Shown here: piece by piece, positions 1-38,293 of the stretch
Numbering within the stretch: position 1 is the stretch's first letter
How the letters are laid out: each line of letters begins with the position of its first letter
IMG/VR virus record: IMGVR_UViG_3300044618_000855
Coordinates: 1 to 38,293 of that record
Strand: one strand, 5' to 3'
Length of the DNA: 38,293 bases
DNA from: a virus
Program-made: the position numbers and the translations under genes
The notes under the pieces: model-generated
Database searches by the model: none
Seen by the model: the letters and a program-made list of their open reading frames with translations, nothing else
Told to the model about the DNA's origin: nothing

Positions 1-127
1 CATGGTAAGATCACCACGCTCAGCTAAACACTAACTAGGAGTCTACTCACATGGCTAAACTTACGATTAACGAAGCAGCGGCGGGCTTCACGCACAAGGT
101 TGCGTTCGATTACGTCGATCTCCAGCG
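1..127. repeat. terminal direct repeat, left copy (contig overlap)
   Basis: These 127 bases are identical to bases 38167-38293. They hold the last codons of the major capsid gene (stop at 25-27), the capsid-decoration spacer, and the first codons of the next gene. A repeat that cuts through two coding genes with no change is what a circular assembly graph gives when the path overlaps itself, and 127 is a common largest k-mer. It is therefore more likely an assembly overlap than a physical terminal repeat. Confidence 0.95.
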
Positions 128-521
128 TTCTGGCTTCCTTAGCACCATCGGTGCGGCGAACCAGTTCAAGGCTGGCAAGCTCGGGGCTGGTGGTATCATT
201 GATACTGCCGTCCTTTATCAGGTGGTTGATCCGGCTGGTGCGACCGACCTTACCATTGACTTTGGTGTGACGGCGGCTGATCCGGATGAGTTCATCGACA
301 ACGGCGACGTTGACGCTTTGACGAAGGTTATTTGGAACACGGGCGATGCCTTCGTTGGCACCGACTCGGGTACGCACACGACCTCCAATGTCGTGAACGG
401 CTACGCCAACAACACGGCGTCGGCTGTGGATCTGATCGTTGAGCTTAACGGCACGGTGTCTAGCCTCACGGCTGGTAGCTGGGTGCTGGCTTGGCGTCAG
501 ATGGAAGTCCCCACCTCGTAA
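51..521 (+). CDS. putative capsid decoration or minor head protein
   Basis: This gene encodes 156 residues and lies directly downstream of the major capsid gene across the contig join, 23 bases after its stop. A good ribosome site, AGGAG at 37-41, precedes the ATG. The protein is rich in Gly, Ala, Thr, Val and Asp with alternating hydrophobic residues, and has no membrane segment or signal peptide, so a beta-rich surface protein is likely. Position after the coat gene and before a terminator fits a decoration, cement or head-fibre protein made in large amounts. I do not recognise a named family; the role is inferred from position and composition only. Confidence 0.75.
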   Translation: MAKLTINEAAAGFTHKVAFDYVDLQRSGFLSTIGAANQFKAGKLGAGGIIDTAVLYQVVDPAGATDLTIDFGVTAADPDEFIDNGDVDALTKVIWNTGDAFVGTDSGTHTTSNVVNGYANNTASAVDLIVELNGTVSSLTAGSWVLAWRQMEVPTS

Positions 522-540
522 AGACTTCTTGTGTTAGAAT

Positions 541-572
541 AAGCCACCCTCTTAACTGGGGGTGGCTTTTTT
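541..572 (+). terminator. rho-independent terminator after the capsid genes
   Basis: A nine-base-pair stem, AAGCCACCC (541-549) with GGGTGGCTT (560-568), is followed by an unbroken T run to 572. It closes the scaffold-coat-decoration transcript. The next gene starts at 573, immediately after the T run, and its only ribosome-binding candidate, the G-rich stretch at 558-562, lies in the 3' arm of this hairpin. Confidence 0.88.
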
Positions 573-881
573 ATGCACATCAAAGTAGCTTCACCCGAAA
601 TTACACGGGAAGAAATCGATAACGAGCTTCGTAAAGAAATCATCCGCAGCCTAGATTTTGAGAAGGCTACGGAGGCGGAGCGTGTTAATGTAGCTAAGGC
701 GCAGGCTTCTCTAATGAAGGGCCACAAGGCCATTCCCGGTTTGGGTAAGTGTGTGGGCGTTATGCCTGCTCGCGAGTACTTCCGGCTAGTGAAGAAGTAC
801 GGCCATGAGACGGTGCATAGCCGCGAGTTCATGTCCTATTTCAACAAGAAGATGCCAGAGCTTTCGCCCAATAAAGCGTAA
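573..881 (+). CDS. hypothetical protein, start codon abutting a terminator
   Basis: The 102-residue product is hydrophilic and helical-looking, with a charged N-terminal half (EITREEIDNELRKE) and a basic C-terminal half. No family is recognised. The ATG directly follows the T tract of the 541-572 terminator, so messages that read through would carry a ribosome site folded into the hairpin; this could keep expression low. The stop overlaps the start of the adaptor gene by one base (TAATG), so the two are probably translationally coupled. Position between capsid and adaptor genes suggests a head-completion or assembly role, which is inference. Confidence 0.75.
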   Translation: MHIKVASPEITREEIDNELRKEIIRSLDFEKATEAERVNVAKAQASLMKGHKAIPGLGKCVGVMPAREYFRLVKKYGHETVHSREFMSYFNKKMPELSPNKA

Positions 882-1729
882 TGACCAACCGCACCTACAC
901 CGACCTGTTCGACCTTATCGAGTCCCTTGCGGGAGTTGATGAATTTGCGCCTACAGAATCCACGAAGATTCTGGCGATGGCTAACAGGCGGCTGCGGCAA
1001 GCCTACGACTCCTGCGATGTCTGGCCGCGCTATATGCGGCTGGATGCTCGCCCGGCCCCTAATGGCATTGTGCCGTACAGCTACGATTCTGCTAACGGCA
1101 CCCGCATGGCTTCCTCTGCTACCCGCAGCGGGACCACCGTTACCTTCGTTACGGGCGGTGTGGACTTCGATGTTGTAGTGGGACAAAATGTCACAGTGTC
1201 TGGGCTAAGTGGTAGCACTAATCCAAACGGCACATATTCAATTACTTCTGTTGATGGGCAGACCGTAACCTACGAACTGGCCTCTGGTACAGGCACCGAA
1301 ACCTACACAGGCACGGGACTACTTACCCCCGTTACGATGCCTGACGTAGAAATCTTTATGCGCCTGCATGACCGCAACCCCGTGCAGGGTGTTGGCGGCT
1401 GGGAATACGACTTCTTTGTTGATAGCAACGGAGCCAACATTGTTGGCAACTATCCTGAGCTTGATGGCTTCTTTGTTACTTATAAAGCTATTTGGGATGG
1501 TCCTTATACGACGGCATCTGCTACCATTCCTCAAGAGTGGTTCTATTACGCCGCGCACGCCACCTATGCAGATTTCCTTCGGATGGACGGTCAAGTGGAC
1601 AAGGCAATGGCTGAAGAGGCTGTTGCGCAGATGTACCTCGACACCGAACTTACTAAGGCCAGCCAGCAGCGTAATATGAACAACCTGTTCCGCCGCATCT
1701 CTACCTACACCTCACGCCAGTTCCGCTAA
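881..1729 (+). CDS. head-to-tail adaptor (tail tubular protein A / gp11-like) with inserted beta domain
   Basis: The 282-residue protein has the helical N-terminus typical of podoviral adaptors, with 'NRRLRQAYDSCDVWPRYM' near residues 35-52, and a C-terminal helical part (about 205-265) with YYAAHATYADFLR. Adaptors sit under the portal ring and join it to the tail nozzle. Residues about 78-147 are a separate beta-rich segment beginning SSATRSGTTVT and ending in ETYTGTG; a closely similar segment occurs in the nozzle protein at 9671-11857. The start overlaps the preceding stop. The adaptor call rests on the N-terminal pattern, length and gene order; the insert is visible directly. Confidence 0.75.
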   Translation: MTNRTYTDLFDLIESLAGVDEFAPTESTKILAMANRRLRQAYDSCDVWPRYMRLDARPAPNGIVPYSYDSANGTRMASSATRSGTTVTFVTGGVDFDVVVGQNVTVSGLSGSTNPNGTYSITSVDGQTVTYELASGTGTETYTGTGLLTPVTMPDVEIFMRLHDRNPVQGVGGWEYDFFVDSNGANIVGNYPELDGFFVTYKAIWDGPYTTASATIPQEWFYYAAHATYADFLRMDGQVDKAMAEEAVAQMYLDTELTKASQQRNMNNLFRRISTYTSRQFR

Positions 1730-1731
1730 AC

Positions 1732-2046
1732 ATGAATAACTCACTCGTAGTCAATCTCTACCCCCAGCCGACTGGCGAAGCCGATCAGCGTCTGACGGTT
1801 AGCACCGCAGTCGTTTCGCTTGATGCGAATTGGACCTCTTCCAAGACCAAGTACATTTTGGTCGATGTGCAGACGAACGACGTGATGGTGACGTTTGACG
1901 GTAGCAATCCGTCATCCACGAACGGCCATCTGTTCAAGGCTGGTGTGCAGCCCTTCCTTTGGAACAAGGAAACGGCGCGACTGGCTAAGTTCATCCGCGC
2001 AGGCGCGAGTGATGCCGCCGTACAGGCAACCCCCTTCTCCGTCTAA
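1732..2046 (+). CDS. small structural protein, paralogue 1
   Basis: This 104-residue protein is predicted to be mostly beta-strand, with no signal peptide or membrane segment. It shares a pattern with the next gene product: a TVS(T/S) strand near residue 23, a DV/DI-xVTFDG strand near 50-57, an N/T-P-S/T-x-T-x-x-G turn, and an R-A-I/G-R-A/E-A segment near the end. These two are evidently tandem duplicates. Lying between the adaptor and the first fibre gene, they may form small tail or neck decorations. No named family is recognised. Confidence 0.78.
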   Translation: MNNSLVVNLYPQPTGEADQRLTVSTAVVSLDANWTSSKTKYILVDVQTNDVMVTFDGSNPSSTNGHLFKAGVQPFLWNKETARLAKFIRAGASDAAVQATPFSV

Positions 2047-2049
2047 GCC

Positions 2050-2376
2050 ATGCCTAACGCACGCATCGTCAATACCCCGTCGCAGGCTATTCCGCAAAAT
2101 GGCACGACGCACAAGCAGCGCACAGTTAGCTCATCGGCTGTAGCTTTCCTTGATTGGACGCTGGCTACCGATACGGAACATCTTCTGGTACAGGTGACGG
2201 GAGCGGATATTCGTGTTACCTTTGATGGAACCACCGATCCTACGGCTACCAAGGGGTTCCGTATGCCAGCCAATAGCTCGGCCTACTGGACGCGCACTAT
2301 GGCCCTTAAAGCCCGCGCAATCCGCGAAGCTTCTACTGATGCTGTAATTGAGGCGCAGGAACTCAACTACCTCTAA
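2050..2376 (+). CDS. small structural protein, paralogue 2
   Basis: The product has 108 residues and is the tandem paralogue of the preceding protein: its central ADIRVTFDGTTDPTATKG aligns with NDVMVTFDGSNPSSTNG upstream, and the C-terminal halves align over an alkyl/aromatic strand followed by KARAIREAS. It starts three bases after the previous stop and ends two bases before the fibre start, so it is in one translational block with both. A trimeric or hexameric tail ornament is plausible, but only the paralogy is shown by the sequence. Confidence 0.78.
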   Translation: MPNARIVNTPSQAIPQNGTTHKQRTVSSSAVAFLDWTLATDTEHLLVQVTGADIRVTFDGTTDPTATKGFRMPANSSAYWTRTMALKARAIREASTDAVIEAQELNYL

Positions 2377-2378
2377 TA

Positions 2379-3914
2379 ATGGACATCTTCAAGACGCTGT
2401 TGTTGGACACTCCCGTGTCCACGGCAATTAGTGGCACCGTAGCCGTCAATCAAGGTGGCACCGGGGCTACTACTGCCGCCGATGCGCGAGTTAATTTGCT
2501 GCCCTCTTATACGGGTAATGCAAATAAGGTGCTAAGCCTTAACTCTGGGGCAACGGATGTCGAGTGGACTACGAACGGTGCTGGCACCGTAACGAGTGTT
2601 GATCTCACGGCTGGTACGGGCATTAGCGTGTCTGGTGGGCCAATTACTTCCACGGGCAGCATTACCGTAACCAACACGGCTCCAGACCAAACGGTGGTTC
2701 TTACGGCGAGCACGGGCATCTCGACTTCTGGGACTTATCCCAACTTCACGATTACCAATTCTGCGCCAGATCAGACAGTGGTTCTAACGCAGGGCGGCAC
2801 CACCACCATCACGGGAACCTACCCCAACTTTACGATTTCGTCTGCCGATCAATATAAGGGTACGGTAACTAGTGTTGATTTCTCTGGTGGCACTACGGGC
2901 CTAACGGTTTCTGGCAATCCGATTACCAGCAGCGGAACCATCACCCTTGCTGGTACGTTGGCGGTAGCCAATGGCGGCACGGGCCTAACCTCTGGCACGT
3001 CTGGCGGTGTTTTGGCCTTTACGGCAAGCGGCACCCTAGCCTCGTCCAGCGCATTGGCGTCCAATGCCATTGTTGTTGGCGGCGGTGCTGGAGCCGCGCC
3101 ATCCACCATCACTACGGGTACTGGCGTTGTCACCGCTCTAGGGGTCAATACAGGCACGGCTGGCGCGTTTGTGGTTAATGGTGGTGCTTTGGGTACTCCT
3201 AGCTCGGGAACGGTTACCAATCTCACGGGAACGGCCTCTATCAACATCAATGGAACCGTAGGCGCGACCACCGCTAACACGGGCGCGTTTACAACGCTTT
3301 CTGCGTCTAGCACGGTGAGTGGTACGGGTTTTTCTACCTACCTCGCCTCGCCTCCTGCAATCGGCGGTACTGCTCCTGCGGCTGGTAAGTTTACGACCCT
3401 TGAGGCTACGGGTGTTACCACCGTCTCTGCTGGCACCGTTTCGGCCCCAGCTATCACCACTACGGGAGATACCAACACGGGCATCTTCTTCCCGGCGGCT
3501 GACAACATGGCCTTTACGGAGGGTGGTGTAGAAGTCTTTCGTATTGAGTCCAATGGTCGTTTTGGACTTGGACAAACCTCCCCGGCCACCAAGTTTGACC
3601 TGTCTGGCAACTATGGTCAGAATATTGTAGCTGTCGCCGCACTCGACATTGATTGCTCGGCTGGTAACTACTTCACCAAGACGATCAACGCAAACAGCAC
3701 GTTCACGTTTTCAAACGCTCCGGCCTCTCGCTCTTATGCGTTCGCTCTTGAACTGACGCACACGTCAGGCACCGTGACTTGGCCGACCGCTGTGAAGTGG
3801 CCCAAGGATACGGCCCCAACTCTGACCACGGGCAAAACCCACATCTTTATCTTTGTAACTGACGATGGTGGCACACGCTGGCGCGGTGCTGCACTTGTAG
3901 ACTACGTTAACTAA
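2379..3914 (+). CDS. tail fibre protein 1 (repetitive beta fibre)
   Basis: This 511-residue protein is very rich in Thr, Gly, Ser, Val and Ala. It carries repeated motifs such as GTVTSVD, GTYPNFTI, APDQTVVL and ANGGTG, typical of trimeric phage fibre shafts. Near residues 310-350 is a block (FTTLSASSTVSG, STYLASPPAIGG) found twice or more in the second fibre at 7287-8078. A stretch with TTTGDTNTGIFFP and GLGQTSPA is common in aquatic phage fibres. The last about 95 residues, from LDIDCSAGNYFTKTI to WRGAALVDYVN, are a domain almost the same as the end of the second fibre, and probably form the receptor-binding or trimerising tip. Confidence 0.88.
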   Translation: MDIFKTLLLDTPVSTAISGTVAVNQGGTGATTAADARVNLLPSYTGNANKVLSLNSGATDVEWTTNGAGTVTSVDLTAGTGISVSGGPITSTGSITVTNTAPDQTVVLTASTGISTSGTYPNFTITNSAPDQTVVLTQGGTTTITGTYPNFTISSADQYKGTVTSVDFSGGTTGLTVSGNPITSSGTITLAGTLAVANGGTGLTSGTSGGVLAFTASGTLASSSALASNAIVVGGGAGAAPSTITTGTGVVTALGVNTGTAGAFVVNGGALGTPSSGTVTNLTGTASININGTVGATTANTGAFTTLSASSTVSGTGFSTYLASPPAIGGTAPAAGKFTTLEATGVTTVSAGTVSAPAITTTGDTNTGIFFPAADNMAFTEGGVEVFRIESNGRFGLGQTSPATKFDLSGNYGQNIVAVAALDIDCSAGNYFTKTINANSTFTFSNAPASRSYAFALELTHTSGTVTWPTAVKWPKDTAPTLTTGKTHIFIFVTDDGGTRWRGAALVDYVN

Positions 3915-3919
3915 TATCT

Positions 3920-5029
3920 ATGGATCCTAACGTTATCAAACTTGCGATGGGTGCTGGTGGCGCTGGTGAGAAAGAGTATGACCTGTATGCTTGGGGATAT
4001 AACGGACTTGGTCAACTTGGCCTTGACGACACAACCAGCCGTTCATCACCAGTACAAGTCGGTGCATTAACAACATGGGACAAAGTTGCGTCCGGCAGGC
4101 TCCACAGCATAGCGATTAAAACGGATAGGACGTTGTGGATTTGGGGGCTTAACAACTTCGGTCAACTCGGCCTAGGAGATGTAACCGATCGTTCATCTCC
4201 TGTACAAGTTGGAGCGTTAACAACGTGGAACAACGTTGCGGGTGGCTTTAGTCACACAATAGCCACTAAAACCGATGGGACATTGTGGGCTTGGGGGTTT
4301 AACAGCTTAGGTCAACTCGGCCTAGGAGATGTAACCGATCGTTCATCTCCTGTACAGGTTGGAGCGTTAACTACTTGGAGTAAAGTTGCCTGTGGCAAAG
4401 AACACAACATAGCCACTAAGACAGACGGAACATTGTGGGCTTGGGGGTATAATTTTCGCGGTCAACTGGGCTTAGGAAACACAAGCAATCGTTCGTCTCC
4501 GGTACAAGTTGGGGCGTTGACAACATGGAGTAATATTGCGTGTGGTCGCCTTCATACCATAGCCACTAAGACAGACGGAACTTTGTGGGCTTGGGGACGT
4601 AACAACTATGGTCAACTTGGCCGAGGAACCACAGCAGACTATTCATCACCACTTCAAGTTGGTTCGTTAACAACATGGGACAAAGTTGCGTGTGGTCGCT
4701 ACCACACAATAGCCACCCAAACGGACGGCACGTTGTGGGCTTGGGGGCGTAACAACTTCGGCCAACTTGGCCTTGAAGATGTAACCAGTCGTTCGTCTCC
4801 TGTTCAAGTTGGTGCATTAACAACATGGAACAAAGTTCAAAGTGGAGATGCAAACATTATAGCCACTAAAACTGACGGAACATTATGGGGTTGGGGAAGT
4901 AACATCCAAGGCCAACTAGGTATAGGAACTACAACCAATCGTTCGTCTCCTGTTCAAGTTGGTGCATTAACGACTTGGAAAAACATAGCGTGTGGGTACT
5001 CACACACCATCGCCACTACAGAGGAGTAG
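3920..5029 (+). CDS. RCC1-repeat beta-propeller protein (seven blades), putative receptor-binding tip
   Basis: The 369-residue protein has a short Gly-rich start and then seven 50-residue repeats, each with WxWGxNxxGQLG, SSPVQVGALTTW, and GxxHxIATKTDGTL. Seven blades match the usual number in the RCC1 propeller fold. Fold-typical Gly, His and Trp positions are kept in nearly all blades; blade 6 lacks the His (DANIIATK). RCC1 repeats mediate protein or ligand binding and occur sporadically in bacteria and phages. The gene begins five bases after the first fibre and precedes the sulfotransferase fusion. A tail-tip adhesin is the best guess. Its base composition looks more AT-rich than the capsid genes. 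Confidence 0.85.
   Translation: MDPNVIKLAMGAGGAGEKEYDLYAWGYNGLGQLGLDDTTSRSSPVQVGALTTWDKVASGRLHSIAIKTDRTLWIWGLNNFGQLGLGDVTDRSSPVQVGALTTWNNVAGGFSHTIATKTDGTLWAWGFNSLGQLGLGDVTDRSSPVQVGALTTWSKVACGKEHNIATKTDGTLWAWGYNFRGQLGLGNTSNRSSPVQVGALTTWSNIACGRLHTIATKTDGTLWAWGRNNYGQLGRGTTADYSSPLQVGSLTTWDKVACGRYHTIATQTDGTLWAWGRNNFGQLGLEDVTSRSSPVQVGALTTWNKVQSGDANIIATKTDGTLWGWGSNIQGQLGIGTTTNRSSPVQVGALTTWKNIACGYSHTIATTEE
3986..5020 (+). repeat. seven tandem 150-bp coding repeats (RCC1 blades)
   Basis: The period is exactly 150 bases from one Trp codon pair to the next. Some copies are nearly identical at DNA level: the segment from about 4158 to 4222 recurs at about 4308 to 4372 with only a couple of changes, including third-codon positions. 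This indicates recent duplication or gene conversion between blades, and makes blade-number variation by recombination possible. Confidence 0.9.
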
Positions 5030-5072
5030 GCAAAAATCTTTACTTAAAGGCAGAGATTGTTACAAAGACTAA

Positions 5073-6851
5073 GTGAACAACAACTTGACCAAGAAGCTGC
5101 ACTTCTTGTCTGGCCTGCCGCGTTCTGGATCAACGGTACTTGCGGCAATTCTTAACCAGAATCCGCAAACGCACGTTTCAACTACCTCTGGTCTTGGTGC
5201 TGCGCTTGATGCGTTGGCAACAACGTGGCACCGCGAGCCGCTGCTAGAAAAGAACGACCGCGACCGGAAGAAACTAGCCAACGCAATGCGTGGCTTGATT
5301 CACGGGTACTACGACGAGATCACGTCGAAGCCCGTTGTGATTGATAAGGCACGCAATTGGCCGCTCCCAGTAGTTGTATCTGCAATGGCTCAAGTGCTAG
5401 GCCACAAACCGCGTATCATCGCCACCGTTCGTAGCGTGCCAGACTGCATGGCATCGTTCGTCCGCGTAGCAAAGCCAGAAAACCTAGACGACTTCATCCA
5501 GCAGTCAGGACTTACGGCGCACCTAAAATCGTCCTATCAGGTCTTGCAGGCTGGCTATCAAGCCGACCCAGAGTGCTTCCTATTCGTAGAATACGAAGAC
5601 CTTTTAGCTGATCCGCGAACTCAGCTCAAACGCATCCATAACTTCCTTGGTCTTGATCCGTTTGAGTACGATCTAGAGCGCATTGACGGCTCTACCGTCA
5701 AGGAGGACGACGAGGGAATTCATGGCGTAGCTGGCCTACACGACATTAAGCCCAAGCTGGCTAGGCAGCACAATGAATCGGCAAAGGATATTCTCGGCTA
5801 CCACTACGGGCAATTTTGCCAGCCTGAGTTTTGGCTCCCAAAGCCGCGCACTATTGTTCCTTTAGACGATCTTGATCTACAGCTTGCAGCCTCTACAATG
5901 GGCAACTTTGAGGAAGGCAAGCGCATTGCTGAAAAACTCAAGGCAGAGCGTTCCAATGACCACCGCGCAGCCTACAACCGTGGCTGGTACGAACTGCGTG
6001 ATGGCAACATTGAAGAGGGCTACAAGCTCCTTCATCGTGGACGCAAGGTAGGTGTATTTGGCAATAGTCAACCGAAAAGTCCGCAGCCTGAGTGGAATGG
6101 TAGCAGCGGCCACACCATCCTGCTTCAGCTAGAGGGCGGCTTGGGAGATCAGCTTCACCAGCTACGCTACACCCGCAATCTGCGGTCAAACGGTTACAGT
6201 CCTATCGTTAGCTGCTCTGGTGAGCTAGTGCCATTTATCGCCTCTACGGAACTGGCTGATGCCGTAGTGCAGCATGGCGCGGAATATGGGGTATTCCACG
6301 ACTATTGGATGTCTGGAATGTCTAGCCCTATGTACCTCGGGCTAAACCGTAGATCCATCCAAGGAGACGCATACATCCACACCGACTTTACTGTTCCCAA
6401 TAAGAAGCTTCGGATAGGTTTGCGCTGGTCTGGCAACAAGACCTTTGAGGCCCAACATCACAAGCTGTTCCCAGCCCAGTTGTTTTTTGATGCCGTCAAA
6501 CGCGACGACGTAGAGTTCATCTCCCTCCAGCGGGATGCCGACCTAGAGTTTAAGCCTAGCTGGGTGCAGGATGTTCCCCTTCAGACATGGCATGACACCC
6601 ACAAGGCAGTTAGCTCCTGCGACCTAGTAATTAGCTCCTGCACGTCCGTAAGCCATCTTTCTGCGGCTATGGGGGTTCCCACTTGGGTTGTCATCCCAAT
6701 TATGGGGTATTATCTGTATGCCGAACCCGGCAATAAAACGCCCTATTACAACTCTATGCGGTTGTTTCGCCAACAGAAGTATGGCGATTGGACCCACCCT
6801 TTTGAAGAAATTAAGAGCCTAAACTATTCCCATGAACTACTGCTTCGTTGA
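5073..6851 (+). CDS. sulfotransferase - TPR - glycosyltransferase (GT9/GT41-like) fusion protein
   Basis: This is a 592-residue, GTG-started protein. Residues 1-260 form a P-loop-like sulfotransferase: the 5'-phosphosulfate loop is LSGLPRSGST (12-21), the 3'-phosphate motif is RIIATVRSVPDCMASFVR (114-131), and YEDLLADPRTQL (174-185) is typical of the family. Such enzymes move sulfate from PAPS to sugars or proteins. Residues about 268-330 look like one or two TPR helices pairs. Residues about 345-590 resemble the GT-B fold: LEGGLGDQLHQL (353-364), GLRWSGNKTFE (449-459), and CDLVISSCTSVSHLSAAMG (516-534), the nucleotide-sugar site of GT9 and GT41 enzymes. No good ribosome site precedes it. It could modify host glycans or the phage fibre. 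Confidence 0.85.
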   Translation: MNNNLTKKLHFLSGLPRSGSTVLAAILNQNPQTHVSTTSGLGAALDALATTWHREPLLEKNDRDRKKLANAMRGLIHGYYDEITSKPVVIDKARNWPLPVVVSAMAQVLGHKPRIIATVRSVPDCMASFVRVAKPENLDDFIQQSGLTAHLKSSYQVLQAGYQADPECFLFVEYEDLLADPRTQLKRIHNFLGLDPFEYDLERIDGSTVKEDDEGIHGVAGLHDIKPKLARQHNESAKDILGYHYGQFCQPEFWLPKPRTIVPLDDLDLQLAASTMGNFEEGKRIAEKLKAERSNDHRAAYNRGWYELRDGNIEEGYKLLHRGRKVGVFGNSQPKSPQPEWNGSSGHTILLQLEGGLGDQLHQLRYTRNLRSNGYSPIVSCSGELVPFIASTELADAVVQHGAEYGVFHDYWMSGMSSPMYLGLNRRSIQGDAYIHTDFTVPNKKLRIGLRWSGNKTFEAQHHKLFPAQLFFDAVKRDDVEFISLQRDADLEFKPSWVQDVPLQTWHDTHKAVSSCDLVISSCTSVSHLSAAMGVPTWVVIPIMGYYLYAEPGNKTPYYNSMRLFRQQKYGDWTHPFEEIKSLNYSHELLLR

Positions 6852-7275
6852 AAACGGCGTTATTGCCGATGGCCCCCGTGGACTTCCCCGTTCATGGCGT
6901 AATATCTCTGGCCTTGACCAGATGGATGATGATGGGCTTCGAGAGCTTGGTTGGCTTCCAGTACGCCTTGTGGAAGGTGATGTTCAGGAGAAGTTTGTTG
7001 GCTCTATATTTGCCATTCTTCCTAGTGAGGTGGTAGAGACTAAGATTTGGCGTTCGTACACCCCTGAAGAGCAGGCCGAGATTGATAGCCAGAAGGCTAA
7101 GCAAGTCCGCTCTGAGCGTAATACCAAGCTAACTGAGTGCGATTGGACCCAGCTTAACGACACGCCGCTGGACAATACCGCCAAGATTCAATGGACGGCC
7201 TACCGTCAGGCTCTCCGCGATGTTCCCTCTCAGGCAGGGTTTCCGCATAATGTAGTTTGGCCCACAAAGCCTTGA
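6832..7275 (+). CDS. tail fibre assembly chaperone-like protein
   Basis: The 147-residue protein starts 20 bases inside the preceding gene, so its translation may depend on it. Its C-terminal half has the recognisable tail-assembly pattern: a charged helix RSERNTKLTECDWTQL, then LDNTAKIQWTAYRQALRDV and FPHNVVWPTKP. This is the arrangement of phage tail-assembly chaperones (pfam Phage_tail_APC type) that are encoded next to fibres and help their trimerisation. It lies directly before the second fibre, supporting that job. The N-terminal half is less conserved and may bind the specific fibre. Confidence 0.8.
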   Translation: MNYCFVENGVIADGPRGLPRSWRNISGLDQMDDDGLRELGWLPVRLVEGDVQEKFVGSIFAILPSEVVETKIWRSYTPEEQAEIDSQKAKQVRSERNTKLTECDWTQLNDTPLDNTAKIQWTAYRQALRDVPSQAGFPHNVVWPTKP

Positions 7276-7286
7276 TATACTAAGTC

Positions 7287-8078
7287 ATGGCTCAAATTCA
7301 AAAAGGCACCACCTACGGGACGACCTCGCCGTCGAACCTAGTTAGCTCGACCAATCTCAATAATCATGTTGATGATGCGGTGCTTTTGCCGGGAGCCATT
7401 ACCGATCAAACTGCCAAGGTGGTTCTTGCTGCGGCTGACACCGTATTGGTTCATAGCTCAGCCGATACGGCTTTGCGAAAAACCACGATGGCTCAGGTGT
7501 TTGCAACCCCACAGCCTATTGGTTCTAGCACAGCTAGTTCTGGTGCGTTTACCACGCTAAGTGCATCTTCAACTGTTAGCGGAACTGGATTTTCTACCTA
7601 CCTAGCATCTCCCCCAGCTATTGGCGGAACTGCTGCTGCTGCTGGTTCTTTTACGACCCTTAGCGCATCAAGCACAGTAAGCGGAAACGGATTCTCTACA
7701 TATTTAGCTTCACCACCAGCAATTGGTACAACTACTGCGGCTGCTGGCAAATTTACGAGCCTTGAGGCAACAGGGCAGTACAAGGGGTCGGTTACGGCCA
7801 TCACCCTTCTGGATATTGATTGCTCGGCTGGCAACTACTTCACGAAGACCATTAACGGCAATTCCACCTTTACGTTCAGCAACGTACCCAGCGGCGCGTA
7901 TGGCATGATTGTGGAGATCGAAAATACGTCCGGCACCATCACTTGGCCTGCTGCGGTTAAGTTTCCCAATGACACAGCTCCTACGCTTAGCACGGGCAAG
8001 ACCCATGTTTTCGTGTTCATCACGGACGATAGCGGTAGCCGTTGGCGTGGTGTGGCTGCGGTAAATTACGTTACTTAA
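7287..8078 (+). CDS. tail fibre protein 2, paralogue of fibre 1
   Basis: The product has 263 residues. A short N-terminus with TYGTTSPSNLV and DDAVLLPGAITDQT precedes two to three copies of a 36-residue block (FTTLSASSTVSG, STYLASPPAIG) and ends in the same about 95-residue domain as fibre 1, from LDIDCSAGNYFTKTI to GVAAVNYVT. The DNA of the two C-terminal domains is also alike, with long runs of identity around 7812-7840 and 3645-3675. A TGATATACT element (7273-7281) resembles an extended -10 box directly before the start. It probably forms a short side fibre or an alternative receptor-binding protein. Confidence 0.85.
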   Translation: MAQIQKGTTYGTTSPSNLVSSTNLNNHVDDAVLLPGAITDQTAKVVLAAADTVLVHSSADTALRKTTMAQVFATPQPIGSSTASSGAFTTLSASSTVSGTGFSTYLASPPAIGGTAAAAGSFTTLSASSTVSGNGFSTYLASPPAIGTTTAAAGKFTSLEATGQYKGSVTAITLLDIDCSAGNYFTKTINGNSTFTFSNVPSGAYGMIVEIENTSGTITWPAAVKFPNDTAPTLSTGKTHVFVFITDDSGSRWRGVAAVNYVT

Positions 8079-8079
8079 C

Positions 8080-8502
8080 ATGAGCGTAATCACCGAACTC
8101 CTCTTCAACGCCGGAACGGGAGGTCTGTTTGGTCTCTTTGGCTCGTTGGCTACGAGTGCTCTGCGCATCTGGGAAAAGCGGCAGGATAACAAGTTCGCCC
8201 TAGATATGCTTGATAAGCAAGCTGCTAGTGCTGAAGCACTTGCGGCATGGAACGCATTTGCGGCATCACAGTCCGCATCTGCAAGCGACATGACCGAGAA
8301 GGTGTCTCCGTGGGCAGCTAACGTCCGCGCCGTCACCCGCCCCTTCCTGACTATTGGTTTGGTACTTGGCTCATTCATCAGCTTCTTCCTGATCGAAGAC
8401 CAATACTTGAAGGTCGAAGCTATCCAGAGCTTCATGATGTTGGCCGGAACCGCCGTGGCTTGGTGGTTTGGTAGCCGGATGACTAGCCTGATTCGCAAAT
8501 GA
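8080..8502 (+). CDS. holin, three-membrane-segment (GTA_holin_3TM-like) type
   Basis: The 140-residue protein has an N-terminal hydrophobic stretch (LLFNAGTGGLFGLFGSLATS, about 7-26), a charged Ala-rich helix (about 30-80), and two further hydrophobic segments (about 92-108 LTIGLVLGSFISFFLI and 116-132 SFMMLAGTAVAWWFG). This order, with the basic linker ANVRAVTRP before the second segment and WWFGSR near the end, matches the three-segment holins described from gene transfer agents and many phages. It would open the inner membrane at lysis. Its stop overlaps the next gene's start (ATGA). The endolysin is elsewhere, at 28593-28937. Confidence 0.8.
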   Translation: MSVITELLFNAGTGGLFGLFGSLATSALRIWEKRQDNKFALDMLDKQAASAEALAAWNAFAASQSASASDMTEKVSPWAANVRAVTRPFLTIGLVLGSFISFFLIEDQYLKVEAIQSFMMLAGTAVAWWFGSRMTSLIRK

Positions 8503-8666
8503 TCTTCGACAACGACATCGTGAAGGTATTTGCCGTTACCGTTGGAGGCTCATTGGGAACGATTACACTTACTCAAGTGAATGAAATCGCTGCCTTTATT
8601 CTGGTGTTAGTCTCTATTGCCTATACACTTACGAAGCTAATTAAGCTTCTCAAGCGTGATGAATAA
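8499..8666 (+). CDS. small single-pass membrane protein, possible lysis accessory
   Basis: This 55-residue reading frame begins with an ATG overlapping the holin stop (ATGA) and ends overlapping the start of the following gene. The sequence has a hydrophobic core of about 18 residues (NEIAAFILVLVSIAYTLTKL) followed by a basic tail KLLKRDE, preceded by a weaker hydrophobic N-terminal half (VKVFAVTVGGSLG). Tight coupling with the holin suggests a second holin, antiholin or spanin-like helper. No family is recognised, and the function is inferred from position and membrane character. Confidence 0.7.
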   Translation: MIFDNDIVKVFAVTVGGSLGTITLTQVNEIAAFILVLVSIAYTLTKLIKLLKRDE

Positions 8667-8901
8667 GAAGACCATGAAGTGCAACGTCCCGCGACGTGAT
8701 GTGCAGGGCGGGAAGAAGTTTGTGGTAAAAGCCTGCCAGAATGGGCAGGAGCGCATTGTCCGCTTTGGCGATGCCAACATGACCATCAAGAAAAACCAGC
8801 CTGCCCGTAAGAAGAGCTACTGTGCTCGGTCTGGAGGCATTAAGGGAAAGACCAATAAACTGTCTGCCAACTATTGGTCCCGCCGAGCTTGGGACTGCTA
8901 A
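8659..8901 (+). CDS. conserved small basic phage protein
   Basis: The protein has 80 residues from the ATG at 8659 (a GTG one codon upstream is possible). It contains the recognisable pattern KKFVVKAC, GQERIVRFGDANMTIKKNQP, ARKKSYCARSGG, and YWSRRAWDC. This FGD..M.IKK...RKSYCAR arrangement recurs in small uncharacterised proteins of many tailed phages. It carries four Cys and many Lys/Arg, so nucleic-acid or metal contact is possible. It is the first of a run of small basic genes between the lysis genes and the nozzle gene. Its function is unknown. Confidence 0.8.
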   Translation: MNKKTMKCNVPRRDVQGGKKFVVKACQNGQERIVRFGDANMTIKKNQPARKKSYCARSGGIKGKTNKLSANYWSRRAWDC

Positions 8902-8903
8902 CC

Positions 8904-9080
8904 ATGAAAGACCGCAACGAACGTCGTTATAAGAACCAAGAGCGTATGCTTTACCGCCGCATGAAGGAGGCCGACGAGGCCATCGAAGCTGCGGAGGACA
9001 TGATGGAATACAAGGAGGACAATAAAATGAAATGTGGAAAACGTAAGTGTGAAATGGGCAAGCGTAAGCCCTGCAAGTGA
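8904..9080 (+). CDS. small charged protein with Cys/Lys-rich tail
   Basis: From the ATG at 8904, 58 residues are encoded; a longer frame starting at 8874 would overlap the preceding gene and is less likely. The first 40 residues are a highly charged amphipathic helix (MKEADEAIEAAEDMMEY), and the last 17 are basic with three Cys (KCGKRKCEMGKRKPCK). A perfect ribosome-site sequence, AAGGAGGA at 9012-9019, stands eight bases before an in-frame ATG at 9027, so the Cys/Lys tail might also be made alone as a 17-residue peptide. The family is unknown. Confidence 0.68.
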   Translation: MKDRNERRYKNQERMLYRRMKEADEAIEAAEDMMEYKEDNKMKCGKRKCEMGKRKPCK

Positions 9081-9262
9081 AACGCCGCTCAACAGTTAAC
9101 TCAGCCGGGGTTTACACAAAGCCCGGCATGAGGAAGCGTCTCTTTGAGTCCATTAAGTCCGGCGGCAAAGGCGGCAAGCCGGGGCAGTGGTCCGCACGCA
9201 AAAGTCAACTTCTAGCCCGTAAGTATAAAGCTAAGGGCGGCGGCTACAAGACATCCAAATGA
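9077..9262 (+). CDS. small basic protein, KGGKPGQWSARKAQL-type
   Basis: The protein is 61 residues long, starting at a GTG that overlaps the previous stop by four bases. Its core, SAGVYTKPGMRKRLFESI followed by KGGKPGQWSARKSQLLARKYK and GGGYK, is a pattern I recall from small uncharacterised proteins of phages and large DNA viruses. With about one third Lys and Arg and Gly-rich turns it should bind DNA or RNA. The next gene starts four bases before its stop. A packaged DNA-condensing role is one possibility, but there is no direct proof. Confidence 0.78.
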   Translation: MKRRSTVNSAGVYTKPGMRKRLFESIKSGGKGGKPGQWSARKSQLLARKYKAKGGGYKTSK

Positions 9263-9492
9263 AAGCCCAGCAACGCAGCCTAGTGGATTGGACCCGTCAG
9301 GAATGGCGCACCCTATCAGGCAAGCCTAGCCTTAAAACTGGCGAACGCTATCTACCCAAGGCTGCTTGGGAGGCTCTTAGCCCCGCTGAACGCGCCGCCA
9401 CCAATAGGGCCAAGCGTAAGGGCATGAAGGCCGGAAAGCAGTTTGTTAAGCAGCCCAAGAAGATTGCTAAGAAAACCTCTAACTACCGATAA
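9259..9492 (+). CDS. small basic protein, W(T/R)xxKWRTxSGKPS-type
   Basis: This 77-residue protein has SLVDWTRQEWRTLSGKPS, TGERYLPKAAWEALSP, and a Lys-rich tail with KGMKAGKQFVKQPKKIAKK. This order is found in small conserved proteins of aquatic phages and some giant viruses, often next to the previous family, as here (four-base ATGA overlap). It is strongly basic. Both proteins may act together, for instance as DNA-binding proteins carried in the virion, but their function is not established to my knowledge. Confidence 0.78.
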   Translation: MKAQQRSLVDWTRQEWRTLSGKPSLKTGERYLPKAAWEALSPAERAATNRAKRKGMKAGKQFVKQPKKIAKKTSNYR

Positions 9493-9494
9493 CC

Positions 9495-9638
9495 ATGCCA
9501 CTCACGAAGAAGGGTAAGAAGATTAAAGCCGCCATGACCGAGGAATATGGGGCTAAGCGAGGCGAACAGGTGTTCTATGCTTCCCGAAACAAAGGTACAA
9601 TTAAGGGCGTAGATTTCAAGCGGCGTAAGGTATCATAG
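9495..9638 (+). CDS. very small conserved basic phage protein
   Basis: The frame encodes 47 residues beginning MPLTKKGKKIKAAM and containing EEYGAKRGEQVFYASRNKGTIKGV near its centre. The G-E-x-V-F-Y-A-S-x-N-K-G-T-I-K-G-V string is shared by tiny hypothetical proteins of many phages, which is good evidence that this short frame is real. It starts two bases after the previous stop and is the last of the small-gene cluster before the nozzle. Its role is unknown; the basic charge suggests nucleic-acid contact. Confidence 0.78.
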   Translation: MPLTKKGKKIKAAMTEEYGAKRGEQVFYASRNKGTIKGVDFKRRKVS

Positions 9639-9644
9639 TTGAAC

Positions 9645-9661
9645 CTTAACCGCTGGTTAGG
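9645..9661 (+). promoter_or_regulatory. inverted repeat overlapping the nozzle gene ribosome site
   Basis: CTTAACC (9645-9651) and GGTTAGG (9655-9661) form a seven-pair stem (one G-T pair) with a three-base loop. The 3' arm and the next base give AGGG (9659-9662), the likely ribosome site of the gene at 9671. It has no T run, so it is not a terminator; it could tune translation or mark a processing site. Confidence 0.5.
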
Positions 9662-9670
9662 GATTCATCT

Positions 9671-11857
9671 ATGGCACGTTACAGCAGCTTTAGTGGCCGG
9701 GATACGCCTATTGCCGAGACGGCAGATATTGGCTTTTCCCGATTTAACAACCGCCTCCGTCCTGACCAATTGCAGGCCGGGGAGCTTGCTATGTCCGTCA
9801 ATGGACGGATGAACGTGGATGGGACGTGGCAGGTGCGTCCCGGCGTAGATACGTTTGGCCCTGTTATTGGAACGAAGGACGAGACGCTTGCTCTGCCGTT
9901 CTATTTGTGGCCGCAAGTGGTTATTAGCTCGGCCACCCGCAGCGGCACGACGGTAACCATCACTACGTCAACCAATCACGGTTTCTCGTCGTCCTACGCT
10001 GTTGCTATTGTAGATGTTGGCCCCGGCACGGTGGACCCCAACGGCAACAAGACCATCACCGTTACTGGCCTTAATACGTTTACCTACACGATTGCTGGTG
10101 CCACCGGAAGCGAGACCTACTCAGTTACTGCTAGCTCTAAGGCTGGTGGAGCTATCCTCGGAACCAGCAGCATCAACGGAGCTTTCGGCTCATGCCTGTT
10201 CTCAAATCCCGCATCGAACAACGACGAGTACATCATCCTCGCTCTGTTCTCGAACGCCATCGCTATCAACATGGCGACCAAGGCAACGACGACGATTGCC
10301 TACCCTTCTGGCATCTTCATTTCACAACCCGTGAATATGCTGCAAGCCTTCAACAAGGTTTTTATATTCCGCGACGGGGCTACGGCTCTGCAATGGAATG
10401 GCAGCTTTAGCGGCACGCCAGCTTTTACGAAGGTGGCTAATGGAGCATACGCGGCAACCACCTATTTGGATTCAAACAACAACACCGTAATTGCAAACGG
10501 TATTGTAACGGTTAGCGAAACGGCTCACGGTTTTTCGGTTGGGGACAGGATTCATGTTGTTGATAAAGGAAGTTCTACTCTTGTTGAGCAAGAGGAGGGG
10601 TATGTTATTGCTACGGTAGCAGACGCCAATACCTTTACTTTCTACGCTGAAGTTCCCGATCTAACTTCGCATAAGGTGGTGTACGCCAAGAAGCAGCCGT
10701 CCCAGCTTGGCTTCACGCATATGCCAGCCCCGGCGTGGGGCGTCTACCACCAGCGGCGTTTGATTGTCCCCTATTACTACAACACCACGGGCAGCAGCGG
10801 CAGCGAAACAATTACGGACCGGAACGTCAGGGATGAAATCCTGCTATCGGACGTATTCGACTCTGACACTTATGACCGCATCCAGAACCAGCTAAAGGTT
10901 ACGGCTGGGATTGCGGACTATCTCCAGTATGTTCACCCATTTACTGAGGATAACGCTGTTATCTTCAACCGCAATTCGATCCATCTAATGCTCGGGCTGA
11001 GCGGATCTATTGCGGATATTTCTTTGAAGGAAATCACCCGTGAGGCAGGGTTGGTGGCGCAGAAGAGTGTGGTTACGATTGGCGACCGCATCTTCTTCCT
11101 GTCTGACAACGGCGTCTACTCCACGTCCTTCCAAGACTTGTACAACCTTCGTGGCGCGGGGCTACCCCTGTCTGACCCGATTAACCCGCTCATCAAGCGG
11201 ATCAATCCAGACTACGCCCACAACGCTGTAGCAATCTACCACGACAATCGCTATTGGATTGCAGTACCACTAGATAACAGTCCGCGCAACAATGCCATCC
11301 TTGTCTACAACCTGTTGAATCAGGGCTGGGAGAGTTTGGACATCATCGACCAAGAGGGCTGGGACATCAGCAACCTCATCGTGTCTGGGGCTGGCGGCAT
11401 CAACAAGCTCTATGCCGTCAACCGCTTTGGTGGCGTGCATACCATCGATGAGCGTGTGGATGGATTCGACTACATCTACACGGTTCCCGGCGGCGACTCT
11501 ATCCCGTACCCGATTGAGTCAGAGGTAGTTACCCGCCAGTATGTCTTTGACGACGTTGGCCGTAAGAGCTTCAATGCCTACGAGGTTCACGTTGAAAGCT
11601 CTGAGTATGAGCCTAGCGATGCGGACATCACTATGATTTCCGAGAACATCGACAAGGAAGCCCCGATGTACTCATTGGCTGAAAGTCTTGAGGAAGACCT
11701 GCCTATTGGCGAGGATAGCTCTGTCCGTGGCCGTATTGGCAACATCCGCGCCTACGGAATGCAGCTAAAGTTTGTCCCAACCAAGGGCCGTCCCAAGCTC
11801 CGTATGGTGAAGCTAGAAGCCTATCAAGCCTTCCGCTCTGTTACTGAAGCATCATAA
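9671..11857 (+). CDS. tail nozzle / stabilisation protein (tail tubular protein B-like)
   Basis: The 728-residue protein begins with a pattern typical of podoviral nozzle proteins: INxRxxxDQLQAGELAMSVN then a strand WQVRPGVDTFG. The middle and end (about 350-650) have propeller-like strands: AWGVYHQRRLIVPYYY, QYVHPFTEDNAVIFN, GDRIFFLSDNGVYS, and NDRYWIAVPLDN-like HDNRYWIAVPL. Two inserted beta modules are seen: residues about 85-155 (SSATRSGTTVT to SETYSVT), closely like the insert in the adaptor, and about 270-335 (ANGIVTVSETAHGFSVGDRIHV). It would form the lower tail tube under the adaptor. Its stop overlaps the next start by one base. Confidence 0.78.
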   Translation: MARYSSFSGRDTPIAETADIGFSRFNNRLRPDQLQAGELAMSVNGRMNVDGTWQVRPGVDTFGPVIGTKDETLALPFYLWPQVVISSATRSGTTVTITTSTNHGFSSSYAVAIVDVGPGTVDPNGNKTITVTGLNTFTYTIAGATGSETYSVTASSKAGGAILGTSSINGAFGSCLFSNPASNNDEYIILALFSNAIAINMATKATTTIAYPSGIFISQPVNMLQAFNKVFIFRDGATALQWNGSFSGTPAFTKVANGAYAATTYLDSNNNTVIANGIVTVSETAHGFSVGDRIHVVDKGSSTLVEQEEGYVIATVADANTFTFYAEVPDLTSHKVVYAKKQPSQLGFTHMPAPAWGVYHQRRLIVPYYYNTTGSSGSETITDRNVRDEILLSDVFDSDTYDRIQNQLKVTAGIADYLQYVHPFTEDNAVIFNRNSIHLMLGLSGSIADISLKEITREAGLVAQKSVVTIGDRIFFLSDNGVYSTSFQDLYNLRGAGLPLSDPINPLIKRINPDYAHNAVAIYHDNRYWIAVPLDNSPRNNAILVYNLLNQGWESLDIIDQEGWDISNLIVSGAGGINKLYAVNRFGGVHTIDERVDGFDYIYTVPGGDSIPYPIESEVVTRQYVFDDVGRKSFNAYEVHVESSEYEPSDADITMISENIDKEAPMYSLAESLEEDLPIGEDSSVRGRIGNIRAYGMQLKFVPTKGRPKLRMVKLEAYQAFRSVTEAS

Positions 11858-12201
11858 TGAAACCAATCTATGAGGCTAAGAAAATAGCCTTAGAGGCCGG
11901 GAAGAACTTTGAAGAAGAGCTGGCGTTTTACCTAGAACACGGCGGGGTTATAAGCCTTCCAGATAGGTTTATAATGGGTAGGGCAATCCAGCTTAGTTTG
12001 GGCGAAGATGTTATCAATCCCCCCAATCCAGATTGCTGGTATGTTCATTGTGCGGTGGGCAAGAATTCCGCCTTATGGTTTTGTAACCAAGCCCCATTTA
12101 GACTGCCTTACCTAGCTTGGCGCAGGAATAACGATGAAAGTGGTACACTAAGGGTGTACAATACGGACACCGTTGAAAGACTTGCTCGTTCATCTAATTA
12201 A
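11857..12201 (+). CDS. hypothetical protein between nozzle and ejection genes
   Basis: The 114-residue protein has a helical N-terminus (IYEAKKIALEAGKNFEEELAF), then LEHGGVISLPDRFIMGRAI and a short Cys/Trp-rich segment (DCWYVHCAVGKN, ALWFCNQAPF). It overlaps the nozzle stop by one base (TAATG) and ends five bases before the first ejection gene. No family is recognised. The place in the tail block suggests a minor virion or assembly protein. A small alpha/beta catalytic domain is possible given the conserved-looking Cys and His, but no active site can be named. Confidence 0.72.
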   Translation: MKPIYEAKKIALEAGKNFEEELAFYLEHGGVISLPDRFIMGRAIQLSLGEDVINPPNPDCWYVHCAVGKNSALWFCNQAPFRLPYLAWRRNNDESGTLRVYNTDTVERLARSSN

Positions 12202-12206
12202 ATATC

Positions 12207-14156
12207 ATGGGTAGCCCAAGAATTCCAGCACCTCCTCCAGCCCCCGCCCCTGTCGATCCCGGCAAGGCTGCATTAGACTATGTTCGGGGCATGGCCGACC
12301 CAGAGCTTCAGAAGCTATTGCTGGAGTCTGAGCAGACATATAGGCCGCAATACACCAAGCTTAACCTTGATGAGCTAGCTCAGTACACTTTTGGTATTCC
12401 CGGTGAAGAGGGAAAGCCGGGAACCCGTGGAACGCTTGATATTCTGCGAGATGTTACGCCAGAAATTACCAAGATTGATACATTGGCTAATACGGCTCTT
12501 CGTGAGGCCGATATTGAGGACATTAACAAGCTTGGTCAAAAAGCAAGGGATGCATTTCGTAAAGCAAACCCAGAAGCTTTTGCTGCTTTAGAGGCGGCTG
12601 GCAAACTTGGTGGTCCAACAGACTACTTTAAGGACTTGGAAACGGCGATGCAAAATCGCCGTATTTTTGGGGATGTTAATTTTACCCCAGCAGAAGCCTC
12701 AATGATTGAGGCATTGCAGGGAGTAAACCTTGGAGGATATTCGCCGGAACGTGCTGCCGCTTCTTTGCTTGGTGCTGCTCCAACCGTTGGCTCACAAGGT
12801 TATGGTGCTGAAGGGTTTGCTGCTCAGGGATATGGATCTCAAGGGTATGATGCTGCGCGAGCCGCCCGTGTTGCTGATGTAGCAGCACAAACAATTGGAC
12901 AGGGAGCACTTGGAGGATCTTTATATGGACAAGCATTGGAAACGGCCCCTACGGAAGCTTCTGAAACCTTTCGTCGCCGTGCTGCGGAAATGGCCCTTGC
13001 TACGGGTCAACTCTCTTCTGAAGAGATTCGTAACGCGCAGCAAGCGACTCGCGAAGCTTTTGCTGCTCGTGGATTAGAAATGAGCAATCAGGCCATTGCT
13101 GCTGAAGCTATGGCCCGTTCTGATGCTGTTGCTCAACGTCAGGCTTCTCAGTTGCAACAAGCTGCCGCTCTTAATCAGGCTTACCTTGCCGACCTTAACG
13201 CCAGCCGTGGGTTTGCTACGGGCGTATATGGTCAGGATCTTGGCCGTTTGCAGGCAAATCAAGATGCTGCTTTGCGTTCTGCGTTAGCTAATCAAGCTGC
13301 CGGGCTTCAGCTTTCTGCCGCCGATCAAGCGGCGATTAATAGGGCGCGTGAATTTGGAGCAATGTCGGCTAATGAGGCTGCTCGATTTAGTGCTGCTGCA
13401 GCAAATGAAGCTGCGCAGTTTGGTGCTGCATCCCGTAATGAGGCCGCTCGTTTTGGAGCTACTGCTGCCAATGAGGCATCCCGTATTAATGCGGATTTGA
13501 TGGCTCGTTATGCGATGGCGAACCAAGGCGCACTAAATGCGTTTAGCGCAGCCAATATGGCGGCTGGCAATGAAGCAGCTCGTTTTGCCGCAGAACAGGC
13601 TAACCGCGGAGCTTTGGCTAATCTAGATGTAGAGGCTAAGCGGCGTGCAGAAAATGCTGCGGCCATGAACCGTTTTGCTGAGTTTAATAAGCTCAACGAA
13701 ATGGAGACGCTGATGGCAAATCGTGCCTTTTCAGCAGATCAGCAGGCTAAGGCGTTGGAACAGCTCCGTGTCCTTGGAAGTGAACGTATGCGCGAGATGG
13801 GCGCAAATCGTGGATTTAGTCTTGATGTTGCTGGAGCCTACGGCGGTATGTCTTTTGATCCGATGATGGCTATTCTTGGCCGTTCCTCTGGTGCTTCGCG
13901 TGCTGCTGCTGGAGAACGTGGTGCTGCTGCTGGAATGATGGACGCTTTTGGTGGCAACCTGTTTAATCCTGACGCCGGAATTAATCTTGCCCTATCTAAT
14001 ACGGCAAATCAAGGCAACTATCTTGCTAACACCTACGCAGCCAATGTATCGGCTAAGGCGGCAGTTAGTGCTGCTAAACTTGGTGCAGTTAGTAAGCTGG
14101 TTGGTTCCGCTATTCCGTTTATTCCGGGGGTCGGCGAAAAGAGTGGGGGCGGTTAA
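12207..14156 (+). CDS. internal virion (ejection) protein, Ala-rich coiled coil
   Basis: This 649-residue protein starts with a Pro/Ala-rich segment (IPAPPPAPAPVDPG) and is then mostly long Ala-rich helices. Near residues 205-220 are short repeats SQGYGAEGFAAQGYGSQGY; near 385-460 are repeated NEAARFGA / NEAAQFGA units of about 11 residues, a heptad-like coiled-coil array. A Gly/Ala-rich hydrophobic C-terminus (KLVGSAIPFIPGVG) might insert into membranes. The first of three large genes between nozzle and module end, it matches the usual place of podoviral ejection proteins, which leave the capsid and form a channel through the host envelope. Confidence 0.75.
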   Translation: MGSPRIPAPPPAPAPVDPGKAALDYVRGMADPELQKLLLESEQTYRPQYTKLNLDELAQYTFGIPGEEGKPGTRGTLDILRDVTPEITKIDTLANTALREADIEDINKLGQKARDAFRKANPEAFAALEAAGKLGGPTDYFKDLETAMQNRRIFGDVNFTPAEASMIEALQGVNLGGYSPERAAASLLGAAPTVGSQGYGAEGFAAQGYGSQGYDAARAARVADVAAQTIGQGALGGSLYGQALETAPTEASETFRRRAAEMALATGQLSSEEIRNAQQATREAFAARGLEMSNQAIAAEAMARSDAVAQRQASQLQQAAALNQAYLADLNASRGFATGVYGQDLGRLQANQDAALRSALANQAAGLQLSAADQAAINRAREFGAMSANEAARFSAAAANEAAQFGAASRNEAARFGATAANEASRINADLMARYAMANQGALNAFSAANMAAGNEAARFAAEQANRGALANLDVEAKRRAENAAAMNRFAEFNKLNEMETLMANRAFSADQQAKALEQLRVLGSERMREMGANRGFSLDVAGAYGGMSFDPMMAILGRSSGASRAAAGERGAAAGMMDAFGGNLFNPDAGINLALSNTANQGNYLANTYAANVSAKAAVSAAKLGAVSKLVGSAIPFIPGVGEKSGGG

Positions 14157-14178
14157 TAACAAGTAAACACTTTTAACT

Positions 14179-15789
14179 ATGGCACGCGCATCTCGTTTTG
14201 GTTCTGGAATTCGCCCAGAACTTGGTCTTGTCGATTACTCTCCTATTGCAAAAGCAGGTATGGCTGCTGGGCAGGCTTATGCTCAGGGCATCTCTAGCAT
14301 TGGTGATTTTGCTAGTAGCGCACTTGACGAGTATCAAAAGAGGAAGGAAGAGCGTGATACTTTTTCTTCTTTGCTAGATTCTAAAATTGGAGAGCTTGAG
14401 CGTAAGCGTGCAGAGATTTCTCAAAATCCATCGTTATACGGAAACACGCCTCTTGTTACGCAAGAGCAGATTGATTCTTTGAGAAAGATGGGAGATGCTA
14501 AGACTCCCGCGCTGAAGGTTAAGATTGCTGAGATTGATTCCCTAATTAAGAACATTGACGAAGCTCCTGCTCGTACTCTTCGTGCTTTGCAAATCAATCA
14601 GGCCCAGCAAGCTGCGGCAAACGAAAAGGCTTTCGGTGAAGCATTTTCTGCTATTCCAGCAACCAAGGAAGTAGTTACCAAAGTTCCAGAACTTAGCGTA
14701 ACGAGCAAGGCTCCTAAGTTTACTGGGCTTGGTGAGTTCATGTATGGTTCGACCAAGCAAGAAACTCCTGCCAAGACCGTAATTAATCAGGCTCCTGCTG
14801 GTACAGCTGCATTCCTTGGACAAAATCAGCTTACCGGTACATATGCCTTTTTGGATGATAAAGCAAAAGCTGAACTTGCTCTTCAAGAAGAACGCCTTGC
14901 TCAAAAGAGAAAGCAACTAGACGAGGTAAATACCACACTAACTAAGGGCGCAACTACTCCATTGCGACAAATTTTTAACGCCCCTCCTTATATTAGTGAG
15001 CGCGTTCCTCTTACTTCAAGCGAAAAGGTTGCAGTAGCAAATCAAAAGTATGCTTTGCAAAATGAGGTTGAGCAACAAACAATTCAAACCAATCAACTCA
15101 AGGAACGAATTTCTACAGCAGAAAAGTTTGCTGGTCAACCGTTGACTAAACAAGCTGGCGATCCTGTTCTTGAGAAGGCTGCTAATGCTTTGTCCCAGTT
15201 CGATAAGCGCGTTGATGTTCTTAAGCGCGATGTTGAAGTGGCTATTAAAGAGCGTGAAGAAAAGTCTGATGTTCCCCTAACTCCAGACGAACGTCTTCAG
15301 CAGTTCATGTCTACCTACATTGAGAAGGGTGGACAGATCACTCCAAAGGTACTTGGCGAAATGAAGCGTTCTGTTGGAGCAGACGTTGAACACTTCAGAT
15401 TCGGAGATGTTGAGGGAATCCGTATTGGCGATTCAGTTAAGATTTTTGAGGACAAAAAACCAATCAGCGTTAGTCAGCGAAAGTACTATGATGAGGCCAC
15501 TTACAACCAGCTTGTTTCTGCTGCTGCACGCGCTGGCCTTGATCGTCTAAGTCAAGAAGAACGTCAGGTTTTGGTTGAGCTTAACAACCAATATGGTTCT
15601 GAAGAAGCCGATATTGTAACGGGTGTTCGCCGTAAGCGCATGATTCAAGACATTGTTCGTGATCGTGCTGTTGAGCTTGGACTTACCCCGAGACAAAGTG
15701 AGTTTGTTTCTACCCCCGCTACGCCATCTAAACTTGGTGCTTCTAGGTTTGGTATTGAGGTGGTAAAAAAGCCTTCCATGGTAAAGTAA
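14179..15789 (+). CDS. internal virion (ejection) protein, coiled coil
   Basis: The 536-residue protein opens with ARASRFGSGIRPELGLVDYSPI and an Ala/Gly-rich helix, then has long charged coiled-coil segments (about 55-80 EYQKRKEERDTFSSLLDSK; 230-260; 290-320 LQNEVEQQTIQTNQ; 340-375). No enzyme motif or signal peptide is seen. It lies 22 bases after the first ejection gene and six before the third, and it is likely an internal virion protein that acts with both in genome delivery. Assignment rests on position, length and coiled-coil content. Confidence 0.72.
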   Translation: MARASRFGSGIRPELGLVDYSPIAKAGMAAGQAYAQGISSIGDFASSALDEYQKRKEERDTFSSLLDSKIGELERKRAEISQNPSLYGNTPLVTQEQIDSLRKMGDAKTPALKVKIAEIDSLIKNIDEAPARTLRALQINQAQQAAANEKAFGEAFSAIPATKEVVTKVPELSVTSKAPKFTGLGEFMYGSTKQETPAKTVINQAPAGTAAFLGQNQLTGTYAFLDDKAKAELALQEERLAQKRKQLDEVNTTLTKGATTPLRQIFNAPPYISERVPLTSSEKVAVANQKYALQNEVEQQTIQTNQLKERISTAEKFAGQPLTKQAGDPVLEKAANALSQFDKRVDVLKRDVEVAIKEREEKSDVPLTPDERLQQFMSTYIEKGGQITPKVLGEMKRSVGADVEHFRFGDVEGIRIGDSVKIFEDKKPISVSQRKYYDEATYNQLVSAAARAGLDRLSQEERQVLVELNNQYGSEEADIVTGVRRKRMIQDIVRDRAVELGLTPRQSEFVSTPATPSKLGASRFGIEVVKKPSMVK

Positions 15790-15795
15790 TGTCCT

Positions 15796-18700
15796 ATGCC
15801 CACCTACAGGGTTACCGACAGCAAAACTGGCGTTACGCTTAATCTTACCGGGGACAGCCCTCCTACTGAAGAAGAACTGGAGGAAATCTTTTCTCAGTAT
15901 TCTGCTAATCCAGAAAAAGAAGAGGACAGTAAGATGTCCTCAGTTGCGCGTATTGCCGCAGACATAGGTATTGAAACTGGTGGAGCCTTGGCTGGTGCAG
16001 CGGCTGGTGCATCTATTGGTGCTGCCCTTGCTCCTGCAAGCTTTGGAGCATCTGTTCCTGTTGGTGCTATTATTGGCGGCGTTGTTGGTGGACTTGGTGG
16101 CAACACCATTGTCCAACGTGGACAGATTGAGCGTGGCGAACGTCCTGAGTTTTCCTATGGTGAACTAGCAGCTACTGGTCTTTTGTCTGCTATTCCCGGC
16201 GGAACGGGTGCTAAAGCCGGAACCTCATTGGCTCGCAATCTTGCTTTGCGTTCTACTCAGGGTGCCGCCCTTGGTGGCGCGGCTGAGATTACCAAGACTG
16301 TTATTGACCAGAATCGCCTGCCTACCGCACAAGAATTTCTTACTGCCACCATCTTTGGCGGTGCTATGGGTGGTGCTGTTGGCGGCGCAGAGAAAGGAAT
16401 TAGTAAGGCTATCTCCCTAACCCCAGAGGCTAAGTTGGGCAAGCTGATGCCTGTCATTAAGCGGGTTGCTGGCGAACAGTCGGCTCTTGCCTTTGAAGGG
16501 GAGGTTGCTGTCCGCAATCTTAAGGATGCGCTTGGTGATATCAAAGATAAGGTAGAACGTGACCGTATTTCCTCTGTTGCATTTGATGTGCTTGAGGGAA
16601 GACCGCATTCGACCAATCTGCCTAAGCCTGTTGCCGATGCTGTTTCTCAGGTTCGTGGAACCATCGATACGCTTAGCGAAACCCTACAGGATCGTGGCGT
16701 TGTTGAACCGGGAAGTGGGTTATACAACACGATTACGGATAATCTAGGTCAGTATATCCGTCGGTCCTATCGTGCTATTAATAGCGACTGGAAGCCTTCT
16801 GCCGAGGTATTTAATAGGTGGGTAGACACGAAGGTTCGCGAAGACCTTGAGCAACGCCTGCGTACCCGCATGGCGAACAACATCATCATTGGCCGCAACA
16901 AGATCGTTGAGGGCAAGCCGTTCAACATTCAAACGTATTACAATAAGCTCAAGAGTGAGTTTGAGCCAGAGCTTCGCCAGAAATACATCAATGAAGCTAG
17001 TAAGCTTCTTGACCGGGATAACTCTTTTGCCTTCGCGATTGGTGATAAGGCTAAGGTAGACACCAACATCTTTAAGCAGCGCAAGAATTTAGATGCTGTT
17101 ACTAGAGAGCTACTTGGGGAAATTAAAGATCCCGTGTATGCAGCTAGTAACACCATCAACATGATGACCAAGACTCAGGCTGTTCACGAAGTGAATAAGC
17201 AGATTCGTGACGTCGGTCTACAGGCTGGTTTGTTTAGGACTAATGCGCGGCAGATGGCAGAAGGAATGGCTCCTGATGTTGAGCTTTCTACCGATCAGTC
17301 TAATTACAATCCCCTTAAGGGTTTGTACACTACGCCAGAGATCCGCGAGGCATTTAGGAGTATGACCTCAGAAACAACCAGCAAACTAGCTGAGCGTTTC
17401 GGTATCATTGCTTCAGCCTCTGCTGCGGTTAAACTTCCAAAGACTCTTGGATCGCTTAAGGGCTATGCGTCTAATCTCTGGGGTGGAGTAATGGACACTC
17501 TTGCCCAAGGGCATGGCTTGGAGTTCTTCCGCACAAACAACTGGAAGCGTGCTGGTCAAGTAGCTGGTTATAACTTGGGCTTTATCCGCCCAGATGGAAC
17601 TGTTGATAACAAAGAGGCTACGGAGTTTTTCAAGTTTGTAAGACGCGAAGGATTGGTTGCGCCTAACGTACAATTTGGCGACTTCATGCGTACCTTTGAG
17701 GCTGGCGAAAAGTCTGTGGCTGCTGCTCTTCCCAAAGAAGTTTTGGATAGGGGCAAGAAAGGCATTCAGCTTCTTGGCAAAATCTACTCCACGCCAGAAA
17801 CTGCATCCAAGGTGTTTAACCTAGCTGGAGAGTTTGCTGATTTATCCAAAGCTTTTCCAAATCAAAGCAAACAGGAATTGCTTAAGCAAGCTGCAGAGCG
17901 CGTTAAGCTAACCACGCAAGACTACGATTCGTTGCCGCGATTCCTCAAGGATTTCTCTAGCATTGGATTCCTAGATCCATTTGTTGCCTATACGGCAGAC
18001 CGATTCCGTGTGGTATACAACACCTATAAACTGGGGATGAGGGATCTTGCTTCAGATAATGCAGCTCTCCGATTGGCTGGTGCTAAGCGTCTTGCCTCTA
18101 TGACTGCTGTGCTTGGTGGTGCTGGCTATGTTGCGGCAAACACCAACCTAACTCCCGAACAGGATAAGGCTCTACGCAATCGTATGCCCGAATGGGACAG
18201 GAATGGCTTTGTGTCCATCTCTTCTCCCGGTGCCGATGGCTCATTTAAGTACACCAATCTAAACTACAACCTGCCACACTCCTCTGCTATTGAAGCCATG
18301 ACGGCTGCAATGCGCGGACAGAACCCAGAGGAAGCGTTTACCAACTTTATGACTAGCATTGGTAACCAAGCATTTGGTGCCAATCTCTTGCTTGCTCCTC
18401 TTTCACAGGTGGTTAGTGGTAAGAATCGATATGGGCTTCCAATCTCTAGCGAGAATGAGCCACTCTACAGACAGACCTTTGATCGTTCAACGTATTTTAT
18501 GGGGCAAACTATGATGCCTCTCGTTGTTGGCGAGGTTCGTAAATTCTTTAATGCTTTGGACAAGAGTGGAGAAAAGATTGTTACTCCCGCTGGCGATACA
18601 TACGGCGTTAAGGAAATCATGCTAGAGAACCTTGCTGGTATCCGCGAGAAGACCATTAATATTGGTGACCGTATGCGTCTAAATGCATCTATCATTAGCC

Positions 18701-19308
18701 GTAATCTATCTGAAGATCAGATGGCTTATGCCTCTGGTAAGCGACGTGCATTAACGGAACAAGACGCTCAGGATGTCTATAATACTTTTGAGCGTCGCTA
18801 TCAGAATACCTTTAACCGTGCTACTGAGTTGGTTGCTGATGGTCGAGCTATTGGCCTAGAAGATGATGACTTGGTTACGCTAATGAAAGCTGGTCGCATT
18901 CCAAGTTCTATTGCTCTCGGTGCAATTACTGGAGTGTATGTTCCTCCTGCTGTGGAAGAACAGAATCCTACTCGCGTTATCTACGAGAAGATTGAAAGCC
19001 TGCCAGAGAATCAGCGCAGGGCTGCTGTCGAGAAGGCTGCTCGCGAGAACCCAACCATTGGTCGCAATCTAATCAACCGCTATCGCCAAGACCTACGCAA
19101 CAAGGCGTTGAACATCAGCGAAGTGGACAAGCTGCTGTTGTCTCAGGATGAGGCCGATGGAGACCGTGCTCGCTTCATCTTCCAGAAGATGCAGACGCTA
19201 CCAGATGACCTGATGCGTACTGCCTACTTGGAAGATCTGCGCAAGAAGCGAGTGATTACCCCTGTGGTTAACGCGCAGCTTAACCTGTTGATGAACCCGC
19301 CCCGTTAG
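15796..19308 (+). CDS. large internal virion (ejection) protein with Gly-rich hydrophobic segments
   Basis: This is the longest gene, 1170 residues. The N-terminus (YRVTDSKTGVTLNLTGDSPPTEEELEEIF) is a short module I recall from large virion proteins of other podoviruses. Residues about 55-105 and 135-205 hold Gly/Ala-rich hydrophobic stretches (GGALAGAAAGASIGAAL, GAIIGGVVGGLGGN) suited to membrane insertion. The rest is helical, ending in a basic tail region. Unlike T7 gp16 there is no transglycosylase motif at the N-terminus. It should form part of the channel for DNA entry. Its stop overlaps the convergent phosphoesterase stop by four bases, ending the late unit. Confidence 0.78.
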   Translation: MPTYRVTDSKTGVTLNLTGDSPPTEEELEEIFSQYSANPEKEEDSKMSSVARIAADIGIETGGALAGAAAGASIGAALAPASFGASVPVGAIIGGVVGGLGGNTIVQRGQIERGERPEFSYGELAATGLLSAIPGGTGAKAGTSLARNLALRSTQGAALGGAAEITKTVIDQNRLPTAQEFLTATIFGGAMGGAVGGAEKGISKAISLTPEAKLGKLMPVIKRVAGEQSALAFEGEVAVRNLKDALGDIKDKVERDRISSVAFDVLEGRPHSTNLPKPVADAVSQVRGTIDTLSETLQDRGVVEPGSGLYNTITDNLGQYIRRSYRAINSDWKPSAEVFNRWVDTKVREDLEQRLRTRMANNIIIGRNKIVEGKPFNIQTYYNKLKSEFEPELRQKYINEASKLLDRDNSFAFAIGDKAKVDTNIFKQRKNLDAVTRELLGEIKDPVYAASNTINMMTKTQAVHEVNKQIRDVGLQAGLFRTNARQMAEGMAPDVELSTDQSNYNPLKGLYTTPEIREAFRSMTSETTSKLAERFGIIASASAAVKLPKTLGSLKGYASNLWGGVMDTLAQGHGLEFFRTNNWKRAGQVAGYNLGFIRPDGTVDNKEATEFFKFVRREGLVAPNVQFGDFMRTFEAGEKSVAAALPKEVLDRGKKGIQLLGKIYSTPETASKVFNLAGEFADLSKAFPNQSKQELLKQAAERVKLTTQDYDSLPRFLKDFSSIGFLDPFVAYTADRFRVVYNTYKLGMRDLASDNAALRLAGAKRLASMTAVLGGAGYVAANTNLTPEQDKALRNRMPEWDRNGFVSISSPGADGSFKYTNLNYNLPHSSAIEAMTAAMRGQNPEEAFTNFMTSIGNQAFGANLLLAPLSQVVSGKNRYGLPISSENEPLYRQTFDRSTYFMGQTMMPLVVGEVRKFFNALDKSGEKIVTPAGDTYGVKEIMLENLAGIREKTINIGDRMRLNASIISRNLSEDQMAYASGKRRALTEQDAQDVYNTFERRYQNTFNRATELVADGRAIGLEDDDLVTLMKAGRIPSSIALGAITGVYVPPAVEEQNPTRVIYEKIESLPENQRRAAVEKAARENPTIGRNLINRYRQDLRNKALNISEVDKLLLSQDEADGDRARFIFQKMQTLPDDLMRTAYLEDLRKKRVITPVVNAQLNLLMNPPR

Positions 19309-19317
19309 TTTAGGGCG
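19298..19317. terminator. weak hairpin at the convergence of the two operons
   Basis: CGCCC (19298-19302) and GGGCG (19313-19317) can pair across the overlapping stop codons of the late and early units. There is no T run on either strand, so this is at best a weak or factor-dependent site. No other terminator lies between the two operons, and read-through antisense RNA is likely. Confidence 0.3.
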
Positions 19318-20291
19318 CGGCCATTAACGATACGGTAGTTAGCCACCTCGTAATAGCTGCCGTCTAGGGTGACGATGGCAGACCCGTGGTTATAGCTGTT
19401 GTATGGGCTATAAGCGGGGTGCAGGTCCGAGAGGCACCCTACGCTCCAAGTGGTGGTCATCGTCCCGTCTAGGGCCGTTTCCGTGTGCTCTGAGGTACGG
19501 TGATGGTGGCCGACCATGACACTCTGCTTGGCCTTCAGATAGGCTCCGCGAGCAGGATTCACCGGGGGTGCGAAGCCCTTGTGGAACTCATGTCCATGCA
19601 TCACAGCTAGTCCACCCAGCATGATGATGCGCTTGTCGGTGACATACTCAATGTCGAGATCCTCAAAGTTGAGTAGCTTGTCGATGGAGAAGAACTTCTC
19701 ATCATACACCTCGGGAGCCTTCTGCATCATGTAAGCCTTGAAGCGGTCCTCATGGTTGCCGTCGCGCCACACAATGCGCTGATGAGGAAACTGCTCCCGT
19801 AGATAGGCCAGTAGCTCGTTCGTGGTCTCCCGCTCTTGTTTGAAGGATCGAGCGCGGGGATCTCGGATGAACTGAGAAAGGGCATGGCAGTCGATGGTGT
19901 CGCCGTTGAGGATGATCCCGTCCACCTCCTGCTTCTTAGCACGCTTCACCGCGCACTCAATGGCCTCTTCCGTATGATAGGGAACGTGGATGTCAGACAG
20001 GATAGCCACCTTCTCCACCCCGTCCATGATGAAGGGGGACCAAGCGCGGGTGCAGGACTTGGGGATCTTGTACTTGGGCGTGACGTTCTCATCCAGCCCA
20101 ACACTCTTACGCTTCTTGTCACCGTTGGCTCCACGACGATAGCGGATTGCGCTCCGCACCACATCTTGACTGGTGAAGACAGTTGGGTTCTCTTTGTAAA
20201 TCATGCGAGCCAACTGGTTGCTTGGCAGATCGGGATAAAGCCTAAGTGCTACGTCTACAATTTCGGATCCAATGGGGTTTTGTGTGCTCAT
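19305..20291 (-). CDS. calcineurin-like metallophosphoesterase
   Basis: The 328-residue protein has all metal-binding motifs of the family in order: SDIH (D100, H102), GDTID (130-134), GNHED (179-182 region), HGHE (232-235), and GHHH (261-264). These bind two metal ions and hydrolyse phosphodiesters or phosphomonoesters. The first about 90 residues are extra: a helical region (DVALRLYPDLPSNQLARMI, TSQDVVRSAIRYRRG) that looks like a DNA-binding HTH. It is the last gene of the early operon and overlaps the upstream gene by four bases. A role in nucleic-acid processing is likely; the substrate is unknown. Confidence 0.9.
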   Translation of the reverse strand: MSTQNPIGSEIVDVALRLYPDLPSNQLARMIYKENPTVFTSQDVVRSAIRYRRGANGDKKRKSVGLDENVTPKYKIPKSCTRAWSPFIMDGVEKVAILSDIHVPYHTEEAIECAVKRAKKQEVDGIILNGDTIDCHALSQFIRDPRARSFKQERETTNELLAYLREQFPHQRIVWRDGNHEDRFKAYMMQKAPEVYDEKFFSIDKLLNFEDLDIEYVTDKRIIMLGGLAVMHGHEFHKGFAPPVNPARGAYLKAKQSVMVGHHHRTSEHTETALDGTMTTTWSVGCLSDLHPAYSPYNSYNHGSAIVTLDGSYYEVANYRIVNGRALN

Positions 20292-20491
20292 GTGGTAGTT
20301 TCCATTGCCCGATCAAGGGCGACTCGCAACGTGGGTCCGTCGCACATAATCATGTGCTCTTCTCCGTCGTCTACGAACGTAATCACGAAGCGCGGGTCTT
20401 CGTCGTCCACGATGTAAAAGTCGATGGCAATGACGTACTTCTCAATCCAATCGATTCGCTTTTGGTCGTCTGGCTGGTCTAGGTTTAGCAT
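20288..20491 (-). CDS. small acidic hypothetical protein
   Basis: The product has 67 residues and is strongly acidic (DDQKRIDWIEK, VDDEDPRFVITFVDDGEE), with a beta-strand pattern in its centre. The start lies 50 bases inside the HNH gene upstream, in another frame, and the stop overlaps the start of the phosphoesterase by four bases (ATGA), which supports a real, coupled gene. No family is recognised. Such small acidic early phage proteins often bind and inhibit host proteins, but this is a guess. Confidence 0.65.
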   Translation of the reverse strand: MLNLDQPDDQKRIDWIEKYVIAIDFYIVDDEDPRFVITFVDDGEEHMIMCDGPTLRVALDRAMETTT

Positions 20492-20846
20492 CTTGTGTAT
20501 GTGTTATTCTACTATGACATCTCTTGCAAACCACCTGTAAATTGTCGGCCTCGCAGAATAGACGTTCAACGAAGCCGGGTAGGTCTGCGTAGCTCTTGAG
20601 TGAGCCACATTCTACGAGGTGGTGTACTTGGGTGGCCTTCTGGATGAACCACTCCTTGCACACACCGCATTGGAATTCGTTCTTCTGTAGCTTGTTCGGC
20701 CCCTTGTAGGGACGTTTAGCTGCGTTGCGAACGTGGTAGTTGACGGGATAGCGGGTAAAGGCTCGGCGCAGAGCAGAGCGGATGAAGCCCCAATAGCGGG
20801 CCTCTGTCCATGTACCTGAGCAGCGAGTCTTTGGCGGCTTAGGCAT
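20442..20846 (-). CDS. HNH-family endonuclease-like protein with zinc knuckles
   Basis: The frame can begin at a GTG at 20864, but the ATG at 20846 overlaps the stop of the tiny upstream peptide gene (TAATG) and is preferred, giving 134 residues. Two CxxC pairs (QCGVCKEW, VCKRCHSR) surround VHHLVECGSL, the layout of HNH nucleases in which the His pair is catalytic and the Cys bind structural zinc. The N-terminus is basic with an aromatic stretch (ARYWGFIRSALRRAF). It may nick DNA in replication, recombination or packaging; or it may be a free-standing mobile nuclease. Confidence 0.8.
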   Translation of the reverse strand: MPKPPKTRCSGTWTEARYWGFIRSALRRAFTRYPVNYHVRNAAKRPYKGPNKLQKNEFQCGVCKEWFIQKATQVHHLVECGSLKSYADLPGFVERLFCEADNLQVVCKRCHSRITHTQDAKPRPARRPKANRLD

Positions 20847-20923
20847 TACTCCATAAGCCTCCACACTAGTTCAACAACTAGCGGCACAACTAGGCAAAGG
20901 GAGAGGATAATTACTAGGTACAT
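20846..20923 (-). CDS. 25-residue membrane peptide, coupled by TAATG junctions on both sides
   Basis: This mini-gene reads MYLVIILSLCLVVPLVVELV then WRLME. Almost the whole peptide is hydrophobic, one membrane helix with a charged end. Its ATG overlaps the stop of the SWIM-zinc gene upstream (TAATG), and its stop overlaps the ATG of the HNH gene in the same way. It fills an otherwise empty 80-base gap precisely. No family is recognised; small phage membrane peptides may act as toxins, superinfection exclusion factors or lysis regulators. Confidence 0.6.
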   Translation of the reverse strand: MYLVIILSLCLVVPLVVELVWRLME

Positions 20924-21195
20924 TAGGAACGTCCGTGTACTCGGTTCAATACGGTGTCGGCAAACTCTGTTAAACACTCATGGATATGTTTGCAGCGTGT
21001 TGTTCCCGGCTTTCGGTATTTTACAATGACTCCAGTTGCTTCAATGATCTTTCGTTTGTTGTAGGTGAAGTCTTCACAGCTACACTCTCCGTTGCCTGCA
21101 TAAGCATTAATGTCCACCAGATATTCTTTCTGGTTGACCGTTTCGGAGGAAACGATGTAGGTTCCTATATCAAATTCCCGAACCGTCATTCTCAT
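20923..21195 (-). CDS. small SWIM-type zinc-binding protein
   Basis: The 90-residue protein has a CSCEDF motif near residue 38 and RCKHIHEC near residue 67, giving the CxC-x(n)-CxH arrangement of the SWIM zinc finger, a module used for DNA or protein binding. Strand-rich sequence precedes it (EYLVDINAYAGNGE). The gene overlaps the upstream gene by 26 bases and is followed by the 25-residue membrane peptide with a TAATG overlap. A DNA-binding role in the replication operon fits. The motif match is by eye and the domain boundaries are uncertain. Confidence 0.72.
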   Translation of the reverse strand: MRMTVREFDIGTYIVSSETVNQKEYLVDINAYAGNGECSCEDFTYNKRKIIEATGVIVKYRKPGTTRCKHIHECLTEFADTVLNRVHGRS

Positions 21196-21364
21196 AGGTC
21201 AGATGCATATAGGCATCGACTCCGTTTTTGACGCTCTCGGTGAGAGCCTTGTGCCGCTCAAGGGCAGCGAAGAAGTCCTTGGGGTTCCCGGTTTCGAGGG
21301 AGGCAAGAACGTCGTCTTGGCCTGCGGCAAGGATGCGGAGGTAGTTGTCTGGAATGTTATTCAT
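21170..21364 (-). CDS. small hypothetical protein
   Basis: The ATG at 21364 overlaps the stop of the HNH gene upstream (ATGA), so it is chosen over the longer frame from 21397. The protein has 64 residues: MNNIPDNYLRILAAGQDDV, a short turn, then FFAALERHKALTESVKNGVDAYM, both helical. No membrane segment or known motif is present. The 3' end overlaps the next gene by 26 bases. It is likely a small early regulator or partner protein; the function is unknown. Confidence 0.65.
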   Translation of the reverse strand: MNNIPDNYLRILAAGQDDVLASLETGNPKDFFAALERHKALTESVKNGVDAYMHLTYENDGSGI

Positions 21365-21669
21365 CGTGGAAGCATATATCCCCGTTCGTATGCCCATTGG
21401 GGATGGTAATGGATTCGGTCATGTGACTCGCGGCATACAGCAAGCCAATGTTCTGTGTCGTTTAGTCGGCCATGCCAGCGTCCTCGGCGGTGATGGATGT
21501 CAGTCGCCAAGGGCGCGTCGATGGGCTTTCCTTCGTATTTAAGGCCGTTCTCAGCTAGATAGACCTCGCAGTAGGGGTGGGCCTCAAGGTAGGCTTTACG
21601 GAGCTTGGCGTATTCCTTTAGCTCCTTGGACCTCTTGCTACTCACCCGCTTGAGAGGTGTCCGTTTCAT
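21361..21669 (-). CDS. HNH-type nuclease-like protein
   Basis: This 102-residue protein begins with a Lys/Arg-rich helix (KRTPLKRVSSKRSKELKEYAK) and YLEAHPYCEVYL. Then DIHHRRGRWHGRLND, WLAVCRESHDRIHYHP and RGYMLPR follow. The His-His, Asn and SHDRIH pattern matches compact phage HNH proteins that act on Holliday-like or nicked DNA, or as packaging helpers. It overlaps its neighbours on each side by four bases, deep in the replication block, so it is probably part of the phage programme and not a selfish insertion. Confidence 0.8.
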   Translation of the reverse strand: MKRTPLKRVSSKRSKELKEYAKLRKAYLEAHPYCEVYLAENGLKYEGKPIDAPLATDIHHRRGRWHGRLNDTEHWLAVCRESHDRIHYHPQWAYERGYMLPR

Positions 21670-21860
21670 TCTCCGTTCAGGCGGCAGATGATCTCATCCA
21701 CCTGTCCACGGGTTAGGCTAGTGTCACCCTGACGATAGATGTAATTCAAGACCTGTTCGATGCGAGACTTGAGTTCCATCTCTCGGATCTCGGCATCGGC
21801 CAGTTGCTGACGCAACGCAGCGGTTTCACGGTACAGGGCTAGTAGTTCAGTTTCATTCAT
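21666..21860 (-). CDS. small coiled-coil protein
   Basis: The ATG at 21860 is preferred: it follows a GAGG ribosome site and gives 64 residues, where the longer frame from 21899 would overlap the helicase end. MNETELLALYRETAALRQQLADAE continues as one long amphipathic helix, then a short C-terminal helix (TRGQVDEIICRLN). It is acidic and probably dimeric. It lies just after the helicase and could be a loader or regulator partner, but there is no family match. Confidence 0.68.
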   Translation of the reverse strand: MNETELLALYRETAALRQQLADAEIREMELKSRIEQVLNYIYRQGDTSLTRGQVDEIICRLNGE

Positions 21861-21864
21861 GTGT

Positions 21865-23124
21865 TTATGTCCTCTCGGAAAACTTGGTGTGTGGTGCAAA
21901 GAATGTCAATCTAGTTTGAGCCAAAGAACCGTCGCGGTTCTTGAGTTGGTAGAGTTCTTGAAGGTACTCCGTCCGGTCATAGCCCTGAATCTGTCCAGCG
22001 TCATCCTTGCTAGGGCGGTGCAGGGCAAGCACACGGTGGGCGTCCTCTTCAATGGAGCCTGTATCGCGGAAGTCTGTGCGGCTGGGTGGACGGTCTTCTC
22101 GTTCGTTGCCACGATTAAGTTGGGCAGCGACGATGAGGGTGCAGCCGAGTGCCTTCTTCAGCGGAATCATGCTCTTGCTCAGCTTGGTCATCCGCTCGTA
22201 CGCACCATCTGCATTCACCTTGATGAGTCCGAGATAGTCGATGATGACAAGATCGGGCTTCCACGTTGAGGCCAGCAAGCGGCAACGAGCCTCGATCTGG
22301 TCGAGCGATAGGTCTCGCTCGTACACCAGCAGGGGCATGTTGCGCAGCTTCTCCACCTCCTTCTTCAAGGCGTCCTGCTTATTCGTAAACTCCATCGAGA
22401 GGCGGCGAAGATTCACCCCTGCACGCTGAGCACCCATCTGCAAGAGCACAGCCTTGGCCGAGGTTTCTAGCGTGAAGTAGGCCACACGGAGCCCACGGTA
22501 GAGGTTGTGCGCGGCAAGCTGGGTCATGAAGGATGACTTACCTGTAGATGTACGAGCACCGACGATGACGTACTCGTGCATCCCAATAGCCCCGGCTGAG
22601 TCGTCGAACCGCGGCATGCCTGTTACCACCACTTTTTCGTTGGCCGTGTTGCCGCTAATCTGCCCGGCAATCCACGATATGGCCTCGTCCACGGTCTCGG
22701 GCAAGCTCACCTCTGTCCGTTCTTCCGGCTTGAGGTGGTTGGGTAGTCCTTCGATGGCTTCCTTGATCTTGGTGTAGCTCTCCTTGTCATCAATCATCGA
22801 CAGCGCATCCCGCAGGGCAGGACGTAGATCGCTGATGATTGCAGCCTCTAACGTAGCTTTGAGAGCCTTCTTGCCGTGCGTCTGGGTAGGCGCACTAGAT
22901 TCGCAGGCGAGCAGTTCCTCGGCTGGACAAGCGTTGCCCATCTCAAGGAAGATGGACTGCATATCCGTCAGCCGGGAGTTGGTGCGATTCTCCAATAGCT
23001 GAAGCCAAATGGCTTTGCGGTCATTGCTAGTGAACGCATCAGCCTTCAGCCCCTGAGTTACGGCGGTGTCGATGAGGGTAGGCTCAAGCAAGCAGGAGCC
23101 GATAAACACTTGTTCGTGGTTCAT
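21865..23124 (-). CDS. DnaB-like replicative helicase
   Basis: The protein has 419 residues, near the usual DnaB length. The N-terminal helical domain starts VFIGSCLLEPTLID, the common DnaB opening. The RecA-like core has Walker A GARTSTGKS (189-197), a LET motif (FTLETSAK), Walker B DLVIIDYLGL (291-300), QLNR (335-338), and FRDTGSIEEDAH (352-363). These are all five expected motifs. It would unwind DNA as a hexamer at the phage fork. No primase is fused or seen nearby, and no polymerase is encoded, so it likely recruits the host replisome. The stop side leads to the coiled-coil gene. Confidence 0.92.
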   Translation of the reverse strand: MNHEQVFIGSCLLEPTLIDTAVTQGLKADAFTSNDRKAIWLQLLENRTNSRLTDMQSIFLEMGNACPAEELLACESSAPTQTHGKKALKATLEAAIISDLRPALRDALSMIDDKESYTKIKEAIEGLPNHLKPEERTEVSLPETVDEAISWIAGQISGNTANEKVVVTGMPRFDDSAGAIGMHEYVIVGARTSTGKSSFMTQLAAHNLYRGLRVAYFTLETSAKAVLLQMGAQRAGVNLRRLSMEFTNKQDALKKEVEKLRNMPLLVYERDLSLDQIEARCRLLASTWKPDLVIIDYLGLIKVNADGAYERMTKLSKSMIPLKKALGCTLIVAAQLNRGNEREDRPPSRTDFRDTGSIEEDAHRVLALHRPSKDDAGQIQGYDRTEYLQELYQLKNRDGSLAQTRLTFFAPHTKFSERT

Positions 23125-23459
23125 ACTTGGGCCTTTCGTAGCTCCGCAATGGCAGCGCGGATGTCCGGCTCGTCATGCTCAATCGTCCATCGGTAGGTAG
23201 ATCGACCCATGATTGGATCGGCAGACATACAATGTGTATTCAGCCAATCTAGCGCAGCGTCGGCTTTCTCTAGCTCAAACTCCAGCCCCCGCACGGTGGA
23301 CGCTAGGCTCTCCTCGTTGTGCCGCAGCGCATTATTTTCGCGTTCGAGGCCGCGAGCAACTGTTGCGTACACACACGTACCATCAATTGAGAAATCATCG
23401 TAATCGTCATTTAATCCGGGATAAAAAGCCGCCCTATCTGTTCGTGGCGTATCACTCAC
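23121..23459 (-). CDS. conserved phage protein, MSDTPRTD-type coiled coil
   Basis: The 112-residue protein opens with MSDTPRTDRAAF and has VYATVARGLERENNALRHNEE, a pattern very common in small early proteins of tailed phages, followed by a coiled coil (about 40-70) and a helical tail (DIRAAIAELRKA). It overlaps the helicase start by four bases. The function of the family is unknown to me. Its place suggests an early accessory gene. Confidence 0.75.
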   Translation of the reverse strand: MSDTPRTDRAAFYPGLNDDYDDFSIDGTCVYATVARGLERENNALRHNEESLASTVRGLEFELEKADAALDWLNTHCMSADPIMGRSTYRWTIEHDEPDIRAAIAELRKAQV

Positions 23460-23695
23460 GACGCACCTCCTTCCCTGCGCTGCTTCAAAAACTTTCTCAC
23501 CAACGATCTCTTAACACCAAGCATCTCAGAGATTTTCTTTTCGCCTATGCCATGACATTCTTTGAGATGGATCATCATCGCTTCGATAAATAAACGCTCA
23601 AGATGAGCCTTCAATTCTAGACTGTCCCTATGAGAAGCACTCCTAGCACTCTCGTATGCGCACATTGCTGAATATGCATGATCTGACATACTCAT
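23456..23695 (-). CDS. putative small HTH protein
   Basis: The product has 79 residues. The C-terminal half, IHLKECHGIGEKKISEMLGVKRSLVRKFLKQRR, looks like a helix-turn-helix with a basic recognition end, while the N-terminal half is an amphipathic helix likely used for dimerisation. It overlaps both neighbours by four bases. It could regulate the early operon or the switch to late expression; the DNA target is unknown. Confidence 0.68.
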   Translation of the reverse strand: MSMSDHAYSAMCAYESARSASHRDSLELKAHLERLFIEAMMIHLKECHGIGEKKISEMLGVKRSLVRKFLKQRREGGAS

Positions 23696-24090
23696 GACAC
23701 GCCTCCTTCCCTGCGAGCCTCGTCAACAGCTTCGCGCAGCGTCTCGCCCTCAAAGCGTCCATCACGGCAAGCCACCTCTACCCCGCCATTTTCAATCACC
23801 ATGTGTATTGAGAAGGCTTCCTCGGAGAGCCAGTCCATGCGCTCACGGTCGCGGCGTAGTAGTTGGTTGTGCTCCCTGAGATGGTTCATGTCCTGTACGA
23901 ACCGCTCACCCAATAGGGCAGCAACCTGTTCATGCGTGAGGTTATGGCCGCCAGCGATGAGCACCGCTGCGGGATCGTTCAGCTTAGAACGAAGCTCGGC
24001 GTTCTCCGCCTCAAGCTCGGCAATCACCTTCCGGTAATGGGAAGGGAAATCGTACTTCCAACGCGTTTCATTCAGTTGTTCTATCTTCAT
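23692..24090 (-). CDS. coiled-coil hypothetical protein with C-terminal effector-like domain
   Basis: This 132-residue protein has a coiled-coil region (YRKVIAELEAENAELRSKL, about 18-37), a helical stretch (TLREHNQLLRRDRERMDWL), and a C-terminal part IHMVIENGGVEVACRDGRFEGETLREAVDEAR that is common in small phage proteins. It overlaps the next gene by four bases. A 51-base gap separates it from the nuclease gene upstream. No function is known. Confidence 0.7.
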   Translation of the reverse strand: MKIEQLNETRWKYDFPSHYRKVIAELEAENAELRSKLNDPAAVLIAGGHNLTHEQVAALLGERFVQDMNHLREHNQLLRRDRERMDWLSEEAFSIHMVIENGGVEVACRDGRFEGETLREAVDEARREGGVS

Positions 24091-24141
24091 ATGTTTTTGG
24101 CGAGCGTTGTTCGGATGCGCTCCCCCCGGTGAACTATCCAG

Positions 24142-24969
24142 TTATACCTGTCGTGGATCAAAGTATCTCCAACGCCACAAGGCAAGGAGATGTTCAAAGA
24201 TTCGCTGACTCTTGCTAATCTTGTCCGTATCGTAGTGCGCTACGTCAACACGCCCGATCTCGGTGGTGCTGATGTAGATGTTGTAGCCCTCTGCGTTGAA
24301 ATACATCGACCACGGCGGGGTGAGCGCGCCGATGTACGCAGCGATCTGGATGGGGTGAGTCTCGATGGGTTCAACCACCTGCCCCGGCTTGGTGCGCTTA
24401 GACTTAAAATCGACGACAACAAGCTGTTTGTTTCCATCTTGGTCAGACAAACGATGGCCGTAGAGGTCAACAGTCCCAGCGTAGCCAAGCTCTGGGTTAA
24501 CTACCACCGACTCGCATACCTTGTCGGCAATCCCAAGCTGATCCACCACAATCGCCGCAGGCAGGACAAACTCTCGAATCGGAACACTGCGACCGTCTGG
24601 CATCTCCACTTTAGCGGTGCCATCCCAGTTGTCGTGGTCAGATAGGTAGGTCTCTAAGCTGTCGTGGATGATGGTGCCTAGGTCGGCTGCTCCAGCGGCA
24701 TCTTCGCCAGCCCTGTCCTTGATGCGCCGTTGGTAGTTCTGGAAGTCCTCACCTGCTGATGGGGTGTCCTCAAAACAAGCTTGAATCACCTGCCCAATTC
24801 GATACTCCTCAAGGGATGGAGCTGACAGCATCCGGCAGATTTCTGTTACGCTAGGTAACAGCTTCTGATCCTTGATGTCCCTGATTGTCGTTGTTCTGCT
24901 GGGATTCTTTGCGCCGGGTTTTGTTTTCTGGTAGTGGCGGGCTTCGCCTGTTACCGTGTAAGCGTGCAT
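24142..24969 (-). CDS. RecB/Cas4-like PD-(D/E)XK exonuclease
   Basis: The ATG at 24969 overlaps the stop of the mini-gene upstream (TAATG) and is chosen over an upstream start that would read through it, giving 275 residues. Motifs of RecB/Cas4-type nucleases are seen in order: LGTIIHDSLETYL (His), YAGTVDLYG (Asp), QLVVVDFKSKR (D-x-K active site), and IQIAAYIGAL (Gln-Tyr). These cut DNA 5'-3' or trim ends. Next to an SSB-like gene it may support recombination or host DNA breakdown. No four-Cys Fe-S cluster of the Cas4 kind is evident. Confidence 0.85.
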   Translation of the reverse strand: MHAYTVTGEARHYQKTKPGAKNPSRTTTIRDIKDQKLLPSVTEICRMLSAPSLEEYRIGQVIQACFEDTPSAGEDFQNYQRRIKDRAGEDAAGAADLGTIIHDSLETYLSDHDNWDGTAKVEMPDGRSVPIREFVLPAAIVVDQLGIADKVCESVVVNPELGYAGTVDLYGHRLSDQDGNKQLVVVDFKSKRTKPGQVVEPIETHPIQIAAYIGALTPPWSMYFNAEGYNIYISTTEIGRVDVAHYDTDKISKSQRIFEHLLALWRWRYFDPRQV

Positions 24970-25070
24970 TAGCGTGATAAATCTATGATTAGTAGAGCAA
25001 TGCCGACGATAGCGAGTCCTACTACCGCCGCAACTGTCATGCCCCAAAGATAAGCGTCATCGTCATCCAT
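24969..25070 (-). CDS. 33-residue membrane peptide, TAATG-coupled on both sides
   Basis: The frame starts MDDDDAYLWGMTVAAVVGLA and continues with IVGIALLIIDLSR: an acidic head, one transmembrane helix of about 21 residues, and a basic end, i.e. a tail-anchored or single-pass peptide. Its ATG overlaps the SSB-like gene's stop and its stop overlaps the nuclease ATG, both as TAATG, exactly like the 25-residue peptide at 20846-20923. That repeated architecture argues strongly that it is translated. The function is unknown. Confidence 0.62.
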   Translation of the reverse strand: MDDDDAYLWGMTVAAVVGLAIVGIALLIIDLSR

Positions 25071-25636
25071 TAGAACGGAGCCTCCTCGCCTACGGTTTCG
25101 GTCTTAGGGTGGAGGTCGCCCGACTGTAACCTCTGAGCCACTCGGATCAGGTCTGATGCTACGCGCCAGACGTTCTCCTCGTTCACTAGGGACGAGGAAG
25201 TGCCTTGCGCTTCAGCAATCAAGGCATCAACAGCCTTGTTGATAGCCATTCCAACGGTCACCCCCTCGATGCGGGAAGGCACAGGAGCGGCGTTTCCTTG
25301 GCTTTTACGGGGCTCTGGGGCCTCTGGGGCAGTCTGGCTAGGGGTAGAGCCATCTACGGCCTTAAAAACGACCTTATCGCCGATGACAACAGAAGGTTTC
25401 CCATTGTGATCGTCTCCGCGACGGATTCCCCAGCCAGAAAACTGCACTCGTTTGCCGTCGATATGTTCAAACGTCTTGGAGAAGCTGGTTGCCTCCACCA
25501 CATCTTGACCTTCCCTCAAGGTACACTTGAAGATGGTTTTTCCGGCCTTCGTTACGAGAGGCCGTGCGTTGCTTACGTTAGCGATAACGGTGCCTTTAAC
25601 GGCCTCGCCCGGATTTGTTGACAGGATGTTATTCAT
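25070..25636 (-). CDS. single-stranded-DNA-binding (SSB-like) protein
   Basis: The 188-residue protein starts with a beta-rich region (about 1-95) with an OB-fold look (VKGTVIANVSNARPLVTK, TIFKCTLREGQDV, GKRVQFSGWGIRRG). A Pro/Gln/Ser-rich linker (100-120) and a helical region follow. The end, GEEAPF, closely resembles the acidic-Pro-Phe tip that SSB proteins use to bind polymerase, helicase and primase partners. It begins a run of replication genes, followed by the nuclease and helicase. A 93-base gap upstream may hold a promoter. No direct DNA-binding residues can be confirmed by eye. Confidence 0.75.
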   Translation of the reverse strand: MNNILSTNPGEAVKGTVIANVSNARPLVTKAGKTIFKCTLREGQDVVEATSFSKTFEHIDGKRVQFSGWGIRRGDDHNGKPSVVIGDKVVFKAVDGSTPSQTAPEAPEPRKSQGNAAPVPSRIEGVTVGMAINKAVDALIAEAQGTSSSLVNEENVWRVASDLIRVAQRLQSGDLHPKTETVGEEAPF

Positions 25637-25729
25637 TTGCGTTTAGTTGTGGGTGCTGACAAAGACTAGAACTACTTATTACTTTGTATTACTATCATCT
25701 CTATACCATATGCTCGCGTTATTGCGTAG
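25637..25729 (-). promoter_or_regulatory. possible promoter region for the SSB-nuclease-helicase block
   Basis: This AT-rich gap of 93 bases is the longest break within the early operon downstream of 26600. On the minus strand it contains TATAGAGAT and several TAATA-type sequences, one of which may be a -10 box, but no clear -35 box with standard spacing is seen. The call rests mainly on position and base composition. Confidence 0.3.
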
Positions 25730-25960
25730 TTACGATACGCAGAAACGCTTATTGCCCCTGCGGACAAGGAGATTAGACTTGTACAGGGAGGAGATGACGC
25801 GCTCGACGGTGCGTTGGTTCATGTGCAGACAGTCTGCAATGTACTTGTCGCTACCGAAGTAGCCGTCAGGGAAACCTGCGACGAACGCCAGCACCATGCG
25901 CTCGGCATGGCTGATGTCCTTTTCAAGCAGTTGACTGCTGATCCAGAGTCCGGTCATCAT
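25730..25960 (-). CDS. winged-helix / HTH DNA-binding protein
   Basis: The 76-residue protein has EKDISHAERMVLAFVAGF, then GYFGSDKYIADCLHMNQRTVERVI and SSLYKSNLLVRRGNKRF, i.e. a complete winged HTH like the HTH_36-type domains of replication initiators and phage regulators (recognition helix QRTVERVISSL). The start overlaps the upstream stop (ATGA). Lying before the gap that precedes the SSB gene, it may regulate that promoter or act in origin recognition. Confidence 0.78.
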   Translation of the reverse strand: MMTGLWISSQLLEKDISHAERMVLAFVAGFPDGYFGSDKYIADCLHMNQRTVERVISSLYKSNLLVRRGNKRFCVS

Positions 25961-26157
25961 GGGTGTGGATCGTCAAGGAGTTGGTCGTATACGGCAGCAC
26001 CAATCACCTGATGCTGGTGGTCGATGAATTGAAGCAATTCCCGGCGGCGAAGCATCACCTCCTCGTACCACTCTTCTGAGATGCGCTCCTCTTTGCTGAG
26101 GGCCATTGCTGAAAGCTCGAACACAATTGAGCGAGCGTCTTCGATGTTAAGGCTCAT
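25957..26157 (-). CDS. small helical hypothetical protein
   Basis: The product has 66 residues, starting MSLNIEDARSIVFELSAMAL and with an acidic-basic helix EERISEEWYEEVMLRRREL, then a short C-terminal helix ending DPHP. It overlaps neighbours by four bases on each side. No known family or motif. Likely an early accessory protein. Confidence 0.65.
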   Translation of the reverse strand: MSLNIEDARSIVFELSAMALSKEERISEEWYEEVMLRRRELLQFIDHQHQVIGAAVYDQLLDDPHP

Positions 26158-26501
26158 GACGCACCTCCATTGACTTTAGCTAGTGCAGCTTTGGCAGCGT
26201 GCCAGATGGGGTCAGCAATGCCATTGCCATGTCCCTGCTCAAAGTAAGCCTTCGCCATGATTGCAATGTCAAGAAGCTCAGGTGCTGCTGCAATCAATCG
26301 AGCGTTGGCAATGCCCTCCTCTTCGGGACGATCTCCTCGACCATAACCGCAGTCAGCAATGCAGCGAGATCCTAAACGATTGCCCTCAGCAACGAGGAAT
26401 CTGTCGCCAAAGGTGCATGGACGATGGTCTTGCCCCATCTTGTCCGTTGTGCCACTATCGTAAATCGCGACCCAAGGTCCGCGAGTGTGTTTCTTAGTCA
26501 T
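26154..26501 (-). CDS. Ead/Ea22-like conserved phage protein
   Basis: The ATG at 26501 gives 115 residues starting MTKKHTRGPWVAIYD; the frame extends upstream to 26534 but KHTxGPW is the usual family start. The middle has IADCGYGRGDRPEEEGIANARLIAAAPELLD, the signature of the Ead/Ea22-like group encoded in early regions of many phages, then a helical tail (WHAAKAALAKVN). The function of the family is not established. Confidence 0.85.
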   Translation of the reverse strand: MTKKHTRGPWVAIYDSGTTDKMGQDHRPCTFGDRFLVAEGNRLGSRCIADCGYGRGDRPEEEGIANARLIAAAPELLDIAIMAKAYFEQGHGNGIADPIWHAAKAALAKVNGGAS

Positions 26502-26600
26502 GTTTCTTTCTTTGTTGGTTAACAGGACAACCACCTAAGCCATCGCATGATAGCTACTTGCACCCGTGTGCTTGTCCGATAGGACGGCGGTCTTTCCCTG

Positions 26601-27008
26601 TTAGCTCTGAACGTTTTTCACTTTCCAGACTCCATCCACAGGGTCAAGATAAATCTCGCCCGAAATGATTTCATTCGCGCAACGGTTGAGGGTCGCAGTT
26701 GAAATTCCTGCGCGTTCGCTGTAGCTCTTGCGCCCGACGTATCCCTCGCTTGCGGCACGGGCTAGTGCGTATTCATGTACGACAGCACACGCTTCTTGCG
26801 TGATGCGCGGCATCCCCGGCTTCCACTTATCCCGTCTCACCATACCCTTGCCGAAACCTGTGCTTCGACGGGTTTTGGTGAAGATGGGCGCACGAATGCG
26901 TTTATCGGCTGAAGCCCGAAGCTTCGCCTCCTCTCGTTCCATCTGTTCGACACGTTCGTGCATACGCTCTGCAAAGCGTACACAGGATGAGATTGATGAG
27001 TAGCTCAT
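26601..27008 (-). CDS. HTH DNA-binding protein
   Basis: This 135-residue protein has an N-terminal coiled coil (RFAERMHERVEQMEREEAKL), a basic middle (RAPIFTKTRRSTGFGKGMVRR), and a C-terminal part with RKSYSERAGISTATLNRCAN, which reads as a helix-turn-helix, followed by strands (GEIYLDPVDGVWKV). Likely a regulator of the early region or a factor binding the large intergenic region. A 99-base gap follows it. Confidence 0.72.
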   Translation of the reverse strand: MSYSSISSCVRFAERMHERVEQMEREEAKLRASADKRIRAPIFTKTRRSTGFGKGMVRRDKWKPGMPRITQEACAVVHEYALARAASEGYVGRKSYSERAGISTATLNRCANEIISGEIYLDPVDGVWKVKNVQS

Positions 27009-27238
27009 GGATTAGCACGGGTTTTCCGAATGACGTAGTTTGCGTAGTACCGTTTATCGCCATCGATTTCGCAGGAGATATTAGAGTGATGGTTTAGTTT
27101 TAAGGCAGCGTACTTGCTGGCCTCATTGAACCCCCAGTCATCCGCAGGGAAACTGGTCGGCATTTTTTCCTCGGCCTGATTCTTAAGAAACTTGCCGGGA
27201 ATACGAAATACTTCGTATCGATAGGTGTGGTTATTCAT
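27005..27238 (-). CDS. small hypothetical protein
   Basis: The 77-residue product is mostly alpha/beta: HTYRYEVFRIPGKFLKNQ, a middle ASKYAALKLNHHSN, and strands YYANYVIRKT. It overlaps the next gene by four bases. No membrane segment or known motif. Unknown function. Confidence 0.65.
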   Translation of the reverse strand: MNNHTYRYEVFRIPGKFLKNQAEEKMPTSFPADDWGFNEASKYAALKLNHHSNISCEIDGDKRYYANYVIRKTRANP

Positions 27239-27249
27239 AATTGCTATGT

Positions 27250-27939
27250 TTATATGGGGATGACAAAGCCTGAGGTGTCTCGCTTGGCTGCGCCTTTAGC
27301 CTTCAGGCCAACGACACAGCCGCGAGGATCGAGGAATCGCAAGTCTGAAAGGTCGCCATCGACCACGTTGTAACCATGCCAATCGTCGGGCAGATCGCCA
27401 GAAAACACGGCTGCAACATTGCCGCCAGCTTCCAGCACCTTGAGAGCTTCCATCTCATTGCACTCTGATCGGCTGAAGGTCAGGTGATAGTTGGGCGGAA
27501 GTTCACCGCGAGCAAAACGCAAGGCACGATGATGGTTCTTCGTATAATCGTAGAACATGATGTCCTTTGGGAACTGTTGCATAATCTGCAACCCTTCCCA
27601 AGGAATGTCCGACGTGCCATTGAGACGAATGCAAGCAGCCATGCCGTGATGGTTTGTGCGCCAGACAAACTCCTCGATCTCCTCGATGAGTTGCTTGCGG
27701 AAACCCGCTGGGTCATCGAAGAAGTATTGAGTCTTGCTGATGCGTGAACGCTGCACGTTGCTGAATGCGCCACGTCCTGCCGTGTAAAGGCACGACGAGA
27801 TGCAACCCCGTGATGCGTGAGAACAAACATTGCCACGTTGGGCAACTTTGTGAGGGGCAAGATAGAGGATGGCTGTGCGCCAGCCAAAGCTCTCGCCCTT
27901 GGTAGTCTTGCTATCCGATCCGACTGATAGGAGTTTCAT
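27250..27939 (-). CDS. conserved uncharacterised phage protein with N-terminal Cys cluster
   Basis: The 229-residue protein belongs to a widespread phage family that I recognise by LLSVGSDSKTTKGESFGW, LYTAGRGAFSNVQ, RLNGTSDIPWEGL, FYDYTKN, NYHLTFSRSE, and DLRFLDPRGCVVGLKAKG. Cys at about 39, 46 and 50 (CSHASRGCISSC) precede a series of strand-turn units that look like a TIM-barrel. The three Cys are reminiscent of an iron-sulfur or zinc site, perhaps of radical-SAM type, but the spacing is not the canonical CxxxCxxC. Its reaction is not known to me. It overlaps the upstream gene by 29 bases. Confidence 0.82.
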   Translation of the reverse strand: MKLLSVGSDSKTTKGESFGWRTAILYLAPHKVAQRGNVCSHASRGCISSCLYTAGRGAFSNVQRSRISKTQYFFDDPAGFRKQLIEEIEEFVWRTNHHGMAACIRLNGTSDIPWEGLQIMQQFPKDIMFYDYTKNHHRALRFARGELPPNYHLTFSRSECNEMEALKVLEAGGNVAAVFSGDLPDDWHGYNVVDGDLSDLRFLDPRGCVVGLKAKGAAKRDTSGFVIPI

Positions 27940-28165
27940 TGATGATGTCTTTCAGTTCTTTCTTGAGCCTACGAGCATCCTCGCCGCGCCACATTGTGGC
28001 ATTGCTGAGGAAATAGTTGATGATGGAGCGAGCATCGTCGCACCCATAGCTATCGTTAACGCTTTCGAGCGTTGACATAGCGTCGAGATATGGCCGCGCC
28101 CAAGGATGAACTTTGGGCGTCCACTTCTGTCCAATCTCACTAGCGATTTCGTGTATGTGTCTCAT
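27911..28165 (-). CDS. conserved small phage protein
   Basis: The ATG at 28165, close to the previous stop, gives 84 residues. KVHPWARPYLDAMSTLESVND followed by SIINYFLSNATMWRGEDARRLKKEL is a pattern shared with small early proteins of many phages (a PYLDAM..YFL.NA..WRG helix set). Its 3' end overlaps the Cys-cluster gene by 29 bases. Function unknown. Confidence 0.75.
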   Translation of the reverse strand: MRHIHEIASEIGQKWTPKVHPWARPYLDAMSTLESVNDSYGCDDARSIINYFLSNATMWRGEDARRLKKELKDIINETPISRIG

Positions 28166-28166
28166 G

Positions 28167-28583
28167 TTAGATCTTTCCATCGATGATTGCCTTGAGACCC
28201 TCGCGGACAATAGACTCAGCGTCCTGACGAGACTGTGCCATCTCTACAGCGTCGCGTACGGTGTCTTCAAGATCGTCCGAACTCACCTTTTCGTCCTCAA
28301 GATCGCGAATCTTGTACTCGATATCCTCAATCTTGCTGTCGATTTCTTCGACTGTGGCACGCAACGCACGATATTCAACCAGCGTCACGAAGTCATCCAA
28401 GTGATCGAGACTAGGGCTTTTGCCCATTTCTGTCTCAAGCTTGGTGATTCGATTGCTTAGGATGATGAGTTGCTCGTTGATGCGACTATCAACCTTGCGA
28501 AGAACCTCGTTTACGAGCAGGTTAATGATACGAGCGACCGCATTATGGCCCTCGGTGTTCTGTGTCTGTGTATCTGTGTTCAT
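28167..28583 (-). CDS. long coiled-coil protein
   Basis: The 138-residue protein is helical and acidic with leucine-type heptads across about residues 35-115 (QLIILSNRITKLETEM, VEEIDSKIEDIEYKIRDLEDEK). It starts with a disordered Thr/Gln-rich segment (NTDTQTQNTEG). It could form oligomers and may be a scaffold for early complexes or a host-takeover protein. No family is recognised. Confidence 0.68.
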   Translation of the reverse strand: MNTDTQTQNTEGHNAVARIINLLVNEVLRKVDSRINEQLIILSNRITKLETEMGKSPSLDHLDDFVTLVEYRALRATVEEIDSKIEDIEYKIRDLEDEKVSSDDLEDTVRDAVEMAQSRQDAESIVREGLKAIIDGKI

Positions 28584-28592
28584 GGGTTTATC

Positions 28593-28937
28593 CTATCGTT
28601 TGAGCTTGGCAGAGACTTTCCGCCAATAAGTTGATGTTGCGGACTTCTTTGGACCATTAGGCCCACCGTTCCACACTTTCGCCCTAACCTCGTCTGTCAC
28701 AGGCCAGCCGTACCTTTTGCCATAGTGGTCTGTATAGATTCGGAACATCTCAGAACACTTGGTTAGGTCGCGCCTATCGTTTGACGTGTAGCGCGTTCCG
28801 GCGATGCGGTTGACATCTCTGACGGTAATTTCCCAGATTTGAGCTGGGCCTACGGCTTTGCCGTTATCACCGATTGCGTTGACATTGCCGCCGGATTCGA
28901 CGGCGACAATGGCGAGGAATAGGGCAGTAAGGTTCAT
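28593..28937 (-). CDS. endolysin, lytic-transglycosylase-like
   Basis: The 114-residue protein has LFLAIVAVESGGNVNAIGDNGKAVGPAQIW near the N-terminus, giving the catalytic Glu (ESGG, residue 14) and GPAQI motif of SLT-type transglycosylases and goose-type lysozymes; YTDHYGKR and KVWNGGPNG complete the fold. It would cut peptidoglycan at lysis or at entry. The hydrophobic start could act as a signal-anchor export element. It is in the early operon on the opposite strand from the holin, and it overlaps the next upstream gene by four bases. Confidence 0.82.
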   Translation of the reverse strand: MNLTALFLAIVAVESGGNVNAIGDNGKAVGPAQIWEITVRDVNRIAGTRYTSNDRRDLTKCSEMFRIYTDHYGKRYGWPVTDEVRAKVWNGGPNGPKKSATSTYWRKVSAKLKR

Positions 28938-29143
28938 GACTCTAACAAACCTTCGCTTTTTAGGAAGTTGATGTACTCAGCAAGCAACGCTTTCTTGTTG
29001 CGTGTCTTGCTGCCAATAAACTGACGCACGGTCGGCGCAACCGATCCCATTGAGTGCTTCATGCCCAAACTTTCGAGTTTGAGCATGGATTTGAGCACTA
29101 GCAATTGGTAGGCTGCAATCTTCTCTGGAGTGTCTGCGATCAT
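28934..29143 (-). CDS. small hypothetical protein
   Basis: The product has 69 residues, basic and helical: MIADTPEKIAAYQLLVLKSM, a middle MGSVAPTVRQFIGSKTRNKKALL, and a C-terminal helix. It overlaps the endolysin start by four bases (ATGA), so it belongs to the same translational chain. No known family. Its early position and basic nature suggest a nucleic-acid-binding or host-interaction role. Confidence 0.65.
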   Translation of the reverse strand: MIADTPEKIAAYQLLVLKSMLKLESLGMKHSMGSVAPTVRQFIGSKTRNKKALLAEYINFLKSEGLLES

Positions 29144-29145
29144 GA

Positions 29146-29496
29146 TTAGGCAACGTTGACGGTCATCTCAGCTTCTTGCGCCTTTTTGAGCCACTTCTCA
29201 GCGTTAGCGCGATAGCGTTCCGCCAAAGTGAGTGTCTTAGTTTCGCTGAGCTTGATCCAAGTGCTACGGACGCGCTTATTTTCAACGATTTTCATGTCTC
29301 CAACGAAGCCGCCACGGTTCAGAATCTCTGTCACAAGACCGCAAACCTGAGGAGCTTCCAAAGCTGCCAGCTTGGTTTTCTTTTCTGCACGAGCGGCTTT
29401 AATTTGATCACGATAGACCGTGATTTCGTCACGGGTGAACGAATTGCCGTTATTGACGCGCCAAACGATGTCTTCCTTTTTGAGTACGAGTTGCAT
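29146..29496 (-). CDS. first gene of the early operon, hypothetical
   Basis: This 116-residue protein starts the minus-strand operon. The ATG follows a good ribosome site, AAAGGACAG on the minus strand. The N-terminal part MQLVLKKEDIVWRVNNGNSF and central helix QIKAARAEKKTKLAAL are followed by GFVGDMKIVENKRVRSTWIKL and a helical Lys-rich tail. As the first early gene it may act in host takeover. No family is recognised. Confidence 0.7.
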   Translation of the reverse strand: MQLVLKKEDIVWRVNNGNSFTRDEITVYRDQIKAARAEKKTKLAALEAPQVCGLVTEILNRGGFVGDMKIVENKRVRSTWIKLSETKTLTLAERYRANAEKWLKKAQEAEMTVNVA

Positions 29497-29529
29497 CTGT
29501 CTGTCCTTTCTATGGTTTTGTCAGTTATT

Positions 29530-29990
29530 AGCCGCCATTAATTGGCGTTTAACCCTTGCGCCGCGATAAGGCTCCTGACTTGCAAGGGAACCCAGCTACG
29601 TCCTTTTAACGGTGGACAGCCTGCTGGGGTTAATTGTTAACGGTTTGAAAAACTCTGCTAACGCATACTTTCGACTAGTGCAGATACTAAGCCGAAAGAG
29701 TGCTAATCACTTGCCGTTACTAGCTTGCCAAGCCAATAACTTGCACCAAAAGCAAGTCGGGATCACGTCCCATCGGTTGCAAAAGCCGTCGCCCTGAAGG
29801 CTCGCCCCCATCCCTTAGCATTAACGCTAGCCCGTAGACTAACGCCGAACCGCCGTTTCGTGTGGCTGGTAAGGTAGGACTTCGCCCCGTGTCGCTCGCA
29901 CAAGCGAAGGAGTCCCCTCCGCCTGCAACCGTCGCCGGATAACCCCCCGGCGATGGGATGGACTGTTAAAGAACTGCCGGAGCTACCTCC
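29530..29990. other. hairpin-rich non-coding segment, candidate structured RNA or replication origin
   Basis: No convincing gene exists here. At least seven perfect stems are seen: CGCCA/TGGCG (near 29533-29547); CCCTTGC (29553-29559) with GCAAGGG (29582-29588); AACCCAGC with GCTGGGGTT (29588-29631); CTTTCG plus TAGT with ACTA plus CGAAAG (29668-29698); CTTGC/GCAAG (29741-29756); GACT-TCGC with GCGA-AGG-AGTC (29878-29914); TCGCCGG/CCGGCGA (29932-29953); CGGAG/CTCCG (about 29979-29990). Nesting and spacing resemble large folded phage RNAs. TAACG occurs five times within 29607-29844. Confidence 0.5.
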
Positions 29991-30030
29991 GACATCCACC
30001 ACGATGCACACTCGGGATTGAGTAGCGAGA

Positions 30031-30050
30031 GAAATCGTCAGAAATCGTCA
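30031..30050 (+). repeat. tandem 10-mer direct repeat
   Basis: GAAATCGTCA is repeated twice with no gap. It lies between the hairpin-rich segment and an A-rich stretch (30061-30068). It may be a small iteron or operator pair. Confidence 0.6.
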
Positions 30051-30099
30051 TTTTACCTCTCAAAAAAACTTCAGGTAGCAGCTTGTGGGATACGCAAAA

Positions 30100-30230
30100 C
30101 CAAGCAATCCGCGCCCCCGAATCATCCCCCCTCAGCAGCCCCTCGCCTAAGCCACAAGGAACGGTAAGGAACGCCCCTAGGAGCCACAAGGAAGCCCAAG
30201 CCCAAGCCACCCCTGCCACCCCTGGTGAAA
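30100..30230. other. C-rich, purine-poor intergenic segment with short direct repeats
   Basis: This gene-free stretch has a strongly biased plus strand with few thymines. GCCACAAGGAA occurs at 30151-30161 and 30183-30193, AAGGAACG at 30156-30163 and 30166-30173, and CAAGCC is repeated near 30195-30210. Strand asymmetry of this kind is found at origins and packaging sites, but no definite function can be assigned. Confidence 0.4.
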
Positions 30231-30267
30231 GTGTGCCATTTTGTCACAGCACCATTGGCACGGTATC

Positions 30268-30284
30268 TTGACCCATTTAGTCAA
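30268..30284. promoter_or_regulatory. inverted repeat TTGAC-N7-GTCAA, candidate operator
   Basis: Perfect half-sites TTGAC (30268-30272) and GTCAA (30280-30284) are separated by seven bases. A third copy of the half-site, TTGACC preceded by TC/CT, serves as the possible -35 box before the small terminase gene at 30532. A dimeric HTH regulator such as those encoded in the early operon could bind here. Confidence 0.45.
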
Positions 30285-30319
30285 CTAATCCCAGGCGTCA
30301 GCCGTCTAAATCCTTTACC

Positions 30320-30360
30320 CCACCATCCCAAGCAACAAACCCAACAATGGGAAGTGGTGG
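30320..30360. other. strong 11-bp hairpin in the intergenic region
   Basis: CCACCA plus TCCCA (30320-30330) pair with TGGGA and TGGTGG (30348-30352, 30355-30360), leaving a two-base bulge AG on the 3' side and a 17-base loop. It has no T run, so it is not a typical terminator. It may be part of a folded RNA leader or a DNA site. Confidence 0.55.
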
Positions 30361-30373
30361 ACACACCATTGCC

Positions 30374-30385
30374 ATGCAATTGCAT
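30374..30385. promoter_or_regulatory. 12-bp perfect palindrome
   Basis: ATGCAATTGCAT reads the same on both strands and is followed by a further TGCAAT. The cluster of ATTGCA words suggests a protein-binding site, e.g. for a homodimeric DNA-binding protein. Confidence 0.4.
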
Positions 30386-30447
30386 TGCAATATACAAGCA
30401 ACTCACTTGTTTTGCTAGTGTTAAGCACTTACTTTGCAGCAACCATA

Positions 30448-30463
30448 GGGGGGGAGGGGGGGG
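30448..30463 (+). other. G7-A-G8 tract upstream of the terminase genes
   Basis: Fifteen of sixteen bases are G. It lies 105 bases before the small terminase gene. Such a tract can fold into a G-quadruplex or serve as a recognition element. The exact count of G could be affected by sequencing or assembly error. Confidence 0.6.
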
Positions 30464-30531
30464 CAACACTCGGCTCCGCTGTCGCATATTGATAGGTTAA
30501 ACGACCACTTAAAAAAATTTGCAAATAGGTC

Positions 30532-30559
30532 TTGACCACTACCTAACACTACCTGTAGA
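30532..30559 (+). promoter_or_regulatory. putative sigma-70 type promoter of the late/packaging operon
   Basis: TTGACC (30532-30537), a 16-base spacer, and TGTAGA (30554-30559) stand just before the ATG at 30568. Transcription would start about at the start codon, so the message would be leaderless or nearly so; no ribosome site is seen. An alternative -10 is TAGAAC with an 18-base spacer. Confidence 0.4.
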
Positions 30560-30567
30560 ACGTTTGC

Positions 30568-31167
30568 ATGGGGAGGAAGTCCAAAGCAATTGTGGAGAGC
30601 GTAGGGGAGGCGCAAGCCAACCTCAATCACCGTTATATTGAGAAGCGGAAGCCTAAGGAGGCAGCGTTAGCGTTGGATATGCTGGCTAATGGGGAGACGT
30701 ATGCGAAGGTAATGGAGGAGACGGGTATAGGGTTTGTGGCACTGTCAGCTTTGAGGGCGCGGCATGAGCGTGCTTTGGAGGTGAGGCGCAAGGAGCTTGC
30801 GTTAGACGGCTTTGAGATGGCAGAGAGGATGAGGGCGTTGGTGGCGAAGAAGACAGAGATGTTGATGGAGGATGATGAGGCGTTGATGAAGACGCCGCTT
30901 AAAGACTTAACGTTAAGCTATGGCATTAGTGTGGACAAGGGCTTACAGGCTCTTGGGGAGCAGAAGGTGGTGGTGGAGCACAGGACGGGGAAGCCGTCGC
31001 TTGCTGACGCTATGAAGGCTATTGAAGAGGCTAGGGCGGCTTTACGGAATGACACCATTACAGTACTCACAACCCCTGTTGAGCGAGTGGGACCAGAAGT
31101 TGAAGTGGACGGCGACGATGACGAAGGAGGGGACGATAGAGTGGTGGAGTCCCGAGATCAGGGTTAA
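30568..31167 (+). CDS. terminase small subunit-like DNA-binding protein
   Basis: The 199-residue protein has a basic N-terminus, then AALALDMLANGETYAKVMEETGIGFVAL, a helix-turn-helix like those of small terminases, a helical middle (about 75-120 with KKTEMLMEDDEALM), a segment DKGLQALGEQKVVVEHRTGKP, and a very acidic tail (VDGDDDEGGDD). Small terminases recognise the packaging site and stimulate the large subunit. Being the first gene of the packaging operon, next to the large terminase, supports the call. The sequence upstream may hold its binding site. Confidence 0.78.
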   Translation: MGRKSKAIVESVGEAQANLNHRYIEKRKPKEAALALDMLANGETYAKVMEETGIGFVALSALRARHERALEVRRKELALDGFEMAERMRALVAKKTEMLMEDDEALMKTPLKDLTLSYGISVDKGLQALGEQKVVVEHRTGKPSLADAMKAIEEARAALRNDTITVLTTPVERVGPEVEVDGDDDEGGDDRVVESRDQG

Positions 31168-31222
31168 GGTGGTGTACTTTCCCGCGCTTTATGAAGATTA
31201 CATACCAGAAAAACCCTACTAG
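31049..31222 (+). CDS. possible overlapping small gene in the end of the small terminase
   Basis: In another frame over the acidic tail of the small terminase, an ATG at 31049 opens 57 residues: MTPLQYSQPLLSEWDQKLKW, then TATMTKEGTIEWWSPEIR and a short end. It has five Trp and a normal-looking composition, more protein-like than most shadows, and continues 55 bases past the terminase stop. There is no clear ribosome site. It may be a real overlapping gene or the remnant of a frameshifted C-terminus. Confidence 0.35.
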   Translation: MTPLQYSQPLLSEWDQKLKWTATMTKEGTIEWWSPEIRVKVVYFPALYEDYIPEKPY

Positions 31223-31385
31223 TTCAGTTGGAATTATGTTTGGGAAGATGTATGTAAAATCTTCATGGACAAATGTTTTTACCGGAAAGCGTCATGTTAG
31301 TCTCTACTGGTATTGGACTTTGAGCATTGGTCTTTTCCGTGGCTTGCTTATGATTAGTGGAAAGCATAGAGCCGTATGTCGTTAG
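31191..31385 (+). CDS. possible small gene before the large terminase
   Basis: The frame gives 64 residues: MKITYQKNPTSSVGIMFGKM, then VFTGKRHVSLYWYWTLSIGLFRGLLMISGKH. It is basic and aromatic with one weak hydrophobic segment. It fills most of the 208-base gap between the terminase genes and overlaps the large terminase by ten bases. Its DNA is more AT-rich than its neighbours. No homolog is recognised. Confidence 0.45.
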   Translation: MKITYQKNPTSSVGIMFGKMYVKSSWTNVFTGKRHVSLYWYWTLSIGLFRGLLMISGKHRAVCR

Positions 31386-32983
31386 TCTGGAAGCAGCACC
31401 CGATACTTAAGCCTCCTACGATGGAGGAGATGGCGCGGATGGACCCTAAGCAGTTGGTTCAACTGTGGGAGCTCTACCATGAGGCCATTGAGAACGCTGA
31501 GCGTGATCCCTATCGGTATGGCTTTAAGCTGGTGAATTGGGGTGAGGCGGAGGATCTACTGTCTAAGAAGAACGAGATTCTTGTAAGTGGTGGTAATCGT
31601 TCGTCTAAAACGAGTTGGGCTGCTCATGCGGTGGTGAAGGCAGCGATTGAGAACTATGGGGCGGTTATAATGTGTTTCGCCCAAAATGCTGACGTTTCCA
31701 TCAGACAGCAGCAGTCCGCGATCTACGATGCGCTTCCCGAGGAGCTTAAGCGCAAAACTCTTGGTACTGAGGAGAATGTCTCCTACACGCGAAAGAATGG
31801 CTTTAGCAAGTCGAGCCTCATCCTGCCGGGGAGCAAGAGCCACATCATCTTCAAGACCTACTCCCAGTTCTTAAATAACGACACCATCCTTGAGGGTGCG
31901 GAGTTGGGTAGCAGGGAGGCTAAGTGGATTAACATTGGTACTTGGTGCGACGAATACCTGATTGGCCCTGAGCTTCTGGCTACGCTGAGGTTCCGTCTGG
32001 CTACGCGCAACGCCAAGATGATTGTGACGTTCACCCCTATTGATGGGTATACGGAAGTGGTCCGTGACTATCTAGAGGGTGCGCGGACGTTGGAGTGGAA
32101 AGAGGCCGAACTGCTCAACCATCGCAAGGTTCCGTTCCTGCAGGAGAGCAAGAATCGGAATGCGGGCATCATCTACTTCCATTCCCGCGACAATCCCTTC
32201 GGCGGGTACGAGCGTATTGCCGAGGATCTGAAGAACCGTCCAGAGGACGAGATTCTATGCCGTGCCTACGGTGTTCCGACGAAGAGCAAGAGTACACAGT
32301 TCCCCAACTTCTCGGTAGAGGTGAACGTCGTACCGCATGAGAAGATCCCTACCAAGGGGCTCACGCGCTACATGATCCTTGACCCCGCTGGCCGAAAGAA
32401 CTGGTTCATGGCTTGGATTGCCGTTGATGAGAGCGGTACATTCTGGGTCTACCGGGAATGGCCGGATGTCAACGTGGGGGATTGGGCCAAGTGGCATGGC
32501 GGGAAGTGGATCGGCGGAGAAGGGTCCAAGGGGTTGGGCTATGGCATCAGGGACTATGTGGAGCTTATCGGCAATATGGAAGAAGGGGAAACCATCTTTG
32601 AGCGGCTGATTGACCCTCGGCTTGGTGCGGCCAAGTACCAGACGCAGAATGGTGCTTCGTCCATCATAGAGGATCTGGCTGATGCTGGGCTTACCTTTGT
32701 CCCGGCCCCCGGCTTGGACATTGAGGACGGGCTACAGGCGTTGCAGACCAAGATGGCCTACAATCGCAAGGTGCCGATGGATAGCGTCAACCGCCCACAC
32801 TTCTACATCTCTGATCGGTGCCAGAACATCATTGCCGCGCTACAGGAGTACACGGCGGATGGTGGCCCAGATGAGGCACACAAGGATCCTATCGACGTGC
32901 TGCGGTATGCGGCGATTGATGGCATCCGCTACGTTGACGATAAAGCATTTAACAAGTCTCGAAGAACTACAGGAGGATACTAA
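31376..32983 (+). CDS. terL: terminase large subunit (ATPase-nuclease)
   Basis: The 535-residue protein has a Walker A-like loop ILVSGGNRSSKTSWAAHA (about 68-85), an unusual S where most have G, and IGTWCDEYL as the probable Walker B (about 185-195). FTPIDGYTE (about 220) is the coupling motif seen in such terminases. The C-terminal nuclease has YMILDPAGRKNWFMAWIAVD (first acidic residue), FERLIDPRLGA (second) and DPIDVLRYAAIDG (third). It pumps DNA into the capsid and cuts it. Its stop overlaps the next start in TAATG, with AGGAGG at 32971-32976. Confidence 0.93.
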   Translation: MSLVWKQHPILKPPTMEEMARMDPKQLVQLWELYHEAIENAERDPYRYGFKLVNWGEAEDLLSKKNEILVSGGNRSSKTSWAAHAVVKAAIENYGAVIMCFAQNADVSIRQQQSAIYDALPEELKRKTLGTEENVSYTRKNGFSKSSLILPGSKSHIIFKTYSQFLNNDTILEGAELGSREAKWINIGTWCDEYLIGPELLATLRFRLATRNAKMIVTFTPIDGYTEVVRDYLEGARTLEWKEAELLNHRKVPFLQESKNRNAGIIYFHSRDNPFGGYERIAEDLKNRPEDEILCRAYGVPTKSKSTQFPNFSVEVNVVPHEKIPTKGLTRYMILDPAGRKNWFMAWIAVDESGTFWVYREWPDVNVGDWAKWHGGKWIGGEGSKGLGYGIRDYVELIGNMEEGETIFERLIDPRLGAAKYQTQNGASSIIEDLADAGLTFVPAPGLDIEDGLQALQTKMAYNRKVPMDSVNRPHFYISDRCQNIIAALQEYTADGGPDEAHKDPIDVLRYAAIDGIRYVDDKAFNKSRRTTGGY

Positions 32984-33375
32984 TGGAACCTATCAATACC
33001 CCCATCATTGCTTTGGCCGATAAGCTGGGCAAGACCGTCAACGATCTGTTGGCTATTAAGAACACGAAGCTGACCAAGGGCCAGCACTACACAGGCTATG
33101 GCAAGAACACCTATTTTACCCCCGAGGGTGTGGCCGAGGTAGAGCTTGCGCTAGAAGTGCCGCTGGCTGTGCCTAACAAGCTAAACGGTGTGGTTTTGCA
33201 TCCGGCCCGTAACCCCGACTGGGTGATGGTGAAGCTAGAGCATAAGGACGGGAAGATCCCGGTGAAGATCGGGCGGAAATACCGTGGTAAACTTATTGGC
33301 AAGCGCATCGTCATTGACGCAATCACAGACGCAAGCGGATCAACTACTTACCGTCATGCAGAACTCCGAGGATGA
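32983..33375 (+). CDS. hypothetical protein in the packaging block
   Basis: The 130-residue protein has a helical start (INTPIIALADKLGKTVNDLLA) that recalls a small DNA-binding HTH (KLTKGQHYTGYGKNTYFTPEGV), then strands (KLNGVVLHPARNPDWVMVKL, GKIPVKIGRKYRGKL). A strong AGGAGG ribosome site precedes its start, which overlaps the terminase stop. No named family. It might assist packaging or head assembly. Confidence 0.75.
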   Translation: MEPINTPIIALADKLGKTVNDLLAIKNTKLTKGQHYTGYGKNTYFTPEGVAEVELALEVPLAVPNKLNGVVLHPARNPDWVMVKLEHKDGKIPVKIGRKYRGKLIGKRIVIDAITDASGSTTYRHAELRG

Positions 33376-33559
33376 CCCAACATCAAACAAAGAGTGGCTA
33401 AGTGAACAAGTGGATCGTCTGCTTGGGTTTGAGATATTGCATCGAACCCTACACGCCCAGTATCAACCAATCGAACCAACTGCCCTCTCCGACAAAACCG
33501 GACTAGACCGTAATGCGGCTAAGCGGATTGTAACTCACCTTAGATCCATTCTGAAATGA
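33356..33559 (+). CDS. small HTH-like protein before portal
   Basis: The ATG at 33356 gives 67 residues; a longer frame from 33284 overlaps the upstream gene and has poor composition. The C-terminal half, ALSDKTGLDRNAAKRIVTHLRSIL, resembles a helix-turn-helix. The end overlaps the portal start by four bases (ATGA), so the pair is coupled. Function unknown; perhaps a small terminase partner. Confidence 0.68.
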   Translation: MQNSEDDPTSNKEWLSEQVDRLLGFEILHRTLHAQYQPIEPTALSDKTGLDRNAAKRIVTHLRSILK

Positions 33560-35646
33560 TTAACGAAGATAACGCCGAAGCCCTGACCTACGTTCAGAAT
33601 ACCCCGAACGTCAAAGCACTTGTCGATGCGTTCGACCGCACGGCGAACGATTTGGAGTTCTACTTTGACCAATGCCGCGACAGCTATGACTATCGCCGCA
33701 ACATCTGGCCGGGGAAGTCGGACGATCTTCGTAAGCATGGGCCTGATGCGTTTCCGTGGGATGGTGCTGCTGACAACGAGGCACACGTCATCAATGAGCG
33801 CGTCAATCGCTACGTTGCTATTTTCATGGCCGCTCTTACGCGAGCCAACATCCGTGCCTATCCTGTAGAGGCTGGCGATATTGGTCGCGCTCGCACGGTG
33901 AGTGCGTTCCTCAAGTGGATGGTGGCTTCCTACATCCCGCAGTTTAAGCGGCAAATGGAGCTTGGTGCCAACTACCTGCTGGAGCGCGGACTGATGGTGA
34001 CTTACGTTGGCTGGCAGCGGGAAGACCGCACGTTCAAGCAAACCCTATCGCTTGACCAGTTGATGGCTATCAGCCCCGACGTGGTAAAGATGATTCTGGA
34101 GAAGCAGAATGACGCGCAGATGGTTGCGCTGCTCCAAGCTCAGTTTAATGGAATCCCCGAAAAGAAAGCTAAGCGTATCCTTAATGACCTACGCAAAACT
34201 GGTACGGCTGAATTTCCGGTGGTTAGGCGTAGCGTTGATCGTCCTTGGGTGCAAGCAGTTGCGCCGGATGGCGACGTTCTTTTCCCGGCCTATGCCACCG
34301 ATCCTCAACGCGCTCCTTATTGCTTCTGGCGTGTGCTAATGACTGCGCAGGAACTGCGTAACAAGATTAGCAGCAACGGCTGGGATAAGGACTGGGTGGA
34401 GTACGTTATCGAAAACTGCAAAGAAGCGGGAGACCCCCTCCGACTTGAACGGCGCAACCAGTTCACTTACACCACCGTGACGTACGATGCGTCGGAGTTG
34501 TATGAGGTCATCTATGGCTATCAGCGACTGATTGACGAAGAGGACAACTCGGAGGGGATCTACTGCACGGTGTTCCACCGCGAGGTGTATGGCAAGCAGG
34601 AAGTTCCCGACTATGCAAAGTTTGAACTGATGAATGGGTACGAAGACTATCCGTTTGTTGTTACCAAGCTGTCCGAAGACAACAAGCGTCTCTACGATAT
34701 TCAGTCGGTGCCGGAGATGCTGAAGGGCATCCAATGGCAGGTAAAAACTGAGCGCGATAGTCGCATCGACCGCAACAGTCTGGCTACGATGCCGCCCATC
34801 ATGCACCCTGTGGGCAATGCCCCGTCCGATTGGGGTCCGGGTCGTTATGTTCCCTATCGCCGCGCTGGCGAGTTCCAGTTTGGTCCGGTGCCGCAATACA
34901 ACCCCGGCTCGATGGAAATGGAGCAGACCCAGCTTGCTCAGGCCGACAAGATTATTGGCCTCGATATTAACAACCCGCTGTCGCAGATTCAGCAGCAGTA
35001 CTTTGTAGACAAGTTCCTCACGCACGTCCGCGACGTGTTGCGCCTAGCCTACAAGTGCTTCCAGCGGTTTGGCCCCGATCAAGTGTTTTTCCGCGTTACG
35101 GGTGTCTCTGATCCTCAGCGTTATAGCAAGGGCGACCCGAATGAAAACTTTGACATTATTATCAACTATGATGTCATGCAAAATGATCCCGATAACATTG
35201 AAGCACAGATTACGCAGTTTTCTACGCTACTTCAGCTTGACCGGAATGGGCGCATGGACGTGGATATGCTTCTCGAATTGGCCGCGAGTGCCATCAATCC
35301 GGTTGTTGCTGACTCCATTCTCCGCCCTGCTGGGCAAGCAGCCGACCAAATCACGAAGCAAGTCACGGACGACCTCTCCAAGATCTACGCAGGCATTGAA
35401 GTTGGTGCGCGTCCGAACGGTGCGCAAATTGCGATGCAAGTGATCCAGTCTTACGTCCAGCAGCCTGACGTTGCCCAGCGTCTACAGAACGATCAGGCGT
35501 TCCAAGCCCGCTTCCAGAAGTACGCTCAGCAGTATCAGTTCCAGATGACGCAGCAGCAGAACGCCCAGATTGGTCGTATTGGTACGGCTCCCGCTGCAAT
35601 GGGAGATACCAATACGCAGGCCATGCAGCAGACTCCTAGTTACTAA
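33556..35646 (+). CDS. portal protein (SU10/P22-type head-tail connector)
   Basis: The 696-residue protein is the expected size for the large podoviral portals. The N-terminus has LEFYFDQCRDSYDYRRNIWPGK and DDLRKHGPDAFPWDGAADNEA, the usual start of this family; a helical core follows (about 100-190), then the wing (about 210-400) and the stem/clip region with WQVKTERDSRIDRNSLATMPP and QQQYFVDKFLTHVRDVLRLAYK. The C-terminus is Gln-rich (QQYQFQMTQQQNAQ), probably the barrel. It forms the dodecameric gate for DNA. Confidence 0.9.
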   Translation: MINEDNAEALTYVQNTPNVKALVDAFDRTANDLEFYFDQCRDSYDYRRNIWPGKSDDLRKHGPDAFPWDGAADNEAHVINERVNRYVAIFMAALTRANIRAYPVEAGDIGRARTVSAFLKWMVASYIPQFKRQMELGANYLLERGLMVTYVGWQREDRTFKQTLSLDQLMAISPDVVKMILEKQNDAQMVALLQAQFNGIPEKKAKRILNDLRKTGTAEFPVVRRSVDRPWVQAVAPDGDVLFPAYATDPQRAPYCFWRVLMTAQELRNKISSNGWDKDWVEYVIENCKEAGDPLRLERRNQFTYTTVTYDASELYEVIYGYQRLIDEEDNSEGIYCTVFHREVYGKQEVPDYAKFELMNGYEDYPFVVTKLSEDNKRLYDIQSVPEMLKGIQWQVKTERDSRIDRNSLATMPPIMHPVGNAPSDWGPGRYVPYRRAGEFQFGPVPQYNPGSMEMEQTQLAQADKIIGLDINNPLSQIQQQYFVDKFLTHVRDVLRLAYKCFQRFGPDQVFFRVTGVSDPQRYSKGDPNENFDIIINYDVMQNDPDNIEAQITQFSTLLQLDRNGRMDVDMLLELAASAINPVVADSILRPAGQAADQITKQVTDDLSKIYAGIEVGARPNGAQIAMQVIQSYVQQPDVAQRLQNDQAFQARFQKYAQQYQFQMTQQQNAQIGRIGTAPAAMGDTNTQAMQQTPSY

Positions 35647-35855
35647 TGCAAAAGCCAGATAACCTAGATAGCCTCATCCACATTGACGCATACGTTGAGT
35701 TCCTTGATGGAATCTACGCCTTGCGCGAATCGTTGATTCAGCAGCTTCACGACGTATCCTCCGACCGCATCCAGCAGATTAGCGGTCGAATCCTCCAATG
35801 CGACGATATCCTCCAAATGGGTGGATATGATCGTATTGTTTCTCGTAGAGGATGA
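35646..35855 (+). CDS. small helical protein after portal
   Basis: This 69-residue protein is nearly all helix: NLDSLIHIDAYVEFLDGIYAL, RESLIQQLHDVSSDRIQQISG, RILQCDDILQMGG. It starts in the TAATG overlap with the portal stop. No family recognised. In many podoviruses a small gene here encodes an assembly or head-closure factor. Confidence 0.7.
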   Translation: MQKPDNLDSLIHIDAYVEFLDGIYALRESLIQQLHDVSSDRIQQISGRILQCDDILQMGGYDRIVSRRG

Positions 35856-35859
35856 CGTA

Positions 35860-35880
35860 GCCCCTTTTTCTTAAAGGGGC
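35860..35880. other. perfect stem-loop after the portal block
   Basis: GCCCCTTT (35860-35867), a five-base loop, and AAAGGGGC (35873-35880) form an eight-pair stem immediately after the stop of the small helical gene. It lacks a T run, so it could be an RNA-processing or stability element separate from the terminator downstream. Confidence 0.6.
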
Positions 35881-35937
35881 CGTTGTTCGCTGTGTCGCTC
35901 TGAAAACCGCGACAGACGAAACGTGAAATAAAAGAAA

Positions 35938-35974
35938 CCCCTAAAAGAAAGGGGGAGTGTGAGGGGGATTTTTT
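35938..35974 (+). terminator. rho-independent terminator before the scaffold gene
   Basis: CCCCT (35938-35942) can pair with AGGGGG (35962-35967), followed by a T-rich run to 35974. An alternative pairing uses the G run at 35951-35955. It separates the terminase-portal message from the scaffold-capsid message. Confidence 0.6.
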
Positions 35975-35977
35975 CGT

Positions 35978-35999
35978 CATGTCAAGCCTATTCGACATG
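35978..35999. promoter_or_regulatory. inverted repeat CATGTC-N10-GACATG
   Basis: A perfect six-base inverted repeat with ten-base spacing lies just after the terminator and about 50 bases before the scaffold promoter candidate. It may be an operator for the capsid promoter. Confidence 0.4.
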
Positions 36000-36046
36000 G
36001 CACCTAATTTTCTCTGTTAGCTCAAAAGCGGGTCTTTTCTAAAGCA

Positions 36047-36055
36047 TGGTATATT
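36047..36055 (+). promoter_or_regulatory. extended -10 promoter for the scaffold-capsid genes
   Basis: TGGTATATT matches the extended -10 form TGnTATAAT with one change. No good -35 is seen, as usual for this class. It lies 45 bases before the scaffold ATG at 36100, and a hairpin (AACG/CGTT) lies in the leader at about 36067-36080. Confidence 0.5.
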
Positions 36056-36099
36056 CCCGCTATCGCCAACGCGAGGCGTTAAAACGCGGAAAACCAACA

Positions 36100-37197
36100 A
36101 TGTCTGATGAAGCTACGTCCGTCGCCGGGGACGCTAAACAGTCGGTGGTCTCAGAAAAGTCTAATATGACAGCGAGCCAATACGCGGTTCGCCGTCTCGG
36201 TGAGTTGAAGGTTAAGCCTGACGGGGCTTTGAATCCCGCCAGTCGCCCAGCCGAACAGCCCACCAGCCAATCCGCGCCAGCGGAAGAGGAACAGCAAGAG
36301 CAGGCGAGCAACGACCAAGCTCAGGCTGAACCGAATCCGACGGGCAAGGACGTTCCTTCACAAGTTGAACTCTCGGAACTTTCCGATGAGGACATCCAAG
36401 AACTCGCTCAGAAAGGCAAGTCTGGCCTGCTCAAGCGCATTGCGGAACTTACAGCCAAGCGAAAGCTAGCCGAGGAGAAAGCAGCGCAGTTGGAAGCCTA
36501 CATGGCCCAACAGCAGAACAACAAGCCCCTTGAGCCGAAGGTCGAGAATAATCCCTACGCCAGCATCTCCTCTATTGAGGATCTTGGGAAGAAAGTCCAA
36601 GAGGTAGCTGATGTTGTTGAGTGGGCAGAAGATATTCTGGATCGCGCTGAACACCTCGGCTTTGAAGATATTGCCGCAACGGTGGATGGGCGCGAACTGA
36701 CTAAGGCTCAGGTAAAGGAGACTCTCCGCAATGCCCGCAAGGCACGCGACAAGTTTCTCCCAGCGCAGAAAAAGGACATTGAAGCTGGCATCCAGCGCAA
36801 AGGTCTTCGTTCTGCTTTCGAGCAACAAGCGGTCAAGGAACTTGAGTGGCTTGCCACCCAAGAAGACAATGACATCAAACGCCAGTTCTTTGCGATGCTT
36901 AACGATCCGCGCCTCAAGGGCATGGAAGAAGCATTGCCGGATGTTGCTCCTCAGTTGCCCTACATCTTGGCCCATGCTGCCAATTCGATGTTTGCGCGAA
37001 AAACAATTCCGATGGACAGCAAGCCCTCTCCCAAGTTGACGCCCCCCGGCTCCCCATCCTCTACAGCGGCTGCGGGTGACCGGACGCCTTCTTCGGGTGA
37101 GCGCAATATGAAGGAAGTGTCTAAGCGGTTGGCGGACTCAGGTAGCGTAAGCGACTTCATCGCCCTTCGTGCAGCACAACTCTCTAAACGCAAGTAA
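36100..37197 (+). CDS. capsid scaffolding protein
   Basis: The ATG at 36100 gives 365 residues starting MSDEATSVAGDAKQ; an earlier ATG at 36046 lies on top of the likely promoter. The N-terminal third is Glu/Gln/Pro-rich and disordered (EEEQQEQASNDQAQAEPNP), the middle is coiled coil (about 125-160 and 200-270: AEEKAAQLEAYMAQQQ, KARDKFLPAQKKDIEAG), and the C-terminus is basic with SDFIALRAAQLSKRK. This make-up, next to the coat gene, is typical of scaffold proteins that guide prohead assembly by a basic C-terminal helix. Confidence 0.85.
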   Translation: MSDEATSVAGDAKQSVVSEKSNMTASQYAVRRLGELKVKPDGALNPASRPAEQPTSQSAPAEEEQQEQASNDQAQAEPNPTGKDVPSQVELSELSDEDIQELAQKGKSGLLKRIAELTAKRKLAEEKAAQLEAYMAQQQNNKPLEPKVENNPYASISSIEDLGKKVQEVADVVEWAEDILDRAEHLGFEDIAATVDGRELTKAQVKETLRNARKARDKFLPAQKKDIEAGIQRKGLRSAFEQQAVKELEWLATQEDNDIKRQFFAMLNDPRLKGMEEALPDVAPQLPYILAHAANSMFARKTIPMDSKPSPKLTPPGSPSSTAAAGDRTPSSGERNMKEVSKRLADSGSVSDFIALRAAQLSKRK

Positions 37198-37209
37198 ACT
37201 ACTACTACA

Positions 37210-38193
37210 ATGGCCTTTTCCAATACTTACGATACGACCAATCCGGGTTCCGCTGTTTCTAACCGCGAAGACCTTCTCGATGTCCTGACGATCCTCGCCC
37301 CCGAGGAGACTCCGGTTCTCTCTTCCGCTGCTAAGTCCAAGGCGTCCGCTACCTTCGTGGAGTGGACCGTTGACAGCCTCTCGGCTCCCGTGACCACGGG
37401 CGTTGCCGAGGGTTCTGACGTAACCGTCTTCACGGACAAGTTCGCTAACCGCGCTCGTCTGGGTAACTACATCCAGAAGTTCCGCCGCGACTTCATGGTG
37501 AGCGACCTCCAGAACGCTGTTGATAGCGTTGGTCCCGCCAAGATCGCTCAGGCTGAAGCGAAGGCTGTCCGCGAGATCAAGCGCGACATCGAGGCGACGC
37601 TGTGCTCCAACAACGACCGCACGGTTGAAGATGGTGCTGGCACGCCCTACGGCCTGCGCGGCCTCGGTGACTGGATTGACTCGGCTGGTCCGGCGGATGT
37701 TCCCGCTGCCTACCGCACCCCGGCTGGCTCGATCCACGCTTCCAGCACGTTCAACGAGACGGTGTTTAACAACCTCATCACCTCGATCTACCGCGTTACG
37801 GGTACGTCGAATGGTCTGACGCTGGTTGCTGACACGGCCCTCCGTCGCGTCATCAGCGACTTTGCTCGCACCTCCGGTAACTCGGACTACTCCGTGCGTC
37901 GGGTCGCCTATGATGGCGGCGAGGCTACGATCAAGCTGTCGGTTGAACTCTATGAGTCCGATCATGGCATCGTGTCCATCGTTAACATGAATCCGGACTG
38001 CGCGCCGGACACCACGAACAAGGACACGGGCTACCTCGTCAATCCTGAGTTCTACGGCGTTGCGGAGCTGATTCCGCTCGGCTCGACCCGTCTGCCGAAC
38101 CTCGGTGGCGGCGAGCGTGGCTATGTTGATTGTGCCCTGACCCTGCTGGTCAAGCATCCGGGTGCGCATGGTAAGATCACCACGCTCAGCTAA
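37210..38193 (+). CDS. major capsid protein (SU10-type, DUF5309-like)
   Basis: The 327-residue protein has FSNTYDTTNPGSAVSNREDLLD and LAPEETPVLSSAAKSKASAT near the start, then VEWTVDSLSAP and GNYIQKFRRDFMVSD, a signature of the SU10-like coat family. VREIKRDIEATLCSNN (about 120-135) is the long spine helix, and SGNSDYSVRRVAYDG and HGIVSIVNMNPD are P-domain strands. It should have the HK97 fold. It follows the scaffold by 12 bases. The stop lies within the contig overlap, so bases 1-27 repeat its last codons. Confidence 0.88.
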   Translation: MAFSNTYDTTNPGSAVSNREDLLDVLTILAPEETPVLSSAAKSKASATFVEWTVDSLSAPVTTGVAEGSDVTVFTDKFANRARLGNYIQKFRRDFMVSDLQNAVDSVGPAKIAQAEAKAVREIKRDIEATLCSNNDRTVEDGAGTPYGLRGLGDWIDSAGPADVPAAYRTPAGSIHASSTFNETVFNNLITSIYRVTGTSNGLTLVADTALRRVISDFARTSGNSDYSVRRVAYDGGEATIKLSVELYESDHGIVSIVNMNPDCAPDTTNKDTGYLVNPEFYGVAELIPLGSTRLPNLGGGERGYVDCALTLLVKHPGAHGKITTLS

Positions 38194-38293
38194 ACACTAA
38201 CTAGGAGTCTACTCACATGGCTAAACTTACGATTAACGAAGCAGCGGCGGGCTTCACGCACAAGGTTGCGTTCGATTACGTCGATCTCCAGCG
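38167..38293. repeat. terminal direct repeat, right copy (contig overlap)
   Basis: Identical to bases 1-127. It includes the end of the coat gene (to 38193), a 23-base spacer with an AGGAG ribosome site, and the first 77 bases (38217-38293) of the putative decoration gene, which is complete only at 51-521. Removing one copy gives the 38,166-bp circle. Confidence 0.95.

Follow-up and report, generated by a model that had tools for sequence, protein, structure and literature searches.

A seven-bladed RCC1 propeller in a phage tail-fibre cassette: a probable receptor-binding disc with a linked sulfotransferase gene

The RCC1 gene and its tail-fibre cassette

The DNA analysed here (the window, in full) spans 38,293 bases and represents a phage genome whose two ends share the same 127 bases; matches to a terminase, a major head protein, a replicative helicase and an exonuclease are present in it. 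A phage contig of the same type (L206) was binned with a Betaproteobacteria genome, which gives a weak hint at the host. The features of the RCC1 locus are listed in Table 1.

Table 1. Features of the RCC1 locus, in window coordinates
Feature	Position	Strand	Description
FIB1, tail-fibre-like protein	2379..3914	+	C-terminal domain matches phrog_9017 (tail fiber protein)
RCC1 propeller gene	3920..5029	+	369 aa, seven blades
N-terminal peptide, residues 1-22	3920..3985	+	short helix at residues 3-9 (low confidence), then Gly-rich linker
Blade unit 1	3986..4135	+	residues 23-72
Hypervariable loop 1 codons, blade 1	3998..4009	+	unit positions 5, 7, 8 (Asn at position 6 conserved); repeated every 150 nt in blades 2-7
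Hypervariable loop 2 codons, blade 1	4097..4102	+	unit positions 38, 39, aligned with UVR8 GWRHT residues W,R; repeated every 150 nt
Blade unit 2	4136..4285	+	residues 73-122
Blade unit 3	4286..4435	+	residues 123-172
Blade unit 4	4436..4585	+	residues 173-222
Blade unit 5	4586..4735	+	residues 223-272
Blade unit 6	4736..4885	+	residues 273-322
Blade unit 7	4886..5020	+	residues 323-367; 45 residues; fourth strand probably from the N-terminus
Enzyme linked to RCC1	5073..6851	+	sulfotransferase half 5073-5837; TPR/glycosyltransferase-like half 5838-6848
Tail-fibre assembly chaperone (TFA)	6832..7275	+	Phage_tail_APC
FIB2, second fibre protein	7287..8078	+	C-terminal domain family shared with FIB1

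As expected of a receptor-binding protein, the RCC1 protein is encoded within the tail/fibre module. The initial annotation had placed its gene between two fibre genes; FIB1 is indeed directly upstream, but the sulfotransferase gene and the chaperone separate the RCC1 gene from FIB2. Across relatives, FIB1 has conserved ends and a variable middle. In a scan that used a head protein, not RCC1, as query, an RCC1 gene occupied this slot in all 23 loci showing both FIB1 and the chaperone (L009 and 22 of L066-L130), and the order fibre, RCC1, transferase is found as in the window on a 2.76-Mb Planctomycetota contig (L214). Elsewhere in the window, positions 11857-14156 also change fast, the products of 11857-12201 and 12207-14156 being ~47-60% identical in relatives such as L003, beside a gene (9671-11857) that is 97-99% identical in the same relatives. 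A metallo-phosphoesterase gene (phrog_221) lies at 19305-20291 on the minus strand, opposite to the structural genes.

Seven near-perfect 50-residue RCC1 repeats make up almost the whole protein, as had been noted from the sequence, and they are far beyond chance. Pfam RCC1 (PF00415) matches in 7 stretches (E 1.6e-91, 301 bits against a cut-off of 21.7) and WD40_RLD (PF25390) reaches 382 bits against a cut-off of 150. The units are exactly in register (50, 50, 50, 50, 50, 50 and 45 residues), with a direct-repeat spacing of 150 nt throughout. Adjacent blades had also been described as sharing long, almost identical DNA through recent duplication or conversion; this holds for short stretches only, because blade DNA is just 61-83% identical in pairwise comparisons. 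Exact identity extends over at most 47 nt in blades 2/3, 33 nt in 6/7, 25 nt in 1/5 and 24 nt in 3/4, and synonymous differences between blades are substantial (pS 0.28-0.72). Most of the array is therefore old, with recent homogenisation in places.

An AlphaFold model built with 42 relatives is a seven-bladed RCC1 propeller of 28 strands (pLDDT 93.3, pTM 0.88), and the best PDB matches found by Foldseek are the propellers of UVR8, HERC2, RPGR and RCC1 (TM 0.86-0.89), which are solved closed rings. The first strand of the model is at residues 20-26 and the last three are at 341-368, so that, judged from strand order, the seventh blade probably receives its missing strand from the N-terminus. 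Structure prediction is in line with the closed propeller proposed earlier: seven four-stranded blades are predicted to form one closed ring. With repeats above cut-off and this ring, as predicted, the protein falls in the RCC1 propeller (RLD) superfamily. Its N-terminal peptide is conserved in the genus (MDP...LAMGA...; mean entropy 0.42 over residues 1-14 vs 1.20 in the blades) and is a possible anchor.

A variable face and exchanged alleles

Variability had been expected to concentrate in short loops between conserved strands, and the comparison of loop residues in related phages agrees, with change focused on the same five unit positions of one face in all seven blades. Entropy computed over the 22 non-redundant seven-blade proteins of the slot has its maxima at unit positions 5, 7, 8, 38 and 39, which coincide with the x positions of the RCC1 consensus. 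All 35 residues at these positions rank among the top 60 of 345 in variability, every blade shows the pattern, and none of 10,000 permutations reached the observed value. From the topology of a four-stranded meander, loops 5-18 and 37-39 would share one face, opposite to loops 25-30 and 46-49; mean loop entropy is 1.55 bits on the variable face vs 0.74 on the other (p 1.9e-6). Fast evolution focused on an exposed surface is a further property of receptor-binding proteins. Phage RCC1 proteins without the linked enzyme, and all other groups of phage RCC1, vary at the same positions.

Across 19 independent close pairs, the 35 positions have a pN/pS of 0.78, compared with 0.23 elsewhere. When ten sister pairs of our own choice from the close pairs were tested individually, the excess of change at the 35 positions was significant (p <0.01) in nine, with p 0.17 in L230/L244. 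The pair L143/L144 differs at 14 blade codons, all amino-acid changing and nine of them among the 35 positions (9/35 vs 5/309, p 5.9e-7); the flanks of L162/L154 are 98% identical, yet 29 of the 35 variable positions differ. Change at these positions thus appears recent and selected, and relaxed constraint may explain part of it, since pN/pS there is 0.78 overall.

Whole alleles are exchanged as well. In nine close relatives, pS is 0.47-0.77 in the RCC1 gene vs 0.03-0.15 in three upstream genes (those in view among 881, 1732 and 2050); because of this gap, fast substitution alone does not suffice and import of alleles is needed. Values for FIB1 (0.30-0.52), the enzyme (0.34-0.61) and the chaperone (0.19-0.47) were obtained in the same nine relatives, and a tenth phage compared (L129) is more distant throughout. 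Every locus of the genus in which the tail cassette is visible keeps the RCC1 gene, but with an exchanged allele.

Conversion from blade to blade did not hold up as the main source of diversity: shared loops are only weakly enriched, and largely in one pair. Loop motifs that diverge between sisters recur in another sister blade in 7/275 and 10/239 cases, vs ~1% in distant proteins, and 9 of these 17 recurring motifs come from L162/L154; blade shuffling as the main engine was rejected. Blade identity within a protein, compared with that between blades at the same position, is 0.80 vs 0.62 in L003 and 0.54 vs 0.60 in L075, so concerted evolution would fit some lineages and not others.

Blade number and the linked enzyme

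The comparison of blade number in related phages revealed quantisation in sevens. By HMM count, 220 of the 242 non-redundant, complete RCC1 ORFs from the retrieved loci have a multiple of seven blades (7 in 199, 14 in 15, 21 in 3, 28 in 2 and 35 in 1). Among the remaining 22 are ORFs with 4-6 blades (10), 11-13 (9), 20, 23 and 55, and no ORF of the 242 has 8-10 or 15-19 by this count. The largest is a single ORF of 2851 aa (L042, 1404-9959) with ~55 RCC1 blades, a number that its length allows, followed by an enzyme with only the glycosyltransferase-like (GT) half. For a 14-blade protein, AlphaFold with a two-row alignment gave pLDDT 33; the blade number would suggest two rings. Two natural one-blade deletions were found, each in a single contig and thus possibly an assembly or library artefact. 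L004 (319 aa) is identical to the window at 2276/2279 bases upstream and 2273/2273 downstream, and L161 (320 aa) is identical to L154 at 996/996 and 2380/2380 bases, its junction showing a 13-base overlap. L154 itself represents a seven-blade form that is present in 7 contigs (L154-L160) among the matches listed.

The gene that follows RCC1 in the window encodes a two-part enzyme. Its first half matches Pfam PF13469 (E 4.2e-17) and contains a PRSGST loop (P16-T21), presumably the PAPS-binding loop, that is invariant in 14 enzyme sequences; a Pfam domain with an invariant loop identifies it as a sulfotransferase. A profile match to protein-tyrosine sulfotransferases covers residues 5-190 (E 2e-6), and a polyketide sulfotransferase domain matches the enzyme as well or better (E 2e-7). 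The second half has a TPR-like start (a designed TPR matches weakly, E 1.2) and a transferase-like core. Searches with it returned no clear Pfam, NCBIfam (5/5 sequences) or PDB match and no PDB glycosyltransferase match, the only glycosyltransferase-family match being Glyco_transf_9 in L089 at E 0.12, below cut-off.

Linkage of this enzyme to RCC1 extends well beyond the slot, into phages that are not related to this one. Starting from RCC1, 57 non-slot loci (L008, L010-L065) were scanned: an enzyme homologue lies at 100 nt or less in 27 and at 3.2 kb or less in 13 more, and 17 have no enzyme, several of these ending at a contig edge. Starting from the enzyme, among the best 80 of 584 relatives, RCC1 adjoins it, often on both sides, in 39 of 40 non-redundant loci outside the slot, a count made after removal of redundant and same-genus loci in which some of those remaining (L134, L145) are probably same-genus fragments without a marker gene in view. 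In the sole exception (L170), 31 nt follow the enzyme before the locus ends; a fibre-like family is otherwise common to 32 of these 40 neighbourhoods. In the branch that has the GT half only, RCC1 is within 200 nt in 43 of 55 loci among the best 80 of 509 relatives, where no more than 514 nt precede the enzyme in 8 of the 12 misses and proteins of 14 and 28 blades are common beside it. On bacterial genome contigs, RCC1 accompanies the enzyme in 8 of 14 loci and is absent from L209 and from the five most distant (L215-L219). The number of independent lineages depends on the threshold: 174 loci form 14-33 clusters, two of them large, and a looser rule merged 202 of 211 loci. One contig titled as a Nomurabacteria MAG (L211, 1-13893) encodes three RCC1 proteins (7, 14 and 7 blades) next to a sulfotransferase/GT enzyme.

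Two cultured cyanophages have a similar arrangement. In S-SRM01, three RCC1 genes follow the gene for the distal subunit of the long tail fibre and adjoin genes for a TPR protein and a sulfotransferase, and BUCT-ZZ01 has a 14-blade protein between the tail fibre region and a transferase. We do not regard the linkage as chance, and the enzyme most likely acts on the host-recognition module, either the propeller or a fibre. Tyrosine makes up 13.7% of residues at variable positions beside the sulfotransferase enzyme vs 8.3% beside the GT-only enzyme (p 5e-6); sulfotyrosine on the propeller is nonetheless unsupported because RCC1 proteins without any enzyme (10 proteins) also have 13.9%.

Proposed function, alternatives and known systems

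The window RCC1 protein matches phrog_4219, and PHROGs places RCC1 families under DNA metabolism. W70_237-239, listed as phrog_4219, are reported from virions by mass spectrometry with 233, 196 and 141 spectra (PMC11370258), as was the RCC1 protein GAP_001 of GAP32 (PMC5259590). The phAPEC6 authors propose DNA condensing or packing from the name of the RCC1 domain (PMC7247149), and the W70 authors repeat the DNA-packing guess (PMC11370258). No virion proteomics for S-SRM01 came up in the sections of PMC8557907 covered. Searches of the open-access literature turned up no mention of a receptor-binding role for phage RCC1 or of its link to the enzyme.

We propose that the gene product is probably a tail receptor-binding disc of the virion whose diversity arises from selection and the replacement of alleles, with no retroelement involved, and that the enzyme most likely works on the same host-recognition module. 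This reading is favoured because a rigid repeated scaffold, one variable face, allele exchange and a position in the tail locus typify such proteins; the virion evidence cited above concerns distant RCC1 proteins that lack this enzyme. The closed seven-bladed propeller would be tethered by its short conserved N-terminal peptide. One face of the disc would bind to the surface of the host; there, each blade would present five freely varying residues in two loops, a total of ~35, set on a framework that is rigid and conserved. Specificity would change when recombination between the flanking conserved genes replaces the whole allele, and selected substitutions at the variable positions may shift it further. 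Unequal recombination between blades would occasionally delete one blade, and the neighbouring sulfotransferase/TPR-transferase would modify the propeller or a fibre. The linked enzyme gene, the allele swapping and the quantised blade number go beyond the initial annotation.

A DNA-condensing or internal virion protein, as guessed from the RCC1 name by the phAPEC6 and W70 authors and in keeping with the PHROGs category, seems very unlikely to us given that the gene sits within a tail-fibre cassette and that the same five positions vary on one face with the rest conserved. The RCC1 genes of S-SRM01 also come after a long-tail-fibre distal gene, and RCC1 propellers are found fused to tail-related domains: one ORF of L044 (7989-10451) joins an RCC1 propeller to Mtd_N (PF18454) and tail-fibre families, and L191 encodes an RCC1-fn3-RCC1 fusion with minor-tail matches, both in agreement with a receptor-binding role. 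It is somewhat less improbable, but still unlikely, that the variable positions are merely the unconstrained surface of an otherwise structural tail protein. An aggregate pN/pS below 1 (0.78) and variability at these positions in all phage RCC1 groups would fit; loops on the other face are conserved, however, amino-acid change at the variable positions is well above synonymous change in L143/L144 and L162/L154, and the allele is exchanged as a whole.

As to what produces the diversity, a diversity-generating retroelement (DGR) of the kind that serves Mtd was considered, since 29 of the 35 variable codons differ between L154 and L162 and almost every variable codon of this pair has C as its third base, the outcome expected of AAC-templated mutagenesis. 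We give this almost no credence: neither the window genome nor any of 21 related records (several of them fragments) contains a reverse transcriptase, the window has no second blade copy that could be a template repeat (best match 13 nt), and the third bases of its variable codons are mixed. The C-ending codons of L154/L162 do resemble DGR output, and no reverse transcriptase is known from the genus. More weight, although short of an even chance, goes to an enzyme that acts on the host surface and not on the phage adhesin, by receptor masking or superinfection exclusion, the pair then recognising and altering the same receptor. Gene linkage is compatible with either substrate, and the S-SRM01 cluster holds further sugar-related genes; against this, the protein-tyrosine sulfotransferase match and the TPR-like stretch (E 1.2) hint at protein substrates, and in the genus the type of enzyme tracks blade number, with GT-only enzymes beside the 14-blade proteins of L088, L089, L090, L108 and L126.

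Returning to a tail disc served by its own enzyme, we tentatively extend the proposal, as a speculation, to many phage lineages: strings of seven-bladed RCC1 propellers (1 to ~8 rings) could act as antibody-like discs with ~35 exchangeable residues per ring and a dedicated sulfating or glycosylating enzyme, the face being diversified both genetically and chemically. If these proteins are tail adhesins, many RCC1 annotations as DNA metabolism or DNA condensers need to change, and the host range of many uncultured phages might be readable from ~35 residues. With blades counted in sevens, ring closure becomes visible as a rule of selection, and modification of virion proteins becomes directly testable through the linked enzyme, for example in cultured S-SRM01. 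The disc suggested for this freshwater phage contrasts with the DNA-packing role assumed in the literature.

The RCC1 proteins of W70, GAP32, phAPEC6, 121Q and S-SRM01 share RCC1 repeats and PHROG families with the window protein. The arrays of E. coli jumbo phages differ in having no such enzyme alongside in their annotation and much more diverged repeats, too diverged in L304-L308 for unit alignment, so that these were left out of the blade analysis. In 121Q, slurp01, Sharanji and PBECO4 (L304-L307), the arrays are tandem, with ~ten RCC1-type genes in an arrangement that differs between relatives, and that of 121Q holds short gene fragments. With Mtd and other DGR-diversified receptor-binding proteins the phage propeller shares a rigid scaffold with exchangeable surface residues, whereas no reverse transcriptase or template repeat was found for it. 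The linked enzyme resembles tyrosylprotein sulfotransferases (TPST) in the profile match and the invariant PRSGST loop, and differs in being fused to a TPR/GT-like half. UVR8, HERC2, RPGR and RCC1 have the same seven-bladed fold, which does not imply a photoreceptor or GEF role; compared with these eukaryotic domains, the phage protein is far more regular (50 aa per blade) and is encoded in a tail locus. The GWRHT motif of UVR8, whose Trp and Arg sit at the UVR8 dimer interface, aligns with unit positions 37-41, and it is exactly at these two residues that the phage protein is hypervariable.

Follow-up and report, generated by a model that had tools for sequence, protein, structure and literature searches.

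The window, i.e. the whole stretch of 38,293 nucleotides that was analysed, is an IMG/VR virus record of a freshwater phage. The closest relative of its major head protein and its terminase is phage C75C1, and a megablast search with the first 25 kb matched no phage isolate. The gene under study belongs to a tail-fibre operon with genes for a fibre, an RCC1 repeat protein, an enzyme with a sulfotransferase (ST) and a glycosyltransferase (GT) domain, a Tfa chaperone, and a second fibre (Table 1). The stop codon of the RCC1 gene lies 43 nt ahead of the enzyme start, and the Tfa gene overlaps the enzyme gene by 20 nt. The RCC1 protein also matches phrog_4219 (E=9e-56). The two fibres have a C-terminal domain family in common; both genes also contain internal repeats, and recombination between the two is possible. 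A scan for promoters and terminators yielded three promoter-like sites, fewer than in shuffled sequences. Elsewhere in the window, a metallophosphoesterase gene (19305-20291, minus strand) is located just after a long structural gene (15796-19308).

Table 1. Features of the tail-fibre operon and, in the last line, of a second fusion gene on other contigs (x/y, rows of the alignment with the residue)
Feature	Position	Strand	Residues or length	Evidence or remark
Tail-fibre gene, upstream of RCC1	2379..3914	+	511 aa	phrog_9017 tail fiber, E=2e-14
RCC1 seven-repeat beta-propeller	3920..5029	+	369 aa	Pfam WD40_RLD, E=6e-114; seven RCC1 repeats
ST-TPR-GT fusion gene	5073..6851	+	592 aa	GTG start; single ORF without internal stop
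ST domain	5073..5837	+	1-255	Pfam PF13469, E=4e-17; phrog_27463, E=7e-45; Foldseek TPST2
PRSGST, 5'-phosphosulfate loop of the PAPS site	5118..5135	+	16-21	R17, S18, G19 in 41/41 ST rows (A2)
Lysine of the IDKxRxW motif	5346..5348	+	K92	39/40; aligned to the TPST NKDPF segment
3'-phosphate site of PAPS	5430..5456	+	R120...S128	R120 40/40, S128 39/40
TPR-like stretch	5856..6092	+	262-340	Two helical hairpins at 266-324; model, alignment A3
GT-B N-terminal half, presumed acceptor side	6105..6392	+	345-440	Most variable enzyme part
GGLGDQLH loop, position of the GT9 catalytic Asp	6135..6158	+	D359	51/51
GT-B C-terminal half, donor side	6408..6848	+	446-592; SCTSxxH 522-528	T524, S525, H528 51/51; fold
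Tfa-like tail-fibre assembly chaperone	6832..7275	+	147 aa	Pfam PF16778, E=2e-27
Second fibre gene	7287..8078	+		phrog_9017, E=2e-12
Bifunctional GT8-GT9 fusion	L193:3474-5090, L199:6081-7700, L203:5663-7255			Downstream of RCC1

Integrity and domains of the fused enzyme

An initial annotation of this DNA had described one gene of 592 residues, and the ORF is present as described and uninterrupted. The position of its GTG start is retained in most close relatives; no clear Shine-Dalgarno motif was seen just upstream, so that the exact start is unproven. An assembly chimera, or a stop codon between the domains, had been named as a finding that would speak against the fusion. Both are excluded, because two further IMG/VR contigs carry 100% identical copies, and relatives of the protein are encoded by 179 stretches. 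In the relatives that were examined, the junction is open and the lengths are nearly equal to that of the window gene. From public viral contigs of environmental origin, 144 full-length ORFs with the same domain order were recovered, which form 36 clusters at 85% identity; this count takes in overlapping loci from the same contigs. The sole fusion seen to be split (L271:4224-6047) consists of two ST pieces followed by a GT frame, possibly due to a frameshift that would reflect either an error or real decay. The expectation that phages seldom carry these domains fused therefore has to be divided: it agrees with the isolates, since none among 50,697 phage records covered 80% of the query, but not with viral contigs from the environment, where the fusion is common.

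By profile, fold and predicted site residues, residues 1-255 are a PAPS-dependent sulfotransferase. The Pfam family Sulfotransfer_3 (PF13469) covers residues 11-195 with 63.6 bits, compared to a cut-off of 27, and phrog_27463 matches residues 6-254. The best solved fold is that of tyrosylprotein sulfotransferase 2 (TPST2, 3ap3; Foldseek E=9.5e-9), and the profile of the ST alignment A2 matches TPST1 (E=1e-9). The PAPS motifs noted at the outset are thus borne out by a profile score above the cut-off and by the conservation of both phosphate sites (Table 1). In TPSTs, the glutamate after the RSGTT loop is presumably the catalytic base. In one sequence alignment, it is absent from the window protein and the aligned segment, HVSTTSG, offers Ser/Thr and no acidic residue, and hence the ST half was not classed as a TPST.

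The remainder of the protein was analysed with a structure model based on 54 diverse sequences, which has a mean pLDDT of 92.2 (an earlier model based on 17 close relatives had 56). The suggested TPR-like linker is visible in this model as four helices, i.e. two TPR-like hairpins. Stand-alone GT relatives start at the TPR stretch (alignment A3), and TPR and GT are therefore regarded as a single module, onto which, in the simplest reading, an ST was joined. Residues 345-592 form a GT9-like GT-B glycosyltransferase in the model, which matches WaaF, WaaC, a Veillonella GT9, SPINDLY, and TibC (the solved entries include 1psw, 2h1h, and 3tov). Sequence profiles are almost silent here and the fold carries the assignment: the GT part of the window protein has no Pfam match of its own, Glyco_transf_9 included, and this family matches 8 of 19 relatives weakly (best E=0.0023). 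The predicted fold and the invariant D359 and H528 agree with the GT9/GT41-like site of the initial annotation. Because both the ST and the GT-B folds keep intact cofactor- or donor-site residues, that annotation also withstood the structural comparison by which it had proposed to be judged.

Association with RCC1 genes

To estimate how often the enzyme is paired with RCC1, the count was restricted to loci retrieved by enzyme queries, and the enzymes were clustered at 85% identity; loci fetched with RCC1 as query are unusable for this count and were left out. An RCC1 gene is located directly upstream of the enzyme in 38 of the 41 clusters and is present in the retrieved locus in every one of them, so that the transferase gene is always linked to a gene for a putative structural protein. 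The same is true for all 27 clusters of fusions. Tfa and the fibre C-domain are each located near the enzyme in 21 of 41 clusters, and the backbone genes g2050 and g8080 in 8 clusters each. The pair is found on unrelated backbones (L037, L045, L065, L078-L081, and others), and in L078 and L079 RCC1 genes are present on both sides of the enzyme. Because RCC1 is a near-constant neighbour while backbone genes are seldom near, the pair travels across unrelated backbones. Neither RCC1 nor the enzyme was seen in L112-L141, which are sister backbones at a greater distance; for several of them, the sequence covers the whole interval.

An alternative allele on the same backbone consists of a double-propeller RCC1 (~720 aa) and an enzyme that has the GT only (~328 aa). 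A rule that single propellers go with ST-GT and double propellers with GT only holds within the backbone of the window; it fails elsewhere and was therefore dropped. The reverse search from RCC1 yielded the same pair, an RCC1-ST pair with ST alone (L186), and split RCC1-GT-RCC1-ST sets (L167). ST and GT are also separate genes in the RCC1 loci of L195 and of the isolated cyanophage S-SRM01, which has RCC1-GT and RCC1-ST, and the marine virus AG-345-E08 has RCC1-ST with a GT nearby. An unrelated GT8-GT9 fusion is located directly downstream of RCC1 in three contig groups (L193, L199/L200, and L203). In the isolated cyanophage BUCT-ZZ01, a 14-repeat RCC1 of 700 aa, annotated as a BNR repeat protein, is followed by a GT-methyltransferase, i.e. 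a TPR-GT fused to a methyltransferase-like domain (L085:5857-7572). In L173, L174, and L202, whose RCC1 proteins are of the same subfamily, the gene downstream encodes an unrelated protein of low complexity, and the fetched flank shows no GT. No such enzyme is located beside the distant RCC1 genes of the Pseudomonas phage Ppr_SeaP1, the Marinobacter phage PS6, and the Brevibacillus phage Jenst.

Nearly all blades of the linked RCC1 proteins contain a serine-serine-proline (SSP) motif, which is absent or almost absent in four distant phage RCC1s. It is a possible glycosylation acceptor as judged from this distribution. It was kept as a lead only, because it is confounded by the RCC1 subfamily and because some loci that lack the enzyme have it, too.

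Every segment of the enzyme is under purifying selection, with a median dN/dS that is lowest for ST (0.03) and higher for the GT C-half (0.07) and the GT N-half (0.12), and the active-site residues are almost invariant across the relatives (40-41 rows in A2, 51 rows for GT). Within one backbone, the enzyme is a mosaic: within the gene, the identity to the window protein falls from 97-100% to 43-50% in some relatives and rises from 55-77% to 92-100% in others. For 22 loci of the same backbone, the median identity of the GT N-half is 67%, whereas the C-terminal half reaches 95%. Of all genes compared, RCC1 varies most (56%, versus 97% for the nearby g2050). This pattern would be expected of parts involved in host recognition. 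Coevolution of RCC1 with the enzyme was considered and dropped, because within one backbone the divergence of RCC1 barely tracks that of the enzyme (Spearman 0.13-0.28).

Bacterial genomes were scanned once with the GT profile. A Planctomycetota contig (L309) contains RCC1-GT among tail genes, which we read as prophage-like. RCC1-GT pairs were also found on contigs of Bdellovibrionales, a group with predatory members (L293, L299, and L303); in L293 and L303 they adjoin very large genes, which are fibre-like in L293. The bacterial assignment is uncertain because many such contigs were binned from metagenomes. The N-terminus is complete in three Bdellovibrionales RCC1 proteins, all of which carry signals of the twin-arginine (Tat) type (SRRDFLK, TRRGFIK, and TRRQFLE) and have a GT beside or near them. 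The Tat pathway exports folded proteins, and a Tat signal on RCC1 thus fits a modification that takes place in the cytoplasm first. These pairs may be related to the chimeric fibres reported for Bdellovibrio (PMC10769870).

Candidate substrates of the enzyme

Because the fused enzyme is real and its relatives almost always adjoin RCC1, the phage probably decorates its own host-binding parts with sugar that may be sulfated. The more specific proposal, i.e. that the enzyme adds sugar and sulfate to the RCC1 propeller of the phage itself or to a fibre bearing it, is read from gene sequences and has in our view roughly an even chance of being correct. The RCC1 gene of the window would then be the partner gene encoding the putative substrate, and the fibre gene upstream of it would encode an alternative substrate or carrier. 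The protein would be a soluble two-step enzyme, made alongside the tail genes and thus presumably late, and, prior to assembly, would modify RCC1, or a fibre tip carrying it, in the cytoplasm of the host. In one step, TPR-GT would recognise the propeller repeats and transfer a sugar, presumably from a nucleotide-sugar donor of the host. In the other, which presumably follows, ST would add sulfate from host PAPS onto the transferred sugar. The product would be a negatively charged glycan, presumably attached to a part of the virion that binds the host, and presumably of benefit to the phage.

The initial annotation had proposed either glycans of the host surface or the phage's own fibre or RCC1 protein as targets, and it is partly supported: the near-constant RCC1 neighbour across unrelated backbones, the replacement of the enzyme, in the same position, by different glycan-type enzymes, and the presence of RCC1 relatives in virions of another phage favour the virion. 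The latter argument is one of analogy, i.e. RCC1 proteins assigned to phrog_4219 were detected by mass spectrometry in virions of the E. coli phage W70 (PMC11370258). The joint absence of RCC1 and enzyme from the sister backbones L112-L141 also speaks for the same target, as do the near-invariant active sites together with dN/dS values of 0.03-0.12. So do the Tat-type signals on Bdellovibrionales RCC1 proteins near a GT, and the nearest solved folds of the model, which include the protein-modifying TPST, SPINDLY, and TibC. On the other side of the balance stand the missing coevolution signal within one backbone, the RCC1 genes without a GT in L173, L174, and L202 or without an enzyme in the distant phages, and the general point that gene adjacency alone is no proof of a substrate. 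A wider version, which we put forward tentatively, is a widespread, swappable module in which the RCC1 propeller is combined with ST-TPR-GT, TPR-GT, ST, GT8-GT9 or GT-methyltransferase to give the host-binding part of the virion a glycan coat of variable chemistry; Bdellovibrionales would use it likewise, with an exported RCC1.

The host surface is a less probable target, though the strongest competitor of a virion target. Here, LPS or capsule would be given a sulfated sugar that blocks superinfection or the adsorption of progeny to debris, and RCC1 would be a receptor-binding gene that travels along and has the modified glycan as its receptor. The fold of the GT half is near those of the LPS heptosyltransferases WaaF and WaaC, the ST domain is weakly similar to the nodulation sulfotransferase NoeE, and linkage to a receptor-binding protein would keep the genes together as well. 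However, a gene in a tail operon would be expected to be expressed late, and the pair is present in Bdellovibrionales (in L293 by fibre-like genes), which have no obvious need for superinfection exclusion. It is rather doubtful that the two halves act separately, ST on tyrosines and GT on serines, be it of one protein or of different ones, so that the fusion would couple only their synthesis. The tyrosylprotein sulfotransferase fold of the ST half and the separate genes in L167, L195, and S-SRM01, or ST alone in L186, would fit this, but the presumed TPST catalytic-base glutamate is aligned with a Ser/Thr segment.

Slightly less probable again is the neighbouring tail fibre as substrate, with RCC1 as scaffold or co-factor. 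Fibre and Tfa genes do flank the pair in the window phage, and the fibre C-domain is near in 21 of 41 clusters; yet fibre or Tfa genes are recognisable in only half of the clusters compared to all for RCC1, and the enzyme is placed between two RCC1 genes in L078 and L079. A hypermodification of nucleotides or DNA with sugar and sulfate is very improbable. Phage transferases that co-occur with nucleotide genes have been proposed to act in this way (PMC10829341), but the gene and its relatives are located with RCC1 and often with tail genes, and a casual look at the neighbours revealed no base-modification genes.

Comparison with known systems

Mycobacteriophages glycosylate their virions with phage-encoded glycosyltransferases. 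Because this is known, the present finding would extend a known phenomenon: in mycobacteriophages, the glycans are on capsid and tail tube (Freeman 2023, as cited in PMC12619734), compared to a putative RCC1 target and a fused ST here. In the open-access literature searched, mostly titles, abstracts, and passages, no description of an ST-GT fusion or of its pairing with RCC1 was found, and while phage virion glycosylation as such is established, the ST-TPR-GT architecture and the pairing are apparently new. Phage annotations list RCC1 repeat proteins here and there as "regulator of chromosome condensation", which is misleading, and the pairing offers them a concrete, testable role as a glycosylated, possibly sulfated, and variable host-binding part. 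If this is true, virion glycosylation would be extended to abundant aquatic phages and sulfation would be brought to virions, and a compact ST-GT enzyme would have its natural substrate encoded next door.

The ST genes of the Synechococcus phages S-SKS1 and S-SRM01 (Sulfotransfer_3/phrog_27463) share the PAPS-site motifs and the length, and in S-SRM01 RCC1 adjoins; there ST is a separate gene, in contrast to the GT-fused ST of the window. The BUCT-ZZ01 protein UTS52179 is a homologous TPR-GT (37% identity) directly downstream of RCC1, but its fusion partner is a methyltransferase-like domain, where the window protein has a sulfotransferase. The GT41 enzymes OGT and SPINDLY likewise have TPR followed by GT-B, and SPINDLY was matched by Foldseek; their long TPR superhelix is missing in the window protein, which has only about two TPR-like hairpins. 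The GT9 enzymes WaaC and WaaF as well as TibC share the GT-B fold and the conserved Asp in the GxGD loop, at 10-17% identity in structural alignments and without a significant GT9 profile match of the window protein, and they lack its TPR stretch and ST domain. We take autotransporter heptosyltransferases of the TibC type to have a cysteine iron finger, and no such CxxC finger is present in the sequence of the window protein. TibC glycosylates a protein encoded beside its own gene, and TibC-like protein glycosylation with adjacent genes for enzyme and substrate is the parallel that we propose, by analogy, for the mechanism outlined above.

Follow-up and report, generated by a model that had tools for sequence, protein, structure and literature searches.

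HDV-like and hammerhead ribozymes are common in phages; most are without a known role, and the trimming of tRNA is the clearest one. HDV-like ribozymes also occur at the 5' ends of retrotransposons, and GOLLD, a structured non-coding RNA, has been found both in lake samples and in phages. The theta ribozymes are HDV-like ribozymes of gut phages that cut at the 3' ends of phage tRNAs; in the corresponding survey, >80% of theta ribozymes were located in gut phages and 526 non-tRNA matches were left without a function (PMC10879173). L1Tc, as cited in that survey, is a retrotransposon with an HDV-like ribozyme at its 5' end (PMC10879173). In the haloviruses HF1 and HF2, a hammerhead variant precedes a helicase gene by 13 nt (PMC3088659), and the VIPR vrRNA arrays are phage RNAs with interspersed hammerheads that carry 9–16 YNNGG (GGYNN) tandem repeats (PMC13142463).

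The stretch of DNA analysed here (the window; 38,293 nt) is a 38.3-kb virus record, from a lake-type phage, in which a gap of 1071 nt (29497–30567) separates divergent genes starting at 29496 (leftward) and 30568 (rightward). An earlier note on this DNA had described a divergent non-coding gap of ~1.07 kb, and this description holds: the longest ORF reaching into the gap interior encodes 91 aa, and the module sequences of relatives (see below) show indels of 1 nt and 3 nt. Rfam at gathering scores gave zero matches in the whole window, and ARAGORN detected no tRNA. The excess of perfect hairpins claimed for the gap disappears when compared with dinucleotide shuffles, as positions 29530–30360 contain 7 perfect stems of at least 5 pairs (6.4 ± 2.5 in shuffles), 2 of at least 6 pairs (1.6 in shuffles) and none of at least 8 pairs. 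The structure of the gap is real, but imperfect and one-stranded. Folding of 29497–30400 yields z −3.8 for the minus strand and z −1.9 for the plus strand, with the signal restricted to about 29500–29990 and no clear folding signal on either strand within 30000–30400. The proximal half (29517–29990) is a structured RNA cassette on the minus strand only. Its key feature, absent from the earlier note, is an HDV-like ribozyme at the 3' end of the RNA.

When the gap region (29400–30700) was scanned permissively against Rfam, a single match was returned, to HDV-F-prausnitzii (RF02682), at 29588–29517 on the minus strand and covering model positions 1–74. This predicted self-cleaving ribozyme (29517–29588) scores 27.8 bits (E 0.0086, calculated across the whole of Rfam), and that of the divergent relative L039 independently scores 26.4 bits (E 0.019); neither reaches the RF02682 gathering score of 44. 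For the L021 ribozyme, ~90% identical to that of the window, Rfam gave no match at E ≤5. We file the element under the HDV-like fold rather than as a member of RF02682. The nested double pseudoknot is complete, consisting on the minus strand of P1 (7 bp; 29588–29582 with 29559–29553), P2 (29579–29575 with 29524–29520), P3 (29572–29570 with 29562–29560, L3 being 29569–29563) and P4 (29547–29543 with 29537–29533). The putative catalytic C is located at 29531 in J4/2, and the predicted cleavage site lies between 29589 and 29588.

Comparison of eight sequences in a hand alignment shows no broken pair in P1, P2, P3 or the 5-bp P4 (a sixth P4 column in this count is A-G and lies outside the helix), while eight pairs vary on both sides, a covariation that depends mainly on the one divergent sequence, L039. 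The GGC(U/C)AA motif bearing the putative catalytic C is invariant (8/8). In P1, CCCUUGC/GCAAGGG of the main group is replaced by CUCCGUU/AACGGAG in L039, with 5 of the 7 pairs changed on both sides, and in P2 paired substitutions convert GUCAG/CUGAC to GCUAG/CUAGC; the L039 J1/2 is 8 nt long, compared to 2 nt otherwise. A candidate P1.1 mini-helix shows, by eye, one pair that covaries between the main group (A-U) and L039 (G-C), and a second pair in some sequences only. An automated count gave 6 double-changed pairs, with 98% of cells paired versus 31–44% when slid, using an alignment (A4) in which the L039 J1/2 is trimmed and the L039 P2' strand is one column off. The covariance model R1 scores its members at 64–101 bits and reaches ≤13 bits elsewhere in 450 kb, but as L039 is included in R1 this separation is not an independent test. 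Our own HDV descriptor scan produced dozens of false positives and missed real ribozymes, and motif and covariance models were therefore used instead; pattern matches in L092, L098 and L099 were judged to be chance and were not retained. We consider the ribozyme fold well supported by sequence comparison, with self-cleavage predicted 5' of P1. Between the end of the ribozyme and the first leftward start codon are 20 nt, which include a Shine-Dalgarno-like AAAGGA (29504–29509, minus strand).

The 5' side of the predicted cut adjoins a hairpin (29591–29628, minus strand; CCCAGC...GCUGGG with inner GUCC/GGAC) followed by UU. This hairpin covaries, with CCCGAC/GUCGGG and GUUC/GAAC found in relatives, and an unrelated 11-bp stem occupies its place in L039. 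In a released RNA, it would form the 3' end. Upstream are, all on the minus strand, a 3' flank of sequence UUCAAACCGUUAACAAUUAAC (29629–29649), identical or nearly so in A and B types except L039; module A itself (29650–29960), marked as structured RNA by its folding z and conservation; and a shared 5' flank (29961–29994) made up of a terminator-like hairpin, UGUCGGAGGUAGCUCCGGCA, then GUUCUUUAACAGUC. Paired changes keep the stem of the terminator-like hairpin in L018. A short leader ORF near 30050 was discarded, as its start or frame is lost (by eye) in L018, L021 and L004, and a promoter scan found no minus-strand site.

Module A is carried by the window and by L001, L002, L004, L006, L018 and L019, while L021, L026, L028 and L039 carry module B. 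For module A, folding together with the hairpin gives z −3.4 and the alignment fold gives z −3.6. Its non-identical members are 93.5–95.8% identical, above the values that these A-type relatives show for the adjacent gene (78–87%) and for the proximal leader (80–86%), and too uniform for a covariation test. Module B contains 113 pairs, with 95.6% of cells paired versus 32–40% when slid, and 25 pairs changed on both sides (0/500 shuffles reach the observed values), counts that rest mainly on L039 versus three close sequences; its alignment fold yields z −9.1 against column shuffles. G-U cells occur in 26 of the 113 pairs and can pair on the minus strand only; hence, the minus strand is the functional strand of module B. 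Global alignments of A to B (z 0.5–2.0) make no convincing case for homology, and the modules have one 10-mer in common, at almost equal offset. The window and L021 differ in module (A versus B), yet their ribozymes are 90% and their first leftward genes 96% identical at the nucleotide level. The two modules are, judging from these sequences, probably alternative forms.

Neither module has a credible match among all Rfam families, GOLLD and ROOL included; low microRNA and SAM_alpha scores in L021 were dismissed because they fell within simple repeats or well short of the cut-off. The GOLLD and ROOL covariance models find nothing at gathering in the window and nothing at E ≤5 in 29400–30700. 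GOLLD and ROOL are, like the modules, structured non-coding RNAs, but are much longer than the ~330-nt module found here. Thus, of the proposal that the gap encodes a large ornate RNA, the giant GOLLD- or ROOL-like version fails on size and on the unmatched covariance models, whereas a structured non-coding RNA, perhaps of a new class, gains support from the strand-specific folding, the covariation of form B and the lack of a credible Rfam match. The check for compensatory changes in related phages suggested alongside it came out positive, both for P1/P2 of the ribozyme and for module B. The modules may represent new RNA classes.

The first leftward gene (29146–29496, minus strand) encodes a 116-aa protein. 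A scan of 2.9 million IMG/VR contigs found the ribozyme motif in 10 contigs besides the window, and the 116-aa gene family in exactly these 10. The ribozyme is kept in L001, L002, L004, L006, L018, L019, L021, L026 and L028 (terS 92–100% identical), while the tenth contig, L039, is too divergent for blastn and was found to have it at the same place by motif search and Rfam. Contigs with terS 95–99% identical can be without both ribozyme and gene, hence the cassette apparently comes and goes as a whole. In all collections searched, it was found only in a small group of phages and always at the same site. The search for nearest phage records by DNA returned none; by terminase, the nearest is phage C75C1 (45%), and a host search found no TerL relatives in GTDB genomes. 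The 116-aa protein has a weak Ribosomal_S8 match below cut-off and an uninformative predicted structure (pLDDT 66, pTM 0.37); among relatives, its N-terminal half is conserved and its C-terminal half occurs in two alternatives. Leftward genes from 29496 include those for a DnaB-like helicase and a PD-(D/E)XK nuclease.

The distal part of the gap (29995–30567) contains a palindrome and a G-run tract. A comparable gap of ~560–660 nt is present in relatives without the cassette (loci inspected), and the extra length in the window corresponds to module plus ribozyme. The near-perfect palindrome ATTGCCATGCAATTGCATTGCAAT at 30368–30391 is a candidate operator or origin site. The plus-strand G-rich run occupies 30449–30464; the minus-strand C-run is kept in relatives, with an insertion there in L002. 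Part of the distal gap is replaced in L021 (4788–4879) by an alternating purine-pyrimidine repeat (GCGCACGCATACGCGC...), and L018 contains a similar stretch. An origin could be located in this distal half.

We propose that cleavage of the leftward transcript by the ribozyme both frees a structured phage RNA, whose 3' end is thereby defined, and creates a new 5' end for the mRNA, a reading we consider probable. The transcript would begin upstream of 29990 and pass through the structured module, the hairpin and the HDV-like ribozyme before the first gene, and the ribozyme would cleave at 29589/29588 as it emerges. Upstream of the cut, this would leave a phage RNA that is structured and no shorter than about 330–400 nt, its 3' end protected and defined by the hairpin and UU and carrying a 2',3'-cyclic phosphate. 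The downstream product would be the operon mRNA, with a 5'-OH followed by the folded ribozyme, the ribosome-binding site and the 116-aa gene. As the module is swapped between A and B while the ribozyme and neighbouring genes stay, we infer that, once transcribed, cleaved and released, the RNA acts on its own, in trans. The sub-gathering RF02682 score, the terminator-like hairpin before the module and the lack of a minus-strand site in the promoter scan count against this explanation. A tentative extension, which we consider less likely than not, is that each module represents a new class of phage RNA acting in trans, A and B being alternative alleles that are swapped within one cassette, are matured by the ribozyme and possibly function with the 116-aa protein.

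The main rival to RNA release is a leader acting only in cis, with the modules tuning ribozyme cleavage or first-gene expression, either as sensors or as folding domains, and the released 5' piece being waste. Such a leader would fit the spacing of 20 nt between the ribozyme and the start of a gene that always co-occurs with it, as well as the terminator-like hairpin of the 5' flank, and the hammerhead variant 13 nt upstream of the HF1/HF2 helicase gene offers a precedent (PMC3088659). However, that unalignable A and B modules precede a near-identical ribozyme and gene is unexpected for a single sensor, and the conservation of module A exceeds that of the gene it would serve; we regard a purely cis-acting leader as rather unlikely. 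An element acting at the DNA level, i.e. a replication origin or packaging site with incidental RNA features, would suit the position between gene blocks that diverge to the left and right, and the palindrome at 30368–30391. It is improbable given that the proximal structure is strand-specific, G-U pairs included, that a ribozyme fold lies within the proximal half and that most relatives with closely related terS do not have the cassette. The proximal half can be explained without an origin or packaging role.

The patchy distribution might also suggest a self-cleaving RNA element, mobile or in decay, that is maintained by transfer and served by its own ribozyme in a manner comparable to the HDV-like ribozymes at retrotransposon 5' ends. 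We consider this highly improbable, as the neighbouring proteins scanned include no reverse transcriptase or integrase and all collections searched place the cassette at a single site in one small phage group. That the locus contains neither a functional ribozyme nor a functional RNA, the resemblance being due to chance, is harder still to credit: the Rfam score is below threshold and perfect hairpins occur at chance frequency, but eight ribozyme pairs vary on both sides with none broken, 10 contigs have the fold at this very position, and module B covaries.

Several cassette-free relatives carry type II hammerheads within the same leftward operon. These score above the RF02276 gathering score in L031 (3205–3266) and L032 (3440–3501; 39.4 bits each) and in L025 (3544–3605), L030 (1281–1342) and L053 (3032–3093; 38.2 bits each), all on the minus strand, while in L036, L037, L038, L044 and L072 they are below gathering or identified by motif only. 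The window contains no RF02276 hammerhead, and no contig was seen with both an HDV-like ribozyme and a hammerhead. The sister-phage hammerheads are located between coding genes and, in the loci read, have no large structured RNA directly upstream; that of L031 immediately precedes a transglycosylase-like gene, in which a signal peptide was recognised by eye. In L038, the gene ending just before the hammerhead (about 3240–4090, minus strand) is, judged by eye, an ArdC-like antirestriction gene. Hammerhead-bearing relatives also contain a repeated structured element of ~65 nt, AUUCAC-CCAACC...GGUUGGC-UGAAUCCUUAGGGGUUC, located between the stop codon of one gene and the start of the next (minus strand; L030 2448, L031 4191, L036 4172 and 3826, L037 2060, L038 4171 and L053 4199), for which Rfam reported nothing in the loci scanned.

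No description of a phage ribozyme ending such a structured non-coding RNA was found in the open-access literature, and the release of a phage RNA by a ribozyme looks, on sequence grounds, like a rare arrangement. HDV-F-prausnitzii (RF02682) has the same P1, P3, P4, L3 and GGCUAA core over the full length of 1–74, but differs in its neighbours and in score (27.8 bits versus gathering 44). The type II hammerheads (RF02276; PMC3088659) are likewise self-cleaving and reside in the leftward operon of related phages, but have another fold and lie between coding genes. As in this locus, ribozymes separate phage RNAs in the VIPR vrRNA arrays (PMC13142463); runs of at least 4 GGYNN repeats are absent from the window and the related loci examined. 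The theta ribozyme appears to be the nearest functional parallel, with the module RNA in the place of the tRNA. Both combine a minimal HDV-like fold, a tailed phage and a (predicted) cut that defines where the RNA upstream of it ends, but the window has no tRNA by ARAGORN, the upstream RNA is instead a ~330-nt module of unfamiliar class, and the phage group is not annotated as gut-derived. Here the ribozyme would separate a structured RNA from an operon, with the form of the RNA swapped and the ribozyme retained, while relatives place another ribozyme class within the same operon. This offers a concrete candidate role for a phage ribozyme: release of a non-coding RNA combined with a reset of the mRNA 5' end.
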